NCBI GenBank assembly: GCA_017465475.1
Contig: JAFTWC010000035.1
Location: 1 to 64,000, forward strand
Direction: 5' to 3'
DNA length: 64,000 bases
DNA from: Lachnospiraceae bacterium
GTDB taxonomy: Bacteria > Bacillota > Clostridia > Lachnospirales > Lachnospiraceae
A model generated the notes under the pieces. It had not been told where the DNA came from. It saw only the letters and a program-made list of their open reading frames with translations, and did not search any database. Shown here in pieces: positions 1-64,000 of this stretch. The position numbers and the translations under genes were made by a program. How positions within the stretch are numbered: the stretch's first letter is position 1; every line of letters begins with the position of its first letter.

Positions 1-5
1 CTCAT

Positions 6-108
6 ATCTTGTGTTATACTAGCCATGCGAGAACAGACTCCTTTGCTTTATTTTTGTTTTGTGGTGATTCAAATATAACACAAAGATCTGGTCTCGCATA
101 TTTTTTTA
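6..108 (+). ncRNA. Possible pseudoknotted RNA ending in a U-run
   Basis: Two long complementary pairs interleave. Bases 6-18 pair with 74-87 (13 pairs, one bulged base). Bases 25-37 pair with 87-99 (12 of 13 pairs). The order is stem1-5', stem2-5', stem1-3', stem2-3', and the two 3' arms abut, which is the layout of an H-type pseudoknot. A run of seven T at 101-107 follows directly, as in an intrinsic terminator on the + strand. No coding region was recognised. It could be the 3' end of a small RNA, or an elaborate terminator of a gene lying left of the window. I do not recognise an RNA family. Confidence 0.4.
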
Positions 109-170
109 TTCAGTTGTAACATATGTATTGTAATCCTACAGCAGTCTTTTTTGTGTGTATGAAAACTTTC

Positions 171-199
171 TTGACAATTAAAGGATATACGTCTATACT
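171..199 (+). promoter_or_regulatory. Sigma-A-type promoter of the MutS-family gene
   Basis: TTGACA at 171-176 and TATACT at 194-199 are 17 bases apart. The -35 is a perfect match and the -10 matches five of six. It lies about 40 bases before the start codon at 237, which has the RBS-like sequence gtgaggt. It probably drives the first gene and the following rnhA and mutS. Confidence 0.75.
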
Positions 200-236
200 T
201 TATCTTGTATAATTATATCAAAAAGTGAGGTAGAAC

Positions 237-1910
237 ATGGAATATTTTGTGTTTGGTGCGGTGGTAGTTTTATTCCTGATAGGAAAGGGAATGTACGACA
301 AAAAGAAATATAAGGCGCGAATTCGAAGGATGCTGGCAGAAGAGTTCGGAACTGTCTCCGAAGAGGAATATACATCAGAAAAACTGGAGGCAATAAAAAG
401 TTATTATAATGCCACAAAAAGAAAGAATTATGATGTTGATGATATTACATGGAATGATTTGGAACTGGATGATATATATATGGTCATGAACCGTACGGTC
501 AGTGCCATGGGTGAAGAATATTTATATGCAATGCTTCGCAAACCGGAGTTCGATCCTTCGGAGATGAAAGAAAGGGAACGGATTATTTCATTTTTTTTAC
601 AACAGGCTGAAAAACGCGTGAATGTACAGGAAGCGTTGTATCAAATCGGAAAAAACAGACGGTATTCGGTATATGAATGCATGAATTATATTAAGGAAAT
701 CAAAAGAGAATCCAATGTTATGCATATTCTTTCGGCGCTTGGATTAATCGGTGCAATTGTGTTTGCCTTTCTTATGCCGAAGTTTGGCGTGATTGCTACT
801 TGCGTTGTTGTAACCTACAATCTGACGTCTTATATGAAGCGGAAAGGAGAACTGGATGCGTATTTGAGTTCTGTGACGTATTTGATTCGCCTTCTTTACG
901 CAGCGGAAGATGTTGCAAAGCTTGATGTGCCGGAGCTTTTTTCTTATATAGAGAGGATGAAGGACATTAATAAACATTTTGCAGCCTTTAAACGTAATTT
1001 TTGGATTATCGGAAGTAGAAAACCTACGGGAGATATGATGGAGATGCTTGTGTCTTATCTTCGGATGTTGTTTCATATCGATTTGATTAAGTTTAATCGC
1101 ATGTTAAAGATTTATGATAAGCATGTGGAAAAATTAAACGAGCTTTATGAAGTTGTGGGCTATTTAGATTCTCTTTGTGCAGCGGCATCTTTCAGAGCCT
1201 TGTTAGGAAGTGACGGCTATTGTGCTCCGGAGCTTTTGGACAATCCTACACCGAGTTATGAAGCAGAAGGGTTATATCATCCGCTTTTGGACAATCCGGT
1301 GACAAATTCCATAAAAGCAAGCCGGAGTGTTTTGCTAACCGGTTCCAATGCATCGGGAAAATCCACGTTTTTAAAGTCCGTGGCCCTCAATGCGATTTTA
1401 GCACAGACAATTTATACCGTAGCTGCAAAATCCTATCGTGCATCCTATTTCCAGGTGCTTTCTTCCATGGCACTTCGGGATAATATGCAAAATAACGAAA
1501 GTTACTTCATTGTGGAAATAAAATCCTTAAGGCGTATGTTTGAGGCAGCAAAAGCGCCGGTTTGCACCTTATGTTTTGTGGATGAAGTACTTCGTGGCAC
1601 CAATACGGTGGAGCGAATCGCTGCGTCCCGTGAGGTTTTATCCGGTCTTGCGACTGCCGGAAGAACAATCTGCTTTGCGGCAACCCATGATATTGAATTG
1701 ACCTATTTATTGGAAAAAGATTGTGACAACTATCATTTCGAAGAAACCGTAACGGATGATAAAGTTGAATTTGATTATTTGTTGCACGAAGGACGTGCAA
1801 CTTCCCGGAACGCTATTAAACTTTTGCGAATGTTGGGCTATCCGGCGGATGTTATAGAACGTGCCGAAACAACAGCGGAGCATTTTTTGCAGACCGGTGA
1901 GTGGAGTTAA
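237..1910 (+). CDS. MutS-family DNA-binding ATPase with membrane segments
   Basis: This 557-residue protein has a C-terminal MutS ATPase domain. The Walker A motif is GSNASGKST (about residue 368) and the Walker B region is CFVDEVLRGTNT. A His follows in FAATHD. The N-terminal mismatch-recognition and connector domains of true MutS are absent. The N terminus has one hydrophobic stretch (about residues 3-17), and a second hydrophobic region lies near 160-200, so it may sit in the membrane. This fits the 'MutS-related' family found in Clostridia. Substrate and role are not known to me. It is followed after 18 bases by rnhA and then mutS, which suggests a DNA-maintenance operon. Confidence 0.8.
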   Translation: MEYFVFGAVVVLFLIGKGMYDKKKYKARIRRMLAEEFGTVSEEEYTSEKLEAIKSYYNATKRKNYDVDDITWNDLELDDIYMVMNRTVSAMGEEYLYAMLRKPEFDPSEMKERERIISFFLQQAEKRVNVQEALYQIGKNRRYSVYECMNYIKEIKRESNVMHILSALGLIGAIVFAFLMPKFGVIATCVVVTYNLTSYMKRKGELDAYLSSVTYLIRLLYAAEDVAKLDVPELFSYIERMKDINKHFAAFKRNFWIIGSRKPTGDMMEMLVSYLRMLFHIDLIKFNRMLKIYDKHVEKLNELYEVVGYLDSLCAAASFRALLGSDGYCAPELLDNPTPSYEAEGLYHPLLDNPVTNSIKASRSVLLTGSNASGKSTFLKSVALNAILAQTIYTVAAKSYRASYFQVLSSMALRDNMQNNESYFIVEIKSLRRMFEAAKAPVCTLCFVDEVLRGTNTVERIAASREVLSGLATAGRTICFAATHDIELTYLLEKDCDNYHFEETVTDDKVEFDYLLHEGRATSRNAIKLLRMLGYPADVIERAETTAEHFLQTGEWS

Positions 1911-1928
1911 AACGAAAGGAGTTATTTT

Positions 1929-2408
1929 ATGAAAGTAACTATGTATACAGATGGTGCGGCAAGAGGAAACCCTGACGGACCGGGCGGGTATGGTACCGTA
2001 CTTTCTTGTGTCGTTGGCGGAGAGGAGCATATCAGAGAGTATTCCGGCGGTTATGTTCGAACCACAAATAATCGAATGGAACTGATGGCGGCGATTATCG
2101 GCTTTGAAAACTTAACAAAGCCCTGTGAAGTGGATGTGTATTCCGATTCCCAGTATCTTGTGAAGGCATTTAATGAACACTGGCTGGAGGGGTGGATTAA
2201 AAAAGGATGGAAGCGTGGAAAAAATGAACCGGTGAAAAATGTGGACCTTTGGATGCGACTTTTAGTGGCAATGAAGCCCCATACGGTACAGTTTTTCTGG
2301 GTAAAGGGACATGCCGGTCATCCGCAGAATGAACGTTGTGATGTACTTGCTACCACCGCTGCCGACGGAGACCATTTGATGATTGATGAGGGGTTGGAGG
2401 AAGCATAA
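1929..2408 (+). CDS. rnhA: Ribonuclease HI
   Basis: This protein cleaves the RNA strand of RNA:DNA hybrids. At 159 residues it has the usual type 1 length. The four acidic active-site positions are visible: D in YTDGAARGNP, E in NRMELMAAI, D in YSDSQYLV and D in NERCDVLA. The conserved His is in KGHAGHPQN. The start has a good RBS (gaaaggag, nine bases upstream). It lies between two MutS-family genes, which fits a DNA replication and repair operon. Confidence 0.95.
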   Translation: MKVTMYTDGAARGNPDGPGGYGTVLSCVVGGEEHIREYSGGYVRTTNNRMELMAAIIGFENLTKPCEVDVYSDSQYLVKAFNEHWLEGWIKKGWKRGKNEPVKNVDLWMRLLVAMKPHTVQFFWVKGHAGHPQNERCDVLATTAADGDHLMIDEGLEEA

Positions 2409-2455
2409 AAATTTGAGATATCCTTTTGAAACATGTCAAAAGGCTAGGAGGAACC

Positions 2456-5131
2456 ATGGATAAGGCTACTTATGAGAAATTGACGCCTATGATGCAGCAT
2501 TATTTGGATACCAAGGATGCATACGGCGATTGTATATTGTTTTACAGATTGGGTGATTTTTACGAAATGTTTTTTGAGGATGCGGTGACGGTATCCAGAG
2601 AATTGGAATTGACCCTGACGGGAAAAAGCTGTGGGTTGGAAGAGCGTGCGCCTATGTGCGGTGTGCCGTTTCATGCGGCAGAAACCTATCTCAATCGTTT
2701 GGTAGGAAAAGGCTACCGTGTGGCAATCTGTGAACAGGTAGAAGATCCGAAGTTGGCCAAGGGGATGGTGAAACGTGAGGTTGTGCGGGTAGTAACACCG
2801 GGTACCAATACAAATCTTCAGAATTTGGACGAGGGCAAGAACAATTACCTCATGGGCATTTACTATAGTGGAGATTCTTTCGGTATCTCTGCAGTAGACG
2901 TAACCACCGGTGATTATTATGTAACGGAAGTGGATGAGGCTCGTAAGGCGGCGGATGAAATTACAAAGTTTGCACCGTCAGAGCTTATTTGTAATGCCTC
3001 TTTTGCCATGAGCGGTGTGGATTTGGAAGAGTTTAAGAGCCGATATCATATGGCTGTAGAGACTTTAGAAGAGCGGTTCTTTGACGGAGGTGCATGTGAG
3101 CGGTCCCTTATGAGTCATTTTAAGGTGGGCACTCTTGCAGGACTGGGGCTTACGGATTTTCCGCTTGGAGGGATTGCCGCCGGAGCGGTGATGCAATATT
3201 TAAAAGAGACTCAGAAGACATCCATGGAGCATATTACCCAGATTCAGACCTATGTTACCGGAAAATATATGATTTTAGACAGCAGTACCAGACGTAATTT
3301 AGAGCTGACGGAAACTCTTCGGGAAAAGCAAAAGAGAGGGTCTTTGCTTTGGGTGCTGGATAAGACGAAGACAGCTATGGGAGCCAGACTGCTTCGTAGC
3401 TGTATCGAACAACCGTTACTGGAGAAGGATGAAATTAATGACCGGCTTTCTGCGGTGGAAGAATTGAAGGAAAACGGTATTACAAGAGCTGAGTTACGGG
3501 AGTATTTAAATGCGGTGTATGATTTGGAACGTTTACTCAGCCGTGTAACGTATCGTTCCGCGAATCCGAGGGATATGCTGGCATTCCAGACTTCTCTTTC
3601 CATGCTTCCGCCGATTAAGACGTTGCTGACGGATTTGGAAGCACCTCTTTTGAAAAAAATTGATGACGAATTGGATACGCTGTCGGATTTGAGCGCCCTC
3701 ATCGAGGCGTCTATTGATCCGGAAGCTCCGCTTACGGTAAAAGAAGGCAGTATTATTAAAAGCGGGTACAACGAAGAGGTAGACCGCTTGCGTTTGGCAA
3801 AAACCGAAGGAAAAGGCTGGCTTGCCGAGGTAGAGGAACGGGAGCGCGAGGCAACCGGTATTAAAAATTTAAAGATTAAGTTTAACCGTGTGTTCGGCTA
3901 TTATTTTGAGGTGACCAATTCCTACAAAGATATGGTGCCGCAGACTTGGATTCGAAAGCAGACGTTAACCAATGCGGAGCGTTATACCACGGAGGAGTTA
4001 AAAAAGTTAGAAGAGGATATTTTGGGGGCGGAAGATAAGTTATTTTCCTTGGAATATTCTTTATTTGCAGAGATTCGAGAGGCCGTAGCCGCAGAGGTGG
4101 TGCGAATTAAGCAGACAGCGAAAGCGGTAGCTTGGCTGGATCTGTTTGCATCCTTGGCTACCGTAGCGGAGAAGAATCGTTTTGTACGTCCGGAAATCAA
4201 TAAAGAAGGTGTCTTACATATCGTGGGAGGCAGACATCCGGTAGTGGAACAGATGATTCCCAACGATATGTTTGTGGAAAATGATACTTATCTTGACAAT
4301 CAGGACAAGCGTATTTCCATTATTACCGGTCCGAATATGGCAGGTAAATCCACTTATATGCGTCAGACGGCTCTTATTGTGCTGATGGCACAGCTCGGCA
4401 GCTTTGTGCCGGCAAAAGAGGCTAAAATCGGCATTTGTGACCGTATCTTTACCCGCGTAGGTGCTTCGGATGACCTGGCTTCCGGCCAGAGTACGTTTAT
4501 GGTGGAAATGACGGAAGTGGCGAATATTTTACGGAATGCAACAAAGAATAGTTTACTTATTTTGGATGAAATCGGCAGAGGTACCAGTACTTTTGACGGT
4601 CTTAGTATCGCGTGGGCAGTGGTAGAGCATATTGCGGACCCGAAGCTTATTGGTGCTAAGGCGCTTTTTGCAACCCATTATCATGAGTTGACAGAACTGG
4701 AAGGAAAGCTTCCTGCCGTACATAATTATTGTATAGCCGTAAAAGAGCAGGGGGAGGATATTGTATTCCTTCGTAAAATTATTCCGGGCGGAGCGGATAA
4801 AAGCTACGGGATCCAAGTGGCTAAGCTTGCAGGCGTACCGGGTGCTGTGTTGGCCCGGGCAAGAGAAATTGCCGATGAACTTGCGGAACGTGATATTACG
4901 AAAAATGCTGCGCAGATTGAGGTAAAACAGGGGGGGAAGACCGGTGGCAGGACAAAGTCCGGTAAAGGAGAGAAAGATGCCTTAAACGGTCAAATAACCA
5001 TGTTTGGTACGGAAGAGTCCGACGATGCAGGCATTGCAAAGACCCTTCGTGAACTGAATTTGTCCATGATGACCCCGATTGATGCGCTGAATCTGCTTTA
5101 TAAGCTGCAGGAACAGGCAAAAAATTTATAG
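2456..5131 (+). CDS. mutS: DNA mismatch repair protein MutS
   Basis: MutS recognises mismatches and small loops and recruits MutL. I chose the ATG at 2456 because an aggagg RBS sits at 2446-2451; an in-frame TTG at 2426 lacks one. The 891-residue product has the N-terminal Phe-x-Glu mismatch motif in GDFYEMFFEDA. It also has the core and clamp domains, Walker A GPNMAGKST, and Walker B LDEIGRGTSTFDG. The tail carries a basic linker and a C-terminal helix typical of the tetramer or MutL-binding region. mutL follows at 6686. Confidence 0.97.
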   Translation: MDKATYEKLTPMMQHYLDTKDAYGDCILFYRLGDFYEMFFEDAVTVSRELELTLTGKSCGLEERAPMCGVPFHAAETYLNRLVGKGYRVAICEQVEDPKLAKGMVKREVVRVVTPGTNTNLQNLDEGKNNYLMGIYYSGDSFGISAVDVTTGDYYVTEVDEARKAADEITKFAPSELICNASFAMSGVDLEEFKSRYHMAVETLEERFFDGGACERSLMSHFKVGTLAGLGLTDFPLGGIAAGAVMQYLKETQKTSMEHITQIQTYVTGKYMILDSSTRRNLELTETLREKQKRGSLLWVLDKTKTAMGARLLRSCIEQPLLEKDEINDRLSAVEELKENGITRAELREYLNAVYDLERLLSRVTYRSANPRDMLAFQTSLSMLPPIKTLLTDLEAPLLKKIDDELDTLSDLSALIEASIDPEAPLTVKEGSIIKSGYNEEVDRLRLAKTEGKGWLAEVEEREREATGIKNLKIKFNRVFGYYFEVTNSYKDMVPQTWIRKQTLTNAERYTTEELKKLEEDILGAEDKLFSLEYSLFAEIREAVAAEVVRIKQTAKAVAWLDLFASLATVAEKNRFVRPEINKEGVLHIVGGRHPVVEQMIPNDMFVENDTYLDNQDKRISIITGPNMAGKSTYMRQTALIVLMAQLGSFVPAKEAKIGICDRIFTRVGASDDLASGQSTFMVEMTEVANILRNATKNSLLILDEIGRGTSTFDGLSIAWAVVEHIADPKLIGAKALFATHYHELTELEGKLPAVHNYCIAVKEQGEDIVFLRKIIPGGADKSYGIQVAKLAGVPGAVLARAREIADELAERDITKNAAQIEVKQGGKTGGRTKSGKGEKDALNGQITMFGTEESDDAGIAKTLRELNLSMMTPIDALNLLYKLQEQAKNL

Positions 5132-5203
5132 TGAATCCATAAATCGGGAAAACATAGGTTGAATTAACGTTAAAAAATCAGATGAGGAAAGGAGAAGGAA
5201 AGA

Positions 5204-5971
5204 ATGATGTATCGTAATGCATATAAAAAAATAAAAGTAAAAATGCAGAATGCCTTAACAGAGTTTAAAATTCTTCTTCGTTCCATACCGGCAACGGTGG
5301 TGACACTTTTTGTTGTGAGCGTGGTTTGTATGAATCTGCTTGCAAATAAGACACTGTTACAGCTGGACTGGATTGCGTTAGATGGCGGTATTTTGATTTC
5401 ATGGCTTTCTTTTATGTGTATGGATATTATTACAAAACATTTCGGGCCAAAGGCATCGAACCGGATTTCCATTCTTGCGGTGGGGATTAATTTGCTTACC
5501 TGTCTTATCTTTTTTGTGGCAAGTGCAATTCCGTCCAATGCGGGAGATTACAGTGCCTTTGACGGGATTTTCGGAGGAACGTGGTTTATTTTGTTGGGAA
5601 GTACCATTGCTTTTTTGGCATCTGCGGTGGTAAATAATACGTTAAACCAAATTATAGGGAATGGGTTTCGGAAAAATCCGGACGGACGTCTTGCTTATGT
5701 GACAAGAACCTATATATCTACATTTATCGGGCAGTTTCTCGATAATTTTATTTTCTCACTTATTGTGTTTGTAGGGTTTGCACCAATCTTTTGGGACGGT
5801 TTTTGCTGGACGGTACTGCAATGCGCAACCTGTGCGTTGACAGGAGCGGTTGCGGAATTGATTATGGAGATTGTGTTTTCGCCTATCGGATATCGGATTA
5901 CAACGAAATGGAAGTCCGAGTCGGTTGGGAAAGATTATTTTGAATTTATGGAAAGGGAGAAGCAATCATGA
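5204..5971 (+). CDS. VUT-family membrane transporter (YhhQ-like)
   Basis: This 255-residue polytopic protein has about six hydrophobic segments, and a MDIITKHFGPKA stretch typical of the VUT family. Members of this family are linked to uptake of queuosine precursors. The substrate here is inferred from the family only. I saw no preQ1-riboswitch-like sequence upstream that would support it. The start has a strong RBS (aaaggagaaggaaag). Its stop overlaps the next gene's start by four bases (ATGA), so the two are translationally coupled. Confidence 0.8.
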   Translation: MMYRNAYKKIKVKMQNALTEFKILLRSIPATVVTLFVVSVVCMNLLANKTLLQLDWIALDGGILISWLSFMCMDIITKHFGPKASNRISILAVGINLLTCLIFFVASAIPSNAGDYSAFDGIFGGTWFILLGSTIAFLASAVVNNTLNQIIGNGFRKNPDGRLAYVTRTYISTFIGQFLDNFIFSLIVFVGFAPIFWDGFCWTVLQCATCALTGAVAELIMEIVFSPIGYRITTKWKSESVGKDYFEFMEREKQS

Positions 5972-6621
5972 TAGTTTTAATTACAGGAACATCTCAGGGA
6001 ATCGGAAAAGCAATCGCGGAACTCTTTCTGAGAGAAGGACATACCGTAATCGGAATCGACAGACAGGTACAAAGTATCGAGCACGAGGCATATACCCATT
6101 ATGTATGTGATGTTCGGGATATAGAAAAACTTCCTGTTACAGAGGATATTGAAATACTGGTGAACAATGCAGGAACCCAGAATGAAGCGGATATTGACAT
6201 AAATTTAAAGGCCTTGATTGGGATTACGGAACGTTACGGAGTTCAGCCAAACATTAAGTCGGTGCTTAACATTGGTTCCGCCAGTGCCCATACGGGAGCC
6301 GAATTTCCGGAATACTGCGCCAGCAAAGGCGGTATTTTGGCGTATACAAAGAATGTAGCCATGCGTATTGCAAAGTATGGCGCCACTTGTAACAGCCTGG
6401 ATCCCGGCGGGGTACTGACTCCACTGAATGAGTGTGTGATGACTGATCCAAGGCTTTGGGCTCAAATTATGGAGGAAACACCGTTAAAGCGGTGGGCAAC
6501 ACCGGAAGAAATTGCAGAATGGGCTTATTTCCTGACCGTGACAAATAAATTTTGTACGGGACAGAGTATTTTGGTAGACGGCGGAGAAGCGATTAACTAT
6601 CACTTTGTTTGGAAGGATTAA
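5968..6621 (+). CDS. Short-chain dehydrogenase/reductase
   Basis: This 217-residue protein is a classical SDR with an N-terminal Rossmann fold (TGTSQGIG). It has the NNAG motif, a catalytic Ser in NIGSASAH and the Tyr-x-x-x-Lys pair in YCASKGG. The C-terminal FCTGQSILVDGG is typical of SDRs that resemble 3-oxoacyl reductases. It is somewhat shorter than the usual 240-250 residues. The substrate cannot be told. It is coupled to the upstream transporter by a four-base overlap. Confidence 0.85.
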   Translation: MIVLITGTSQGIGKAIAELFLREGHTVIGIDRQVQSIEHEAYTHYVCDVRDIEKLPVTEDIEILVNNAGTQNEADIDINLKALIGITERYGVQPNIKSVLNIGSASAHTGAEFPEYCASKGGILAYTKNVAMRIAKYGATCNSLDPGGVLTPLNECVMTDPRLWAQIMEETPLKRWATPEEIAEWAYFLTVTNKFCTGQSILVDGGEAINYHFVWKD

Positions 6622-6685
6622 GATTCGGATTTTTAAGGAGTTTCTATAAAATGGTTTGTAAGTAAGGGTTGAAAGGAGCAAACAC

Positions 6686-8803
6686 ATGGGCAAGATTGCT
6701 TTACTGGATAAAAATACCATTGATAAGATTGCGGCAGGTGAAGTGGTGGAACGTCCGGCTTCCGTGGTAAAGGAATTGACGGAAAATGCCATTGATGCCG
6801 GTGCGAATATGATTACCGTGGAATTAAAGGAAGGCGGAAGCGGGCTCATTCGTATTACGGACAATGGATCAGGTATTGCGGCGGAGGACGTAAAAACCGC
6901 ATTTTTGCGCCATTCTACCAGTAAAATCCGTACCGTGGAGGATTTGCTTACCGCAGGGAGCCTTGGGTTCCGCGGAGAGGCTTTATCCAGTATTTCTGCT
7001 GTAGCTCAGGTGGAACTGATTACCAAGACCAAGGATTCTTTTGTGGGAACCAGATATCTGATTGACGGTGGTGTGGAACAGGCGATGGAAGAGGCCGGTT
7101 GCCCGGACGGAACCACATTTTTAATTCGAAATTTGTTCTATAACGTACCGGCGCGCCGGAAGTTCTTAAAATCTGCCATGTCAGAGGCTGGACTTTGCTC
7201 GGAACTGATGCAGCGTATGGCACTTTCCAGACCGGAGATTGCGTACAAGTTTATTAATAACGGAAAAATCGTGCTTCAAACTTCCGGAAACGGAAATTTA
7301 AAAGAAGTAATTTATCAGATTTACGGGCGGGAGATTACCGCTAATTTGTTAGAAGTAAATCATATTGAAGAAAGTGCCGGAATTTCTGTGGCGGGTTTTA
7401 TCGGAAAACCGGTGGTGTCCAGAGGAAATCGAAATTACGAGAACTATTTTATTAACGGACGATACATTAAGAGCAGTGTGGTCAGTAAGGCCATTGAAGA
7501 AGCGTATCGTTCCTATATGATGCAACATAAGTATCCTTTTACGGCATTACATATTTCCATGGATACAGCTATGATTGATGTCAATGTGCATCCGACAAAG
7601 CTGGAGGTGCGGTTCTCCGACAGTGAAGCAGTGTATTATGCCGTATACCATGCGGTACGGGATGCATTGGCCGGAAAGAACATGATTCCGCAGGTGGGAT
7701 TCGGAAAAGAAGAAAAGTCTACACCTGTCGAATTGCGGAAGAAAGAGTCGAGACCGGAACAGTTTGAGACGGTACGAATAGCACAACAGGCAGGGCAGAG
7801 ACCGGCGGCAGGAGTAACTGTACATACGGAAGAAAAAACAGCAAGAACCGTGGCACCCGTTTTTAAACAAGCAGAAAAGACAGAGAAAATCATAGAAGAG
7901 CCTCCGGTAAAACCGTTGCAAACAGACAGAGAAACCGCAGAAACAAAGGGAAACAAGATAGTTGAACCGATAAAGGAAATTATTACAGAGAATAGAAGCG
8001 GCAATGTACTTAGGGAAGAACAGGCACCGTATAAAGCTAAGAAAGAGGACAAGACAGATACTGATTCTACAAAAGTAGAAAAGCCGAGCTTTGAAGAAGA
8101 TTTAAACCTTTTTCAAGAAAAAACAGAGCAAAAGGAGCAAAAGGTTCCGCAAGTGAAGGAGCAGGAATCCGTTGCTTTTGTACAGGAGCAACTGGAACTT
8201 CCGAATCTCTTAAGTGATGAGAATAAGAAGGAATATCGTATCGTTGGTCAGTTGTTTGCCACCTATTGGCTCATTGAAATGGATGGCCAGTTGTTTATGA
8301 TTGACCAGCATGCGGCTCATGAAAAGATTTTGTTTGAGCAGACCATGAAACGCATCCGGGAAAAAGAAATGCTGACCCAGCAGATTGCACCGCCATATAT
8401 TGCCAGTCTTTCTCTTAGAGAGGAAGAGGTATTACAGGCACAGGCTGATGTGCTGCGGCACTTAGGCTTTGAATTTGAGCATTTCGGCGGTAGGGATTAT
8501 AAGGTAACCGGTGTCCCGGTAGATTTATGCGGACTTACCGGTGGTGAATTGTTTATGCAGCTTTTGGACGAACTGGTGGCGGAAAAGCTCCACGGAAGCC
8601 CGGAAGTTTTGGTGGAAAAGGTAGCCTCCATGTCTTGTAAGGCGGCGGTAAAGGGAAATATGGTACTGTCTGAGACGGAAGCCAAGGCAATGATTGATTT
8701 ATTGCTTACTCTGGACAATCCGTACCATTGTCCTCACGGAAGACCGACCACCATATCCATGACAAAGCAGGAAATCGAGAAGAAATTTAAGAGAATTGTG
8801 TAA
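6686..8803 (+). CDS. mutL: DNA mismatch repair endonuclease MutL
   Basis: MutL couples mismatch recognition to strand removal. The N-terminal GHKL ATPase has NAIDAGA, DNGSGI and GFRGEAL motifs. The C-terminal domain contains the metal-binding endonuclease motif DQHAAHEKILFE and a late CPHGRP motif. This is therefore the nicking type found in bacteria lacking MutH. A long low-complexity charged linker (about residues 345-490) joins the halves. The RBS is gaaaggag. Downstream, miaA would be the usual next gene, but about 6.7 kb of accessory genes intervene. Confidence 0.97.
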   Translation: MGKIALLDKNTIDKIAAGEVVERPASVVKELTENAIDAGANMITVELKEGGSGLIRITDNGSGIAAEDVKTAFLRHSTSKIRTVEDLLTAGSLGFRGEALSSISAVAQVELITKTKDSFVGTRYLIDGGVEQAMEEAGCPDGTTFLIRNLFYNVPARRKFLKSAMSEAGLCSELMQRMALSRPEIAYKFINNGKIVLQTSGNGNLKEVIYQIYGREITANLLEVNHIEESAGISVAGFIGKPVVSRGNRNYENYFINGRYIKSSVVSKAIEEAYRSYMMQHKYPFTALHISMDTAMIDVNVHPTKLEVRFSDSEAVYYAVYHAVRDALAGKNMIPQVGFGKEEKSTPVELRKKESRPEQFETVRIAQQAGQRPAAGVTVHTEEKTARTVAPVFKQAEKTEKIIEEPPVKPLQTDRETAETKGNKIVEPIKEIITENRSGNVLREEQAPYKAKKEDKTDTDSTKVEKPSFEEDLNLFQEKTEQKEQKVPQVKEQESVAFVQEQLELPNLLSDENKKEYRIVGQLFATYWLIEMDGQLFMIDQHAAHEKILFEQTMKRIREKEMLTQQIAPPYIASLSLREEEVLQAQADVLRHLGFEFEHFGGRDYKVTGVPVDLCGLTGGELFMQLLDELVAEKLHGSPEVLVEKVASMSCKAAVKGNMVLSETEAKAMIDLLLTLDNPYHCPHGRPTTISMTKQEIEKKFKRIV

Positions 8804-8815
8804 GGGGGGAACGGT

Positions 8816-9505
8816 ATGAGCGAGATTATTAATATCAACGAGAATACCTGGCGTATCGAAGACGGCTTTGTACGTATGTTTTTGTTAGCCGGAACAAAGG
8901 AGGCACTTCTTGTTGACAGCGGAGTAAGCGGACCTGATGCAAAGAAAATTGCGGAACGTATTACAAAGCTTCCTGTGAGGCTTATCAATACCCATGCGGA
9001 CGGTGATCATATTGCGGGAAATGAAGCTTTTCCTGAGTTTTATATGCATCCGAGGGAGGAAGTAAATTATCGGTTCCGTGGTAAAGGTGGGAAAATTGTT
9101 CCGGTACAACAAGGCGATGTGCTGGATTTAGGTGACAGACCTCTTGAAATTATTGATTTACCGGGACATACTCCGGGCAGTATTGCTATTTTGGATGTAA
9201 ATAACAAAGTGTTAATCGGTGGCGATTCCATTCAGGACGGACGCATCTATATGTTCGGAGAACAGCGAAATCTGTTGGATTACGTTACAAGTTTGGAGAA
9301 GCTTTCTGCCTATGAAGGTCGGTTTGATGAGGTGTATGCTTCCCACAGTACTGTTTCGGTGAAGCCGGACATTATTCCAAAGTTGATTGCCGGAGCAAAG
9401 CAGATACTTGCGGGAGAAGCTACCGGTGAAGAAATCGATATGTTCGGGAATTCCGTGTTGTTGTATCAATTTGAGTATGCAGGATTTTTGTGTCCGAAGA
9501 AGTAA
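8816..9505 (+). CDS. Metallo-beta-lactamase-fold hydrolase
   Basis: This 229-residue protein carries THADGDHIAGN, a variant of the HxHxDH zinc motif with Asp in the second position. It also has LPGHTPGS and a later GGDS metal ligand. The fold is clear. The substrate is not; family members include glyoxalase II and other thioester or ester hydrolases. The start has a ggggggaac RBS, 12 bases after mutL. Confidence 0.85.
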   Translation: MSEIININENTWRIEDGFVRMFLLAGTKEALLVDSGVSGPDAKKIAERITKLPVRLINTHADGDHIAGNEAFPEFYMHPREEVNYRFRGKGGKIVPVQQGDVLDLGDRPLEIIDLPGHTPGSIAILDVNNKVLIGGDSIQDGRIYMFGEQRNLLDYVTSLEKLSAYEGRFDEVYASHSTVSVKPDIIPKLIAGAKQILAGEATGEEIDMFGNSVLLYQFEYAGFLCPKK

Positions 9506-9573
9506 AACAGAGGATTAACAATTCTGCGGAAAACTATGAAAGAGAATTGTATCGGGAGGATAGAGGAGAGATT

Positions 9574-10230
9574 ATGAACGTAGAAATCAATTATGAGGAG
9601 CTTTGGGCTTATGTAAAATCCGCTTTGGCGGTATATGATCAACATGGCGGAATGGCATTAACAGGGATTAAATTCAGTCGTTTTGAGCATACGGAACGGG
9701 TTTATCGATGGATGATGATTCTGGCTGAGGAATATGAGAATGAGTTGGACATGGAAGCACTACAAATTGCTACTATTCTCCATGATATCGGGTATTCGTT
9801 AAATAAAGAGGATATGCGTTCTCATGCACAGGACGGAGCGGTACTTAGCCGTGAGTATCTGGAGCGTATCGGCTATCCGGCGGAAAAAACAGAATTTATT
9901 TGTAGTTTGATTGCAAGACATTCTGACAAAAATGCCCTTCATGCAGAGGACTCGCCTTTGGAACTTGTCCTTTTAATGGAAGCGGATTTGTTAGATGATA
10001 CGGGAGCGCATGGTATTATTATGGATACCTGGATTCGGTCAATCAGAGAGAATGCGAGTTTCGAGTCCATTCTTGCCCATATTAAAAAGTTTTCCTGGAG
10101 ACAAATTCAGAAAAATCCCATGCGGACAGAAAAAGCCTGTCGGATATGGGAGGAAAAGAGGAACTTGACGAATCGATTTGTAGAGTCGCTTTCGATGGAT
10201 TTATACGGAAAATGTGATCTTGCAGAGTAG
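9574..10230 (+). CDS. HD-domain phosphohydrolase-like protein
   Basis: I start this at the ATG at 9574, which follows gggaggatagaggagag. An in-frame upstream start at 9490 would overlap the previous gene and has no RBS. The 218-residue product has a His near residue 30 (FEHTERV), the HD pair in ATILHDIGYS, a further His in RSHAQDGA, and IARHSD. These match metal-dependent HD hydrolases, which often act on nucleotides. Its precise substrate is unknown. Confidence 0.8.
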   Translation: MNVEINYEELWAYVKSALAVYDQHGGMALTGIKFSRFEHTERVYRWMMILAEEYENELDMEALQIATILHDIGYSLNKEDMRSHAQDGAVLSREYLERIGYPAEKTEFICSLIARHSDKNALHAEDSPLELVLLMEADLLDDTGAHGIIMDTWIRSIRENASFESILAHIKKFSWRQIQKNPMRTEKACRIWEEKRNLTNRFVESLSMDLYGKCDLAE

Positions 10231-10299
10231 TTGAAATTAATTGGGAATGTGCAACGCTAGCCATACGTGAATTGGTATGCTGCGGAAAGGAGAACGGGT

Positions 10300-11583
10300 A
10301 TGAGACGTTTGTTTACCTTGGATTTACATGATTATGATGAAACATGGCCACATGATTTGCGTCCCACGGTGCGCGGGATTATTGAAAAGGACGGTAAAAT
10401 TGCGTTGGTACACAAAAAAGAATTTGATTATTATGCCTTTCCGGGCGGAGGAATAGATGCAGGTGAGACTTATGAGGAGGCCTTGATTCGTGAGGTTAGA
10501 GAAGAAACAGGACTTATTGTAATTCCGGAGAGTATAACGGAGTACGGCGGAGCCCTTCGGTTAAATAAGAGTACCCGATTCCAGGGAAAGGTGTTCGAAC
10601 AGGAGAATTTCAATTATAAATGTCAGGTATTGGATGAAGTGAGTGAACAGAATCTGGATGCAGAAGAGGCTGAAGAAGGGTTTGAACTGTCTTTTGTAAC
10701 CCCGGAGGAAGCTCGTCGGAAGAACCGTTATGATGACCACGGACCGGAAAACGGCGGAATTTGGCTTGAGAGAGAGAATATTTTAATCGAAATGCAGATG
10801 TTCGAAAAAAAGCTGGCAAAGGAACCGTTGGATATTAAAGACGGTATTTATTACTTTGCTGCCCATGACCACGGAGACTTCTTTGATGAGGAAGATGTAG
10901 CAGAATGGGATAACGGACGCCTGGAAAATAATTGGAAGAAACGTAATTTACTTGAAAATCCGACTACAAAGAAAATGATTGAAACCATTGTTGCCAACGG
11001 AAAAGAAGTCATTGACCTTGCTTGCGGACCGGGTATGGGACTGATTCCGTCTGTAAAACAGTTGGATGCTGCGTTTCATTGTACGGCTACGGATGCCAAT
11101 GCCATGGTTTTGGAACATTGGAAGAAGTATCTTGATTGGAATTTCTTTACCCATGGTGTGGGATTTGCGCAGTTTTCGGTACTGGATATGCCGTTTAAAG
11201 ATAATTCTGTGCCGTCATTCAGCAGTTATATCGGTCTGTCATCCACCAGAAACGGTGAAGCCGGCTATGATGTGGCGATAAAAGAAGTGTATCGCTGTCT
11301 TATGCCGGGGGGGTATCTCTATGCCATTGAAAGTGAATGGATGGATGTACCTGCGATTTTACAAGTATTTGAGAAGATGGGGCAAGAGCCGTGGACTTGT
11401 TTTACGAAAAAGCAAATGAGCTGGCATGACCGTTTTCTTACGGCAGGATTTGAGATTGTTTCGGAAGAACTTGTGGAGCATCACTACTTTACTGAGGAAG
11501 ATAATGATCTCGGCGAGGCATCCGTCCGGTTCGGGATTCCGGTGGGAACAAAAGAAACGGCGTTTGTGCTGAGAAAGAAGTAA
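10300..11583 (+). CDS. Nudix hydrolase fused to SAM methyltransferase
   Basis: This 427-residue protein has two domains. Residues about 15-165 are a Nudix domain with the box GGGIDAGETYEEAL followed by REVREETGL, matching GX5EX7REUXEEXGU. Residues about 215-427 are a class I methyltransferase with motif I VIDLACGPGMG and a later LMPGGYLYAIESEW. The start at 10300 has a ggaaaggag RBS. An upstream in-frame GTG at 10267 lacks one. The order Nudix then methyltransferase in one chain is unusual. The substrate cannot be inferred. Confidence 0.8.
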   Translation: MRRLFTLDLHDYDETWPHDLRPTVRGIIEKDGKIALVHKKEFDYYAFPGGGIDAGETYEEALIREVREETGLIVIPESITEYGGALRLNKSTRFQGKVFEQENFNYKCQVLDEVSEQNLDAEEAEEGFELSFVTPEEARRKNRYDDHGPENGGIWLERENILIEMQMFEKKLAKEPLDIKDGIYYFAAHDHGDFFDEEDVAEWDNGRLENNWKKRNLLENPTTKKMIETIVANGKEVIDLACGPGMGLIPSVKQLDAAFHCTATDANAMVLEHWKKYLDWNFFTHGVGFAQFSVLDMPFKDNSVPSFSSYIGLSSTRNGEAGYDVAIKEVYRCLMPGGYLYAIESEWMDVPAILQVFEKMGQEPWTCFTKKQMSWHDRFLTAGFEIVSEELVEHHYFTEEDNDLGEASVRFGIPVGTKETAFVLRKK

Positions 11584-11659
11584 ATTCCTTTCAAGTAAAT
11601 AGGATGAAGTTATAAGGAAATCAAAAAATATATATGGAGAATGGGAGGAAACAGAAGAC

Positions 11660-12082
11660 ATGGAAATTATTTATACCGATACAATGACCGGAGCGGAATA
11701 CAATGAACTTCGGTTGAGCGTAAACTGGAAAACTTTGACGCCGGGGCAGGCGGAGCGTGGTCTTGCTCATACTGCTTTTGTGGTAGCGGCAAGAGATGGC
11801 GAGAGAATCGTGGGCATGGGCAGAATGTTGTTTGATTTCGGTTATACCGCGTATCTCGGTGATATAATTGTACATCCGGAGTATCAGGGGAAGGGAATCG
11901 GTACGGAGATTGTGAACCGCCTCAAAGATATGACCATGGAGGCTGCAGAACAAGGGGATAAAATCATGTTTATTTTGGTGGCGGCCAAGGGAAAAGAAGG
12001 CTTTTACGAGAAGTTTGGATTTAAGGTACGCCCGAATGATTTTAACGGATGCGGCATGTCCATGTGGAGGGAGAAAGAGTAG
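11660..12082 (+). CDS. GNAT acetyltransferase
   Basis: This 140-residue single-domain protein has the acetyl-CoA-binding motif A in VHPEYQGKGIGTEIV and a C-terminal FYEKFGF motif. Both are typical of Gcn5-related N-acetyltransferases. The acceptor is unknown. The RBS is gggagg. It is one of several GNATs in this accessory zone. Confidence 0.85.
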   Translation: MEIIYTDTMTGAEYNELRLSVNWKTLTPGQAERGLAHTAFVVAARDGERIVGMGRMLFDFGYTAYLGDIIVHPEYQGKGIGTEIVNRLKDMTMEAAEQGDKIMFILVAAKGKEGFYEKFGFKVRPNDFNGCGMSMWREKE

Positions 12083-12171
12083 CTCGGACTACGTTGAAGA
12101 CAGAGATAGGAAGGAGTACAAAATAAGAGTAAGGAAAGAACGTACAGGATTCAAGGGAAGGAGCACATGTC

Positions 12172-12738
12172 ATGAATCATCAGGGAACAAAGACAATGGA
12201 AACAGCACGGTTACTTCTCCGACGTTTTACGGTAGGGGATGCACGAAGCTTCTTTCAAAATGTAACTTCCGACCCGGAGGTAAATCGTTATTTAACATGG
12301 CCTTTACATGAGAACGTAGAAGATACGCAAAAAATTCTTTCGGAGTGGACGGAACGTTATGCGAATCCGGAACGGTATTGTTGGGCGATTGTTTTAAAAG
12401 AGGTGGAAGAAGTCATAGGAACAATTGCCGCACCGACGGTGAAAAATCGAACCGGAGCTGTGGAAGTGACCTATTGCATTGGAAGTAGATGGTGGGGACA
12501 AGGAATTGTACCGGAAGCATTGCAAGTTGTAATGCAATATTTATTTGAGGAAGTACAGGTAAACCGCATCGAGGCGGGTTTTGATGCCAACAATCCGAAT
12601 TCCGGACGTGTGATGGAAAAGGTGGGAATGCAAAAGGAAGGCATTTTGCGGCAAGCAGGAAAAAATAATCAGGGGTTGTTTGATTTGGTGTTTTATTCGA
12701 TTTTAAAAGACGACTGGATAACGTTACAAAGAGGATAA
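12172..12738 (+). CDS. RimJ/RimL-type GNAT acetyltransferase
   Basis: This 188-residue protein begins with ETARLLLRRFTVGDA, the typical N terminus of the RimJ/RimL subgroup. It has an acetyl-CoA motif WWGQGIVPEAL. The end, NSGRVMEKVGMQKEGILRQ, is the standard family ending. Family members modify ribosomal proteins or small molecules; the target here is unknown. A remnant of a related gene lies at 21304-21426. Confidence 0.85.
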   Translation: MNHQGTKTMETARLLLRRFTVGDARSFFQNVTSDPEVNRYLTWPLHENVEDTQKILSEWTERYANPERYCWAIVLKEVEEVIGTIAAPTVKNRTGAVEVTYCIGSRWWGQGIVPEALQVVMQYLFEEVQVNRIEAGFDANNPNSGRVMEKVGMQKEGILRQAGKNNQGLFDLVFYSILKDDWITLQRG

Positions 12739-12742
12739 TAAC

Positions 12743-13321
12743 ATGACAAAACACATTATTATTGCCGGTGTTCCGAGGGCAGGCAAAAGTACCGTTTCAC
12801 AAATGATTGCAAAGAAGTTCGGATATCAGCATATCAGTATGGATTCCATCATTGCGGGCTTTGAAAAGACATTTCCGAATGTTGGGATTGATACCGGGGC
12901 TGATGTAGATGTAAAGGAAAATGTGCAAAGCATAAGCGCTAAAATAGCACCTTTTCTGAGGGCGATGATGGACAGTGGGGAATACGATGAGTGTGATTAC
13001 GGCATGGTGATAGATGTGTTTCAGCTTTTGCCGGAAGACTATCGGAAGCATATGGATCCGTCTGTTTGCGAAATCCATTATTTTATTACTTCGGATGTGA
13101 CGGCTGAGAAACGGTTTGAACTGCTGAAACAATATGATACACCGAAGGATTATACATATTATAAGCCGGAGGAAGAGAATCGCCGGGATTGTGCAGAGAT
13201 AGTGGAGATTAGCACGTATTTCAAAGAGCAGTGTGAGAAGTGGCAACTTCCGTATTATGAAACAGCACAGAACAGGGAGAAGGTTCTGGGAGAGTTTATA
13301 AAACAATTAAAAAATGAATAA
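12743..13321 (+). CDS. P-loop kinase-like protein
   Basis: This 192-residue protein starts with a Walker A motif, GVPRAGKST, at about residues 8-16. It resembles small nucleotide or metabolite kinases. No specific substrate motif was recognised. Its start lies four bases after the previous stop. Its 3' end sits against another P-loop gene, so the two may be co-expressed. Confidence 0.75.
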   Translation: MTKHIIIAGVPRAGKSTVSQMIAKKFGYQHISMDSIIAGFEKTFPNVGIDTGADVDVKENVQSISAKIAPFLRAMMDSGEYDECDYGMVIDVFQLLPEDYRKHMDPSVCEIHYFITSDVTAEKRFELLKQYDTPKDYTYYKPEEENRRDCAEIVEISTYFKEQCEKWQLPYYETAQNREKVLGEFIKQLKNE

Positions 13322-13349
13322 TGAAAGAATGATAACCAGAGAGGATAAG

Positions 13350-13919
13350 ATGGGAAACAAAGTAATTATTTGCGGTGGCAACGGTGCAGGAAAAAGTACA
13401 TTGGGAAAGAGGTTGGCGAAGGAACTAGGTTGGACGTTCCGGGATATTGAAGATTATTATTTTCCGGAAAAAGATTCAGAGAATAAATATGCTACCGGAA
13501 GAACAGGGGAAGAGGTGGCAGAACTTTTAGTGGAAGATATGAAACGCCATGAGAATCTGATACTGGCATCGGTCAGAGGAAATCACAGTGATGAAATAGT
13601 GTCTATGTTTACCTGTGCGGTAGTGATTGAAGTACCGAAGGAGATTCGAATGGAACGTATTCGGAATCGGTCTTACGGGCAGTTCGGCGACCGGATATTG
13701 CCGGGTGGTGATTTGCATGAACAACAGGAACGATTCTTTTCTATGGTAGAGAACAGACCGGAGGACTACCCGACAAAGTGGTTGGAGGAAGTGGATATTC
13801 CGGTAATTTACGTGGATGGGACAAAGACGGTGGAAGAGAATGTGAATCGGGTAGCGGAGAAGATAGTGAAAGAAAAATGCAATAATTGTTCGAAAGGTTC
13901 GAAAGGTTCGAAAGGTTGA
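13350..13919 (+). CDS. Shikimate-kinase-like P-loop protein
   Basis: This 189-residue protein has Walker A GGNGAGKST, followed by FRDIEDYYFPE. That resembles the substrate-binding start of shikimate or adenylate kinases. I use the ATG at 13350; the in-frame ATG at 13314 would overlap the previous gene and has a weaker RBS. The last residues are a short repeat (GSKGSKG) encoded by three copies of a 9-bp unit. The function is not otherwise known. Confidence 0.75.
   Translation: MGNKVIICGGNGAGKSTLGKRLAKELGWTFRDIEDYYFPEKDSENKYATGRTGEEVAELLVEDMKRHENLILASVRGNHSDEIVSMFTCAVVIEVPKEIRMERIRNRSYGQFGDRILPGGDLHEQQERFFSMVENRPEDYPTKWLEEVDIPVIYVDGTKTVEENVNRVAEKIVKEKCNNCSKGSKGSKG
13889..13915 (+). repeat. Three tandem copies of a 9-bp unit
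   Basis: The unit ttcgaaagg occurs three times in a row, followed by a partial fourth. It encodes the repeated Gly-Ser-Lys tail of the preceding kinase-like gene and ends 11 bases before the hicAB promoter. Copy number may vary by slippage without a frameshift, since the unit is a multiple of three. Confidence 0.9.
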
Positions 13920-13926
13920 AATATTG

Positions 13927-13955
13927 TTGACACCATATATGACACCATGTATAAT
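13927..13955 (+). promoter_or_regulatory. hicAB promoter with tandem operator-like repeat
   Basis: TTGACA at 13927-13932 and TATAAT at 13950-13955 are both perfect consensus boxes with a 17-base spacer. A 9-bp direct repeat, tgacaccat, occurs at 13928-13936 and 13940-13948, a period of 12. One copy overlaps the -35 and the other fills the spacer up to the -10. The repeat is a likely operator for the HicB ribbon-helix-helix domain, giving autoregulation. Confidence 0.75.
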
Positions 13956-13974
13956 ATAAGAGGGAGGATTGTTA

Positions 13975-14232
13975 ATGTCAAAGTGGGATAAACTAATAAA
14001 ACGTATTTTAGGATTATCGAACGATTTACGATTTGAGGAATTGCGAAAGGTTTTAGAAAACTGTGGCTATCAGATGCATGCACCAAGGAGTGGTAGTAGT
14101 CATTATACTTTTCGTAAATCAGGTTGCCAACCGATAACAATTCCAAAGCATGAACCGATTAAAAAGATATATGTAGAACTTGTAAAACATGTTGTAGAAA
14201 GTGAGGCGAAGAACAATGAAGACGCTGAATGA
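13975..14232 (+). CDS. hicA: HicA-family mRNA interferase toxin
   Basis: This 85-residue protein contains the HicA double-stranded RNA-binding-like fold pattern. The candidate catalytic His is residue 43 in RSGSSHYTF, followed by ITIPKHEPIKK. HicA toxins cleave mRNA and are neutralised by HicB. The ATG at 13975 has a gggagg RBS. It overlaps hicB by 17 bases. The toxin-first order is the common arrangement. Confidence 0.88.
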   Translation: MSKWDKLIKRILGLSNDLRFEELRKVLENCGYQMHAPRSGSSHYTFRKSGCQPITIPKHEPIKKIYVELVKHVVESEAKNNEDAE

Positions 14233-14587
14233 CTATATGGCACTGTCGTATCGAATGGAGATTGTAGAAGATAAAGAAGAGGGAGGTTTTGTTGTTTCGT
14301 ATCCGGAATTACCGGGGTGTATTACATGCGGTGAAACAATAGAGTCTGCTGTTGCGAATGCAACTGATGCAAAGAAAGCATGGTTGGAAGCTGCACTTGA
14401 GGATGGAATAGAGATACAGGAGCCGGATAGTTTGGAGGACTATTCCGGACAGTTTAAACTTCGTATTCCTCGTAGTTTGCACAAGGCACTTGCCGAGCAT
14501 TCCAAAAGGGAAGGAATCAGCATGAACCAGTATTGTGTTTATTTGCTTGCTAGAAATGATGCGACTTTTATGAAGCAATCCGTTTGA
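14216..14587 (+). CDS. hicB: HicB-family antitoxin with RHH domain
   Basis: This 123-residue protein has an N-terminal HicB domain (GGFVVSYPELPGCITCG) that would block the HicA active site. Its C-terminal ribbon-helix-helix DNA-binding domain spans about residues 83-118 (FKLRIPRSLHKAL). The RHH domain probably binds the direct repeat at 13928-13948. I chose the ATG at 14216 (preceded by gaggcgaagaa) rather than an upstream in-frame start. Confidence 0.9.
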   Translation: MKTLNDYMALSYRMEIVEDKEEGGFVVSYPELPGCITCGETIESAVANATDAKKAWLEAALEDGIEIQEPDSLEDYSGQFKLRIPRSLHKALAEHSKREGISMNQYCVYLLARNDATFMKQSV

Positions 14588-14609
14588 GAGAAAAGAAACA
14601 GAGTGGGTG

Positions 14610-14636
14610 GCTCCAATACGAATATCGTATTGGAGC
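14610..14636 (+). terminator. Hairpin downstream of hicB
   Basis: A perfect inverted repeat (12-bp arms, 3-base loop) lies 22 bases after hicB. There is no real T-run after it (attactgtt), so it is a weak terminator at best. It may instead protect the mRNA 3' end. Confidence 0.5.
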
Positions 14637-14662
14637 ATTACTGTTAAAAGGACGTGAATAGT

Positions 14663-15568
14663 ATGATAAACTTAAGAAATGAAATTGCAGAACTAATCGG
14701 GATTTCCCTTCCTTGGAAAGCTACCGATGTTACATATGAGGTGTTGGATTCTGTGAAGGAAGAGGGCTATACAAGACAATTGATATCTTATATGTCTGAC
14801 AGGGATAAGGTAAGTGCTTTTTTGTTGCTGCCGGATACGCTTAAGAATAATCCGGCGATACTTATTAATCATCAGCATAACAGAGAACATCATTTAGGGA
14901 AAAGTGAGGTTTGCGGTTTGGAAGGGAATCCGTTACAGGCCTTCGGACCAGAGCTTGCAAGAAAAGGATTTGTTGTACTTGCTCCCGATTCCATATGTTT
15001 TGAAGAACGCCGAAAAGACCCTACGGTAGAAGGTTTTGATTTTGGGCAACATTTTCATGAAATGTGTTACCGTATTGTTACTGGAGAGTTTTTGATGAAG
15101 AAGGTGCTGACGGATGCCATGAACGGGATTTCACTGCTTACGAACTTACCGTTTGTGGATGCTGACAGAATCGGTACACTTGGGCATTCTTACGGCGGAA
15201 ACACGGTGTTATTCCTTTCTGCACTGGATGAGCGAATTTCCTTTGCCTGCGCCAGTGGAAGTGCCTGTACCTTTGAGTACCGCATGAAGCACGGTACCGG
15301 AATTGAAATGGCAAGTGTGATTCCGAACTTCCACGGGAAGTATGATATTGATGATTTGGTGAAGCTTGTTGCACCCAGAAAGCTTTTGCTTGTGTCATCT
15401 GACGAGGATAAGTATTCCATGGATGCGCCGGAAATTGTAGAAAAGGCGAGGAAGACCTACGAGGAATTTGGTGTAGTGCAAAATTTGGAACACAAACGGT
15501 ATCAGGGCGGACATGCACTGACAATGGAGCGGTTTAGGGATATTGTAGAGTGGATTATGACGAATTAA
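14663..15568 (+). CDS. Alpha/beta hydrolase (dienelactone hydrolase-like)
   Basis: This 301-residue protein has the nucleophile elbow GHSYGG and a late acid region (VSSDEDKYS). The catalytic His is in GGHALTMERF. The layout resembles acetyl-xylan-esterase or dienelactone-hydrolase proteins. The RBS aaaagga is placed correctly for the ATG at 14663, not for the GTG at 14654. The substrate is unknown. It ends 10 bases before miaA. Confidence 0.8.
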   Translation: MINLRNEIAELIGISLPWKATDVTYEVLDSVKEEGYTRQLISYMSDRDKVSAFLLLPDTLKNNPAILINHQHNREHHLGKSEVCGLEGNPLQAFGPELARKGFVVLAPDSICFEERRKDPTVEGFDFGQHFHEMCYRIVTGEFLMKKVLTDAMNGISLLTNLPFVDADRIGTLGHSYGGNTVLFLSALDERISFACASGSACTFEYRMKHGTGIEMASVIPNFHGKYDIDDLVKLVAPRKLLLVSSDEDKYSMDAPEIVEKARKTYEEFGVVQNLEHKRYQGGHALTMERFRDIVEWIMTN

Positions 15569-15578
15569 GGAGGACATC

Positions 15579-16526
15579 ATGGATAAGCTGCCATTACTCA
15601 TACTGACAGGCCCTACGGCGGTAGGGAAAACGAATCTGTCCATTCGCCTCGCAAAATCGGTGAACGGCGAGATTATTTCGGCGGATTCCATGCAGGTGTA
15701 CCGGCGGATGGACATCGGTACGGCAAAGATTAAGAAAGAGGAAATGGGCGGTGTAACCCACCATTTGATTGATATTTGCGAACCGACAGAGGATTACAAC
15801 GTGGTTCGATTTGCCACGGAGGCGAAGAGGTTGATCAGAGAGATTGTCGGGCGCGGCCATGTGCCGATTTTGGTTGGCGGTACCGGATTTTACATCCAGG
15901 CAGTTCTGTACGATATAGATTTTACGGAAACAGACGAAGATACCTCGTATCGGGAGGAACTGGCGGATTTTGCGGCAGAACATGGTGCGGAGGCATTGCA
16001 CGCAAAACTTGCCGAGGTGGATCCGGCATCTGCAGAAGCGATTCATGCCAATAACGTGAAGCGTGTCATTCGTGCCTTGGAGTTTTATCAGCAGACAGGG
16101 ACAAAGATTTCTGAGCACAACGAGGAGCAGCATGGCAAGGAATCCGCTTATAATAGTGCTTATTTTGTGTTGACGCAGGACCGGGCAGTGTTGTATGACC
16201 GCATTGAAAAGCGAATTGATTTGATGCTTGCGGAAGGCTTGCTTAATGAGGTGAAATCCTTACTTGAAGAAGGTTGCAAGCCGGAAGCGGTGTCAATGCA
16301 AGGGCTTGGCTATAAAGAGATTGTGCCGTATTTGAACGGTGAATGTACCTTAGAAGAAGCGATTTATATCTTAAAGCGTGATACGAGACACTTTGCAAAG
16401 CGCCAGATCACTTGGTTTAAGCGGGAACGTGAGGTGCTTTGGTTTGATAAGGGTGAGTATGGGAATGAGGACGCTATATTGGATGCGATGCTGGCGGAGG
16501 CACGAAATCGAGGGATTATAATGTAA
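15579..16526 (+). CDS. miaA: tRNA dimethylallyltransferase
   Basis: MiaA adds a dimethylallyl group to A37 of tRNAs that read UNN codons. The 315-residue protein has the P-loop TGPTAVGKTNLS and then IISADSMQVYRRMDIGTAK. It also has the tRNA-contacting MQGLGYKE and the C-terminal RQITWFKRE. The RBS is aaggagg. In related genomes miaA usually follows mutL closely. Here it is an island of core function within accessory genes. Confidence 0.97.
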   Translation: MDKLPLLILTGPTAVGKTNLSIRLAKSVNGEIISADSMQVYRRMDIGTAKIKKEEMGGVTHHLIDICEPTEDYNVVRFATEAKRLIREIVGRGHVPILVGGTGFYIQAVLYDIDFTETDEDTSYREELADFAAEHGAEALHAKLAEVDPASAEAIHANNVKRVIRALEFYQQTGTKISEHNEEQHGKESAYNSAYFVLTQDRAVLYDRIEKRIDLMLAEGLLNEVKSLLEEGCKPEAVSMQGLGYKEIVPYLNGECTLEEAIYILKRDTRHFAKRQITWFKREREVLWFDKGEYGNEDAILDAMLAEARNRGIIM

Positions 16527-16592
16527 CCATAGTGCGTTTTGAAAATTTACTCCGTATAAAAGTTGCACAAAGTGAGAAAGAAGGTAAAGAAA

Positions 16593-17063
16593 ATGAACAT
16601 CAGACGAGCAGAGAACAAAGACATGAACGGTATCAATAAGCTGTTGCATCAGGTTTTAATGGTGCATCATAACGGCAGACCGGACATTTTTAAGCCCAAC
16701 GCTAAGAAATATACCGATGCAGAACTGATGGATATTTTGGCAGATGATGGCAAGCCGGTATTTGTGGCGGTGGATGAGCAGGAAGAAGTGCTTGGTTATG
16801 CCTTTTGTGTATTTCAGCAGCATGTAAATAACAATATTTTGACGGATATAAAGACGCTCTATATTGATGATTTGTGTGTGGACGAGGAAAAGCGCGGGAT
16901 GCATATCGGAACGGCACTTTATGAATATGTACTCGACTTTGCGAAGGCATCCGGATGTTACAATGTGACCTTAAATGTGTGGTCCTGCAATGAAAGTGCC
17001 ATGAAGTTTTACAAAAAGTGCGGGTTAGTACCTCAAAAGGTCGGAATGGAGAAGGTGCTGTAA
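16593..17063 (+). CDS. GNAT acetyltransferase
   Basis: This 156-residue protein has the acetyl-CoA motif EEKRGMHIGTALYEYV and ends in the typical ESAMKFYKKCGL. I start at 16593 after gaaggtaaagaa. Its stop codon shares a base with the next gene's ATG (TAATG), so the two are translationally coupled. The acceptor is unknown. Confidence 0.85.
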   Translation: MNIRRAENKDMNGINKLLHQVLMVHHNGRPDIFKPNAKKYTDAELMDILADDGKPVFVAVDEQEEVLGYAFCVFQQHVNNNILTDIKTLYIDDLCVDEEKRGMHIGTALYEYVLDFAKASGCYNVTLNVWSCNESAMKFYKKCGLVPQKVGMEKVL

Positions 17064-17743
17064 TGGTTGGAGTAGGAAATACGGCGGAAGTATTCGACTA
17101 TGGCGATGATAAGGTTTGCAAGCTGTTCTATGAGGGCTATCCGAAGGAAGCGGTGGAACGGGAATATCGGAATGCGAAGGAAGTAGAACGGTTGGGTTTT
17201 TCTGTGCCAAAGGTATTTAAGCTGGTTGAATCCGAGGGGAGAATCGGAATTGTATATGAAAAGATTGTGGGGAAATCCATGCTGGAATGTATTTTTGAAA
17301 ATCCCGGTGAGGCAGACGCTTATTTGGAGCAATTTGTACGGCTACAGAAGGAGTGGTTGAGCTGTGCACCCGAACAATCCGCTTCGGTTTTCTCCTATAA
17401 AGTCTATTTACATATGCTGATAAAAGGTGCAGGGCAAGAGGTGGAAACATCTTTGTATGACGAGATAAATGCTTTGCCGGAAGGGGATACCTTGTTACAC
17501 GGAGATTTTCATCCGGGAAATATCATGATTACGGCGGAACAGCGTTATGTTGTGATTGACTTTATGAATGTTTGTCACGGACCGGCATTGTATGATATTG
17601 TACGGACATACCTCTTGTTGAAAGAGAAGGATGAGACATTCGGGAGAGCTTATTTAGCTATGATGGAGGTTTCGGAAGGAACGATAACGGTGTTTTGTAG
17701 TGTGCTTGAGAAATGTAGAAGATATGAAATATATGGGAAATAA
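17063..17743 (+). CDS. Aminoglycoside-phosphotransferase-like kinase
   Basis: This 226-residue protein has the APH/choline-kinase catalytic motif LLHGDFHPGNIM, and VIDFMN for the metal-binding Asp. The ATG at 17063 overlaps the upstream GNAT stop by one base. Family members phosphorylate sugars, choline or antibiotics. I would not call this a resistance gene from the motif alone. Confidence 0.85.
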   Translation: MVGVGNTAEVFDYGDDKVCKLFYEGYPKEAVEREYRNAKEVERLGFSVPKVFKLVESEGRIGIVYEKIVGKSMLECIFENPGEADAYLEQFVRLQKEWLSCAPEQSASVFSYKVYLHMLIKGAGQEVETSLYDEINALPEGDTLLHGDFHPGNIMITAEQRYVVIDFMNVCHGPALYDIVRTYLLLKEKDETFGRAYLAMMEVSEGTITVFCSVLEKCRRYEIYGK

Positions 17744-17860
17744 GGAGATATTAAGTATATGGAAGCTGTTAAATTGATTACATTGTAATCTTAGTAAATG
17801 GACACACAGATATACATAATATATTTATGTAAACTATTCTGCGAGATCTTGGAGGGGACC

Positions 17861-18439
17861 ATGATATATCAAATAATTGCAATTTTACTTTTGTTTACAT
17901 TTTACACCTTTTATATAGCAAAGCTTGTCATTCAGAAAAAACAGTCCATCAAAACCAATCAGATGGGTACAGGCAACAAGCCGAAAAAGGTACTTATGGT
18001 TGAGCGGATTATGAGTGTAGCTACGATTCTTACGATTGTTGCAGAAGTGGGAAGCATCCTTCTTATGAAGAACTATTTGCCGCTGCCGGTTCGGATAGCT
18101 GGACTTGTACTTGGTGCAATCGGTGTTCTGTTTTTTGCCATGGCAACGATTACGATGAAAAGCAGCTGGCGTGTTGGGATTCCGGAGGAAAAGACGACGC
18201 TTGTAACGAAGGGAATCTACGGTTGGAGCCGGAATCCGGCTTTTGTGGGCTTCGATTTGTTATATATAGGACTTTGTATGATGTTTTTTAATATACCGCT
18301 TCTTATTATTTCTTTGTGGGCTGCGGTTATGTTGCACTTACAGATTTTGCAGGAAGAAGCCCATATGGAGAAGATGTGCGGAGCGGAATACCGGGAATAT
18401 CGGGCACATACCATGCGGTATTTCGGACGAAGAAAGTAA
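17861..18439 (+). CDS. Isoprenylcysteine-methyltransferase-like membrane protein
   Basis: This 192-residue protein has four to five hydrophobic segments. It also has the C-terminal ICMT/PEMT pattern: GIYGWSRNPAF, then EEAHMEKMCGAEYREY. The ATG at 17861 follows ttggagggg. Bacterial members methylate unknown small or membrane substrates. It stands alone; the next gene has its own promoter. Confidence 0.8.
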   Translation: MIYQIIAILLLFTFYTFYIAKLVIQKKQSIKTNQMGTGNKPKKVLMVERIMSVATILTIVAEVGSILLMKNYLPLPVRIAGLVLGAIGVLFFAMATITMKSSWRVGIPEEKTTLVTKGIYGWSRNPAFVGFDLLYIGLCMMFFNIPLLIISLWAAVMLHLQILQEEAHMEKMCGAEYREYRAHTMRYFGRRK

Positions 18440-18448
18440 AATGATTGC

Positions 18449-18504
18449 AAAGTTCCTATGAAAAACGCAAGAAAAATACAAAAGTTCCTATGAAAAAACG
18501 CAAG
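18449..18504. repeat. Direct repeat, two copies of about 23 bp
   Basis: Two near-identical copies, starting aaagttcctatgaaaaa and ending acgcaag, lie at 18449-18471 and 18481-18504. They differ by one added A. The second copy's end forms the 5' arm of the terminator hairpin. Two copies are too few to be a CRISPR array. Confidence 0.9.
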
Positions 18505-18520
18505 TTTATATTGCGTTTTT
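18494..18520 (+). terminator. Intrinsic terminator of the ICMT-like gene
   Basis: aaaaacgcaa at 18494-18503 pairs perfectly with ttgcgttttt at 18511-18520 across a 7-base loop, with the T-run at the stem base. It overlaps the -35 of the next promoter (TTGCGT at 18511). Confidence 0.65.
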
Positions 18521-18540
18521 CTACGTTATAGTGGTATACT
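18511..18540 (+). promoter_or_regulatory. Promoter of the AAA_14/DUF4143 gene
   Basis: TTGCGT at 18511-18516 and TATACT at 18535-18540 are 18 bases apart. The -35 forms the 3' arm of the terminator hairpin just upstream. Confidence 0.55.
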
Positions 18541-18577
18541 ATAGGTGAATACTTTGGTCAGAACGGAGGTGTATCGT

Positions 18578-19921
18578 GTGGAACGGGATATTATGAAGCA
18601 ACTGGTGGAATGGAAGGATTCAGCTGATCGAAAGCCGTTATTATTAACCGGTGTAAGACAGTGCGGAAAGACTTATGTCTGTAAAGAATTTGGAGAACAA
18701 TACTTTGAGGATGTTGCCTACTTTTATTTTGAAGGGAATAAAAACCTGATTTCCGTGTTTGATTATGATTTTGATGTCAACAGAATTATAGATGAGTTGG
18801 GGAATATAATTCGAGGGAAGGAAATTCTTCCCGGAAAAACATTGGTTATTTTTGATGAAATACAAGCTTGTCCCAATGCGATTACATCTTTAAAGTATTT
18901 TTGTGAGAATATGCGCAACCTTCATATTGTTTGTGCGGGTTCACTACTTGGAGTATCTGTAAAACGGGACAATATTTCATTCCCGGTAGGTAAGGTGGAC
19001 CGATTGCAAATGTATCCGTTGTCTTTTTCGGAGTTTTTACGTGCGGATGGCGGCGACAAGCTTTATATGGGCGTTCAGAAGTATGGAATCGATAAGGAAT
19101 TACCGGAGCTTTATACCAACAGTTTAGAGAAAGTATTGAAGTATTATTACATTGTGGGCGGAATGCCGGAAGTTGTTGCAAAGTGGGTAGAAACTCATAA
19201 TTTTGAGAAGGTTGAAAGAATACAGGATAATATTTTACAAGATTATAGCAGTGATTTTGCAAAACACGCTCCGAAATCCGATATTCCAAAGCTGGGATGG
19301 ATTTGGGATTCTATTCCGAAGCAGCTTGCAAAGGATAATAACAAGTTTGTTTTCTCACATGTGAAAGAAGGAAAACGTTCCAGTGAATTGGAGGATGCGT
19401 TGGAATGGTTGGTGGATGCCGGTTTGGTACACCGATTGGAACTGTTATCTAATCCGGAACTTCCGTTATCCTTCTGTTCGGATGCAACTTTTTTTAAGGT
19501 GTATTTATCGGATGTTGGGTTACTTCGAAGAAAGTCCGGAGTATCGCATCGGACCATATTAGAAGATTCTGAGTTGTATCGGAATTTCAAAGGGGCATTC
19601 ACAGAGAATTTTGTTTTGAATGAATTGATAAAACTGGGAATTCACGCGTATTTTTGGCGTTCAGGCAACACTGCGGAGTTGGATTTTTTATTTGAGTATG
19701 AGGATGCAATTATTCCGGTGGAGGCAAAGGCAGAGGTTCATACGAGAGCCAAGAGTTATTTACAGTTCTGTAAAAAGTATCAGCCGAAGTTGGGCTTTAA
19801 GTTTTCGATGAAGAATGTAGGAAATCATGAAGTAGAGAATACAAAAACCTATAGTGTTCCGTTGTATTTGATATGGATGGTGAAGGAGTATTTAAAAGCA
19901 AGGGAGGAGAATGGTGCATAA
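18578..19921 (+). CDS. AAA_14/DUF4143-family ATPase with nuclease-like C terminus
   Basis: This protein is 447 residues from a GTG at 18578, placed seven bases after ggaggt. Walker A is GVRQCGKT and Walker B is LVIFDEIQ. The DUF4143 part follows. The C-terminal ELDFLFEYEDAIIPVEAKAE has the D-x-n-E-x-K pattern of PD-(D/E)XK nucleases. Family function is poorly known and members are often accessory genes. It overlaps the next gene by 11 bases, which suggests co-translation with a peptidase-like partner. Confidence 0.85.
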   Translation: MERDIMKQLVEWKDSADRKPLLLTGVRQCGKTYVCKEFGEQYFEDVAYFYFEGNKNLISVFDYDFDVNRIIDELGNIIRGKEILPGKTLVIFDEIQACPNAITSLKYFCENMRNLHIVCAGSLLGVSVKRDNISFPVGKVDRLQMYPLSFSEFLRADGGDKLYMGVQKYGIDKELPELYTNSLEKVLKYYYIVGGMPEVVAKWVETHNFEKVERIQDNILQDYSSDFAKHAPKSDIPKLGWIWDSIPKQLAKDNNKFVFSHVKEGKRSSELEDALEWLVDAGLVHRLELLSNPELPLSFCSDATFFKVYLSDVGLLRRKSGVSHRTILEDSELYRNFKGAFTENFVLNELIKLGIHAYFWRSGNTAELDFLFEYEDAIIPVEAKAEVHTRAKSYLQFCKKYQPKLGFKFSMKNVGNHEVENTKTYSVPLYLIWMVKEYLKAREENGA

Positions 19922-20402
19922 TGAAAAGAAAAGCATTCTTCTTACAGTGTTTGAAGGCACTTCCTCGGAGTTACTTTTTAAGGGGGTCAAAAACTTTCCG
20001 GCAGTGATTCTGCCAAATGATAAGGTAAAGGATTCAGCGTTGCTGATGGAGATTCTTTCTAAGACGCATGTTGACTATGTTCTGAGCTTCGGCCAACGAC
20101 CGAACATCAAGGATAAGGTGCATATTGAAACCACTGCAAGAAACGGCGACTTGTGTCTGGATACAGCATTTGATTGTGAAAGATTAAGGATGTTATTTGA
20201 ACAAAACAGTATTCCTGTAAAGCTTTCGCATAATGCGGGCACATCCTTTTGTAACAAGTTGTACTGGAACGGGTTAAAGTATATTGCGGAACATGAGTTA
20301 GAGACCGAGATGGTATTCGTACATGTGCCCTTTGAAAAGAATATCAGTGATATTGATTTATTCAAGAGACGAATTTTTGAAACAATTAGGATATTCATGT
20401 AA
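19911..20402 (+). CDS. Pyroglutamyl-peptidase-I-like (C15) protein
   Basis: This 163-residue protein carries a full C15-type triad: Glu in VHIETTARN, Cys in NAGTSFCNKL and His in VHVPFEK. True pyroglutamyl peptidases are about 200-215 residues. This one is shorter, mainly at the N-terminal and C-terminal parts, so activity on pyroglutamate is uncertain. The ATG at 19911 has a ggagg RBS inside the upstream gene. Confidence 0.7.
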   Translation: MVHNEKKSILLTVFEGTSSELLFKGVKNFPAVILPNDKVKDSALLMEILSKTHVDYVLSFGQRPNIKDKVHIETTARNGDLCLDTAFDCERLRMLFEQNSIPVKLSHNAGTSFCNKLYWNGLKYIAEHELETEMVFVHVPFEKNISDIDLFKRRIFETIRIFM

Positions 20403-20440
20403 TATTGAAAACTAAGGATACAAAAAGAAAGGAGTGTCCT

Positions 20441-20740
20441 ATGAGTATCATTGTAAACTTATATTACACAGGTCAAAACGGCAACGCTCGGAAATTTGCG
20501 GAAGAGATGACCGCACGGGGCATTGTAGATGCCATCCGCGCCGAGGAAGGAAACGAACGGTACGAGTATTTCTTTCCCATGGAGGATGCGGAAACAGTGC
20601 TTCTCATTGACCGGTGGAAAAATCAAGAAGCACTGGATATTCATCACAGGTCAGAGATGATGAAGCAAATTGCGGAGTTGCGGGATAAGTATAAGCTGCG
20701 GCTTCGGGTGGAACGGTATGTTGAGGAACGGAAAGCGTGA
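20441..20740 (+). CDS. Antibiotic-biosynthesis-monooxygenase (ABM) domain protein
   Basis: This 99-residue ferredoxin-like-fold protein has the typical ABM order: an N-terminal strand (IIVNLYYTGQNG), FFPMEDAETVLLIDRWKNQEAL, and an H-x-x-SEMM helix. Such proteins act as quinol monooxygenases or heme-related enzymes. The RBS is aaaggag. Confidence 0.75.
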   Translation: MSIIVNLYYTGQNGNARKFAEEMTARGIVDAIRAEEGNERYEYFFPMEDAETVLLIDRWKNQEALDIHHRSEMMKQIAELRDKYKLRLRVERYVEERKA

Positions 20741-20753
20741 GTAGGAGGCATTT

Positions 20754-21302
20754 ATGAAAACCTTAATTTTTAACGGTTCTCCGCGAAAAAACGGAGATAC
20801 GATCAGCTTGCTTAAGCATCTTACAAAACGTCTGCCGGGAGAATACAAAATTGTGGAGGCTTACCGTTGTAATATTTCACCTTGTTTGGATTGTCGCTTT
20901 TGTAAGACGCAGAGCGGTTGCGCCATACAGGATGAGATGCAGGAAGTATACGAGTACCTCAAGGATTGTGACAATGTTCTTATTGCTTCACCGGTGTATT
21001 TTTCGGAGCTGACGGGGCCCTTACTTTCGGTAGGAAGCCGGTTACAGACTTATTTTTGCGGTAGATTTTTCCGTAAGGAAGAAAGCGGACTTAAGCCAAA
21101 GAAAGGTGCGGTGCTGTTAGTGGGTGGCGGTGACGGAAAGCCGGATAAGGCCTATGAAACAGCAAAGGCATTGTTGAAGAATATGAATTGCAAGGAAATC
21201 CATTCTCTTGTTTGTTCCCATAATACGGACAGGGTGCCTGCAATTGAGGATGCGCATGCAGTTGTAGGTGTGGAAGATATTGCGGGGTTCTTTCAGTCGT
21301 AA
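20754..21302 (+). CDS. NAD(P)H-dependent FMN reductase-like flavoprotein
   Basis: This 182-residue flavodoxin-fold protein has the FMN phosphate loop NGSPRKNGDT and a Cys-rich CLDCRFCKTQSGC segment. It also has ASPVYFSELTGPL. It resembles the iron-sulfur-flavoprotein / NAD(P)H oxidoreductase group. The electron partners are unknown. It is 13 bases downstream of the ABM gene and probably co-transcribed. Confidence 0.82.
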   Translation: MKTLIFNGSPRKNGDTISLLKHLTKRLPGEYKIVEAYRCNISPCLDCRFCKTQSGCAIQDEMQEVYEYLKDCDNVLIASPVYFSELTGPLLSVGSRLQTYFCGRFFRKEESGLKPKKGAVLLVGGGDGKPDKAYETAKALLKNMNCKEIHSLVCSHNTDRVPAIEDAHAVVGVEDIAGFFQS

Positions 21303-21303
21303 T

Positions 21304-21426
21304 AAGTCCGACAGAGTAATGCAAAAAGCAGGTATGAAGTACGAGGGGACTTTACGTGGTGCGGGTAGAGATAATCAGGGAATTATGGATGAGGTTTGGT
21401 ACGGATTGTTGAAATCAGATCGGTAA
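21304..21426 (+). pseudogene. Remnant of a GNAT acetyltransferase (C-terminal end)
   Basis: The frame from 21304 to the TAA at 21424-21426 reads SDRVMQKAGMKYEGTLRG, then about 20 more residues ending in VWYGLLKSDR. This is the standard end of RimJ/RimL-type acetyltransferases. It is clearly similar to the end of the intact gene at 12172-12738 (SGRVMEKVGMQKEGILRQ). No start or N-terminal domain is present, so this is a gene fragment left by deletion or recombination. Confidence 0.75.
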
Positions 21427-21458
21427 TCCGGTTACGTCATAAAGGAGAAAGATGAACC

Positions 21459-21878
21459 ATGACCAAAGTCAAATTTTACGATACCATTGAAGAATCCCTC
21501 TTGAAATTTGCGGTCATCATTACAAGGAGTGCCGGGAAATGGGTATTTTGTAAGCACAAGGAAAGAACTACCTATGAAGTACCGGGTGGTCACCGGGAAG
21601 AAGGGGAGACCATTGAAGAGACCGCAAGACGGGAACTTTACGAGGAAACAGGTGCCAAGCAATATGATTTGAAGCCGATTTGTGTGTATTCCGTACAAAA
21701 AGACAGTGGACAAGAAACCTTCGGGATGTTATACTATGCCGAGGTGACTTCCTTTGAAAAGGAGCTTCATAGTGAAATAGAGAAAATAATTTTAACGGAA
21801 AAGTCACCTGGAAACTGGACATATCCGGACATTCAACCGAAGCTGATTGCGCAAGCAAAAAGAAGAGGATTTATATAA
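21459..21878 (+). CDS. Nudix hydrolase
   Basis: This 139-residue protein has the full Nudix box: GGHREEGETIEETA followed by RRELYEETGA. It resembles MutT-type nucleoside triphosphate or nucleotide-sugar hydrolases. The substrate is unknown. The RBS is aaaggag. It is the last accessory gene before the ynbB-like core gene. Confidence 0.88.
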   Translation: MTKVKFYDTIEESLLKFAVIITRSAGKWVFCKHKERTTYEVPGGHREEGETIEETARRELYEETGAKQYDLKPICVYSVQKDSGQETFGMLYYAEVTSFEKELHSEIEKIILTEKSPGNWTYPDIQPKLIAQAKRRGFI

Positions 21879-21950
21879 AAGTGGATAAGCTATTTTAATA
21901 CAGAAAATCAAATGATTATTTCAAATATAACACAGCACAGGAGAATTAAC

Positions 21951-23237
21951 ATGAACGATTACTTAAGACTGATGTACAAAGACTGCAAAATTGATGATAA
22001 GGTTTTTGACTTGTGTAACGAGGTCGAAGAGTCCTTAAAGGAGCGTTTTCATGCCATTGATGAAGTGGCAGAGTATAACCAGTTAAAGGTGTTAGCCGCC
22101 ATGCGGAAGAATAAAGTGTCTGACACCCATTTTAACGATTCCACCGGCTACGGTTATGATGATTTGGGCAGAGATACCTTAGAGGATGTGTATGCGGATG
22201 TTTTTCATACGGAAAGTGCCCTTGTACGCCCGAATCTGGTGTCCGGAACCCATGCACTTACCATTGCGCTGTCTGCAAATCTGCGTCCGGGAGATGAGAT
22301 ATTGTCTCCGACCGGCAAACCGTACGATACGTTGGAAGGTGTCATCGGAATCCGTGAGACAAAGGGGTCTTTAGCGGAGTACGGGATTACGTATAAGCAG
22401 GTAGATTTGTTGCCCAACGGCAATTTTGACTTTGATAAAATCAAGGAAGCCATCAACGAGAAGACGAAGCTCATTGCAATCCAGCGTTCCAAAGGTTATC
22501 AGACCAGACCGACCTTGTCCGCAGGCAGAATCGGTGTGCTGATTTCCTTTATCAAGATGGTGAAGCCGGATGTGATTTGTATGGTTGATAACTGCTACGG
22601 TGAATTTGTGGAAGTTATTGAGCCGACGGATGTGGGAGCAGATTTATGTGTAGGTTCCTTGATTAAAAATCCGGGAGGCGGACTGGCGCCGATTGGCGGC
22701 TATATTGTAGGTAAGAAGGAATATGTAGATAATTGTGCATACCGTCTGACGGCACCGGGACTGGGAAAAGAAGTCGGTGCAAGCCTTGGACTGAACCGTT
22801 CCTTCTTCCAGGGACTATTTATGGCACCGACTGTTGTTGCGGGAGCATTAAAGGGAGCCATTTATGCAGCTAACATCTATGAAAAGTTAGGGTTTAAATG
22901 TGTTCCGCGAGGAAAAGAAGAGCGTTTTGATATTATTCAGGCAGTAACTTTGGAAAGCCGCGAAGCAATGCTTGCTTTTTGTCACGGTATCCAGGAGGCT
23001 GCGCCGGTGGACAGCTATGTAGTGCCGGAACCTTGGGCGATGCCGGGGTATCATGACGATGTGATTATGGCTGCGGGTGCCTTTATCCAAGGCGCATCCA
23101 TTGAGTTGTCTGCGGACGGACCGGTGGCGGAGCCGTACAATGTGTACTTCCAAGGCGGTTTGACCTGGTATCATGCAAAGTTCGGTATTATGAACTCTGT
23201 TCAGAAATTGTATGAAAAAGGCTTAATTCTTCAGTAA
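21951..23237 (+). CDS. PLP-dependent methionine-gamma-lyase-like protein (YnbB)
   Basis: This 428-residue fold-type I PLP enzyme belongs to the family annotated as aluminum resistance or methionine gamma-lyase. The pyridoxal Lys is in GSLIKNPGGGLAP. SGTHALTIAL binds phosphate. In many Firmicutes it follows miaA, as ynbB does in Bacillus, and here it is displaced by several kilobases. The true reaction is not established. The start at 21951 has an aggag RBS. Confidence 0.88.
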   Translation: MNDYLRLMYKDCKIDDKVFDLCNEVEESLKERFHAIDEVAEYNQLKVLAAMRKNKVSDTHFNDSTGYGYDDLGRDTLEDVYADVFHTESALVRPNLVSGTHALTIALSANLRPGDEILSPTGKPYDTLEGVIGIRETKGSLAEYGITYKQVDLLPNGNFDFDKIKEAINEKTKLIAIQRSKGYQTRPTLSAGRIGVLISFIKMVKPDVICMVDNCYGEFVEVIEPTDVGADLCVGSLIKNPGGGLAPIGGYIVGKKEYVDNCAYRLTAPGLGKEVGASLGLNRSFFQGLFMAPTVVAGALKGAIYAANIYEKLGFKCVPRGKEERFDIIQAVTLESREAMLAFCHGIQEAAPVDSYVVPEPWAMPGYHDDVIMAAGAFIQGASIELSADGPVAEPYNVYFQGGLTWYHAKFGIMNSVQKLYEKGLILQ

Positions 23238-23249
23238 TATAAAAAGAGA

Positions 23250-23278
23250 TTGAACAAATTTTCGATTCATGCTATACT
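23250..23278 (+). promoter_or_regulatory. Promoter of the DUF4321-radC operon
   Basis: TTGAAC at 23250-23255 and TATACT at 23273-23278 are 17 bases apart, about 70 bases before the start codon. Confidence 0.65.
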
Positions 23279-23293
23279 GTATATATGGGTAAG

Positions 23294-23325
23294 GAAAGAG
23301 AATAGTCGGATGCTGATTCTCTTTC
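23294..23325 (+). promoter_or_regulatory. 5' leader hairpin
   Basis: gaaagagaat (23294-23303) pairs perfectly with attctctttc (23316-23325) around a 12-base loop. It lies just after the expected transcription start and before the RBS at about 23337. There is no T-run after it, so a stabilising or regulatory hairpin is more likely than a terminator. Confidence 0.55.
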
Positions 23326-23350
23326 AAATGATAAGAAGAGAGGGATTTTT

Positions 23351-23611
23351 ATGAAAACCGGAAGACCTTGGGTGTTATTGCTTTTGATGTTATGCGGTGT
23401 GGTAATCGGCAGTTTCCTTGGCATGTTAACGAAGGATATTTCTTGGTTATCCTGGCTGGATTACGGAATGACCTTCGGAATCGGCTCGGATGGCGGCGCG
23501 TTTGTGCTGAATCTCGGTGTGATTGTACTCACATTCGGTTTATCCATTAAGATTTCCATTGCCAGCATTATCGGTGTTGTGATTGCATTTCTCATTTACA
23601 GAAAGCTTTAA
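23351..23611 (+). CDS. DUF4321 small membrane protein
   Basis: This 86-residue protein has two or three hydrophobic segments and the pattern FGIGSDGGAFVLNLGVIVLTFG typical of DUF4321. Its place before radC and mreB is common in Clostridia. The function is unknown, but the context suggests envelope or cell shape. Confidence 0.8.
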   Translation: MKTGRPWVLLLLMLCGVVIGSFLGMLTKDISWLSWLDYGMTFGIGSDGGAFVLNLGVIVLTFGLSIKISIASIIGVVIAFLIYRKL

Positions 23612-23643
23612 TTTCGGTGCCTTTTCGCAAGAGAAGGAGGCAT

Positions 23644-24342
23644 ATGAATCAATTTTTTACTCAAAAAGAGCTTCCGGAATCGGAACGTCCGTATGATAAA
23701 TGTGAACGTTTCGGTCCGGAGGTTTTGTCGGATGCGGAACTTTTGGCGGTAATTATTCGTTCCGGCACAAAGAATGAACGGGCGGTGGATCTGGCAATTC
23801 GTGTCTTAAATCGTCCCGGAGCAAAGAAAGGGCTGTCTGCCCTTCATTATTATTCCCTAAAAGAACTCCAAAAGATTAAAGGAATCGGCAAAGTAAAGGC
23901 GATTCAGCTGTGCTGTGTGGCGGAACTGGCAAAACGGATGCGGGTTTTGACGGAGGGGACCAAAGAATTGTTTTGTTCTCCTGACAGTATTGCAAAAGCC
24001 TATATGGAGCGGCTTCGCCATTGTCGAAGAGAAGAAATTATTTTATTAATGCTTGATACAAAAGGCCATAAAATTGCCGATGAAGTTATTTCCAAAGGGA
24101 CAGTGAACCTTTCCATGCTGGAACCGAGAGAAGTGCTTTGTACCGCACTTCGTTATGATGCCGTGTTTCTGGTGTTACTTCATAATCATCCCAGCGGGAA
24201 TCCTGCTCCCAGTGATTCGGACATATCCATAACAAGAAGAATTGCGGCAGCATGCGAAATCACAGGACTTATACTTCGTGACCATATTGTAATCGGTGAT
24301 AACTGTTATTTCAGTATGATGGAAAAAGGGATTTTAGGGTGA
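23644..24342 (+). CDS. radC: RadC-family (JAB/MPN-domain) protein
   Basis: This 232-residue protein has an N-terminal UPF0758 helix-hairpin-helix region (LQKIKGIGKVKAIQL). The C-terminal JAB metalloprotease-like domain has HNHPSGNPAPSDSD. The old DNA-repair assignment for RadC is not well supported; the role is uncertain. I start at 23644, which follows agaaggaggcat, rather than the upstream in-frame start. It is followed by mreB, the classic Firmicutes order. Confidence 0.92.
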   Translation: MNQFFTQKELPESERPYDKCERFGPEVLSDAELLAVIIRSGTKNERAVDLAIRVLNRPGAKKGLSALHYYSLKELQKIKGIGKVKAIQLCCVAELAKRMRVLTEGTKELFCSPDSIAKAYMERLRHCRREEIILLMLDTKGHKIADEVISKGTVNLSMLEPREVLCTALRYDAVFLVLLHNHPSGNPAPSDSDISITRRIAAACEITGLILRDHIVIGDNCYFSMMEKGILG

Positions 24343-24372
24343 TTTTTGTCTAAAGATAGGACAAATAAATTA

Positions 24373-24401
24373 TTGAAAAAAATAGGAAAAAGTGGTACAC
24401 T
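24373..24401 (+). promoter_or_regulatory. Promoter of the mreBCD operon
   Basis: TTGAAA at 24373-24378 and TACACT at 24396-24401 are 17 bases apart, just downstream of radC. Confidence 0.6.
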
Positions 24402-24443
24402 ATGATAGAATAACGAAATACTATGCGAAGGGAGATTATAAAG

Positions 24444-25475
24444 TTGTCATCAAAAGTTTTTGCGATAGATTTTGGTACCAGTATGTTAAAGATTTATAAA
24501 AAAAATGAGGGCGTGATTTTCGATGAGAAGAACGTTGTTGCTCTCTGTGACGGCGCAGTAAATGCAATCGGCAACGAGGCCTTTGAGATGTACGGCAGAA
24601 CTCCGGATAATTTCGAAGTGACGTTTCCGGTAAAGTTTGGTGTGGTTGCGGATTTTGCCAACATGCTGGCTCTTTTGAATTCCGCTTTTTCGAATCTTGC
24701 TGATAAACACGGAAAAACTAACGGTGCGGAATTTGTGGTTGCGGTGCCGAGTGACATCAGTGAAGTAGAGTGCCGTGCATTTTATGATTTACTTTGGAGC
24801 TCTTCTGCAAAGCCGAAGAAGGACAAAGTACGTGCAGTGCATAAACCGGTGGCAAATGCAATCGGAGCAGGGTTGGAGGTCATGACTGCAAATGGTATTA
24901 TGGTAGTGGATATCGGTGCGGAAACTACGGAAATTGCGGTAATGGCTCTGGGTGGCATTGTGAATTGTAAAAAGGTTGATATCGGTGGAAACCGCTTAGA
25001 CGAAAATATTATTAACAGTGTAAAGAAAAGATATAATCTGATTATCGGAAGCAAGACTGCCGAGTTAATCAAAAAGGAACTTTCCTGTGCGTTACCGCCG
25101 AAGGAAGCAAAGACACTTCGTGTATTTGGTCGCGATGTAATGACGGGGCTTCCGACAGAGGCCGAGATTGATTCTGCGTTTGTATATGAGTCCATCGAAG
25201 AACCGTTGCGTTCTATTGTGGATGCGGTTAAGATGATTTTGGAGAAAACTCCGCCGGAAATTGCATCCGATATTTTGGATACAGGCGTGTATTTGACGGG
25301 CGGTTCCGCAAATATTAAGGATTTGGACAAGCTCTTTGCCCAGGAAACGGAACTGGATATTCATGTTTGCGAAAATTCGGCTAATACGGTTGTAATGGGA
25401 TTAGGTAAGATTATTGAGAATGCAAAGTACAGTGATTTAAAGATGACGCTGGACAAGATGGCAAACGGAGGTTGA
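24444..25475 (+). CDS. mreB: MreB/Mbl-type actin-like cell shape protein
   Basis: MreB filaments guide cell-wall elongation. I start at the TTG at 24444, since LSSKVFAIDFGTSMLK aligns with the usual start; an in-frame ATG at 24423 would add seven residues. The phosphate-2 loop reads DIGAETTEIAV where most MreBs have DIGGGT, and the later loop is TGGSANIK. So the ATP site is somewhat divergent. mreC and mreD follow. Confidence 0.9.
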   Translation: MSSKVFAIDFGTSMLKIYKKNEGVIFDEKNVVALCDGAVNAIGNEAFEMYGRTPDNFEVTFPVKFGVVADFANMLALLNSAFSNLADKHGKTNGAEFVVAVPSDISEVECRAFYDLLWSSSAKPKKDKVRAVHKPVANAIGAGLEVMTANGIMVVDIGAETTEIAVMALGGIVNCKKVDIGGNRLDENIINSVKKRYNLIIGSKTAELIKKELSCALPPKEAKTLRVFGRDVMTGLPTEAEIDSAFVYESIEEPLRSIVDAVKMILEKTPPEIASDILDTGVYLTGGSANIKDLDKLFAQETELDIHVCENSANTVVMGLGKIIENAKYSDLKMTLDKMANGG

Positions 25476-25481
25476 TAGGGG

Positions 25482-26354
25482 ATGAAACGCCGCAGAAGAA
25501 GAAAACGGATTGAATTTGAGTTTAATCCGAAGTATTTGTGGATATTCTGCATCGTTTTCTGTGCCGCATTGATGTTTTTGTCCTATCGTTTTCCGGAGCG
25601 TTTTTCCGGAGTAAAGACGGTTGTAGGCAATGTCATAACACCGATGCAACGGGGAATCAATTCTGTAGGCAGAGGAATTTCCAATCGTTTGCAGGCATTT
25701 CAAAGCGTAAAGAAGCTTCAGGCAGAGAACGAAGCGCTACGTTTGGAAAACGACGGGCTGAAAGTGAAAAATCAACAATTAACGCAGGAAAAACGGGAAT
25801 TGGATGGCTTACGACAGCTTTATGAACTGGATGCAAAATACATTGATTATGAAAAAGTTGCGGCCAGAATCATTGCAAGTGATACCAATAACTGGTTTTA
25901 TAGCTTTATTGTAGATAAAGGAACCCAAGACGGAATTGCTGTCGGCATGAATGTTTTGGCCGGAAGCGGTTTGGTAGGGATTATATCCGAAGCCGGAGAC
26001 AACTGGGCCAGAGTTCGTTCCATTATCGATGATAACAGTAATGTCAGCGGAATGTCTATGGACACCCAGGATACGTGTATTGTATCCGGTGATTTAAAGT
26101 TGATGAAAGAACAAGGTGTCATACGTGTTGAAATGATATCTATGGATGCTGCTTTCAGGGATGATGTGGAAGTGGTGACATCTCATATCAGCGATAAATA
26201 TTTGCAAGGTATTTTGATTGGATATATTCGCGATATTGAAGTGGATTTCAGCAACATGACGAAAACTGCATATTTAATTCCGGCAGTGGATTTTGAACAT
26301 TTAGATGAAGTCCTCATTGTTACGGAATTAAAAGATGCCTACGATTTCGACTAG
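25482..26354 (+). CDS. mreC: Rod shape-determining protein MreC
   Basis: This 290-residue protein has a basic N terminus and one membrane segment (about residues 14-31). A coiled coil covers about 65-110 (LQAENEALRLENDGLKVKN). The C-terminal MreC beta-domain contains DKGTQDGIAVGMNV and GSGLVG. MreC links MreB to PBP2 in the elongasome. Its end overlaps mreD by 20 bases. Confidence 0.93.
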   Translation: MKRRRRRKRIEFEFNPKYLWIFCIVFCAALMFLSYRFPERFSGVKTVVGNVITPMQRGINSVGRGISNRLQAFQSVKKLQAENEALRLENDGLKVKNQQLTQEKRELDGLRQLYELDAKYIDYEKVAARIIASDTNNWFYSFIVDKGTQDGIAVGMNVLAGSGLVGIISEAGDNWARVRSIIDDNSNVSGMSMDTQDTCIVSGDLKLMKEQGVIRVEMISMDAAFRDDVEVVTSHISDKYLQGILIGYIRDIEVDFSNMTKTAYLIPAVDFEHLDEVLIVTELKDAYDFD

Positions 26355-26883
26355 GATTACCGGAAAGGACAAAACGTTGATTCGCTTTTTAATGATTACG
26401 ATACAGCTTATTGTATGTTTTTTACTGCAAAGTACGGTAATGCCTGCTATTTCTATGGCAGGAGTCGTTCCGGATTTGCTTTTGATTCTTGTGATTACCG
26501 TGGCGTATACAAGAGGAAGGGTCGGCGGAATGCTTACCGGTCTTGCAGCAGGTTTACTTACAGATATTTGTTTTAATGAGATGGTAGGGCTTTGTGCGTT
26601 GTTTTATTTATGTATCGGTTATCTGGCCGGATATTCGCATAAGGTTTATGAGGAACGGGATTATCTGTTCCCTATGTTAATGATAGCGGTAGGAGAATTT
26701 TTGTATTCCTTTGCTTATTATGTTGCATATTTTCTGCTTCGTAGCAGAACTGAACTGGGATATTATTTTGTACATTTGATCCTTCCGCGTATAGTCTATA
26801 CTGTTTTAGCGGCAGCACTGTTGTATCCTGCTTTTCATTGGATGCATCGGTTTCTTGTGCGTGTGGTGGATAAGGAGGATTAG
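26335..26883 (+). CDS. mreD: Rod shape-determining protein MreD
   Basis: This 182-residue integral membrane protein has about five to six hydrophobic segments, including a GLAAGLLTDICFNEMVGL stretch typical of MreD. Overlap with mreC implies coupled translation. It acts with MreC and PBP2 in the elongasome. Confidence 0.88.
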   Translation: MPTISTRITGKDKTLIRFLMITIQLIVCFLLQSTVMPAISMAGVVPDLLLILVITVAYTRGRVGGMLTGLAAGLLTDICFNEMVGLCALFYLCIGYLAGYSHKVYEERDYLFPMLMIAVGEFLYSFAYYVAYFLLRSRTELGYYFVHLILPRIVYTVLAAALLYPAFHWMHRFLVRVVDKED

Positions 26884-26885
26884 AG

Positions 26886-29714
26886 TTGTTTTATGTTATC
26901 TTCACAAAATTAAAAGAATGGCTTTCATCCCGTATGGTCCCGATTGCAATGTTTTATATTGCACTGGCCGGCATCTTGATTTTTCAGATGTATCGTATCC
27001 AAATTTTGGATGCGGAGCAAGTAGTTGAAGAGGAGCAGTATAAACAGACAAGAGAACGTCTTACAGATAGTACAAGAGGAATGATTTATGACAGAAACGG
27101 AAGAGTGTTGGCCTATAATGAGCTTTCTTATTCCGTAATTCTGGAAGATAGTCCGGAATTAAATACCAATGATAAGAAAAATGCCATGTTATATCGGTTG
27201 ATTCGGATATTGGAAAGAGAAGATGTGGCACTTGAGCCGGAGTTTTTTATTCAACAGGATGAATCGGGAATTTTACAGTATACGGTGGAGGGAACCGCAC
27301 GACTTCGTTTTATAAAAAATGCGTTAGGAAAACAGTCTATTGATAATCTTACCGAGGAAGAGCGTGAAATGACTGCTGAGGAATTATTTGCGCTGTTACG
27401 GTACGGAGATTTGAAGTTTGGCTCCATGTACGGTATTTCGGATGAATATGAATTGGAAGATGCGCTTCAGATTATGTCGGTTCGATATGCCATATTTACG
27501 TTATGGCCGAAATATTCCCAAATCACGTTAGCTACAGGTGTATCGGACACGTTAATTGCAGCAATAAAAGAAAACAGCTCAGATCTTCCGGGTATTTCTG
27601 TTGTAATGAAGACAAAACGAGTTTACAATTACAGCGAATATTTCGCACATATTATCGGTTATACGGGAAAAATCTCAGAGGAAGAACTGGAATTGTATAA
27701 TGCGGAAGAAGATGTTTTTTCCGCAACGGATGTAATCGGAAAGACCGGCATTGAAAAGTCCTTTGAAGATATTTTAAATGGCGAAAAAGGGATAGAGAAG
27801 CTGACCCTTGACGGAAATTACCGTATTGTGAATACGGAAGTGTTGTCGGAACCGCAAGCCGGAAACAACATATATCTTACCATTGATGCAGAGATGCAGA
27901 AAGCCTATTATCATTTGGTTGAGAAGGAACTGGCAAAGATTTTATTGGAACAGATAACGGATCAATTAGACTATGGAACCAAAGGAGAGTCGGCAGATGA
28001 TATTTTGATTCCGGTGTATGAAGTATATGATGCATTATTTTCCAATAATGTTTTAGATGTAAGCCGTATTTTTGATAATACACCGCCGGAGGATGCTTCT
28101 GAAAACGAGTTAAAGGTTTACCAGAAGTATCAGGATAAGTTTCGGGTTGTAATGGACCGTTTGATGAAATATCTTGCTTACGGAAGTACATCCACGAATG
28201 CTAAGATGTCTGAGGAAATGGCAGAGTACATGGACTATATCTATACAAAGTTGACCTCGGCGAGTGTAGGAATTTTACCGATAGCCAATATTGATAAGTC
28301 TTCTTTGTACTACACAGAATATAAGAATGACAAAATCAGTTTAAGTGAATTCCTGATTTATGCGATCAATCAAAACTGGGTAGATTTAAACAAACTGGGA
28401 ATTGAAAATTACTATGTTACCGATGAAATATATGATATTCTGACGGATAAAATTTTCGAGATGTTACAGGAAGATGCGATTTTTGCGAAAAAGTTACTTC
28501 GAAATATGATTTTCCAAAAAGAGTTATCGGGGAAAGAAGTTTGTTTGCTTTTGTTTGATCAATCGGTAATTAAGAAAAATGAAAAGGATTATGATGCGTT
28601 AAGTCGAGGAAGAATTTCCGCATATGATTTTATACGTGAAAAGATTGAAAAAATAGAAATTACGCCTGCGCAGTTGGCGTTGGAACCGTGTGGAGCATCC
28701 GTTATTGTAACAGATGTGAATAACGGCGATGTTCTTGCAATGGTAACGTATCCGAGTTATGATAATAATAAACTGGCCAATAAGATTGACTGGGATTATT
28801 ATTCCAAGCTTTTGGCGGACAAGTCTAATCCGTTGTCCAGTCGTGTTACTAATTCCAAAACAACGACCGGTTCTACATTTAAAATGATTACCAGTTTTGC
28901 GGGATATGGTGAAAACAAGCTTGGACTTTATGAGAAAATTGATGACTTGGGTGAATTTACAAAGGTTGATCCGTCACCAAAGTGCTGGTATTATCCGAGA
29001 AACCATGGTAAAATAGATGTATCCAGGGCAATTTATCATTCTTGTAACTATTTCTATTTTGAGGTAGGTTACAGATTAGCAGAGGATTATGCCGGGAAGT
29101 ACAGTGACTCCCGCGGTATTGAAAAACTTCAAAAATATGCAGAGAAGTTTGGCTTGGGAGCAAAATCCGGTATTGAAGTATCGGAGCTTGAACCACAGAT
29201 AGCAACAAAGGATGCGGTTCGTGCAGCAATCGGGTATTATCACAGTTTCACCCCGTCTCAAATTGCACGTTATGCAACAACACTTGCAAATAACGGAAAT
29301 TGCTACAACCTTACCTTGGTGGACCGCATTATGGATACCAAGGAACAATTGGTATTAGACAATGCGGCAACGTTATACAACAAGATCACCGAGTTTACGG
29401 ATGCAGAATGGGATATGGTACAAAAAGGAATGTATCTCGTGCTAAACAGTAGCGATTCAGCAGGGCGTCAGTATGCACAACTTGGTGTGAAAGCAGCCGG
29501 AAAGTCCGGTACGGCACAGGTTTCTGATACGAAACCAAGTCATGTTTTATTTGTTTCCTATGCGCCGTATGAGAAACCGGAAATATCGGTTACTGTTGTA
29601 ATTCCGAACGGTTACGATTCGGGAAATGCGGTGGATTGCGGATATGTCGTGTATGATTATTATTATCATTCCGACACGTATGATGAAGATTACAACAAAA
29701 TTACCGAGAATTAA
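26886..29714 (+). CDS. mrdA: Penicillin-binding protein 2 (elongasome transpeptidase)
   Basis: This transpeptidase cross-links peptidoglycan with RodA during elongation. The TTG start at 26886 follows aaggaggat. The 942-residue protein has one N-terminal membrane segment and the SxxK motif S663-T-F-K666. It also has the SxN motif S719-C-N721 and K873-S-G-T. Typical PBP2 is about 600-700 residues. The extra length lies mainly between about residues 350 and 590, before the transpeptidase domain. Confidence 0.9.
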   Translation: MFYVIFTKLKEWLSSRMVPIAMFYIALAGILIFQMYRIQILDAEQVVEEEQYKQTRERLTDSTRGMIYDRNGRVLAYNELSYSVILEDSPELNTNDKKNAMLYRLIRILEREDVALEPEFFIQQDESGILQYTVEGTARLRFIKNALGKQSIDNLTEEEREMTAEELFALLRYGDLKFGSMYGISDEYELEDALQIMSVRYAIFTLWPKYSQITLATGVSDTLIAAIKENSSDLPGISVVMKTKRVYNYSEYFAHIIGYTGKISEEELELYNAEEDVFSATDVIGKTGIEKSFEDILNGEKGIEKLTLDGNYRIVNTEVLSEPQAGNNIYLTIDAEMQKAYYHLVEKELAKILLEQITDQLDYGTKGESADDILIPVYEVYDALFSNNVLDVSRIFDNTPPEDASENELKVYQKYQDKFRVVMDRLMKYLAYGSTSTNAKMSEEMAEYMDYIYTKLTSASVGILPIANIDKSSLYYTEYKNDKISLSEFLIYAINQNWVDLNKLGIENYYVTDEIYDILTDKIFEMLQEDAIFAKKLLRNMIFQKELSGKEVCLLLFDQSVIKKNEKDYDALSRGRISAYDFIREKIEKIEITPAQLALEPCGASVIVTDVNNGDVLAMVTYPSYDNNKLANKIDWDYYSKLLADKSNPLSSRVTNSKTTTGSTFKMITSFAGYGENKLGLYEKIDDLGEFTKVDPSPKCWYYPRNHGKIDVSRAIYHSCNYFYFEVGYRLAEDYAGKYSDSRGIEKLQKYAEKFGLGAKSGIEVSELEPQIATKDAVRAAIGYYHSFTPSQIARYATTLANNGNCYNLTLVDRIMDTKEQLVLDNAATLYNKITEFTDAEWDMVQKGMYLVLNSSDSAGRQYAQLGVKAAGKSGTAQVSDTKPSHVLFVSYAPYEKPEISVTVVIPNGYDSGNAVDCGYVVYDYYYHSDTYDEDYNKITEN

Positions 29715-29729
29715 ATAAAGGAGGGACTT

Positions 29730-30416
29730 ATGAGTAATGCAGTGGTGATTAAGGGAACCACCTACGGTTTTTCCGTTTATATTGCCGAAGATGCGGATTT
29801 TCAAACGATTTCGGAAGAAATAAAGGAGAAATTTAAAGAATCGGCTAAGTTTTTCGGCAATGCAAAAATGGCGATTTCTTTTGAAGGAAAACAGTTGACG
29901 GATGAGGAGCAAAGGATGTTGCTTGATGTAATTGCACAACATTCCGATGTACATATCGTGTGTGTAATTGAGAAAAACAGTGAAACAGAAGAGCTTCACA
30001 GACGTTCTCTGGAAGATCGTTTACAGGAAATTGATAGTTCTAACGGTCAGTTTTATAAAGGGAATTTACGTTCCGGTCAGGTCCTTGATACCGAAACCAG
30101 TATTATTATTGTCGGAGATGTAAATCAGGGAGCTACTGTTACATCAAAGGGAAATATTATTGTATTAGGTGCTTTGTATGGGAATGTTTATGCAGGTGCA
30201 GGTGGTAATGAAAACGCTTTTGTTCTTGCATTGGAACTTGACCCGGTACAAATCAGAATTGCAGACACTATCGCTAGAGCACCGGATAAAGTAGGGAAAA
30301 TGCTTTGGAAAAGGGAGAAAGAAAAAACAAAGGAACCGAAGATTGCATTTCGGTCGGGGGAAAATATATTTATTGAACCGGTTTCCAAAACGGTTTTAAA
30401 TGATATAAAATTATAA
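29730..30416 (+). CDS. minC: Septum site-determining protein MinC
   Basis: MinC blocks FtsZ ring formation away from mid-cell. The 228-residue protein has an N-terminal MinC domain (KGTTYGFSVYI). The C-terminal beta-helix has LRSGQVLDTETSIIIVGDVN and GNIIVLGALYGNVYAGAGG, the MinD-binding region. The RBS is aaaggagg. Confidence 0.93.
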   Translation: MSNAVVIKGTTYGFSVYIAEDADFQTISEEIKEKFKESAKFFGNAKMAISFEGKQLTDEEQRMLLDVIAQHSDVHIVCVIEKNSETEELHRRSLEDRLQEIDSSNGQFYKGNLRSGQVLDTETSIIIVGDVNQGATVTSKGNIIVLGALYGNVYAGAGGNENAFVLALELDPVQIRIADTIARAPDKVGKMLWKREKEKTKEPKIAFRSGENIFIEPVSKTVLNDIKL

Positions 30417-30436
30417 TTATCGGAGGATATGAACGA

Positions 30437-31219
30437 ATGGGCGAAGTAATCGTAGTAACATCAGGAAAAGGCGGTGTCGGTAAGACTACCACTACGGCTA
30501 ACGTAGGAACCGGCCTTGCAAAGTTGGAAAAGAAAGTAGTATTAATTGATACTGATATCGGACTCAGAAATCTGGATGTAGTTATGGGACTTGAAAATCG
30601 TATTGTTTACAATCTTGTAGATGTAATTGAAGGGTCCTTTAAAATCAATCAGGCATTTATTAAAGTAAAAGGGTATAACAATTTTTATCTTCTTCCGTCG
30701 GCACAGACCCGTGATAAGACGGCAATTACCCCGGAGCAGATGAAAAAGCTTACCGATCAGTTAAAGGAAGAGTTTGACTATGTAATCATTGACTGCCCGG
30801 CAGGTATTGAGCAGGGATTCCATAATGCAATTGCAGGTGCGGACCGTGCCCTTGTGGTTACCACGCCTGAAGTTTCTGCAGTACGTGATGCAGACCGTAT
30901 TATCGGACTTTTAGAAGCAAATGAGATTAAGCAGACCCATCTCATTGTAAACCGTTTACGTATGGATATGGTAAAGCGTGGCGATATGATGTCCAGTGAA
31001 GATGTTGTAGAAATTCTTGCAATTCCGTTAATCGGTGTTGTGCCGGATGATGAGAACATAGTTATTTCTACTAACCAGGGCGCTCCGCTTGTAGGAAATA
31101 ACACCATGGCAGGCAAAGCGTACATGAACATTTGTAAACGAGTTGACGGTGAAGAGGTTCCGTTCCTTGATTTAGCAGGTAAGGGCGGTTTGTTCAGTCG
31201 TCTTTTCAAGAAAAACTAA
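30437..31219 (+). CDS. minD: Septum site-determining ATPase MinD
   Basis: This 260-residue deviant-Walker ATPase has GKGGVGKTT at about residues 10-18 and the switch regions DTDIGLRNLD and IIDCPAG. The C-terminal amphipathic membrane-targeting helix is LFSRLFKKN. It recruits MinC to the membrane and cycles with MinE. Confidence 0.96.
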   Translation: MGEVIVVTSGKGGVGKTTTTANVGTGLAKLEKKVVLIDTDIGLRNLDVVMGLENRIVYNLVDVIEGSFKINQAFIKVKGYNNFYLLPSAQTRDKTAITPEQMKKLTDQLKEEFDYVIIDCPAGIEQGFHNAIAGADRALVVTTPEVSAVRDADRIIGLLEANEIKQTHLIVNRLRMDMVKRGDMMSSEDVVEILAIPLIGVVPDDENIVISTNQGAPLVGNNTMAGKAYMNICKRVDGEEVPFLDLAGKGGLFSRLFKKN

Positions 31220-31232
31220 CGGAGGGTTACGT

Positions 31233-31508
31233 ATGAGTTTATTTGATTTTTTCGGTAGAAATAAATCTTCGGGTTCTGTGGCAAAAGATCGTTTAAAGTT
31301 GGTGTTGGTATCTGATCGTGCCGGTTGCTCTCCTGAAGTGATGGAACAGATGAAGAACGATATTATAGCAGTAATTTCCAAGTATATTGAAATTGATATG
31401 CAGGGTCTGGATATTCAGATTAAGCAGACCCAGTCGGATTCCGATAATGGTACGGTTCCGGCAATTTTTGCAAATATTCCGATTAAGGATATGCGCTCAA
31501 AGAATTAA
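31233..31508 (+). CDS. minE: Cell division topological specificity factor MinE
   Basis: This 91-residue protein has the N-terminal membrane/MinD-binding segment (MSLFDFFGR), the contact helix KDRLKLVLVSDRAGCSPE and the C-terminal dimer domain. A full MinCDE set with MinE suggests an oscillating Min system, unlike the Bacillus MinCD-DivIVA type. However, DivIVA is also encoded nearby, at 37733. Confidence 0.93.
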   Translation: MSLFDFFGRNKSSGSVAKDRLKLVLVSDRAGCSPEVMEQMKNDIIAVISKYIEIDMQGLDIQIKQTQSDSDNGTVPAIFANIPIKDMRSKN

Positions 31509-31519
31509 GAGGGTGTTTC

Positions 31520-32710
31520 ATGTTTAAAATATGGGAACGGTATGATTTAAAAAAGTACCGCTGGTTGATATTGCTTTTGATAGCAGTGCTCTGCACGGCC
31601 GGGATTTATGTTCTCGGTATCGTGCAGGGTGAAGAAGAAATTGATATGGTTCCGAGACAGATTAAAGGGTTAATCGGAGGTGTATTTCTGGCCATGTTTG
31701 TGTCGCTTTTCGATTATCACTTTGTGTGTAAGTTTGCAGGGTTAATGTACATCGTCAATTTTGCTTTACTTTTCGTAGTAAAGTATGTAGATTACTTTAA
31801 TATTATGCGAGGCGGTGTAAATCGTTGGATCGGTATTCCGAACGGAGAGCATCCGATTGTGGAATTACAGGTATCCGAGCTTACAAAAGTTATCCTTGTA
31901 ATTTGTCTTGCAACTCTTTTTGACCGATTGATGGATCGCATGAAGCAAGGTTGGGTATTGTTGCTGGCGGTGATTATGTTAGCACTTCCTGTAGGACTGG
32001 TATTTTTACAACCTGATTTGTCCACTACGATAGTTATTTGTGTCAGTCTGGTGGTAGTTATTTTTGCATCCGGAATTACGTACAAAATATTGCTGCCGAT
32101 TGTAGCTGTGGCAGTGCCTGTGGCCTGTGGCTTGTTTTGGTATGTACAACAGGATTTCCAGGTATTATTATCAGAAACCCAGCAAGACAGAATTCTTTCG
32201 GTGTTGCATCCGGAAAACCATGCTGACACATTGTGGCAACAGGAGTATTCGATTTCTGCAATTGCCTCCGGTGGTTTGACCGGAAAAGTTTTTTTCGGCG
32301 AAGGAACATTAGGAGCAAAAAATATTCCGGTTATTGAAAGTGACTTTATTTTTGCCGGTATGGCGGAAGCGTTTGGTTTTTTAGGATCTTGCGGAATTAT
32401 ACTTGCGATTTTCTTTATTTCTTTTCAGTGCTTTTTGATTGCCAAAAATGCACCGGATTATTTGGGAAGGTTATTAGCAATCGGAATCGGTACAACATAT
32501 ATTTTTCAGGCGTTCGTTAACATCGGTGTGGTTACTATGCTGTTGCCGAATACCGGAATTCCGCTTCCGTTTGTAAGTTACGGACTAAGTTCATTGATGT
32601 GTAACATGATAGGTATTGGAATTGTTTTAAACATCGGTATTTCAAAGAAGAAAGAGAAAAATCCAATGGATATAGATTTTTCAATGATACCGAAGAAGGG
32701 GGAACTATGA
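31520..32710 (+). CDS. rodA: RodA-type SEDS glycosyltransferase
   Basis: This 396-residue polytopic protein has about ten membrane segments. Its SEDS motifs include [28 protein letters not shown] and PLPFVSYG. RodA polymerises glycan strands with PBP2. Its four-base overlap with mgsA couples the two genes. Confidence 0.93.
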
Positions 32711-33105
32711 ATATTGGGTTGATTGCACATGATGCAAAGAAAAAATTGATGCAGAACTTTTGTATTGCTTACAAAGGAATTTTAAGTCATCATACTTTGT
32801 ATGCAACCGGTACAACCGGAAGGTTGATTGAGGAAGCAGCGAACCTTTCTGTTCATAAGTATCTTGCAGGTCCGCTTGGTGGTGAGCAGCAAATGGGTTC
32901 ACAGATTGAACATAATGAAATTGATATGGTGATTTTTCTGCGCGACCCGCTAACGCCGAAATCGCATGAACCTGATGTAAATAATGTGGTAATGTTGTGT
33001 GACACACATAATATTCCTTTAGCCACCAATGTTGCTACTGCAGAGCTTCTTGTGAAAGGACTGGAACGTGGTGATTTGGATTGGAGAGATCTTTATAAGA
33101 ACTAG
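32707..33105 (+). CDS. mgsA: Methylglyoxal synthase
   Basis: This enzyme converts dihydroxyacetone phosphate to methylglyoxal. The 132-residue protein has [22 protein letters not shown] and the phosphate-binding [11 protein letters not shown]. The catalytic Asp region is FLRDPLTPK, and [11 protein letters not shown] follows. Its place behind rodA is common in Clostridia. Confidence 0.95.
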
Positions 33106-33128
33106 GAAGAAAAGGATGTGAGTAAAGA

Positions 33129-34118
33129 ATGCAAAAACATAAAAAAGGAATTGCACTTTTGGCATTGTTTGCTCTTACTTTATCCGGATGCGGAATTTCT
33201 TCGAATTCGATACAGGAGATTCCGCTTTCCTATACCGGTTCCAAGTCATTTGAGTACTATGATGTCGGAAATGACAGAAATGCAGATTTTTTGTCCGGAA
33301 GAGCGTCAGAAGTGTGTATTCCGTCTGTTATGGAAAAAGAAGAAATAAGTGATAGTTCCGAAGATTTTTACTCGGGTTTGTATCGAATTAATGACAGAAC
33401 CGTATTGCAGGAATACCGGGTTTTAGAGAAAATATATCCGGCCAGCACAACAAAACTTTTGACTACGTTGGTGGCATTAAAACATTGTAACTTAAGCGAA
33501 TCGGTTACGTTTAGTTATGATGCATCACATATTGATGTTTACGGAGCAACGTTATGCGGTTTTGAAGAAGGCGATACGGTAATGCTGGGAGACTTACTGG
33601 CTGCGTTTTTAATTTGTAGCGGGAATGATGCCGGTATAGCGATTGCAGAGCATGTTTCAGGTTCTGTAGAAGCGTTTGTGACTCTTATGAATGAGGAAGC
33701 CCATAAGTTGGGTGCGGTGGATACACATTTTATGAATCCTCATGGAATGCATAATAAAGAGCATTATACAACACCATATGATATTTATATTATTTTCAAT
33801 GAATTGATACATTATAATACGTTCTTATCAATTATTTCTATGAAATCCTGTGTTGTCAATTATGTAAACAGTGCCGGAGAACAAAAACAAAAGACGTTTG
33901 AAAGTACGAATCAATTTATTACAGGAGATGTAGAAGTTCCGGAAGGAATTGAACTTATCGGAGGAAAAACAGGAACCACTTATGCAGCCGGATGTTGCCT
34001 AACACTTTATTTTAAAGATGCAAAAGGGAATGCCTATATTGCAGAGGTATTTCATATGCCGGATTATAAAGCGCTTTATCAAAAAATGTCAGAGCTGATG
34101 AAAATGGTACTATCATAA
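33129..34118 (+). CDS. D-alanyl-D-alanine carboxypeptidase lipoprotein (S11)
   Basis: This 329-residue protein starts with a lipoprotein signal peptide with lipobox LSGC at about residue 20, so it is probably membrane-anchored. The serine-peptidase motifs are present: SxxK in PASTTKLL, SGN in CSGNDAG and KTG in GGKTGTT. It trims D-Ala from peptidoglycan stems. It fits the envelope block and lies downstream of mgsA. Confidence 0.9.
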   Translation: MQKHKKGIALLALFALTLSGCGISSNSIQEIPLSYTGSKSFEYYDVGNDRNADFLSGRASEVCIPSVMEKEEISDSSEDFYSGLYRINDRTVLQEYRVLEKIYPASTTKLLTTLVALKHCNLSESVTFSYDASHIDVYGATLCGFEEGDTVMLGDLLAAFLICSGNDAGIAIAEHVSGSVEAFVTLMNEEAHKLGAVDTHFMNPHGMHNKEHYTTPYDIYIIFNELIHYNTFLSIISMKSCVVNYVNSAGEQKQKTFESTNQFITGDVEVPEGIELIGGKTGTTYAAGCCLTLYFKDAKGNAYIAEVFHMPDYKALYQKMSELMKMVLS

Positions 34119-34128
34119 AGAATACAAA

Positions 34129-34170
34129 GGAAAAGGCCCGGTACAGTTTTTTTGCGCCGGGGCTTTTAAC
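34129..34170 (+). terminator. Likely terminator after the carboxypeptidase gene
   Basis: aaaggcccgg and ccggggcttt pair with one mismatch around a T-rich loop and are followed by ttaac. The imperfect stem and short T-tract make this moderate evidence. Confidence 0.5.
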
Positions 34171-34203
34171 ACGTAAACTTGGAAGATACGGGAGGTTTTA
34201 GGT

Positions 34204-35616
34204 ATGGCAAAGGATCGAAAGGTAATTAAATTTCGGACCAGAAGAGAAGTAAATATCGGATTGGTAATTGCCTTTGGTGTACTTATCCTATTAATTATAA
34301 ATATATATCGGTATGCTACAACGCCGCATTTGTCTCTATATGAAGTGCAGGAGGGAAGTGCAGGAAAAGAAGAGGCTGCAATTGCAATGATTTTGCGCGA
34401 AGAAACGGTGTATCGTACGGAGCATGCAGGGTATTTGAATTATTATTACAGAGAGGGTGCAAGAGTTACAAAAAATGCAAATATATATTCTGTCAATGAT
34501 TCATCAGAGTTGCAAGATATTTTAAACTTAAATGAAGAAACGTCTGCGTTAACCCCAAATGACTTGAATCGTTTGAAGGGAAGCATTCGGTCTTTTTATG
34601 CCGATTATTCAGATACGATGTTTTCTGAGTGTTATACATTACGGGAAGAGTTTTTATCTGACTATTTGCGATATCGTGACGTGTCGGTGCTGGATGTTTT
34701 GGCAGATAAGCAGACAACGGGAAAATCATTTTTGACGGTACAAGCACCACAAAGCGGAGTTGTTTCTTATTTTTCCGACCTGTATGATGGATATACGAAA
34801 GAAATGCTTACGGGAGAGGAGTTTTTAGAAGAAAAACGTACAGTACCGGAATATCGGAAACAGACAGGTCTTTCTGCCATTGATAATTTTGCTTATAAGT
34901 TGATTACAAAAGAAAACTGGCAAATGGTGATTCAAGTATCGGAAGAAGGATTGAAACGAATTCGTACAGAAGGAGAAACGGTATGTTTCAAAATCAGCGG
35001 AGATTCTGTCTTGTACGAAAAGGACTATGAAGAATTGCATATCGGCGGAGAAACATATTTATTGGTAGAAATGGACCGATACGGTGCTGATTATATCAGT
35101 GAACGTTTTGTAGATGTTACATTATTTTTATCAGCAAAAGAAGGTTTAAAAATCCCGGAAACTTCCATTTTGGAAAAGGAATTATATCAGATACCGGAAC
35201 GTTTTGTAATGCAAGGCGGCGGCGAAGAGGATGTTGTAGGTGTCAGCCTGGAACGTTATGATGCGGAATCAGGAGAAATTCGTCCGGATTTTCAACCGAT
35301 TACTCCGTTATTTTATGAAAATGGCTATTATTATGTTTCTAAGGATGATATAGATTCGGATCAGTATATTAATTCGGCGGGGTTGACGTCAGAACCTGAA
35401 CGTGCAATGTTGTATTCATTTTTAACACGTATGGAAGGTGTTTATAACATGAATAAAGGCTATGCGGTGTTTCGTCGAATTGAACGCATTACCGATATAG
35501 AGGATTATGTGCTGGTTCGTGCAGGATTGGCAGGCGGAGTGTCTTTGTATGATCATATTGTGCTGGACGTTTCTGCGGTGACAAAAGATATTATTTTAAT
35601 TGAAGGAGAATCATAA
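34204..35616 (+). CDS. HlyD/adaptor-like membrane protein
   Basis: This 470-residue protein has one N-terminal membrane segment (about residues 18-38) and a large extracytoplasmic region with an HlyD-like architecture. The segment REETVYRTEHAGYLNYYYREGARV resembles a lipoyl-like hairpin. Such proteins regularly precede yggS-sepF-divIVA in Lachnospiraceae. The transport partner is not visible here, so the role is unclear. One base separates it from yggS. Confidence 0.7.
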   Translation: MAKDRKVIKFRTRREVNIGLVIAFGVLILLIINIYRYATTPHLSLYEVQEGSAGKEEAAIAMILREETVYRTEHAGYLNYYYREGARVTKNANIYSVNDSSELQDILNLNEETSALTPNDLNRLKGSIRSFYADYSDTMFSECYTLREEFLSDYLRYRDVSVLDVLADKQTTGKSFLTVQAPQSGVVSYFSDLYDGYTKEMLTGEEFLEEKRTVPEYRKQTGLSAIDNFAYKLITKENWQMVIQVSEEGLKRIRTEGETVCFKISGDSVLYEKDYEELHIGGETYLLVEMDRYGADYISERFVDVTLFLSAKEGLKIPETSILEKELYQIPERFVMQGGGEEDVVGVSLERYDAESGEIRPDFQPITPLFYENGYYYVSKDDIDSDQYINSAGLTSEPERAMLYSFLTRMEGVYNMNKGYAVFRRIERITDIEDYVLVRAGLAGGVSLYDHIVLDVSAVTKDIILIEGES

Positions 35617-36330
35617 ATGCAGGAAACATTGACAATAAAAGAAGCAATCAATGATGTTTCACAAAGGATTATGTCAGCTTGTAAAAAAGTTGGAAGAAAT
35701 CCTGATGAGGTGACGTTAATTGCGGTAAGCAAAACCATGCCGGTGGAGGCAATTAGGGAGGCTATGGCATGCGGTGTGATTGAGTTTGGAGAAAATCGTC
35801 CGCAAGAGTTACGTGATAAGCAGGCAGTGATTACAGAACCATTACATTGGCATATGATTGGGTCCTTGCAAACGAATAAACTGAAATATGTAATCGGAAA
35901 AACTGTTTTAATTCATTCTGTAGATTCTTTTTCGCTGGCACAGGCAATAGAAGAAGTATCTGCAAAAAAAGAATTGGTTACGGAGATATTATTGGAAATA
36001 AATGTAGCAGGAGAGGCTACAAAACATGGAATTTCGCCGGAAGAGGCAGAAATTCTGATACGAGAGATTGCACGGTTGCCACATGTTAAAATTCGAGGTT
36101 TGATGACAGTTGCACCGTACACGGAAAATGCAGAAGAAAATCGTATTTATTTTAAGAAAATGAAGCAATTAATGGTTGACATCAATTCTAAAAACATTGA
36201 TAATGTATATATGGACATATTGTCTATGGGAATGACCGGTGATTATGAAGTTGCGGTAGAAGAAGGAGCGACATTGGTTCGTGTAGGCACCGGAATTTTT
36301 GGACATCGTGTTTATTTGCCAAAGGAATAA
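35617..36330 (+). CDS. yggS: YggS-family PLP homeostasis protein
   Basis: This 237-residue PLP-binding TIM-barrel protein has the Lys in LIAVSKTMPVEAI and FGENRPQEL. Further motifs are WHMIGSLQTNK and LSMGMTGDYEVAVEEG. It controls pools of pyridoxal phosphate. It is next to sepF, as in many Gram-positive division clusters. Confidence 0.95.
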   Translation: MQETLTIKEAINDVSQRIMSACKKVGRNPDEVTLIAVSKTMPVEAIREAMACGVIEFGENRPQELRDKQAVITEPLHWHMIGSLQTNKLKYVIGKTVLIHSVDSFSLAQAIEEVSAKKELVTEILLEINVAGEATKHGISPEEAEILIREIARLPHVKIRGLMTVAPYTENAEENRIYFKKMKQLMVDINSKNIDNVYMDILSMGMTGDYEVAVEEGATLVRVGTGIFGHRVYLPKE

Positions 36331-36344
36331 AAGGAGATGTATCT

Positions 36345-36965
36345 ATGGGTAATTTTTTTGAACGCATTTTAAACAAAATGAGTGTAACGGATGAAGACGA
36401 CTTTGACGATTTCGATGATTTTGACTCGGAAGTATCTTATCGTAAAGAAAAGAAAAAGGTAGAAAGTCCGGTACAAGAGGCGGTAACGGAAGATGTATCT
36501 TCTTTCCGTAAAGAAACTACCCGTGTAACTCCGGTTACTAACAAAGTGTCAAAACCACAGAAGATTTACGAAGAAGATAAGTTTGATTATGACTATTCCG
36601 AAACGAAAAAGGAACGCGTACAACGCGCACCGGCTGCAGGTAGAGTTGTACCGCTTCGTTCTGCAACGACTTCCAGATCTTTGGAAGTAAGTATCATGAA
36701 ACCGACTCGCTTTGATGATTCTCAGGATATTTGTGATATGTTGGTGGCTGAACGTGCAACGGTAGTCAATTTGGAAGGAATCGATTTGGCATTGGCTCAG
36801 CGCATTATGGATTTTATTTCCGGTGCGGTATATTCTTTAAACGGAAAGATTCATCAGATTTCCAGTTTGATATTTATTATTTCGCCGGAAAATGTCGATA
36901 TTTCAGGGGATTATCTATCTTATGTTGAGCAAAACGGTTTTGAAGTTCCTACGTTAAATCAATAG
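36345..36965 (+). CDS. sepF: Cell division protein SepF
   Basis: This 206-residue protein has an N-terminal amphipathic helix (FFERILNKM) that binds the membrane, an acidic low-complexity linker, and the C-terminal SepF domain (MKPTRFDDSQDICDMLVAER, VNLEGIDLALAQRIMDFISG). SepF anchors FtsZ to the membrane. Confidence 0.95.
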   Translation: MGNFFERILNKMSVTDEDDFDDFDDFDSEVSYRKEKKKVESPVQEAVTEDVSSFRKETTRVTPVTNKVSKPQKIYEEDKFDYDYSETKKERVQRAPAAGRVVPLRSATTSRSLEVSIMKPTRFDDSQDICDMLVAERATVVNLEGIDLALAQRIMDFISGAVYSLNGKIHQISSLIFIISPENVDISGDYLSYVEQNGFEVPTLNQ

Positions 36966-36969
36966 GCAA

Positions 36970-37719
36970 ATGGCTATGGAAGAGCAATTATTAAAAAAGA
37001 GGATTACCGAGTTACGGAAACGTGCGGAATATACTTATGGGACAGAGTTCACTGACTTTTTGACCTTAAGTGAAATTGATACGGTAAAATCGGTTCTTCA
37101 TGGAGCTAATTATATGTTTTACGGCGGAATGGAAAATACTGAACGTTGTATGCTTTGTATTGCCCATGAAGATATTGAGATTATGCCGGAGATGTTTCCG
37201 ATTCGAAGTGTTTTGGTTCAACCGAAAAATATGAAGTTTGCGGAATGTTTCGGTCATAGAGATGTGCTCGGCAGCGTCTTGGGACTGGGGTTGGCGCGCG
37301 AGGTAATAGGGGACATTTTCATTCGGGAAAAAGAAGCATTGGTACTATGTACGGAGCAAATAGCTGTGTTTTTGACAGAGCATTTAGTTCAAGTACGCCA
37401 TACCAATGTTGTATGTACTATCTCAGAAAGTTCCGAACAGGATTTTCAAAAAGAGTACCAGTACATTTCGCGGACAGTTTCTGCGGTACGTATTGATACG
37501 ATAGCAGCGGCTGCCTTCGGTATTTCAAGAAGTAGTGCAACTTCGGCAGTTTCAGCCGGGAAAGTATTTATTAACGGTCGTGAAATAACGACACCGTCGA
37601 CATCTGTAAAAGAAGATGATGTGATTTCTTTCAGAGGGCTGGGAAAGGCGAAATTGAAAGAAATTGGCGGACTAACTAAAAAAGGACGTATTACGGTTTC
37701 TTTAGAGCGATACCGATAG
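36970..37719 (+). CDS. ylmH: YlmH-type S4-domain RNA-binding protein
   Basis: This 249-residue protein has the YlmH fold and a C-terminal S4 domain (RIDTIAAAAFGISRSSATSAV). Bacillus YlmH acts in ribosome quality control. It starts just five bases after sepF with no clear RBS, so it may rely on translational coupling. Confidence 0.9.
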   Translation: MAMEEQLLKKRITELRKRAEYTYGTEFTDFLTLSEIDTVKSVLHGANYMFYGGMENTERCMLCIAHEDIEIMPEMFPIRSVLVQPKNMKFAECFGHRDVLGSVLGLGLAREVIGDIFIREKEALVLCTEQIAVFLTEHLVQVRHTNVVCTISESSEQDFQKEYQYISRTVSAVRIDTIAAAAFGISRSSATSAVSAGKVFINGREITTPSTSVKEDDVISFRGLGKAKLKEIGGLTKKGRITVSLERYR

Positions 37720-37732
37720 AGAAAGGAGTTTT

Positions 37733-38332
37733 ATGATTACACCAATTGATATTCAGAACAAAGTTTTTAAATCCGGTGGATTAGGATATGACAAGAAAGA
37801 TGTTGACAGTTTTATGCAGGATCTTCTTGACAATTATGAAATGTTGTATCGTGAGAATATGGAATTAAATGACCGCATCAGCGTATTAAGCGAAGGTCTT
37901 CAGTATTATAAAACAATTGAAAAGACTTTACAAAAGGCATTGGTTTTAGCAGAGCGTACAGCAGAAGAAACCAAAGGAACTGCATTAAAGAATGCGCAGT
38001 TGATTGAGCAGGAGGCTATATCCAAATCCAATATTATTTTAGAAGATGCAAAGCGTGAATTGGAGTTGATTCGTAAACAAACCACAGAATTGATACAGCA
38101 GTATGATATCTATAAAGCGAGATTTAAGAGCTTGGCAAATGCGCAAATGGAATTGTTAGATAGTCCGAGTTTTTCGATTGATATGGAAAAGCTTTCTATG
38201 TTTGAAGCTGTTACAAATTCGATTGATACACCGATAGGCGTATATTCTGAGCAGAAAGAGCAAATGCCGGATAATCCGTTGGATTCGTTAAAAAATGAAG
38301 ATATTGAGATAATTAATTTGGAAGAGGATTAG
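37733..38332 (+). CDS. divIVA: DivIVA-family polar/septal protein
   Basis: This 199-residue protein begins with the DivIVA membrane-binding region (ITPIDIQNKVFKSGGLGYDK, then a coiled coil from about residue 30 to 125). It binds curved membrane at poles or septa. Both MinE and DivIVA are encoded in this window, so which one controls MinCD is open. Confidence 0.93.
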   Translation: MITPIDIQNKVFKSGGLGYDKKDVDSFMQDLLDNYEMLYRENMELNDRISVLSEGLQYYKTIEKTLQKALVLAERTAEETKGTALKNAQLIEQEAISKSNIILEDAKRELELIRKQTTELIQQYDIYKARFKSLANAQMELLDSPSFSIDMEKLSMFEAVTNSIDTPIGVYSEQKEQMPDNPLDSLKNEDIEIINLEED

Positions 38333-38333
38333 A

Positions 38334-39431
38334 GTGTTTATGACGGAAAATGAATTAATTGTACGCGGTGCAGATAATGCACCGCTGTACCCTATAATAT
38401 TTGAAGATTCTTTTGAAGGAATTGGCAAATTACTGGAGTCTTTGCAGATGAAGGGAAGAAAAATATGCATTGTCAGTGATTCCAATGTAGCACCTATTTA
38501 TGCGAAAGAAGTAAGCGGTCTTCTTGAAAAGGAAGGCTTTTTCTGCGTTTCTTATATTTTTACAGCTGGAGAAGCATCTAAAAATTTAGATACAGTTGCC
38601 GGTTTATATGAATTTTTAATTGAACAGTCTTTTGACAGAAGTGATGTTTTACTTGCACTTGGTGGCGGTGTGACCGGGGATTTAACCGGCTTTGCTGCTG
38701 CAACATATTTACGCGGAATTCGTTTTATCGGGATGCCGACCAGTTTGCTTTCTATGGTAGATTCTTCTATCGGAGGTAAAACCGGTGTAGATTATAAGGC
38801 TTATAAAAATATGGTAGGAGCATTTTATCAGCCTTCAGCAGTGTATATTAATATTTCAGCATTACAAACGCTTCCGGAACGGGAATTTTTAGCAGGAATG
38901 GGAGAAGTAGTAAAGCATGGCTTCATTTTAGATAAGGAATACCATGAGTTTTTAAAAGAAAATACAACCTTGATTTTAGAGAAGAATACAGGCGTTCTAA
39001 AAGAAATGATTTATCGAAGTTTAGGTATTAAACGTGGTGTGGTAGAACGAGATCCGAAAGAAAAAGGCGATAGAGCATTATTAAATTTTGGACATACCAT
39101 CGGCCATGCCGTAGAAAAGTTAAATGAATTTTTGTTGTTACATGGCGAATGTGTATCGGTGGGAATGATTGCAGCGGCGGAATTGTCTGTTTTACGTGGT
39201 GCATTGTCTGTTGAGGAGGCGAAGGAGCTTAAAAACCTGATTGTGGGTTTTGGAATGAAGACAACTGTTTTGCCATTGGAGAGAGAGACGTTGTTGGCAG
39301 TGTGTCATAGAGACAAAAAAGCAGATGGAGCAAAAATAAAATTTATATTACTGAATAAGATTGGAGAGGCATTTATCGATTCTGAAGTTTCGGATGAAGA
39401 GATTTGGAAAGCTTTTCAGTCTATAATATAA
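38334..39431 (+). CDS. aroB: 3-dehydroquinate synthase
   Basis: AroB makes 3-dehydroquinate in the shikimate pathway. The 365-residue protein has GGGVTGDLTGFAAATYLRG, the zinc-binding GEVVKHG, LLNFGHTIGHAVE and HGECVSVGM. The start is the GTG at 38334; an ATG at 38340 is also possible. aroB is not a usual member of the divIVA-lspA-rluD run and appears inserted there. Confidence 0.95.
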   Translation: MFMTENELIVRGADNAPLYPIIFEDSFEGIGKLLESLQMKGRKICIVSDSNVAPIYAKEVSGLLEKEGFFCVSYIFTAGEASKNLDTVAGLYEFLIEQSFDRSDVLLALGGGVTGDLTGFAAATYLRGIRFIGMPTSLLSMVDSSIGGKTGVDYKAYKNMVGAFYQPSAVYINISALQTLPEREFLAGMGEVVKHGFILDKEYHEFLKENTTLILEKNTGVLKEMIYRSLGIKRGVVERDPKEKGDRALLNFGHTIGHAVEKLNEFLLLHGECVSVGMIAAAELSVLRGALSVEEAKELKNLIVGFGMKTTVLPLERETLLAVCHRDKKADGAKIKFILLNKIGEAFIDSEVSDEEIWKAFQSII

Positions 39432-39445
39432 TATTTGGGGGAACT

Positions 39446-39955
39446 ATGGAGCGCAAAGAGTTTATTCGTGATTGTTTGATTCATATAAGTCTGTTAGTGG
39501 TTTTAATTATCGTGGATCAGTTGACCAAAGTGTGGGCGCGTACGTCGTTGGTAAATGAACCGATTGTTGTTTTGAAAAACGTTTTTTCATTCCGATTAAT
39601 TTATAACACAGGAGCATCCTTTGGGATTTTTCATAATCATACATTAGTGCTGACTATTTTTTCCATTGTTGGGATGCTTGCAATTGGTGTGTTTTATTTT
39701 ATGTTACCGAAAATTAAGAAAATGCGATGGATGCGTTTGACCCTGGCTTTGATTATTGCAGGCGGCATCGGAAACATTATTGATCGAATTGCATTTGGCA
39801 AGGTTACTGATATGATTTCTTTTGATTTAATTAATTTTCCGGTATTCAATGTGGCAGATATCGGAGTAACGTGCGGCGCAATTGTGATGTGTGTTTTATG
39901 GATTTTTTATTACAAAGATGAGGATTTTAGTACATGGAAGAAATCAAATTCATAG
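39446..39955 (+). CDS. lspA: Lipoprotein signal peptidase
   Basis: This 169-residue membrane aspartic protease cleaves lipoprotein signal peptides. It has four membrane segments, VDQLTKVWAR, the catalytic Asp in GGIGNIIDRI and the second in FNVADIGV. The ATG at 39446 follows ttggggg. It overlaps rluD by 22 bases. Confidence 0.96.
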   Translation: MERKEFIRDCLIHISLLVVLIIVDQLTKVWARTSLVNEPIVVLKNVFSFRLIYNTGASFGIFHNHTLVLTIFSIVGMLAIGVFYFMLPKIKKMRWMRLTLALIIAGGIGNIIDRIAFGKVTDMISFDLINFPVFNVADIGVTCGAIVMCVLWIFYYKDEDFSTWKKSNS

Positions 39956-40860
39956 CAAGGGAATCTGATGCAGGACTTCGATTGGACAAATGTATTGCAG
40001 TGAATCATCCGGAAGTATCAAGATCTTATGTACAGAAATTGATTGAAAGCGGCGGCGCGTGGATAAACGGGAATACAGGCCGTTGTAAGGACTTTGTTAA
40101 AGAAGGCGATGAGGTCAAAGTTCTAATTCCTGCGCCGGAAGGATTGGAAGTGGATGCAGAAGATATCCCGTTAGAGGTAATTTTTGAGGATGATGATATT
40201 ATTGTAGTAAATAAACCTAAGGGAATGGTAGTACATCCTGCAGCGGGACATTATACCGGCACTTTAGTAAATGGCTTGTTATATCATTGTAAAGGGTCGT
40301 TGTCCGGGATTAACGGGATTTTACGTCCGGGCATTGTTCATCGGATTGATAAAGATACTACAGGTATTATTGTGGCTTGTAAAAATGATACAGCTCACAG
40401 AAGTTTGGCAGAACAGTTTAAAGAACATTCTATTACAAGACGTTATGAAGCTCTTGTGTATGGGGTTTTTAAAGAGCCGGAGGGAAGAGTAGAGTCATTT
40501 ATCAGCAGAAATCCGGAGGAACGCATGAAGATGATGGTAAATCCGACAAGAGGAAAGTTTGCGGCCACGAACTATCGGGTAAAAGAACAGTTTGGCAATA
40601 AGTATTCTCATATTGTTTGCCAATTAGAAACGGGAAGAACCCATCAAATCAGAGTACATATGACAAGTCTGGGGCATCCGTTGCTGGGAGATACCGTTTA
40701 TGGACCGAAAAAAGATCCGTTTCAATTGACAGGGCAAACATTACATGCTGGAGTGCTTGGATTTGTTCACCCCTCAACAGGAGAGTATATGGAATTCTCT
40801 TCCGAACTACCGGAGTATTTTACCAATCTAATGGAAAAGTTCCGAACCAAGTTTTGTTAA
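39934..40860 (+). CDS. rluD: Pseudouridine synthase, RluD family
   Basis: This 308-residue protein has an N-terminal S4 domain (LRLDKCIAVNHPEVSRSYVQKLI) and the catalytic motif HRIDKDTTG with the essential Asp. It makes pseudouridines in 23S rRNA; the exact positions cannot be told. lspA-rluD is a common neighbour pair. Confidence 0.93.
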   Translation: MEEIKFIARESDAGLRLDKCIAVNHPEVSRSYVQKLIESGGAWINGNTGRCKDFVKEGDEVKVLIPAPEGLEVDAEDIPLEVIFEDDDIIVVNKPKGMVVHPAAGHYTGTLVNGLLYHCKGSLSGINGILRPGIVHRIDKDTTGIIVACKNDTAHRSLAEQFKEHSITRRYEALVYGVFKEPEGRVESFISRNPEERMKMMVNPTRGKFAATNYRVKEQFGNKYSHIVCQLETGRTHQIRVHMTSLGHPLLGDTVYGPKKDPFQLTGQTLHAGVLGFVHPSTGEYMEFSSELPEYFTNLMEKFRTKFC

Positions 40861-40937
40861 GGACTATCATTATTGTAAAAAACGAAGAGAATAGTTATAT
40901 TATAATTTCGTTTTATGGAAGGAGTGCTTTTGTAGAA

Positions 40938-42158
40938 ATGAAACGAAGCGCAGTAAGTGAGTTAATAAAATGGAAAGAGAACGGAACTTCGGTTCCGTTT
41001 TTGTTGGTCGGAACCAAAGGAACCGGAAAGACATATTTGGCGATAGAGTTTTCTTTGGCATATTATCCGCAATATTTATATGTAAATTTTGAATTGAATA
41101 AAGCAGCAAATGATTTTTTTACTGACAAAATTTTATCCGGTTATTCTGTTGCAGAAACGGTAGCTACTTTTTTTCAAATAGAGGAGCGCTATTTATCTGA
41201 ATTGGTTGTTATTTTTGATGAGGTTTCATTTTGCCCAACATTGTTTGAGGCACTAAAAGGAAAAGAGCCGTTTGCTGTGATTGCTATTTCCGGAGTGACA
41301 ACATCGTTACAAAACAAAGAACATTTTCATGTATGTCATTTGTTCCCGTTAGGTTTTGATGAGTTTTTATCAGCGGTAGGAAGTGATTGGTACATCGATA
41401 TTATACAGGGGCATTTTCAACAACTCAAACCGGTTCCTGATATTGTTCACCAGGAATTAATGGCATTATTTGAAGAATATTTAGTTGTGGGAGGCATGCC
41501 GGCTGCAATTAATGAATATATTTCTTCTAAATCGGTTAACAATGTCAGCGAAATACATTATAACATACTGAATCGTATGGAATCGGTTATGGAACATATC
41601 TGTGATGAAAAGAAAGCAGGAAAAGCAAAACAGATTATGCAGGTATTATCAGAACAATTAATGCGTGAAAATAAAAAATTTCGATTTAATAGTATACGCA
41701 AGGGAGTTACCTATGCATTGTATCAAGATAGTATTTTAGCATTAGAAGAGTGTGGTATGGTATTGCGTTTAAATGAACAAAGTAAAACGACACACTTTAA
41801 GTTATATTTACCGGATGTCGGAATGCTTTCTTCAGCATTTGATGGAATTGAGACAGAAGAAACCAGAAAAGCATTATTGGAGAATTATGTGATGCAAACA
41901 TTGGTTGGAAAAGAACAATATCAATTGAAATTCTGGGAATCGGATGCTCAGGCAAAACTTGAATTTATACTTCAAAAAGATAATGAGGAGACACCAGTAG
42001 AACTTAGAACTTCAACAAACGGGAAAGGGAAAAGTATCGCCTCTTTCCAAAATATTAAAGGAAAGCAGGGGCAAAAGTATTATCGTTTTGGATTTGAAAA
42101 TTTCTATTCTACATCTGTCTTGCTGCAAGTTCCGTACTATGCAATTTTTTGCTTATAA
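40938..42158 (+). CDS. Divergent AAA_14/DUF4143-type ATPase, nuclease motif lost
   Basis: This 406-residue protein starts at ATG 40938 with an upstream ggaaggag at a rather long spacing. Walker A is GTKGTGKT and Walker B is LVVIFDEVS. It resembles the 18578-19921 protein in order and length, including FPLGFDEFLSAVG. Where that protein has DxnExK, this one reads KLEFILQ...PVELR. The Lys is therefore replaced and the nuclease-like site looks inactive. It may be a degenerate paralogue. Confidence 0.75.
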   Translation: MKRSAVSELIKWKENGTSVPFLLVGTKGTGKTYLAIEFSLAYYPQYLYVNFELNKAANDFFTDKILSGYSVAETVATFFQIEERYLSELVVIFDEVSFCPTLFEALKGKEPFAVIAISGVTTSLQNKEHFHVCHLFPLGFDEFLSAVGSDWYIDIIQGHFQQLKPVPDIVHQELMALFEEYLVVGGMPAAINEYISSKSVNNVSEIHYNILNRMESVMEHICDEKKAGKAKQIMQVLSEQLMRENKKFRFNSIRKGVTYALYQDSILALEECGMVLRLNEQSKTTHFKLYLPDVGMLSSAFDGIETEETRKALLENYVMQTLVGKEQYQLKFWESDAQAKLEFILQKDNEETPVELRTSTNGKGKSIASFQNIKGKQGQKYYRFGFENFYSTSVLLQVPYYAIFCL

Positions 42159-42200
42159 TTAACAGGTATGACTTTTTTTGACAAAAAACCGAATTGATGC

Positions 42201-42229
42201 TTGCATTTTCAATTCTAGTGTGGTAGAAT
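42201..42229 (+). promoter_or_regulatory. Promoter of the BlaI-like gene
   Basis: TTGCAT at 42201-42206 and TAGAAT at 42224-42229 are 17 bases apart. The -10 lies inside the palindrome at 42209-42232. Confidence 0.6.
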
Positions 42230-42232
42230 TGA
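42209..42232. promoter_or_regulatory. Palindromic operator candidate
   Basis: A perfect inverted repeat with 9-bp arms (tcaattcta and tagaattga, 6-base gap) covers the -10 of the downstream promoter. A dimeric BlaI-type repressor encoded by the next gene is the likely binder. Confidence 0.6.
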
Positions 42233-42338
42233 ACTACACCGTCACTCAAACGTTTTTTTGAGAACGCAAAGTAAAGAGATAGAGCAGAAGGGTCTTTTTA
42301 CAAGCGTAGAATTCAGGTGTAAAGGGGTTGAAAAGTAC

Positions 42339-42704
42339 ATGGGTGATATACGATTACACGAAGGTGAATTAAATATCATGGAATTGCTTTGGTCAAACAA
42401 AGTGTTGGCTGCAAAAGATATTGCAAAGATTATCAAAGAGTATGTTGGTTGGGAAAAAAACACTACCTATACGGTTATCAATCGTTTGGTCGAGAAAGGT
42501 GCCGTTAGAAGAGAAGATCCCGGATTTATATGTCGGGCACTTATCTCCAAAAGAACAGTTCAAAATACGGAGACAAAAGCACTGTTGGATAAAGTATATA
42601 ATGGTTCATTAAATAATTTTTTGGTAGAGTACTTAAAGAATCAGCTATTAACTCCAACGGATATTATGGAGCTGGAACGTATTGTTAATGACTATAAAAT
42701 GTAA
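42339..42704 (+). CDS. BlaI/MecI/CopY-family transcriptional repressor
   Basis: This 121-residue winged-helix protein has LHEGELNIMELLW and NTTYTVINRLVEKGAVRR, typical of BlaI/MecI DNA-binding domains. I use ATG 42339, preceded by aaagggg. No BlaR1-type sensor, beta-lactamase or copper gene is near, so it is an orphan regulator. It converges on xerS, with 17 bases between the stops. Confidence 0.82.
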   Translation: MGDIRLHEGELNIMELLWSNKVLAAKDIAKIIKEYVGWEKNTTYTVINRLVEKGAVRREDPGFICRALISKRTVQNTETKALLDKVYNGSLNNFLVEYLKNQLLTPTDIMELERIVNDYKM

Positions 42705-42721
42705 CATAGCAAATTTGACGT

Positions 42722-43777
42722 TTACTTTTTTTCTCGCAGTGTAACAGCATTTTTTGCACTGCGTCGTCTTTCTTCCTCAATATCTGCGTAGTGCTTACGG
42801 GTAGTATTTACATCTTTATGACCAAGGACATCGGCTACTAAATAGATGTCTCCGGTTTCTTTGTAAAGCTCGGTACCGTAAGTGCTACGCAATTTGTGTG
42901 GTGTAATCTTTTTTACTGTCGTAACAACTTTCGCATATTTTTTTACTAATATTTCTACATTACGTACACTGATGCGTTGCATCCGGTTGGATAAGAAAAA
43001 TGCATTTTCATGACCTTCTTTTGCAATGATTTTTTTGCGTTCTTCGTAATAAGTCAGTAATGCTTCACGAACTTCTTCACCAAAGTATACAAAGGATTCA
43101 TAACCGCCTTTGCGTACAATGTTAATTCGATCACTGGAAAAATCTATGTCTTTTATATCGATACCAACACATTCAGACACACGGATACCGGTACCAAGAA
43201 GAAGAGTAGTAAGGGCCAAATCCCGTGTCTTATTTGCTTCATGACGAACTTGTTGCTGTTTTGTGAGACGGGCACCGCTTTCTACCTGATCAAGAAAATC
43301 AGCTACTTCATTAGGCTCAAAGCGAATAATATTTTTTTCGTGAATTTTAGGCATGGTTACCTGCAAGGTAGGATTCTCTGAAATCATACGATTTGCATGA
43401 AAATAACGATAGAACGTCCGTAGAGAGGCTAATTTACGTTTAATTCCTCGTTCATTATTCGTAATTTCTTTTCCTTCTTTATTTGTATAGAGTTTTAAAT
43501 ATTCCAAATATTCTTCAATATCCATCGGTGTTAATTGAGTCAATAACTCAAATCCAATGTCTTTTAACGGCTTTCCCTGATATAACGGATTGGTTGCAGA
43601 AATGTATTCAAAAAAAACATGCAAATCAAATGCATAGGCAATTCTTGTTCTGGATGCGGTTACCGGTTCTATACCACGAAAAAAAGTTGCAACATAGGAC
43701 GGCAAATCAGCAATCAATTCACGTAACCGTTTTGTGTTTTGAATTGTAACTTGTTCGTGATAAGTACGTTGTTCCAT
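42722..43777 (-). CDS. xerS: Tyrosine recombinase, XerS type
   Basis: This 351-residue site-specific recombinase has an N-terminal SAM-like core-binding domain and a C-terminal catalytic domain. The catalytic residues are R199 (GTGIRVSE), K223 (VRKGG), H294 and R297 (PHKLR), H320 (LGHKD) and the nucleophile Y330 (KHYADI). The start RTYHEQVTIQNTKRLRELIADLP resembles XerS, the single-gene Xer of streptococci that resolves chromosome dimers. No phage or transposon genes adjoin it. It lies at the strand switch of the window. Confidence 0.85.
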   Translation of the reverse strand: MEQRTYHEQVTIQNTKRLRELIADLPSYVATFFRGIEPVTASRTRIAYAFDLHVFFEYISATNPLYQGKPLKDIGFELLTQLTPMDIEEYLEYLKLYTNKEGKEITNNERGIKRKLASLRTFYRYFHANRMISENPTLQVTMPKIHEKNIIRFEPNEVADFLDQVESGARLTKQQQVRHEANKTRDLALTTLLLGTGIRVSECVGIDIKDIDFSSDRINIVRKGGYESFVYFGEEVREALLTYYEERKKIIAKEGHENAFFLSNRMQRISVRNVEILVKKYAKVVTTVKKITPHKLRSTYGTELYKETGDIYLVADVLGHKDVNTTRKHYADIEEERRRSAKNAVTLREKK

Positions 43778-43817
43778 GATTGACCTCCGAAATCCTTTAA
43801 TTTTTTTACAGATGCTT

Positions 43818-43847
43818 ATTATAATAGGTGCAGAAGCGTATATGCAA
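43818..43847 (-). promoter_or_regulatory. Promoter of xerS
   Basis: On the minus strand, TTGCAT (43847-43842) and TATAAT (43823-43818) are 18 bases apart, just upstream of the xerS start at 43777. Confidence 0.6.
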
Positions 43848-43865
43848 AATTGCGCTAAACCATAG

Positions 43866-43900
43866 TTTATCGAAAAAACATAACCATATTTTAGCTGAAA
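43866..43900. other. Possible dif-like recombination site
   Basis: This A/T-rich stretch of 35 bases runs from tttatcgaaaaaacataa to attttagctgaaa. It lies directly upstream of the xerS promoter. From memory, it resembles the streptococcal difSL site in its CGAAAAA, central TAA, TTTT and TGAAA blocks, but with a few extra bases in the middle. In streptococci difSL also sits next to xerS. The match is imperfect, so this is a candidate only. Confidence 0.35.
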
Positions 43901-43922
43901 GAGTGGTTTTTATAGAAAATCC

Positions 43923-43968
43923 CCCAATCATAGAATTTCTGAGCGAATCAATTAATTCTATGATTGGG
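43923..43968 (-). terminator. Terminator hairpin after the GH-like gene
   Basis: Perfect 15-bp arms (43923-43937 and 43954-43968) lie 18 bases beyond the stop of the minus-strand gene ending at 43986. On the minus strand the stem is followed by a T-rich stretch (ggggattttctat). Confidence 0.65.
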
Positions 43969-43985
43969 ATGACATCTTGTATAAA

Positions 43986-45782
43986 TTATTTAAATTCTTT
44001 CATCATATTTTGTATTGCAGCATGATTCTTTTTGGAAATCAAATACCGATAACTATACAGAGCAAATCCGTCAACTCGTTGGGTATCACGTGCTTCACGA
44101 ATCATGTTGCGTAAAACATTTTTATTTTTATACCAAGCGGTTCCTTCTGTTTTTATTCCTGCTTTATAAGCGCCGATTCCTACGTAAAGTTTAACATCAG
44201 GATTGATGGCTTCATCAATGAAACGCGCTAATATCTCGTCATACGGATAAATGTCGTGGTCGTTACTCCAATATAACTGAGGACACAAATAATCAATGTA
44301 TCCATCATGACTGAGCCACGTTTCAAAATCTACATAATATTTGTCATCAGCCTTTAAGGCATCCATAAATCCACCGGGACTAATACCGAACACCACATCC
44401 GGATCAATTTCCTTTACTGTTGAATAAATGTTTTTCACCAGTGTATTTACATTGTTACGACGCCAGTCTGCAATTGACATATATTCTTTGCCGCGATTCA
44501 CTTGAAAATTCTTATAAACTTCATATTCTTTTGCGTCAAAATTCTTTGTGAAATTTTTACCAAGCGACGGATAGAAATAATCATCAAAATGGATTCCGTC
44601 AACGTCATAATTCTCAACAATTTCTTTAATTCCGTTTATTATCAGTGTTTGTACTTCTTCTACAGCCGGATTATAATACAGCTTTCCGGAATATGTAAGA
44701 ACGTTGCGGTCATTCTTTTTAAAACTGTCTGTACGGTAGATTCGTGCCGGATTATCCTTACTTAAATCTTTTACATTGGTCGAACTTGATGTAATACGAT
44801 ACGGATTTAGCCAAGCATGAAACTCCAATCCTCTCGCATGAGCTTCTTTTACCATAATGGAAAGCGGATCAAACCCTGGATCCTTTCCTTGTGTACCTGA
44901 AGCATAACGTGACCAAGGAAAATAATCAGAATCATACATCGCATCGCCAAATGGGCGGACATGTACAATAACAGCATTCATATTCATAGCAACTACTTCA
45001 TCAAACATAGTTCGAATATGTTTTTGAAATTCCTTTTTGGTATATCCGTTTGAGCTGAATTCCAAATAAGAAATCCAAACTGCGCGAAATTCATTATCTT
45101 TATCTGTTTTATCATTACTGTCGATTTTGGAATTTTTCTCAAATCGTTTGATGACAATCGAATTATTGCCTGCCTCATCAGTTGCAAGAAAAGAATATTT
45201 CCCTTCGTTTAAAATAATACCGGCTTCATTCGTAATATCTTTTGCCGTTTTCCAAACTTCGTCGGAAACATCTCCGTAAGCTCCTTCCACATAACGAAGA
45301 GAAACGTCATACATAGAATTATCAGTTACGGTAGGTGTTACGAAAAAGAAATCTTCCAATGGCTCAGAGGCAAGGGTGATTTTTGGCGACTCTGAATCGA
45401 TATTATTTAACCGAAAAACATGTAACGCTTCCTCTCCTGCTTTGTTCATAGCAAAGACGGAAACATATCCGTTTTCACGTGCAAAAAAAGAGTACTCACC
45501 GGCTTCGTTTTTTTCAATAGTAGTTCCGTTTTCTTCGTATTGCGTAAAATAAATACTTTTTGCGACTCTGGCATAAGCATATTTTAATACTGTAATTTCA
45601 GAATTGCTTTGAAGTGTTACTTTGATTTCCAATGCATTTGTTAACGTGCTTTCATCATACTCTACGTCAAGTTGTAAACTTGATGCTGCCCTGGCAGTAA
45701 AACTACTCATCGGGCAAAAAATGCACAGCATGAGAATAAGTAATACCGAAATAACTTTACGACTTTTTTCAATTTGTTTCAT
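43986..45782 (-). CDS. Secreted family 10-like glycosylhydrolase (GHL10/DUF187)
   Basis: This 598-residue protein starts with a signal peptide (hydrophobic core about residues 11-25, end TARAAS). An Ig-like or fibronectin-like region follows to about 220. The GHL10 barrel starts with FRAVWISYLEFSSNGYT and includes VIVHVRPFGDAMYDSDYFPWS, FHAWLNPYRI and YDVDGIHFDDYFYP. Relatives such as Bacillus YngK are thought to act on cell-wall or polysaccharide substrates. It follows the amidase gene upstream and is probably in the same unit. Confidence 0.85.
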   Translation of the reverse strand: MKQIEKSRKVISVLLILMLCIFCPMSSFTARAASSLQLDVEYDESTLTNALEIKVTLQSNSEITVLKYAYARVAKSIYFTQYEENGTTIEKNEAGEYSFFARENGYVSVFAMNKAGEEALHVFRLNNIDSESPKITLASEPLEDFFFVTPTVTDNSMYDVSLRYVEGAYGDVSDEVWKTAKDITNEAGIILNEGKYSFLATDEAGNNSIVIKRFEKNSKIDSNDKTDKDNEFRAVWISYLEFSSNGYTKKEFQKHIRTMFDEVVAMNMNAVIVHVRPFGDAMYDSDYFPWSRYASGTQGKDPGFDPLSIMVKEAHARGLEFHAWLNPYRITSSSTNVKDLSKDNPARIYRTDSFKKNDRNVLTYSGKLYYNPAVEEVQTLIINGIKEIVENYDVDGIHFDDYFYPSLGKNFTKNFDAKEYEVYKNFQVNRGKEYMSIADWRRNNVNTLVKNIYSTVKEIDPDVVFGISPGGFMDALKADDKYYVDFETWLSHDGYIDYLCPQLYWSNDHDIYPYDEILARFIDEAINPDVKLYVGIGAYKAGIKTEGTAWYKNKNVLRNMIREARDTQRVDGFALYSYRYLISKKNHAAIQNMMKEFK

Positions 45783-45834
45783 TTTGAATCTCCCTTCTTA
45801 TATACGTTTACATGTAACATCGGAATTTCCTCTG

Positions 45835-48240
45835 TTATCGTTTGGTAGGATATTTCTCGAAAATCTCGGAAACTGCATCAAAAATAGCTTTGGCTGCTTT
45901 CTTTTGATAAGCAGTATCTTTGATTTTTTGGAAATCATTGTTGTTTGTGATAAATCCACATTCTACTAATACAGCCGGAACAGAGTTCTTATGGATTACA
46001 ACAAATTTATCGCTTAAAACACCTCTGTTTTTTGTTCCCCATGCATTGGACAAATGATTTACAACTGAAGTTGCTAATACGGAGCTTTTTAGTCCTGATG
46101 CAGAAACTTTGTTATTAGATGTTGAGTAATATACACTGGTACCGTTTACCGAAGAATTTGAATGCGCATTTACATGGAAACTAATAAATAAGTCAGCTTC
46201 CACTGTGGCTGCAAAATCAGCACGAGTTTGTAATGCAATCTTGGTATCAGTAGTTCGTGTAAAATATACTTTAATATCAGAGTCCTTAAAGTATTCTTTC
46301 GCATACAAATTTATTACATTAAAATTAACATCTTTTTCATATACAGAGCCACGCAACGTTCCAGGATCTATGCCACCGTGCCCTGCATCTAACACGATAA
46401 TCTTGTCATAGATTTTCGAAGGATTATCGATTTTAACAGCTAAATATCCACCTGCAATGGTAAAAGAATACCCTTGTATTTTAGTAGTGTTAAAAGTAAT
46501 TACAGTAGTATCATTTGCTACTTTATAACTAAATTGAACATTTTTTAGAGTATCAATTGGGTTATAGGTATCCTGTTCCGAAAGGAAACGCATATGATTT
46601 CCCGGAATGGATATAGTAAAACGTTTTTTCTCATATTCGTCGGAATCAGTAATCGTAGTTGGTGTTGCCGATTCCGGAAGTTGTATTACAAAATAATCTC
46701 TGGAAAAAACTGCTTCAGGCAAATAGCCGGATAAATCCGCTCCGGAAAAAATGTCGGTAGAATCAGTGTCGGTTTCTGTTTCGGTGTCATTATTACCGGT
46801 AAATTTTAACGAATCGGCATACATGCCGTTTATATCGGTAAAATGAATTACAAATCCTCCCGATGTTGCATAGGAATAATAAAGAAGCTCTTGTTCTTTG
46901 CGTACAATAATTTTAAAATTTTCGTTTTCGTTTAAATAACAATAATTCAAAAACGATTCATCCGGCAAATAACAAATCTCGTTTCCAAAAGGATTCTGAT
47001 AGCCCGGAATTTCAATTTCAATCAGATCATGCTTATCTGTGATTCTTAATTTTTTGTAATCTACTCCTTTAAAATACAGTGCATCTGAATTCTTACAGGC
47101 ATAAGCAGAGAACTCTTCCGGAACCGATTGCCCCTTTTGAGTATAAAATGAAATCACTTGCGGATGGGCTTGATATGTAAAAATTTTATGTTCAAAAGAA
47201 GAGGCATTTGGTACTGTAAAACCGGAATCGAAAGATGTATCAAAGTTATCCGATGCTTCCTGCTCAGGTAACGTTCCGTTAACACATAGTGTATCATTTG
47301 ATTTGTTATAAGATACAACATACCCCAAAGCGTTTGCAACAAATTCTGCCGGAAGATATACGCTTGCTTTTGATGCATTTTGTGGTGTAATTAATCGAGG
47401 AACCGATTGTAATAAATACGGCGTATCGTTGATATATGCAACCGGACTGTCAAGAACCATACGTACCATTGTATTATTGTATTTTAAAACAATCAGTCCG
47501 CTTCCTTCTGCATAGGCATAAGTGGCCATCCCGGTATTTTTAAAATACTCTTCTGCAGAAAAGAAAACAACATTATCAAATACATATCCAGGGTAGTTTT
47601 CAGAAGTAACAAAAGAATTATTCAATAAAAACCTTGGATTAATACCGGTATATTTTATTTGATTTTTTCCGTCGTAAACAACATTGGGACGCGTAATAGA
47701 TACAGTGGAAGTTGTTGCGTTCCATACATAATCAAAACCTAATTCTTCTGCTACAAATCGAGTAGGTACATATAAATACTTTTCTGATTCGTTGTTAAAA
47801 GAATAAACAAACGGTGGGTTGTTCATGGTTTTTTTAACACCGTTTACCGTTGCTGTAGTATTCCCCAACGTCATTTTAATTGTATGAGGACCATAGGTAA
47901 TGGAAAAACTTGTTCTCTTGTCATTATAATCGGTTTTCACCCCTAAGCCTTTTTCAAAAAGCTCAGAAAAAGGACCGACTGCTGCTCCGTTTGATAAAAT
48001 TAATCCGGGATATTCGGTCTTTACATATACATTGTTGATTTTATATTGAACATGTGCATCGGTATAATCATAGGTATCGTTGGTTATATAGTTATGTATA
48101 GATAATGTAGCAGCCTTTGCGAGAAATGCATCGGATACAATTGCACCATATAAAAAGCATATCGTAAAGATAAAACAGCATAATTTAACATATCTATGAA
48201 ATGTATGTTTTTGAATTTCCTTTGTATTTATAACGGACAA
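45835..48240 (-). CDS. N-acetylmuramoyl-L-alanine amidase with copper-amine-oxidase-like N domains
   Basis: This 801-residue exported protein has an N-terminal hydrophobic signal and two copper-amine-oxidase-N-like repeats (YLYVPTRFVAEELGFDY, then VYLPAEFVANALGYVV). A central AMIN-like region follows. The C-terminal Amidase_3 domain has zinc ligands in LDAGHGGIDPG, YEKD and SFHVNAH, and the catalytic Glu in VECGF. It cleaves the lactyl-amide bond of peptidoglycan. The start appears to be TTG, with a GGTGG-like RBS. Confidence 0.88.
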   Translation of the reverse strand: MSVINTKEIQKHTFHRYVKLCCFIFTICFLYGAIVSDAFLAKAATLSIHNYITNDTYDYTDAHVQYKINNVYVKTEYPGLILSNGAAVGPFSELFEKGLGVKTDYNDKRTSFSITYGPHTIKMTLGNTTATVNGVKKTMNNPPFVYSFNNESEKYLYVPTRFVAEELGFDYVWNATTSTVSITRPNVVYDGKNQIKYTGINPRFLLNNSFVTSENYPGYVFDNVVFFSAEEYFKNTGMATYAYAEGSGLIVLKYNNTMVRMVLDSPVAYINDTPYLLQSVPRLITPQNASKASVYLPAEFVANALGYVVSYNKSNDTLCVNGTLPEQEASDNFDTSFDSGFTVPNASSFEHKIFTYQAHPQVISFYTQKGQSVPEEFSAYACKNSDALYFKGVDYKKLRITDKHDLIEIEIPGYQNPFGNEICYLPDESFLNYCYLNENENFKIIVRKEQELLYYSYATSGGFVIHFTDINGMYADSLKFTGNNDTETETDTDSTDIFSGADLSGYLPEAVFSRDYFVIQLPESATPTTITDSDEYEKKRFTISIPGNHMRFLSEQDTYNPIDTLKNVQFSYKVANDTTVITFNTTKIQGYSFTIAGGYLAVKIDNPSKIYDKIIVLDAGHGGIDPGTLRGSVYEKDVNFNVINLYAKEYFKDSDIKVYFTRTTDTKIALQTRADFAATVEADLFISFHVNAHSNSSVNGTSVYYSTSNNKVSASGLKSSVLATSVVNHLSNAWGTKNRGVLSDKFVVIHKNSVPAVLVECGFITNNNDFQKIKDTAYQKKAAKAIFDAVSEIFEKYPTKR

Positions 48241-48346
48241 TGGACAACCACCTTTCCAAAGAATAAATCCTGATTCATTCGTACAAAACCATTTTAATAA
48301 AGAAAAGTGTTATAAGTGTGTCAGATTGTCTGTCATAAGAAAAATC

Positions 48347-48375
48347 TTGTAAAAAATCGCATGATATGGTATAGT
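48347..48375 (+). promoter_or_regulatory. Promoter of the TtcA-family gene
   Basis: TTGTAA at 48347-48352 and TATAGT at 48370-48375 are 17 bases apart, in the divergent gap between the amidase and TtcA-family genes. Confidence 0.55.
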
Positions 48376-48432
48376 TGATATGCAAAAATACTATATCTTA
48401 GAGTCTGTGGAAAAGATTGGAAAGGAAGCCAC

Positions 48433-49173
48433 ATGAAGTTACAACAGTTGTTAAGTTATACAAGAAAAGCCGTGGATGATTATCAAATGATACAGCCGGG
48501 AGATAAAATTGCCATCGGAATATCCGGAGGCAAGGACTCTCTCGCTCTTTTGTACGCACTGGCAGGACTTCGCCGTTTTTATCCAAATCCGTTTGAACTT
48601 TGCGCAATTACGGTGGATTTAGGGTTTGAAGGCTTTGATTTAAGTGAAATCCAAGCACTTTGCGAGGAACTGGAAGTTCCTTACTATATTCAAAAAACAG
48701 AAATCGGAGATGTTGTATTTAATGTACGTGAAGAAAGTAATCCTTGTTCCTTATGCGCAAAACTTCGGAAAGGAGCATTTAACGATAAAGCAAAAGAACT
48801 GGGATGCAATAAATCTGCTTATGCCCATCATAAGGATGATGTCATAGAAACAATGTTGCTTTCTTTATTATACGAAGGCAGATACAACTGCTTCTCTCCT
48901 GTAACGTATCTGGATCGTTCCGATATTACACTGATCCGTCCGCTTATTTATGTCGAGGAGGCCGATATTATCGGATTTGAGCATAAATACAAGCTTCCGG
49001 TTAAGAAAAATCCTTGTCCGGCGGATGGATTTACGAAACGTGCGGATACAAAGGAACTGGTAAAATATTTAAACGAAACATATAAAGGTTCTAAGGAACG
49101 CCTTTTTCATGCCATTACCGATGGGACGCTTCCGGCATGGAAAAAGTCCGAGAATGCTCCAAGAAAAAAATAA
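48433..49173 (+). CDS. TtcA-family PP-loop ATPase
   Basis: This 246-residue protein has the PP-loop GISGGKDSLAL and a Cys pair in NPCSLCAKLRKG. A further AYAHHKDDVIETML follows. TtcA proteins thiolate C32 in tRNA using an iron-sulfur cluster. This member is shorter than the E. coli protein (about 310 residues), so 'TtcA family' is safer than a firm TtcA name. It is one of only two + strand genes right of the strand switch. Confidence 0.8.
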   Translation: MKLQQLLSYTRKAVDDYQMIQPGDKIAIGISGGKDSLALLYALAGLRRFYPNPFELCAITVDLGFEGFDLSEIQALCEELEVPYYIQKTEIGDVVFNVREESNPCSLCAKLRKGAFNDKAKELGCNKSAYAHHKDDVIETMLLSLLYEGRYNCFSPVTYLDRSDITLIRPLIYVEEADIIGFEHKYKLPVKKNPCPADGFTKRADTKELVKYLNETYKGSKERLFHAITDGTLPAWKKSENAPRKK

Positions 49174-49187
49174 ATATAGGTATTAAG

Positions 49188-49234
49188 AGACACTTTATGT
49201 AAGTTTATTATAAATTATGAAAGTGTCTTTTTTA
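49188..49234 (+). terminator. Terminator after the TtcA-family gene
   Basis: agacacttt (49188-49196) pairs with aaagtgtct (49220-49228) and is followed by five more T bases. The 3' arm overlaps the final codons of the convergent yneA-like gene. Confidence 0.65.
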
Positions 49235-49610
49235 CATAATAACGGATTACAAGATAAGTATCCGGATAAATCGTATCATCTTCCAGGTGATTGGTTTCTT
49301 TAATGGAACGGATAAACTCCGGAATGGATTCTTTTTCTTCACAATAAAAACGTTCAGCGATAGCCCATAAAGAATCATTTTCGGCAACACGTACAGAAAC
49401 CAGTCGTGTTTCATAAGAAACAGTACTCTCCGCTTCTGCTTTTACTGACGGCGCAATCATAAGTACGATAAGAACCAATACAATAAGCCCTAACACAGCG
49501 ATTGCGGTGCGCTGTAATAAAGCTTTACGACGCTTCATGCGACGTGTTTCCGAAATTTTACGGAAAGAACGATACTCTTCTACAATTTCCTGATTTAATA
49601 CGTAATCCAT
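49215..49610 (-). CDS. yneA: YneA-like SOS cell division inhibitor with LysM domain
   Basis: This 131-residue protein has a basic N terminus, one membrane segment (about residues 33-51) and a C-terminal LysM domain (VAENDSLWAIAERFY, ending near YPDTYLVIRYY). That is the plan of Bacillus YneA, which delays division during SOS. The start at 49610 has an aggagg RBS. It is divergent from lexA, with SOS-box-like sites between them. Confidence 0.85.
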   Translation of the reverse strand: MDYVLNQEIVEEYRSFRKISETRRMKRRKALLQRTAIAVLGLIVLVLIVLMIAPSVKAEAESTVSYETRLVSVRVAENDSLWAIAERFYCEEKESIPEFIRSIKETNHLEDDTIYPDTYLVIRYYVKKTLS

Positions 49611-49642
49611 AAAAACACCTCCTAATACAGAACAAACATTCT

Positions 49643-49656
49643 CGAACATCTGTTTA
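49643..49656. promoter_or_regulatory. SOS-box-like site 1
   Basis: cgaacatctgttta resembles the Gram-positive LexA box (CGAAC-N4-GTTYG). It lies at the transcription-start side of the yneA -10. Confidence 0.6.
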
Positions 49657-49657
49657 T

Positions 49658-49686
49658 AATATAGCATGCGAACAATTGTTTGTCAA
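49658..49686 (-). promoter_or_regulatory. yneA promoter
   Basis: On the minus strand, TTGACA (49686-49681) and TATATT (49663-49658) are 17 bases apart. SOS-box-like site 2 lies in the spacer. Confidence 0.65.
49669..49682. promoter_or_regulatory. SOS-box-like site 2
   Basis: cgaacaattgtttg has the two half-sites at the right spacing and lies between the yneA -35 and -10. Confidence 0.7.
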
Positions 49687-49705
49687 TAGGTTTTAAGAAA
49701 AATTT

Positions 49706-49719
49706 CGAACAAAAGTTTG
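49706..49719. promoter_or_regulatory. SOS-box-like site 3
   Basis: cgaacaaaagtttg overlaps the 5' half of the lexA -35, consistent with LexA autorepression. Confidence 0.65.
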
Positions 49720-49746
49720 ACAAACGGGTGTTCCGTATGCTATACT
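49717..49746 (+). promoter_or_regulatory. lexA promoter
   Basis: TTGACA (49717-49722) and TATACT (49741-49746) are 18 bases apart, about 50 bases before the lexA start. Confidence 0.65.
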
Positions 49747-49794
49747 GTGTACAGAAAACATAAGTTTGTTTGATTTTATAAGGAGGTTATTCGT

Positions 49795-50409
49795 ATGGGT
49801 TATGGTAAAATCACTGCAAAGCAGCAGGAAATATTAGATTTTATGAAAGAACGTATTTTAAACAAGGGGTATCCGCCGGCAGTGCGTGAGATTTGTGAGG
49901 CAGTCAAGTTAAAGTCCACCTCTTCCGTACATGCGCATTTGGAAAGCCTTGAAAAGAACGGTTATATTCGTCGTGACCCGGCAAAACCGCGTGCCATTGA
50001 GATTGTGGATGATAATTTCAATATTACCCGTCGTGAAATGGCTTACATTCCGGTGGTCGGTACCGTAACTGCCGGACAGCCGATTTTGGCAGTAGAAAAT
50101 GTTGAGTCCTACTTCCCTATTCCGACGGATTATTTGCCGAATGCCGAGACGTTTATGCTTCATGTAAAAGGTGACAGTATGATTAATGCAGGCATTTTTA
50201 ACGGTGACCAGATTTTGATTAAGAAGCAGAATTATGCGAAAAACGGTGATTTTGTGGTAGCTCTTATCGAAGATTCCGTTACGGTAAAGACCTTTTATAA
50301 GGAAGACGGTTACTATCGTCTCCAGCCGGAAAACGATACTATGGATCCGATTATCGTAAATGAAGTCGAAATTTTAGGTAAAGTAATCGGATTGTTCCGG
50401 ATGTTTTAA
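49795..50409 (+). CDS. lexA: LexA repressor
   Basis: LexA represses SOS genes and cleaves itself when RecA is activated. The 204-residue protein has an N-terminal winged helix (YPPAVREICEAVKLKSTSSV). The cleavage site is A93-G94 in VGTVTAGQP. Catalytic S128 is in VKGDSMINAG, and K165 is the general base. The RBS is aaggagg. The upstream region contains three SOS-box-like sites. Confidence 0.96.
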   Translation: MGYGKITAKQQEILDFMKERILNKGYPPAVREICEAVKLKSTSSVHAHLESLEKNGYIRRDPAKPRAIEIVDDNFNITRREMAYIPVVGTVTAGQPILAVENVESYFPIPTDYLPNAETFMLHVKGDSMINAGIFNGDQILIKKQNYAKNGDFVVALIEDSVTVKTFYKEDGYYRLQPENDTMDPIIVNEVEILGKVIGLFRMF

Positions 50410-50462
50410 ATATGGTATTTAGTTTTGTATTTGATATGCATTTGTTTTAAATATATAAACCA

Positions 50463-50510
50463 TAGGAGAAGGTACCGATTGGCACCTTCTCCTATTCTTT
50501 TATTGTTTTG
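50463..50510 (+). terminator. Intrinsic terminator of lexA
   Basis: taggagaaggt (50463-50473) pairs perfectly with accttctccta (50484-50494), with a further CC/GG pair inside. A T-rich tail, ttctttta, follows. Confidence 0.85.
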
Positions 50511-50561
50511 TGGGATGACTCACCTTCTTACCAAGATTTTCCCATGTTACAATAAATCAAT

Positions 50562-51377
50562 TCAGTGAATAAACAAGTTCTCCAGATTCTCCTTCGTCCA
50601 CTGCTTTGACTTTAGTATCACTGCCTGCTCTCCCACAATTTCTTTTATAATACGAAGTTCCAGTTCCTGGCGGTGATGTAAATGCGTAATCAAATCCTCA
50701 ACGTCTTCCATTTTATGATGCATACCGTAAGGTGAGTTTTTTAAGTATTCCAACATCATTGGGAGCCAAAGAGGATTTCCATTTGTATCACTGCGTTCCT
50801 TACTGATAATGCGAATGTTTTCTTCGACATTCTCGCTATACAGATATACTATGAGGAAGGTTTCTTTATCTTGAGCATCGTACAGTATCCGGTAAAAATC
50901 TAAAATTTCTTCGTCGCTTTTTTCGTGAAACAAAATTAAATCTTCCGTAAGATTTTGTAAGAAGGAACATTCAAACACATAGCCGGTGTCACGAAATGCC
51001 TTATAACGAGTAGAAACAATATCCTTTATTTCTGTATACTTTTTTCTTCCGTTATAGATTTCATACTGTTCTAAATCCTGATGAAAGCCCGGAATGTCTG
51101 TAAGAATCCTGGTATACATTATGATAAAACGGTCATCTTCTTGTACGGTCCACTGTTTTATTTCCTCGGAAATTGTCTCATAGCGGTTTAGAACAGCCTC
51201 GTACTGTTCCTTGTCCAACCAGGCACACCAGGCCAGTTCTACTGGGGAATAGTCGCCCTCACGGCATACTGTAAGTTCCGGATACAGTTTTACTATTTCT
51301 TGTAATAAAGTCGATTTTCCGGCTCCCTGCAAACCTTCAATCCATATATTTATTTTCCTATTTTCAGAATTTGTCAT
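50562..51377 (-). CDS. P-loop NTPase of unknown role
   Basis: This 271-residue protein has an N-terminal Walker A (EGLQGAGKST) after the start at 51377, which follows ggaaaggag. The rest shows no motif I can place, though it resembles deoxynucleoside-kinase-like or small AAA proteins. Its expression may depend on a long structured leader at 51378-51599. Confidence 0.7.
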   Translation of the reverse strand: MTNSENRKINIWIEGLQGAGKSTLLQEIVKLYPELTVCREGDYSPVELAWCAWLDKEQYEAVLNRYETISEEIKQWTVQEDDRFIIMYTRILTDIPGFHQDLEQYEIYNGRKKYTEIKDIVSTRYKAFRDTGYVFECSFLQNLTEDLILFHEKSDEEILDFYRILYDAQDKETFLIVYLYSENVEENIRIISKERSDTNGNPLWLPMMLEYLKNSPYGMHHKMEDVEDLITHLHHRQELELRIIKEIVGEQAVILKSKQWTKENLENLFIH

Positions 51378-51455
51378 CTGCTTTCTCCTTTCCACACTGC
51401 TGCCAAAGGATAGATTTTATTAATAATTTTGTTCCGGGACCTTTATTTTTGCGTA

Positions 51456-51597
51456 CAAAAAAAGAGAGGTTATGAGAACATAATCCACTTTTGGCAACAC
51501 GATAAACAGTATTCGATATTACAAAATACTGTGTTAATAATATCATCATGTAAACAAAAGTAAACTATCTTCTCATCTTTTCACCTCTCTCTTTTTG
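51456..51597 (-). promoter_or_regulatory. Structured leader with nested inverted repeats
   Basis: On the minus strand, caaaaagagagaggt (51597-51583) can pair with acctctctttttttg (51470-51456), with one difference in 15. An inner perfect pair (aatactgt / acagtatt class, 51525-51532 with 51506-51513) sits inside. The 3' arm is a T-run, so the long stem could act as a terminator or attenuator before the P-loop gene. A mini-frame of four codons, ATG AGA AGA TAG (51576-51565), follows a gagaggtg RBS-like sequence. Confidence 0.45.
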
Positions 51598-51605
51598 ATA
51601 ACTAA

Positions 51606-51634
51606 AGTTTAACATATCGTTATGGGAATGTCAA
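51606..51634 (-). promoter_or_regulatory. Promoter of the P-loop gene leader
   Basis: On the minus strand, TTGACA (51634-51629) and TAAACT (51611-51606) are 17 bases apart, giving a leader of about 220 bases before the start at 51377. Confidence 0.55.
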
Positions 51635-51716
51635 TGACACACCGTAATTCATGTAGAAAAATGCATAAATACAGGAATAAACACTTCGGCCACACTGAAT
51701 AATGCCAGGAAAACTT

Positions 51717-52715
51717 CTACTGTATCCTTACATATCCCGTTTCTTCGATAATTTGCTGCCCTTCCTCGGACAAAATCCAGTCTATAAGCACCGGAATGTT
51801 TTCATTGGTATTATCGGCACGGTAGATGGCATAAAATTTGGCGATAACCGGATAGGTTCCGTTTTGGATGTTTTCTGCGCTGGGGAAAATACCATTTAAG
51901 GATAACATTTTTACCGAAGTGTTTCCTACGATGCCATCCATATAGTAACGGAAGGAAAAACCGATGGAACCGCCGGTTAAAGCCAAGGGCGATTTTCCTG
52001 CTATTTTTTGTCCTTTCATAAAGGCATCCATGGCACTTTGACTTCCGCTTCCGGCTAAACGGGACACCGGATTGATGACACGGTTTTTGCCGCCCACATC
52101 TTTCCAGTTGGTAATTTCACCGGAATAAATGCTGCGGATTTGTTCTGTGGTAAGGTTATTTACCGGATTATTCTCATTGACAAAGAATACAAAACCTTCT
52201 AATCCGATAGGGATATAAATCAATTCCACACCCTTGTCTTGGGCATATTTTTTCTGTTCTGCAGAAGGTGCCGCACAAAATAGAATATCCGTAGTGCCGT
52301 CTACAATGGCTTCATAGCCTCTTACCGTGTTTTTGTACTGCATTTTACTGTCTGCTGCAAAATTTTCACCGTAGAAATTATCATCAGAAAAAGTTCCGCC
52401 TTCATAGGTAACGGAGCCTTCCGGATAAACTGCATCTACAAATGCGGCATACACAGGCACCAGAGCAGCCGCGCCGTCGAGTACCGGCAAATTTTCGTTT
52501 AATTTCAACGAAGATTCGATTCGGACCAAATCCGAGTCCGGATTGTGAGGTAAATAGGCACTTACATCAATCATTTTTGCTTGGGACGTATCGCTGAAAT
52601 TATTGGCCAGTCGTCCGGTTAAGACAAAATATATACTGAGATTGAATACCGCAAATACCGCAACAATTAAAAACAACAGAAGAATTTGCTTACCGATATT
52701 TTTCTTAACTGCCAT
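51717..52715 (-). CDS. PstS-like substrate-binding protein, membrane-anchored
   Basis: This 332-residue protein starts at 52715. It has an N-terminal membrane segment (about residues 6-30) and then a PBP-like fold. The ligand-binding-type motif is GSGSQSAMDAFM, and IYSGEITNWKDVGG is typical of PstS relatives. No pst permease or ATPase genes are nearby, so a role in transport is uncertain; it could be a sensor or an orphan receptor. It is preceded by two small membrane protein genes. Confidence 0.78.
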   Translation of the reverse strand: MAVKKNIGKQILLLFLIVAVFAVFNLSIYFVLTGRLANNFSDTSQAKMIDVSAYLPHNPDSDLVRIESSLKLNENLPVLDGAAALVPVYAAFVDAVYPEGSVTYEGGTFSDDNFYGENFAADSKMQYKNTVRGYEAIVDGTTDILFCAAPSAEQKKYAQDKGVELIYIPIGLEGFVFFVNENNPVNNLTTEQIRSIYSGEITNWKDVGGKNRVINPVSRLAGSGSQSAMDAFMKGQKIAGKSPLALTGGSIGFSFRYYMDGIVGNTSVKMLSLNGIFPSAENIQNGTYPVIAKFYAIYRADNTNENIPVLIDWILSEEGQQIIEETGYVRIQ

Positions 52716-52717
52716 AT

Positions 52718-52858
52718 TTACCAGAGCTCCTTTCCGATAAAATAAATAATGGAGCAATGTTGATACGCATAAATGGCGTAAACCATATGTAGTATCGTGA
52801 AAATCAGGCACAGCCCGATAATAGTCAGTGCCAGTGTGCGAAATGTTTTCGATTTCAT
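52718..52858 (-). CDS. 46-residue membrane peptide
   Basis: The sequence runs ATG (52858) to TAA (52720-52718) and encodes MKSKTFRTLALTIIGLCLI followed by a second hydrophobic half. Its RBS is taggag. The stop is two bases before the PstS-like ATG, so the two are coupled. It has a positively charged N terminus and one or two membrane segments. It is too short to classify by family; coding is supported by the RBS and the tight spacing. Confidence 0.6.
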   Translation of the reverse strand: MKSKTFRTLALTIIGLCLIFTILHMVYAIYAYQHCSIIYFIGKELW

Positions 52859-52886
52859 TTGCAATCTCCTACCTATCTATTATTTG

Positions 52887-53135
52887 TTACATATATGCGA
52901 TAGCCGTGTACATCAAAACCACAAATCCGATAACTACCGCCAGTAAAACTCCCATAATCACGGATGCAGTGATCAGTATGGTTTTTGTAGTGTTCTTTTT
53001 TTCCTTATTTGCTTCGTTCGGCTCAGTTTTATAGTGCTTTTTAGCTTCAATAAAGTTACAAAGACTAATAATAAAAAAAATAACTGCAGCCAACGGAATC
53101 AGGTAAAGAAATTTTGATAATAGCATTCCTAACAT
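52887..53135 (-). CDS. 82-residue membrane protein
   Basis: Two hydrophobic segments (about residues 5-25 and 52-78) flank a charged middle. The RBS is agggagg. It is the first gene of a probable three-gene unit with the 46-residue peptide and the PstS-like protein. The function is unknown. Confidence 0.65.
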   Translation of the reverse strand: MLGMLLSKFLYLIPLAAVIFFIISLCNFIEAKKHYKTEPNEANKEKKNTTKTILITASVIMGVLLAVVIGFVVLMYTAIAYM

Positions 53136-53199
53136 AAATTTGCCTCCCTATTTAAAAAATATATAATTAGTATAACAAAAACGTTCCGTAAGAACAAGT

Positions 53200-53233
53200 A
53201 AAAAACAGCTTCTGATTTCTCAAAAGCTGTTTA
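53200..53233 (-). terminator. Terminator of the rsfS operon
   Basis: On the minus strand aaacagctt pairs with aagctgttt (53232-53224 with 53211-53203), followed by a run of T. It closes the nadD-rsfS transcript. Confidence 0.75.
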
Positions 53234-53241
53234 AGATACCA

Positions 53242-53595
53242 TTATAAGCTTTCCGGCTCGATTGCCTTGCCGTCTCTCCAAATACGCTCCAAATCATAGA
53301 ATAAACGGTCTTCTCTGGAGAAAATATGAATAACAACATCGTTAAAGTCCATTAAAATCCAGCCGGAAGAACGAATACCCTCGATACGTTCCGCATGAAT
53401 CTTCTGCTTTGCCAACGCGTCGGTTACTTCATCAACCATGGCTTCTACTTGAGACGAATTGGTTCCGTTTGCAATGACAAAGTAGTCCGCAATTACGGAA
53501 ATACCGGAAATATCAATAATTTTGATATCCTCTGCTTTTTTATCATCCAATGCTTTATAGGCAATTTTTACAATTTCTTTTGCTCTGTCGGTCAT
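53242..53595 (-). CDS. rsfS: Ribosomal silencing factor RsfS
   Basis: This 117-residue protein binds L14 and blocks subunit joining in slow growth. It has DISGISVIADYFVIANG and SSGWILMDFNDVVIHIF, typical of the RsfS/Iojap family. The start at 53595 follows ggaggg. It lies behind the nadD/yqeK fusion gene in the usual Firmicutes order. Confidence 0.95.
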   Translation of the reverse strand: MTDRAKEIVKIAYKALDDKKAEDIKIIDISGISVIADYFVIANGTNSSQVEAMVDEVTDALAKQKIHAERIEGIRSSGWILMDFNDVVIHIFSREDRLFYDLERIWRDGKAIEPESL

Positions 53596-53612
53596 AGTAA
53601 ATCCCTCCATGA

Positions 53613-54803
53613 TTAGTTTTCATATTTTGCACGGTACTCTTCATAAGTTTCTGCAGTGGTCATGTCCATTTCCTGACCGGATTCGGATAAGTACCGTAAA
53701 GTGTTTTTTAATGCCAAATAAACTGCTTTATCCATATCTTGAAATGCAATTTTACGAATTGTATTTAACTCCGGCTCTGTGGGTTGTGTCCGAAACGGTT
53801 CCAGATAATCCGCAAGAAAAACAACTTTCTCCAACACCGTCATTCCCGGCCTTCCCGTAGTATGGTAGGAAATTGCCGAAAGTATTTCTTCATCGTTAAT
53901 AAAATACTTTGTTCGTGCATAAAAAGATCCGAGCTTTCCGTGAAGCAAAAAGCCGTTCCGGCGTTCCACTTCCGTGACAGGCAGAGAATATTTGTCGCAA
54001 TCAGCGACTAACTGTTCGTCGGAATATGCTTTTGCGCAATCGTGTAAGATACCGGCAATAAGTGCCCGTTCCGGTTGTAAGCCCATGGAAACCGCATAAG
54101 CTGCCGCTAAATGTGCTACTGCAACAGAATGCAAATAACGTTTTCTCGGTAAACAGCTTGCCATCTCCGTATCCAATTCAGCAAAAGTGATTTGTGCATA
54201 TAACCTATGCTCTTTTAAATAATTCCATACAGAATCCGGCAAATACTTTTTGACCTTGTCCTGCTTTCCGGTATAGAAGGCTTGTCGGATTTCGCTGGAT
54301 GAAACAGGATAATCAGGCAGTAACACCGTGTTTACTTCTGCTCCCGGATACCGGTTCCGAAGAGAATCTACGGCTTGAATAACTTGCTTTTCTTCGTGAC
54401 CGGCTCGTCCCGCTCCCAAAAGCGTTGCCAGTTCCAAAATTCGTTCCGGTCGTCGCCAACTTTTGAATTTAATAAGAGAATCACCGCCGACAATGAAATA
54501 AAACTTTACATCCGGATATTCTTTTGTTAAAAGTTCCAACGTATCAGCGGTAAAGGTAAGTCCTTCCCGACGTAATTCAAAATCAGACGCAGAAAAGCCG
54601 GAATCCGACTGTGCTGCAAGTTTTGTCATGGCAAGACGGTGTTCCTCAGAAAGCATGGCAAAGTGAGACTTATGAGGGGGAAGTTTTGACGGCATAAGCC
54701 AAACCTCTTCCAAGTCGTATTGCTCCATTGCAGCCTTTGCTAAAGCTAAATGGCCGTTATGAATCGGGTTAAAGGTCCCGCCTAAAATTCCGATTTTACG
54801 CAT
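53613..54803 (-). CDS. nadD: NadD-YqeK fusion: nicotinate-nucleotide adenylyltransferase plus HD hydrolase
   Basis: This 396-residue protein has two enzymes in one chain. Residues 1-200 are NadD, with GILGGTFNPIHNGHLALA and the late PVSSSEIRQAF. Residues about 205-396 are a YqeK-type HD domain with HSVAVAHLAAAYA, the HD pair in AGILHDCAKAY and LLHGKLGSFYAR. NadD makes nicotinate adenine dinucleotide; YqeK relatives hydrolyse diadenosine tetraphosphate. In most Firmicutes they are separate neighbours, so a fusion is notable. No stop or frameshift separates the halves. Confidence 0.9.
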   Translation of the reverse strand: MRKIGILGGTFNPIHNGHLALAKAAMEQYDLEEVWLMPSKLPPHKSHFAMLSEEHRLAMTKLAAQSDSGFSASDFELRREGLTFTADTLELLTKEYPDVKFYFIVGGDSLIKFKSWRRPERILELATLLGAGRAGHEEKQVIQAVDSLRNRYPGAEVNTVLLPDYPVSSSEIRQAFYTGKQDKVKKYLPDSVWNYLKEHRLYAQITFAELDTEMASCLPRKRYLHSVAVAHLAAAYAVSMGLQPERALIAGILHDCAKAYSDEQLVADCDKYSLPVTEVERRNGFLLHGKLGSFYARTKYFINDEEILSAISYHTTGRPGMTVLEKVVFLADYLEPFRTQPTEPELNTIRKIAFQDMDKAVYLALKNTLRYLSESGQEMDMTTAETYEEYRAKYEN

Positions 54804-54881
54804 AGATTGGCTCCGTTCTGTTGATTTATTCATCAACTGCTTTGTTACAAATCCACGTTGATACCGGTAAAAGCACCGGAA

Positions 54882-55178
54882 TTACTTCGGAAGTACGATT
54901 TTTCTCTTCTCCGGTTGTCTTGCTTCACGATACAGTACAATCTTTCTACCAATCACCTGTACGACTTCCGAAAGGGTGTTTTCTGCAATTGCATATGCTA
55001 ATTCCTTCGGCTCATCCATACAGTTTTTTAATACATTGATTTTGATCAATTCCCGTGCTTCCAGTGCCTCTTCCACACCTTCCAGGTACTCGGTGGTAAG
55101 CCCGCCTTTTCCAAGTTGGAAAATCGGATCAATATCCATGGCAAGACTTTTTAAATATGCTCTCTGTTTTGTTGTCAT
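54882..55178 (-). CDS. yhbY: YhbY (CRM-domain) RNA-binding protein
   Basis: This 98-residue single CRM-domain protein has QRAYLKSLAMDIDPIFQLGKGG. Family members associate with pre-50S ribosomal particles. It sits between obgE and nadD, a common order. Confidence 0.92.
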   Translation of the reverse strand: MTTKQRAYLKSLAMDIDPIFQLGKGGLTTEYLEGVEEALEARELIKINVLKNCMDEPKELAYAIAENTLSEVVQVIGRKIVLYREARQPEKRKIVLPK

Positions 55179-55198
55179 AATATCCCTCGTTTTGTTTA

Positions 55199-56488
55199 TT
55201 ATTTATAATAATCAAACTGTAAGCCATACATACGAACGGTATCGCCGTCCTGGATTCCCATAGCTTCAAGTTCTTCCAAAATACCATTGTTTTTTAAGAA
55301 ATTCTGGAAGAATTCAAAGCCCTTTTCGGAATCAATATTTGTATAACCCAGCATTTTTTCGATACGCGGACCTTCTACCACATACATCTTGGACTTTTCG
55401 TCATATTCCACCGTATACGGCTCATTCGGCAAGGTCAGATTATCCAGGGAGAACTCTTTTTCAAACACAATCGGGTCTTCCTTCGTTTCTGCTAACAACT
55501 TTGCTGCTGCATAAAGCAGTTCTTTTACCCCTTTTCCGCTGACCGCAGAGATGGAGTAAATCGGATATCCCTCTTCCGCAAAAGCGTCTCGAAGCTTATT
55601 AACTGCTGCTTCTGCCTCTTCCGGAAGCATAACATCTGTCTTATTGGCAGCAATGATTTGCGGCTTCTTAGCAAGATTCGGGTCATATGCAGCAAGCTCT
55701 GCGTTAATTGTCTTAATATCTTCAATCGGATCACGGCCCTCTGTGGAAGCCACATCTACCACATGAATAATGACACGGGTACGCTCTACATGACGTAAAA
55801 ACTCATGACCGAGACCAATGCCTTCCGAAGCACCTTCAATAAGTCCCGGAATATCAGCAATAACAAAACCGTTGGCCCCATCCATGTCTACAACACCAAG
55901 GTTTGGATTTAAGGTAGTAAAATGATAGTTTGCAATCTTCGGTTTTGCATTGGTAACGCGAGACAAAAAGGTAGACTTACCTACGTTCGGGAAACCTACA
56001 AGTCCTACATCCGCAATAACCTTTAATTCCAGGATAACATTCAATTCCTGCGCATCCTGGCCCGGCTGTGCATACTTTGGTACCTGCATGGTTGCGGTTG
56101 CATAATGCTGATTTCCTTTGCCCCCGCGGCCGCCCTTTAAAATAACTTCGCGACGGTTGGTATGGGACATATCGGTAATAACCTTTCCGGTCTCTTTCTC
56201 TTTGATTACGGTACCTTCCGGCACTTTTAAAATTTTGTCTGCGCCGTTTTTTCCGGTACAACGGTTCGTTCCGCCGTTTTCCCCGTCTTCTGCACAATAC
56301 TTTCGAATAAAACGAAAATCTGCCAATGTATTTAATCCTTCGTCTACTTCGAAAATAATGTCGCCACCTTTACCGCCGTCGCCACCATTGGGACCTCCGG
56401 CAGCCACAAAAAGCTCACGACGAAAGCTTACACTGCCGTCGCCGCCTTTGCCGGAACGAATATAAATTTCAGCTCTATCTGCAAACAT
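55199..56488 (-). CDS. obgE: GTPase Obg/CgtA
   Basis: This 429-residue protein has a glycine-rich N-terminal Obg domain, G1 GFPNVGKST, G3 DIPGLIEGASEGIGLG and G4 NKTD. A C-terminal OCT domain spans about residues 360-429. It acts in 50S assembly and stress control. The start is 56488, after aggagg. Confidence 0.96.
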   Translation of the reverse strand: MFADRAEIYIRSGKGGDGSVSFRRELFVAAGGPNGGDGGKGGDIIFEVDEGLNTLADFRFIRKYCAEDGENGGTNRCTGKNGADKILKVPEGTVIKEKETGKVITDMSHTNRREVILKGGRGGKGNQHYATATMQVPKYAQPGQDAQELNVILELKVIADVGLVGFPNVGKSTFLSRVTNAKPKIANYHFTTLNPNLGVVDMDGANGFVIADIPGLIEGASEGIGLGHEFLRHVERTRVIIHVVDVASTEGRDPIEDIKTINAELAAYDPNLAKKPQIIAANKTDVMLPEEAEAAVNKLRDAFAEEGYPIYSISAVSGKGVKELLYAAAKLLAETKEDPIVFEKEFSLDNLTLPNEPYTVEYDEKSKMYVVEGPRIEKMLGYTNIDSEKGFEFFQNFLKNNGILEELEAMGIQDGDTVRMYGLQFDYYK

Positions 56489-56502
56489 CAATTTACCTCC
56501 TG

Positions 56503-56547
56503 AAAAAACATAAACCCCAAATTCAAATCAAAGAATTCAGGGTTTAT
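56503..56547 (-). terminator. Terminator or attenuator between rpmA and obgE
   Basis: On the minus strand ataaaccc (56547-56540) pairs with gggtttat (56517-56510), with further inner GAATTC-type pairing. A run of six T follows at 56508-56503. It would reduce read-through into obgE. Confidence 0.7.
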
Positions 56548-56568
56548 CGTGTCTCATTACATGGGGAC

Positions 56569-56856
56569 TTATTCAGCGTCAACCGGATATACGGAAGCCT
56601 GCTTCTTGTCGCGTCCCTTTCTCTCAAACTTTAAAACACCGTCAACCAGTGCGTATAACGTATCGTCGCCACCGCGGCCTACGTTTACACCCGGATGAAT
56701 CTTGGTACCACGCTGTCTGTAAAGAATGTTGCCAGCAAGTACGAACTGACCGTCAGCACGCTTAGCGCCGAGACGCTTGGACTCGGAATCTCTGCCGTTC
56801 TTCGTGGAACCTACACCCTTTTTATGAGCGAAAAACTGAAGGTTCATCTTAAACAT
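56569..56856 (-). CDS. rpmA: Ribosomal protein L27
   Basis: This 95-residue protein begins with [11 protein letters not shown] after three extra residues. The LQFFA extension is the Firmicutes type that the protease Prp removes. [15 protein letters not shown] is typical of L27. prp is directly upstream. Confidence 0.97.
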
Positions 56857-56869
56857 GACCTATACCTCC

Positions 56870-57223
56870 TTATGAATTCTGAAAAACAATACGTAAATAC
56901 TTTTCTCCGTACTCTTCCTGAATACCTTGTAATCCTAATAATAAGGACTTCAAAAGTACTTTTGTTTCAGGACTTCGTTCGGAAACGATTCTGAAATCAA
57001 CCATTCCCTTTTTCTCATCCTCTTTGTAATCAAATACATCTGAGGTGAAGGAATGAATTGAATTCATGGTGTTCATTACCAATGCGGAAACTGCTGCACA
57101 AACAATATCCTTGCCGTGTCGGGCATATCCTGCATGTCCTTCGGAAGAAAAACCGGTAATGGACTCTAAATTGACTTTGACATTTTGCTCGATTTCTTTT
57201 GCGAAAAATGTAATCGTAATCAT
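56870..57223 (-). CDS. prp: Ribosomal-processing cysteine protease Prp
   Basis: This 117-residue protein has the His of the catalytic dyad in FSSEGHAGYARHG and the Cys in DIVCAAVSAL. It cuts the N-terminal extension of L27 encoded by the next gene. It lies between rplU and rpmA as usual. Confidence 0.95.
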   Translation of the reverse strand: MITITFFAKEIEQNVKVNLESITGFSSEGHAGYARHGKDIVCAAVSALVMNTMNSIHSFTSDVFDYKEDEKKGMVDFRIVSERSPETKVLLKSLLLGLQGIQEEYGEKYLRIVFQNS

Positions 57224-57235
57224 AAGATTCGAATA

Positions 57236-57544
57236 TTAAGCGTTAATCTTGTCAATCTTAACCTTGGTGTAAGCCTGTCTGTGACCATTCTTCTTATGGT
57301 ATCCGGACTTTCTCTTATACCGATAAACAATAACCTTCTTTGCTTTGCCTTCCTCTACTACGGTAGCGGAAACACTTGCACCGGCAACGGTCGGATTTCC
57401 TACGGAAAGGGAACCGTTATTCACAGCAAGAACACGATCAAAAGTAACCGTATTACCAGCTTCAACGCCGAGCTTTTCAACCTTAATCACGTCGCCTTCG
57501 GCAACTTTGTACTGTTTACCACCTGTTGCAATGATTGCGTACAT
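57236..57544 (-). CDS. rplU: Ribosomal protein L21
   Basis: This 102-residue protein has the standard start [14 protein letters not shown] and end [16 protein letters not shown]. The start is 57544, after aggagg. It is the first gene of the rplU-prp-rpmA unit. Confidence 0.97.
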
Positions 57545-57632
57545 CTGATGGCACCTCCTATTTACATTACTCGCCAACTGTGGTGTCTTATCCTAAAAAT
57601 GGACAGAGCTTGAACCTCGTTGTGCGGCACAC
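57545..57632 (-). ncRNA. L21 leader RNA, probable
   Basis: About 88 bases lie between the expected transcription start and rplU. In Firmicutes this region commonly forms the L21 leader. The sequence includes a C/G-rich 5' part and a late accaca segment before the RBS. I did not fold it, so the family assignment rests mainly on position. Confidence 0.45.
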
Positions 57633-57638
57633 TAGATT

Positions 57639-57667
57639 AATATAGCATGGTTTTTGCGGAATGTCAA
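57639..57667 (-). promoter_or_regulatory. Promoter of rplU operon
   Basis: On the minus strand, TTGACA (57667-57662) and TATATT (57644-57639) are 17 bases apart. It also lies right after the stop of the FHA-kinase-like gene. Confidence 0.75.
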
Positions 57668-57686
57668 GCATTATTTGTAAAAAATG

Positions 57687-59732
57687 TTATTTATTATCCT
57701 CTTCCGTTGATTCGAAAGTTTCGGATTCTTCCAATACTGCTTCATACTCCTCCAACTGCTCTTCTAATCGCTCATTTTCAGGGAAATCTTCCGAGCCGTC
57801 GTTTAAAATATCAACAGCACCTTCATAATCTTCTTTCTCTGCACGTTTTTCTGCCATAGCCAGGATATCGTCAATTTCTTCCTTGTTATTGTTTTCTTCC
57901 AGTATATCTTCAATATACGGAACGGCAAAGTATGCTACTCCCGCTCCGATTCCGATAAGTAAAAGAAGAATAATTACAACGACCGGCCACTTAGACTTCT
58001 TTTTACCAAATGTATTTTTCTGTGTCGGTTGCGGTTCGGTTTGTAAAAAGGCTTCTGATTTTCTGACCGCCGATGTCCGGTCAAGTTCATCAATTGTAAT
58101 GGTTTTGCGTACTGTAGTGGTTTTATCAAGTTCTTCCGATATCGGAAAACTTTTTCTTACCGTGGTAGTTTTGTCCTCTTCCACAGGTGCTGCTTCTTTG
58201 TTTAAATCCCTGATTACCGGAGGTTCCGGTGCCTGTGGCACATTTGACACCGGTGGAACAATTCCTGGCTGAAGCAAGGTTGACAGTGCATTTTTTAGTG
58301 CTTTTGGGACAGCAAATCGCTTTGCAGGGTCAGCACTACATGCCGATAAAATCAATGCTGCCATTTTTGAAGAGGCATTACACGGCGCAGGTAACGTTTC
58401 TCCGCGTAAACGACGCTTTAAAGCATCCTTAAACTCTTCGGAATCCAAAGATAAGGTGTTGCTTTCACACAACGGGAAACGATTCTTATTTAATAACTGA
58501 TACAATAATATTCCCAAGGCATAGATGTCGGTCTTGGTATTATATACTCCGTCATGAAATGCTTCCGGAGATGCATATCGATAAGAACCAAGTTGTGTAA
58601 TTCCGTTTGAAATATACTGCATTTTGCCGGAAATTCCGTAATCAGCCAATAAAACAGTACCGTCTTCTGTTACGAAAAGAGATTCCGGTCGGATATCTCC
58701 GTGAACCATTCCTGCATCCGTATAGGACTCTAAAGCAGAACAAATCACCATTCCTAAACGAGCAGCTTCATGTTCGGTATATTCTTTTTCGGCCATAAGA
58801 TCGGTAAACGGACGCAACGGTTCCGTGAGAACATAAATTTCCCAAGAAGCATTGTCCAGTTCCACTACTTTATATTCTTTTATCGTGATAAAACCGGAGG
58901 TTCCGGACAAACGTTTTATGAATTCCAGCTTTTCAACCAAAGCATTTAAAACTTCTTTTTCCTGTGAGACAGAAATCACTCTGACAGTCGCAGGATTTGT
59001 TACTTGATACTCTGTACAAAAAGCCTCGTATGGACTGACCTTTACCTCCTCAATCGCTTCCGGTTCACCATAGTAGCAATAATAAATCATGCTTGAAGTG
59101 AATACCAGCTTGGACTGAGGAAGAAAAATAATATCCTTCTCGTGAAGCGGTGTTGAGTTTATTAAGTGTTTACCGTTTACTATAACTCCGTTGGTACTGC
59201 CGTTATCAAAAATGTGGTATTGATTATTTTTCCATGTGATTACTGCATGGCAGGAAGACACACTTCTGCTCTGGAGTCGAATGGTACAATTTACATCCCG
59301 TCCGATGGTAATCTGAGGAATTCCTTTGATGGAACATTCCATCCATTCTGCATTGGAATCCGGTTTGGATACAACAAACAACACCCCGGTTACCAATGTA
59401 TCGTTTTCCGCATCAATTCGGATGCAGTCTTTGTCGGAAAGTTCTACAGACTTTACTACCAAAGAATTATGTACCAGTCCGTTCAAACTGCCGGTATCTT
59501 CCATATACCACTTTTCATTGGATAGAATTATTCTTCCGTGGGTTCTGGATGCCAAACGTGACGTAAGCACAATATCATTATGCGTATCCCGTCCAAAGGT
59601 AATTACACTTTTGTTAAAAGCTAATAAAGAAACGGTAATCGGTGCAGTTTCAGCATCAAATACGGTAAGTAGCAAATCCTCTCCTACGACGGGTTGGTTT
59701 ACAATATTAATTGTCTTATCTAAATCATCCAT
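57687..59732 (-). CDS. FHA-FHA-kinase-like membrane protein
   Basis: This 681-residue protein has two FHA domains (about residues 40-95 and 140-195, ITFGRDTHNDIVL and ITIGRDVNCTIRL). A kinase-like domain follows (about 240-490). It has HGDIRPES for the catalytic loop, DYG for the metal loop and ASPEAF. The glycine-rich loop is missing, the usual VAIK-type Lys looks replaced, and the loop Asn is Ser. So it may be inactive or atypical. A repeat linker (about 517-560), one membrane segment (about 582-604) and a TPR-like outer tail follow. Confidence 0.82.
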   Translation of the reverse strand: MDDLDKTINIVNQPVVGEDLLLTVFDAETAPITVSLLAFNKSVITFGRDTHNDIVLTSRLASRTHGRIILSNEKWYMEDTGSLNGLVHNSLVVKSVELSDKDCIRIDAENDTLVTGVLFVVSKPDSNAEWMECSIKGIPQITIGRDVNCTIRLQSRSVSSCHAVITWKNNQYHIFDNGSTNGVIVNGKHLINSTPLHEKDIIFLPQSKLVFTSSMIYYCYYGEPEAIEEVKVSPYEAFCTEYQVTNPATVRVISVSQEKEVLNALVEKLEFIKRLSGTSGFITIKEYKVVELDNASWEIYVLTEPLRPFTDLMAEKEYTEHEAARLGMVICSALESYTDAGMVHGDIRPESLFVTEDGTVLLADYGISGKMQYISNGITQLGSYRYASPEAFHDGVYNTKTDIYALGILLYQLLNKNRFPLCESNTLSLDSEEFKDALKRRLRGETLPAPCNASSKMAALILSACSADPAKRFAVPKALKNALSTLLQPGIVPPVSNVPQAPEPPVIRDLNKEAAPVEEDKTTTVRKSFPISEELDKTTTVRKTITIDELDRTSAVRKSEAFLQTEPQPTQKNTFGKKKSKWPVVVIILLLLIGIGAGVAYFAVPYIEDILEENNNKEEIDDILAMAEKRAEKEDYEGAVDILNDGSEDFPENERLEEQLEEYEAVLEESETFESTEEDNK
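58059..58184 (-). repeat. Threonine motif repeat in the kinase-like protein
   Basis: Three copies of an acidic-x-D-K/R-T-x-x-V motif occur at residues about 519, 534 and 549 (EDKTTTVRK, ELDKTTTVRK, ELDRTSAVRK), spaced 15 residues apart. They lie between the kinase-like domain and the membrane segment. Confidence 0.85.
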
Positions 59733-59769
59733 ATGTATTCGTTCCTTTTATGGTGTTGTTCCCTTAGTT

Positions 59770-62088
59770 CTATGCTTTCTCTTTCTTGATTTTCCCAAGG
59801 AAAAGTCTTGCTAAAATCAAGAACAATACGGTAAATCCAAGTAAAATCCCCCAGGAAGTAAACATATGGGAGGTAGTGTACTCAAAGAAGTCCTCTACTT
59901 CGTGAGGTACCATAACCCCTTCTTGCTGTAACTTCAACGGCAAATCATTTAAATTAGCTGTGGTACCGTATCCTTCCATACTCCATCGACATACTGCAAT
60001 CCAGGAGATCATTTCCGTAGCGCCATCTAACTTAAAGATTAACCCGGAGAACAGAATCTGCGGCATTAACAGAATCGGAGCAACCGTCATTGCCCGGTCT
60101 GCATTGGTAAACAGTGCGGACACCAATAAGCCCATGGCTGCAGAGGATAACGCGGTTAAGAAGGTGGTAAGTAAAATTTCCAAATAAGGAATCCACATGA
60201 CGCCCTCTTCCGGAAGTCCCACCAACAGTGAAAATACACCGGTGACCATTAAACTTTGAATCAAACAAAGACCACCCAAAACAATAATTTTGGAAGAAAC
60301 ATAGGCACTTAAGGAAAGGCCTGTCATATATTCACGTTTCATAATGGTACGTTCTTTACATATTTCCTGAATGGCATTTAACATACCAATCCAGAAACCG
60401 GAACAGGATAACGCAAACAAAAGACTTTTGGTCATTTCGTATTGTTCGTACTGTTGATCATCCGCCACAAGAGAAATCAATGCAGCAAGTAACGGTGCCT
60501 GTATCAAAAGAAGTAACAATCGTTGTCTGTCATTTACCACCAGCTTAATATAGCGCGAGCATAACACTCCCAACTGGCGGAATCTGTTTTTCTTGATTTT
60601 TCCCTTCTTTTGGTCGGAAGCCCGATGTACTCCCGTACTTGCAACGGTAGCGGAATATTTTCTGCTCCACTCTACGGCATGATCCGTTATCATGTTGTAA
60701 ACATCTACCACATCGGATACTCCGAAGAATTTCAATGCTTCTTCGTAGGAACTGCAACAACACAAATTACCGCCCTTGCCCATAAAGACAATTTTATCGC
60801 ATAGCTTTAACTGTAACGTACTGTGAGTAACCAAGATAACGGTTTTTCCGTTGTTAGCCATTTCCCGTAATGAAAGCATCAAGTTACGTTCTGTACCCGG
60901 GTCGAGACCGGAAGCCGGCTCATCAAGGAACAACAAGTTCGGGTCGGATAATAACTCTACTGCAATGCTGGCACGTTTTCTTTGACCGCCACTGAGTGCT
61001 TTGATTAAACTATTCTTCTTTTCTGTTAATTCCACCAATTCGATTGCACGATGAATGGCTGCCTCTCGCTCAGCGGAAGAAATATCCTTCGGTAAACGAA
61101 GTTTTGAGGTATACAATAACATATCGTAAAGTGTAAGGTTATCATATACAATATCCGACTGCGGAACATAACCGATAATCTTCTTTAGGAAATCAAAGTT
61201 CTGGTACAAATTGATTCCGTTAATATAGACCTCTCCGTGAGAAGGTTTTAAGTAACCGCATAAACAGTTTAAGATTGTGGACTTACCTGCGCCGGAACCA
61301 CCGATAATAGCCACCAGCTCTCCCGGTTTGATGTTTAGATTTACATGATTGCAGGTAATAAATTTCTTTCTGCCCTTTCCGCGTTCGATAACAATATCCG
61401 TTGCATCTACGGAAATACCGCTCTTATAGCAACAATAATGAATTGCAGTTGACGTAAAAATAATTTTAGAGTTGGTAATGTTAATTACATCTTTTTCATG
61501 TAACCGAACTTTTCCCGTGATTTTTTTGTTGTTTATCACAACTCCGTTGGTGCTTCCGTTGTCGAAAATATAGAAAGCACCGTTTTCTTTGACAATTGTG
61601 GCATGCACCTTGGAAACACTGATATGCGGCAACACAACCGTACATCTGCTATCACGTCCGATGGTCAAATGAGTTAGATTTGCCACCGGTAAGGTTGCCC
61701 ATTTGTTTACGGAGTCAGACGATGATACAACAAATAATACACCTTCGGAAATGGTTTCTACACCGTCATCAATACGGACAAAATCACCGTCCGTAATCCA
61801 TTTGGAAGTTATATTGGCATTGTTGTAGATTAAACCGTTCAAACTTCCGCAGTCTTCCATAATCCATTTTCCGTTTTGATAAGAAAACTGTCCATGGTTT
61901 CGTGACACTACATGAGAATGTAATACGATGTCATTTTGCTCGTTACGCCCGAATGTAATCGTTTTCTTTCCAAATGAAGCAAGGGAAATAATACGCGGGG
62001 CCTGGGTTGCATCAAATACTGTTACAATTAAGTCATTACTTTCAATTTGTTCCGTTTTAAATCTTACCGTTCTATTCAGCTCGTCCAT
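59770..62088 (-). CDS. FHA-FHA-ABC transporter (Rv1747/ABCG-like)
   Basis: This 772-residue protein has two N-terminal FHA domains (ITFGRNEQNDIVL and LTIGRDSRCTVVL). An ABC ATPase follows, with Walker A GGSGAGKS (about 263-270), signature LSGGQR (about 365) and Walker B LLFLDEP. The C-terminal ABC2-type membrane domain has about six segments from residue 520. Mycobacterial Rv1747 has the same order of domains and is regulated by a neighbouring kinase. The exported substrate is unknown. Confidence 0.88.
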   Translation of the reverse strand: MDELNRTVRFKTEQIESNDLIVTVFDATQAPRIISLASFGKKTITFGRNEQNDIVLHSHVVSRNHGQFSYQNGKWIMEDCGSLNGLIYNNANITSKWITDGDFVRIDDGVETISEGVLFVVSSSDSVNKWATLPVANLTHLTIGRDSRCTVVLPHISVSKVHATIVKENGAFYIFDNGSTNGVVINNKKITGKVRLHEKDVINITNSKIIFTSTAIHYCCYKSGISVDATDIVIERGKGRKKFITCNHVNLNIKPGELVAIIGGSGAGKSTILNCLCGYLKPSHGEVYINGINLYQNFDFLKKIIGYVPQSDIVYDNLTLYDMLLYTSKLRLPKDISSAEREAAIHRAIELVELTEKKNSLIKALSGGQRKRASIAVELLSDPNLLFLDEPASGLDPGTERNLMLSLREMANNGKTVILVTHSTLQLKLCDKIVFMGKGGNLCCCSSYEEALKFFGVSDVVDVYNMITDHAVEWSRKYSATVASTGVHRASDQKKGKIKKNRFRQLGVLCSRYIKLVVNDRQRLLLLLIQAPLLAALISLVADDQQYEQYEMTKSLLFALSCSGFWIGMLNAIQEICKERTIMKREYMTGLSLSAYVSSKIIVLGGLCLIQSLMVTGVFSLLVGLPEEGVMWIPYLEILLTTFLTALSSAAMGLLVSALFTNADRAMTVAPILLMPQILFSGLIFKLDGATEMISWIAVCRWSMEGYGTTANLNDLPLKLQQEGVMVPHEVEDFFEYTTSHMFTSWGILLGFTVLFLILARLFLGKIKKEKA

Positions 62089-62128
62089 AATAAACTCTTT
62101 TCCTTTTCGGTATCATTATCGTCTGGTA

Positions 62129-64000
62129 CTATTTTTCTTTGTAGAACTTGTGATCTGTGTAATTCTTTGTTAAATCGGTTGCAATTTCATAGGAATCACC
62201 AAAAGTAATGGATGTCTGGTACATTCCGGTGATGCGCCAATTATTTGTATCCTTCATGTTGACATTTCTTAAAGAAGCACAATTAGAAAATGCATACGGC
62301 TGAATTTCTTTCAGTGTTTTCGGAAGAGTAAATTCTTTGATTTCTTTATTGTAGTAGAATGCATACTCGCCGATAACTTCCAGTCCTTCATTAAAAGAAA
62401 CATCTCTCATATTCTTACAGTAATAAAACGCATGACTTCCGATTTTGGTTGTCTTTTTTCCTTTAAATGATAAAGAAATAATGTTTGCAAAACCATATTC
62501 GGAACCGTTAAAAATATTGTCCGGAATTACTTTTACCTCTTCGCCGATTTTTAAAGCAATTCCTTTGCTAGCTTGTCCGACGCTGGCAAAAGCCCCCGCT
62601 TTATCTAAGGAACAATTGATGGCATTATACTGGATAAATTCCAATCCGGTCATATTATTAAATGCATTTTTGTCAATGAAGGTTACTGTAGTCGGGATAG
62701 ATAATAAGGTTGCTCCCGAACAATTTTCAAAAGCAGACTTAGAAATTGCAGTAACACCTTCACCGATATTTACGGAACCAAGATTTCTACAGTTATAGAA
62801 TGCAGATTCTCCAATGGTTTCCACCGCTGTTCCCGCAAACTTTAAGGTGGACAGATTAATAAAGGAGGAATCTGTTCCGGCAAATAAACGTGCAGGAATG
62901 TTTTTCACTTTTTCACCGATTGTAAGTTTGATTCCTGTGCTGTTTTTACCGGCATCCTGAATCCAGCCGGAAGCCGGAATGCTTACATTTGCCACATTGT
63001 ACTGCAAATCCGTAAGACCGTACATATTGTTAAACGCACCTTCTGCAATGGTGGTAACCGTAGACGGTATTACTAAGGATTTTGCCCCGGAGCAATTATC
63101 GAATGCGAAACTATCGATTTTTGTCACGCCCTCCGGAAGTTTTATTTCTTTCAGGTTTTTACAGTTCTGGAATGCCTGGACACCGATTGTTTTTACTTTT
63201 TTACCTTTAAACGTTACGGAAGAAAGGTTTACATAAGCACTTGCATCGCCAAAGAACAAACCATCCGGAATTTGTTTTACTTTAGAGCCAATGGTTAACG
63301 CAATTCCCTTTCCGCTTTGTCCGGCAGATTTAAAGGTTCCGTTAAAGTAACATGTGCTGTTGATTGCATTGTATTCAATTGTATTCAGTTTTTTCATGTT
63401 ACTGAACGCGTTATCTCCGATATGTATAATCGTAGACGGAATCACCACTTTTGTAATCTTTGATAAGCCTTTGAATGCTTCTTTTTCAATTTCAGCCACT
63501 GTGATTCCTTCGTATTCCGAAGGAATAATGATTTCGGTTCCCGTTGCGCTTCCGATACCGGTTACGATGTAATAATCTCCCGGATTGTAGTATTCATAAC
63601 TTAATCCCTTTGTATAAGACACCGAACCACAAGAACAAACATAATTCTCGTCATAACTATGGGTGTGAGCTGCCGGTTTCGGTGTTGCGGTAGCCTTTGG
63701 CTTTGGAGTACCGGTAGCCTTCGGTTTCGGTGTGTTAGTTGCTTTCGGTGCCTCTGTCATTGCCGGTGCTTCCGTAGCTTCCGGAGCCTCCGTTATTTCA
63801 GGTTCTTCGGTGGTCTTCGGCACATCGGTGGCTTTTGGAGCTTCCGTCACTGCCTTTGGCGGCTCGGTGGCTTTGGGTGCATCGGTTGCCTTTACAGATT
63901 CGGTTGGAGTAGGCTTTTGAGCCTCCTCTGTTTGTTCTTCTAACTTTTCTTTATAGTATTCGAGCTTTTCCTCTAACTTATCAGAATCCGGGTATTTATC
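62129..64000 (-). CDS. BspA-type leucine-rich repeat protein, 5' end outside the window
   Basis: The minus-strand frame stays open to the right edge, so the start is missing; 623 residues are visible. The first part is a charged helix and then a low-complexity stretch rich in TEAPKAT and TPKPKAT. Then come BspA-type LRR_5 repeats. Three super-repeats of 124 residues follow one another. The protein is probably exported or surface-bound, but the signal or anchor is not visible. Ligands are unknown. It follows directly upstream of the FHA-ABC gene. Confidence 0.8.
   Translation of the reverse strand, partial: DKYPDSDKLEEKLEYYKEKLEEQTEEAQKPTPTESVKATDAPKATEPPKAVTEAPKATDVPKTTEEPEITEAPEATEAPAMTEAPKATNTPKPKATGTPKPKATATPKPAAHTHSYDENYVCSCGSVSYTKGLSYEYYNPGDYYIVTGIGSATGTEIIIPSEYEGITVAEIEKEAFKGLSKITKVVIPSTIIHIGDNAFSNMKKLNTIEYNAINSTCYFNGTFKSAGQSGKGIALTIGSKVKQIPDGLFFGDASAYVNLSSVTFKGKKVKTIGVQAFQNCKNLKEIKLPEGVTKIDSFAFDNCSGAKSLVIPSTVTTIAEGAFNNMYGLTDLQYNVANVSIPASGWIQDAGKNSTGIKLTIGEKVKNIPARLFAGTDSSFINLSTLKFAGTAVETIGESAFYNCRNLGSVNIGEGVTAISKSAFENCSGATLLSIPTTVTFIDKNAFNNMTGLEFIQYNAINCSLDKAGAFASVGQASKGIALKIGEEVKVIPDNIFNGSEYGFANIISLSFKGKKTTKIGSHAFYYCKNMRDVSFNEGLEVIGEYAFYYNKEIKEFTLPKTLKEIQPYAFSNCASLRNVNMKDTNNWRITGMYQTSITFGDSYEIATDLTKNYTDHKFYKEK
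62330..63445 (-). repeat. Three 124-residue (372 bp) super-repeats
   Basis: IPST-type repeat starts occur at coordinates 63445, 63073 and 62701. Each unit includes I..NAF.NM..L, then VK.IP..LF and AF.NC. They are similar but not identical, so the duplications are old enough to have diverged. Confidence 0.75.

Follow-up and report, generated by a model that had tools for sequence, protein, structure and literature searches.

Tandem FHA domains on an ABC exporter whose gene shares an operon with that of a Ser/Thr kinase are known from the Rv1747-PknF(-PstP) system of Mycobacterium tuberculosis. Condensation of the Rv1747 FHA module is described as promoted by PknF phosphorylation and reversed by PstP (PMC9312465), and about 150 disordered residues are reported between the two FHA domains of this protein (PMC7761784). 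An N-terminal Thr motif just before the FHA domain is found in GarA/OdhI of Actinobacteria and in DgcB of Bdellovibrio, all of them single-FHA proteins. The FHA domain of DgcB is described with the sequence NSDNLEKpTSIVASDT, with a hydrophobic residue at -3, Glu at -2 and the +3 Val in a pocket (PMC6733907). In the pairs MviN-FhaA (PMC3601408) and PknB juxtamembrane domain-FhaA (PMC12077195), a pseudokinase or a kinase linker offers phosphothreonine (pThr) to an FHA protein, and Mycobacterium PknB is a precedent for a phosphorylated juxtamembrane domain acting with FhaA. Finally, kinases, PPM phosphatases and FHA proteins are co-encoded in the T7SSe/T7SSj systems of Bacillota (PMC11217815).

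The locus described here belongs to a Lachnospiraceae bacterium and lies at the end of a 64,000-nucleotide stretch of contig JAFTWC010000035.1 (the window), in which all features given below are on the reverse (-) strand. It is a run of four genes, encoding a PP2C phosphatase, an intact transmembrane Hanks kinase, a 2xFHA-ABC exporter and a 2xFHA-pseudokinase, with the FHA proteins last; candidate writer (kinase), eraser (PP2C) and reader (FHA) genes are co-located in this cassette. The kinase gene (62129-65416 of the contig) is co-directional with the exporter gene, 40 bp away, and is followed beyond the window by the PP2C gene (65442-66302 of the contig). The window contains the C-terminal part of the kinase (62129..64000), made up of a BspA LRR ectodomain and a segment without a Pfam match that we read as TPR-like, while the kinase domain and the five motif copies of this protein are encoded past the window end. 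The pseudokinase protein (P0001, 681 amino acids, 57687..59732) and the exporter half-molecule (P0002, 772 amino acids, 59770..62088) were confirmed as ORFs with the N-termini reported by the first-pass annotation, MDDLDKT and MDELNRT respectively, and from direct reading of the sequence both starts are preceded by AAGGA-like ribosome sites. The run differs from the arrangement around Rv1747 in including a pseudokinase partner and a PP2C gene, and in the places where the candidate tag is found, at the N terminus and within the linker of the kinase. With an ABC exporter as the reader, it also differs from T7SSe/T7SSj, and 'abc transporter' occurs 0 times in the main text of PMC11217815.

P0001 possesses two FHA domains, a kinase-like domain, a linker and a transmembrane (TM) segment. 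Both FHA domains (FHA1, 59415..59603; FHA2, 59127..59312) match PF00498 and contain the pocket residues R, S, H and N. The kinase-like domain (PF00069, residues 253-481, 58290..58976) was aligned with 52 kinases: the glycine loop is absent, the VAIK Lys is replaced by Arg, HRD by HGD and the catalytic-loop Asn by Ser, and the DYG Asp is retained. With these catalytic residues lost in a kinase fold, the domain is by its sequence a pseudokinase. Such a domain could act as a scaffold, as was proposed for this protein. P0001 scores 99.4 bits against the PASTA-kinase model NF033483 of NCBIfam, below the 450-bit cut-off. The juxtamembrane linker (residues 486-579 by a scripted boundary rule, 57996..58277) does carry a three-fold repeat, as had been claimed. 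The pattern [DN][KR]T occurs exactly four times in the protein, at the candidate phospho-Thr residues T7 (DLDKTINI, 59712..59714), T522 (EEDKTTTVRK, 58167..58169), T538 (ELDKTTTVRK, 58119..58121) and T553 (ELDRTSAVRK, 58074..58076). At least three such sites were found in only 0.035% of 20,000 shuffles of the 94-residue linker. No other FHA-kinase fusion was seen among the matches listed for the genomes of 61 relatives, for 397 genomes of the family (with the FHA tandem) and for 391 genomes of the class, samples that overlap and of which the last was scored for at most three candidates per genome; none was seen in the fetched loci of relatives either. In MviN-FhaA and PknB-FhaA the components are separate, whereas here FHA tandem, pseudokinase and array of candidate tags form a single chain, with an exporter as the reader.

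P0002 combines in one chain two FHA domains (PF00498; FHA1, about residues 44-106, 61771..61959; FHA2, residues 142-204, 61477..61665), an ABC_tran ATPase domain (PF00005, residues 247-392, 60913..61350) and an ABC2_membrane domain (PF01061, residues 504-700, 59989..60579). Its FHA domains are separated by about 35 residues, far fewer than in Rv1747. The best solved relative of its FHA2 by sequence is an Rv1747 FHA domain, and that of FHA1 is GarA. The candidate phospho-Thr T7 (ELNRTVRF, 62068..62070) occupies a position conserved in many relatives. The FHA tandems of P0001 and P0002 are homologous, with 46-47% identity, and the likeness of their N termini is therefore not independent evidence. 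The 86 FHA tandems fetched include repeat fetches of the same gene and represent 77 distinct tandems, both window proteins among them. The pThr-pocket residues are nearly invariant in these, in FHA1 (Arg 77/77, Ser 72/77, Asn 76/77) as well as in FHA2 (Arg 75/77, Ser 76/77, Asn 74/77).

The motif was next sought in relatives, where it is enriched, though not universal, in kinase linkers and at FHA-ABC N termini, in agreement with the conservation expected of it. The strict form [DNE]xTxxV[RKHNQ] is present in 33 of 46 kinase juxtamembrane linkers (51 kinases less five without a detected TM segment), against a mean of 1.2 and a maximum of 7 in shuffled linkers and 0/46 for reversed controls. 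Within the kinase family, the motif is found chiefly in catalytically intact members. In PASTA kinases from the same bacterial family, one of 29 linkers has it. A chance origin of the motif is ruled out by the shuffles, the reversed patterns and the PASTA-kinase control; shared ancestry is left in place by the shuffles, and all relatives entered through one query and one genome scan. Common descent might have retained a sequence that is no phospho-tag but a structural element, for example a basic stretch beside the membrane, a reading suggested by the homology of the two FHA tandems in the window and by the linker copies, most of which end in R-[RK] near the membrane helix. We regard it as improbable. 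In a linker that otherwise cannot be aligned, the Thr and the acidic residue at -2 are preserved (the stretch C-terminal to the motif has a similarity of 0.32 versus 0.30 when shuffled), and the Ser version is not enriched (3/46). The five related copies in the linker of the upstream window kinase (T324, T338, T350, T363 and T376) have His or Gln rather than Arg at +4 and keep the T and the +3 residue with no basic run there. The pattern also occurs at N termini remote from any membrane, and in a downstream protein unrelated by homology, in which Thr, acidic -2 and Arg +4 are each found in 18/18 sequences within a locally variable stretch, the conserved peptide being E-x-T-I-G-V-R-N. For this protein family, neither Pfam nor NCBIfam gave a match with the member compared against it.

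The linker threonines could also serve to tune the kinases, as sites of autophosphorylation or as substrate sites, with the FHA domains reading other ligands. The juxtamembrane Thr of pneumococcal StkP is indeed phosphorylated without any FHA domain (PMC12077195). This explanation seems unlikely, if less so than a structural one, for the motif is shared with the FHA-ABC N terminus and a pseudokinase, and it has a hydrophobic +3 residue like the solved FHA ligand. The DgcB self-ligand NLEKpTSIV resembles DLDKTINI and ELDKTTTV in having a hydrophobic residue at -3, an acidic one at -2 and a hydrophobic one at +3 (PMC6733907).

At the N termini of FHA-ABC proteins, the sister form [DNE]xTxx[FYILV] is found in 38 of 61 sequences (shuffled mean 6.1, maximum 13; reversed 3); the counted forms are absent from 23/61 N termini and 13/46 linkers. 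The 61 proteins derive from 64 loci after omission of L100 (broken frames) and of L078 and L104 (start missing), a 65th locus, L106, being an off-target ABC transporter; start codons were set by a fixed rule and are probably wrong in L054, L057 and L069. The N-terminal alignment comprises 43 of the 61 FHA-ABC rows plus the window, and an invariant T7 is valid for these chosen rows only, since 15 of the 18 dropped rows lack the motif. The motif lies in the first residues of these proteins, where a short variable stretch precedes FHA1, and self-binding is established for GarA/OdhI and DgcB (PMC6733907). A purely cis switch, in which the N-terminal pThr binds its own FHA1 to open or close the exporter and the linker tags serve a separate purpose, therefore has the best claim among the alternatives, and is still rather unlikely. 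The motif is also found in proteins without FHA domains, namely kinase linkers, the downstream protein and zinc-ribbon membrane proteins (at L062 and L069), and it is confined to the exporter in 8/37 loci and to a kinase in 10/37. GarA/OdhI and DgcB differ in the same respect, as here the motif extends to the kinase linker and to unrelated proteins, and the FHA domains are tandem and on membrane proteins of 681 and 772 amino acids, GarA/OdhI being small single-FHA proteins.

Distribution of the system is patchy: counting the genome studied here, it was identified in 7 of 61 relatives and in 22 of 397 genomes of the family. The 61-genome scan included nine further members of the genus, and it was found in none of these nine. 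Linkers of more distant kinases (25) contain the strict form in no case and [DN][KR]T in seven. Several of them display by eye another form, [DE]xTx[SG][IVM]F. This form was sought beside FHA domains in 11 genomes (18 FHA loci) with few convincing cases, and co-variation is not claimed; these are L231, with DEGTVVIG adjoining a kinase with DEGTVVLN, and an FHA-ABC-like protein in L220 and L234 with GFEKTLVF. Relatives of the cassette kinase at L194, L197 and L207 are located near long FHA proteins, which we read as FtsK/EssC-like. The upstream window kinase scores 143.4 bits against NF033483, again below the 450-bit cut-off, and its BspA LRR ectodomain is not a PASTA one. In its own genome, a degenerate DNA pattern of the linker form, which misses AGY serines and other variants, gave 18 matches versus 6 for the backward control. 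On translation, the system-like carriers are the two cassette proteins and one vWA-TM-FHA protein, the remainder being ordinary or doubtful ORFs, and the pattern thus gives no sign of a large tag network. Other kinase regions of the genome (L125-L130 by eye, the L129 kinase ORF excluded) contain no motif with one exception, DKTVIV at the membrane edge of a PrkC-type kinase.

Gene order, domain content, the degenerate pseudokinase, the motif in unrelated cassette proteins and the conservation of motif and pockets, all read at the level of sequence, point to a membrane signalling cassette with a phosphothreonine tag that the kinase would write, FHA domains read and PP2C erase, with the pseudokinase as a multivalent adaptor; we give this reading a probability of roughly 0.6. 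The upstream transmembrane kinase would sense something extracellular and phosphorylate the tagged Thr residues of three proteins: those in its own juxtamembrane linker, that near the start of the FHA-ABC protein, and those of the pseudokinase protein, both N-terminal and in the linker. FHA domains in the exporter and pseudokinase proteins would bind the pThr, from which we infer clustering of kinase, exporter and pseudokinase in one complex and thereby a control of the exporter, in whichever direction, that PP2C would undo by dephosphorylating the tag. The pseudokinase protein has two FHA domains and a membrane anchor of its own, and with its four candidate tags it could serve as adaptor. A single FHA domain need not read both tag forms, because +3 is aromatic, Ile or Leu in the N-terminal form versus Val followed by Arg in the linker form. 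A broader proposal, possible but tentative, is that of an address code, in which one tag of mobile number and placement is used by at least four non-homologous families (kinase linker, FHA-ABC N terminus, zinc-ribbon membrane protein and the downstream protein of relatives), and the FHA-pseudokinase of this genome is a derived read/display hub driving multivalent clustering of the exporter under a sensor kinase.

The component parts of the cassette are of known kinds, and the shared tag within it and the FHA-pseudokinase fusion look new. A tag common to adjacent unrelated proteins of gut Clostridia looks like a phosphate-dependent docking signal leading from a sensor kinase to an FHA-bearing transporter. 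As the tag and its candidate writer, reader and eraser are co-encoded, the proposed docking lends itself to tests that need no more than short peptides and FHA domains in purified form. The finding would supply candidate substrates, including the downstream protein family that had no library match in its tested members. For bacterial Ser/Thr kinases, the role of the juxtamembrane domain has been called elusive (PMC12077195), and this type of arrangement, encountered in many Clostridia, would provide a concrete tag with which to address it.

The first-pass annotation had described two ORFs with a common threonine motif, and both ORFs and the motif were confirmed. P0001 (57687-59732, minus strand) possesses two FHA domains, a kinase-like domain, a 94-aa linker, one transmembrane (TM) helix and, at the C terminus, a short domain. 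P0002 (59770-62088, minus strand), an ABC exporter half-molecule, contains two FHA domains, an ABC ATPase and an ABC-2 membrane domain. The gene upstream (contig positions 62129-65416, minus strand), truncated by the window edge and whole in the contig, encodes a kinase of 1095 aa with kinase domain, linker, TM helix and BspA-type LRR ectodomain; its kinase domain looks intact on direct reading of the sequence (GKGSYG, AAIKV, HRDIKPEN, DFG). A PP2C phosphatase gene (contig 65442-66302, minus strand) lies upstream of it. The run is likely one transcript, as the intergenic gaps are only 25, 40 and 37 bp.

The linker of the upstream kinase contains five motif copies: DLDATISIH, ADDATVSVH, NPDATVSIH, NPDATVAVQ and DLNATMAVH. 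Together with T7, T522, T538 and T553 of P0001 and T7 of P0002, these make ten [DN]-x-T-x-x-[VIF] sites across the three proteins. Matches to this loose pattern are also present within their folded domains, for example at T150 of P0001, where they carry no meaning.

A single scan of genome contigs with P0002 returned 65 loci, 64 FHA-ABC relatives and one off-target transporter. Nearly all relatives are from metagenome-assembled genomes titled as Clostridia or groups therein; the few exceptions include records titled Eggerthellales and Erysipelotrichaceae. Kinase and PP2C genes adjoin many of the FHA-ABC genes. Conservation of the motif in homologues, which the first-pass annotation had left to be checked, was found at both positions: the strict form [DNE].T..V[RKHNQ] in 33/46 kinase linkers and the N-terminal form [DNE].T..[FYILV] in 38/61 FHA-ABC proteins. 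The 46 distinct linkers, from 37 loci, are those with a detectable TM helix among 51 kinases. In 1,000 shuffles the strict form averaged 1.2 linkers (maximum 7), statistics that leave kinship in, the relatives having entered through one query and sharing ancestry. A looser form, [DNE].T..[VAGIL][RKHNQ], is found in 38/46 (shuffled mean 3.8, maximum 12), and the originally proposed [DN][KR]T in 25/46 (mean 5.0, maximum 14). Reversed versions of the strict form and of [DN][KR]T each occur in 0/46, a serine version shows no enrichment (3/46 against a shuffled mean of 3.6), and the strict form is present in 1 of 29 PASTA-kinase linkers from the same bacterial family, used as control. The common residues are L at -3, D/N at -2, K/R at -1, T, then V/T/I and S/A, followed by V at +3, R at +4 and R/K at +5; linker sequence C-terminal to the motif is no more alike than shuffled sequence (0.32 and 0.30).

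At the FHA-ABC N termini, shuffling gave a mean of 6.1 (maximum 13) and reversal 3 for the N-terminal form, while [DN][KR]T is found in 24/61 (shuffled mean 2.2, maximum 8; reversed 0). The threonine is invariant in an alignment of 44 selected rows, from which 18/61 were dropped, 15 of those lacking the motif. A linker-like form stands there instead in L074 (QATTSVRRAR) and L057 (EEATVRVKQA, upstream of the rule-assigned start codon). By locus (n=37), the motif occurs in kinase and exporter in 18, kinase only in 10, exporter only in 8 and neither in 1.

Other proteins also carry the tag. A protein of about 430 aa lies directly downstream of the exporter in 18/61 loci (for example L093:12298-13611), with no Pfam match for the L105 member and no NCBIfam match for the L093 member. 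Its motif, [DE]xTxxx-R, sits in a locally variable stretch, with Thr, Asp/Glu at -2 and Arg at +4 each in 18/18. A search of the window genome, run without positive control, did not turn up this protein; there, P0001 occupies its place after the exporter. Zinc-ribbon membrane proteins have two copies (L062:15550-17178, where the kinase linker itself has none) or six (L069:10874-12808, in near-identical repeats of about 37 aa) in their cytoplasmic linkers, and an FHA protein of L063 has LNETVRV near its start. Looking for shared tags in further kinase-FHA pairs yielded a single good example and otherwise mostly blanks. At L203, the linker of a kinase (1484-3685) reads DEGTVVLN and a neighbouring FHA protein (5448-6872) DEGTVVIG, a second, differently spelled shared motif in a single case. 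In the window genome, a vWA-TM-FHA protein adjoining a PP2C gene (L003:8255-9880, contig C68) has LDDTVVLG and GDETIAVRRQ immediately before its FHA domain, and four relatives have, by eye, other [DE]xT-type sites at the same place.

Judged by its sequence, P0001 is a pseudokinase. In an alignment with 52 kinases from the set, including the upstream kinase, it has no glycine loop, its VAIK Lys is Arg, HRD is HGD and the catalytic-loop Asn is Ser, with the Asp of DYG retained. In blastp, its FHA tandem scores highest against the P0002 tandem (47% identity) and the kinase domain against the upstream kinase (39%), both by small margins, and its C-terminal part scores about equally against the upstream kinase and those of L093, L049 and L043. 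P0001 is thus likely a fusion assembled from neighbouring genes; no further FHA-kinase fusion was seen among the matches listed in the genome samples searched. Second kinases with degenerate catalytic residues lie downstream of the exporter in L083 (3058-5472; HKNIKPDS) and L084 (13945-17085; HRDIKPES and DFT), with Met at the expected tag Thr position (YDKMVGV, YQTMVAA).

The phosphothreonine pocket is kept in 77 distinct FHA tandems (FHA1: Arg 77/77, Ser 72/77, Asn 76/77; FHA2: 75/77, 76/77, 74/77), with the same picture on 86 rows including repeats; P0001 retains all these residues. In PMC11217815, by comparison, T7SSb EssC FHA domains are described as having no pThr site. At L194, L197 and L207, relatives of the cassette kinase are found close to long proteins that begin with FHA domains and appear FtsK/EssC-like, a neighbourhood resembling T7SS variants in that same source. 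The closest solved relatives by sequence are an Rv1747 FHA for FHA2 and GarA for FHA1. The DgcB FHA ligand NSDNLEKpTSIVASDT, as described in PMC6733907, has a hydrophobic residue at -3, Glu at -2 and Val +3 in a pocket, positions that DDLDKTINI and ELDKTTTV match. Single-step precedents are Rv1747-PknF-PstP condensates (PMC9312465, PMC7761784), the PknB juxtamembrane domain with FhaA (PMC12077195) and MviN-FhaA (PMC3601408).

The cassette is patchy, occurring in 7/61 and 22/397 genomes, its own genome counted, and no account of it or of the motif in Clostridia was found among the matches listed, in a search covering open-access literature and few subscription papers. We consider the following mechanism as a whole fairly probable (about 0.6). 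The tags would be pThr ligands: the transmembrane kinase would phosphorylate the tag threonines, the FHA domains of the exporter P0002 and of P0001 would bind them, PP2C would remove the phosphate, and the pseudokinase would serve as an adaptor.
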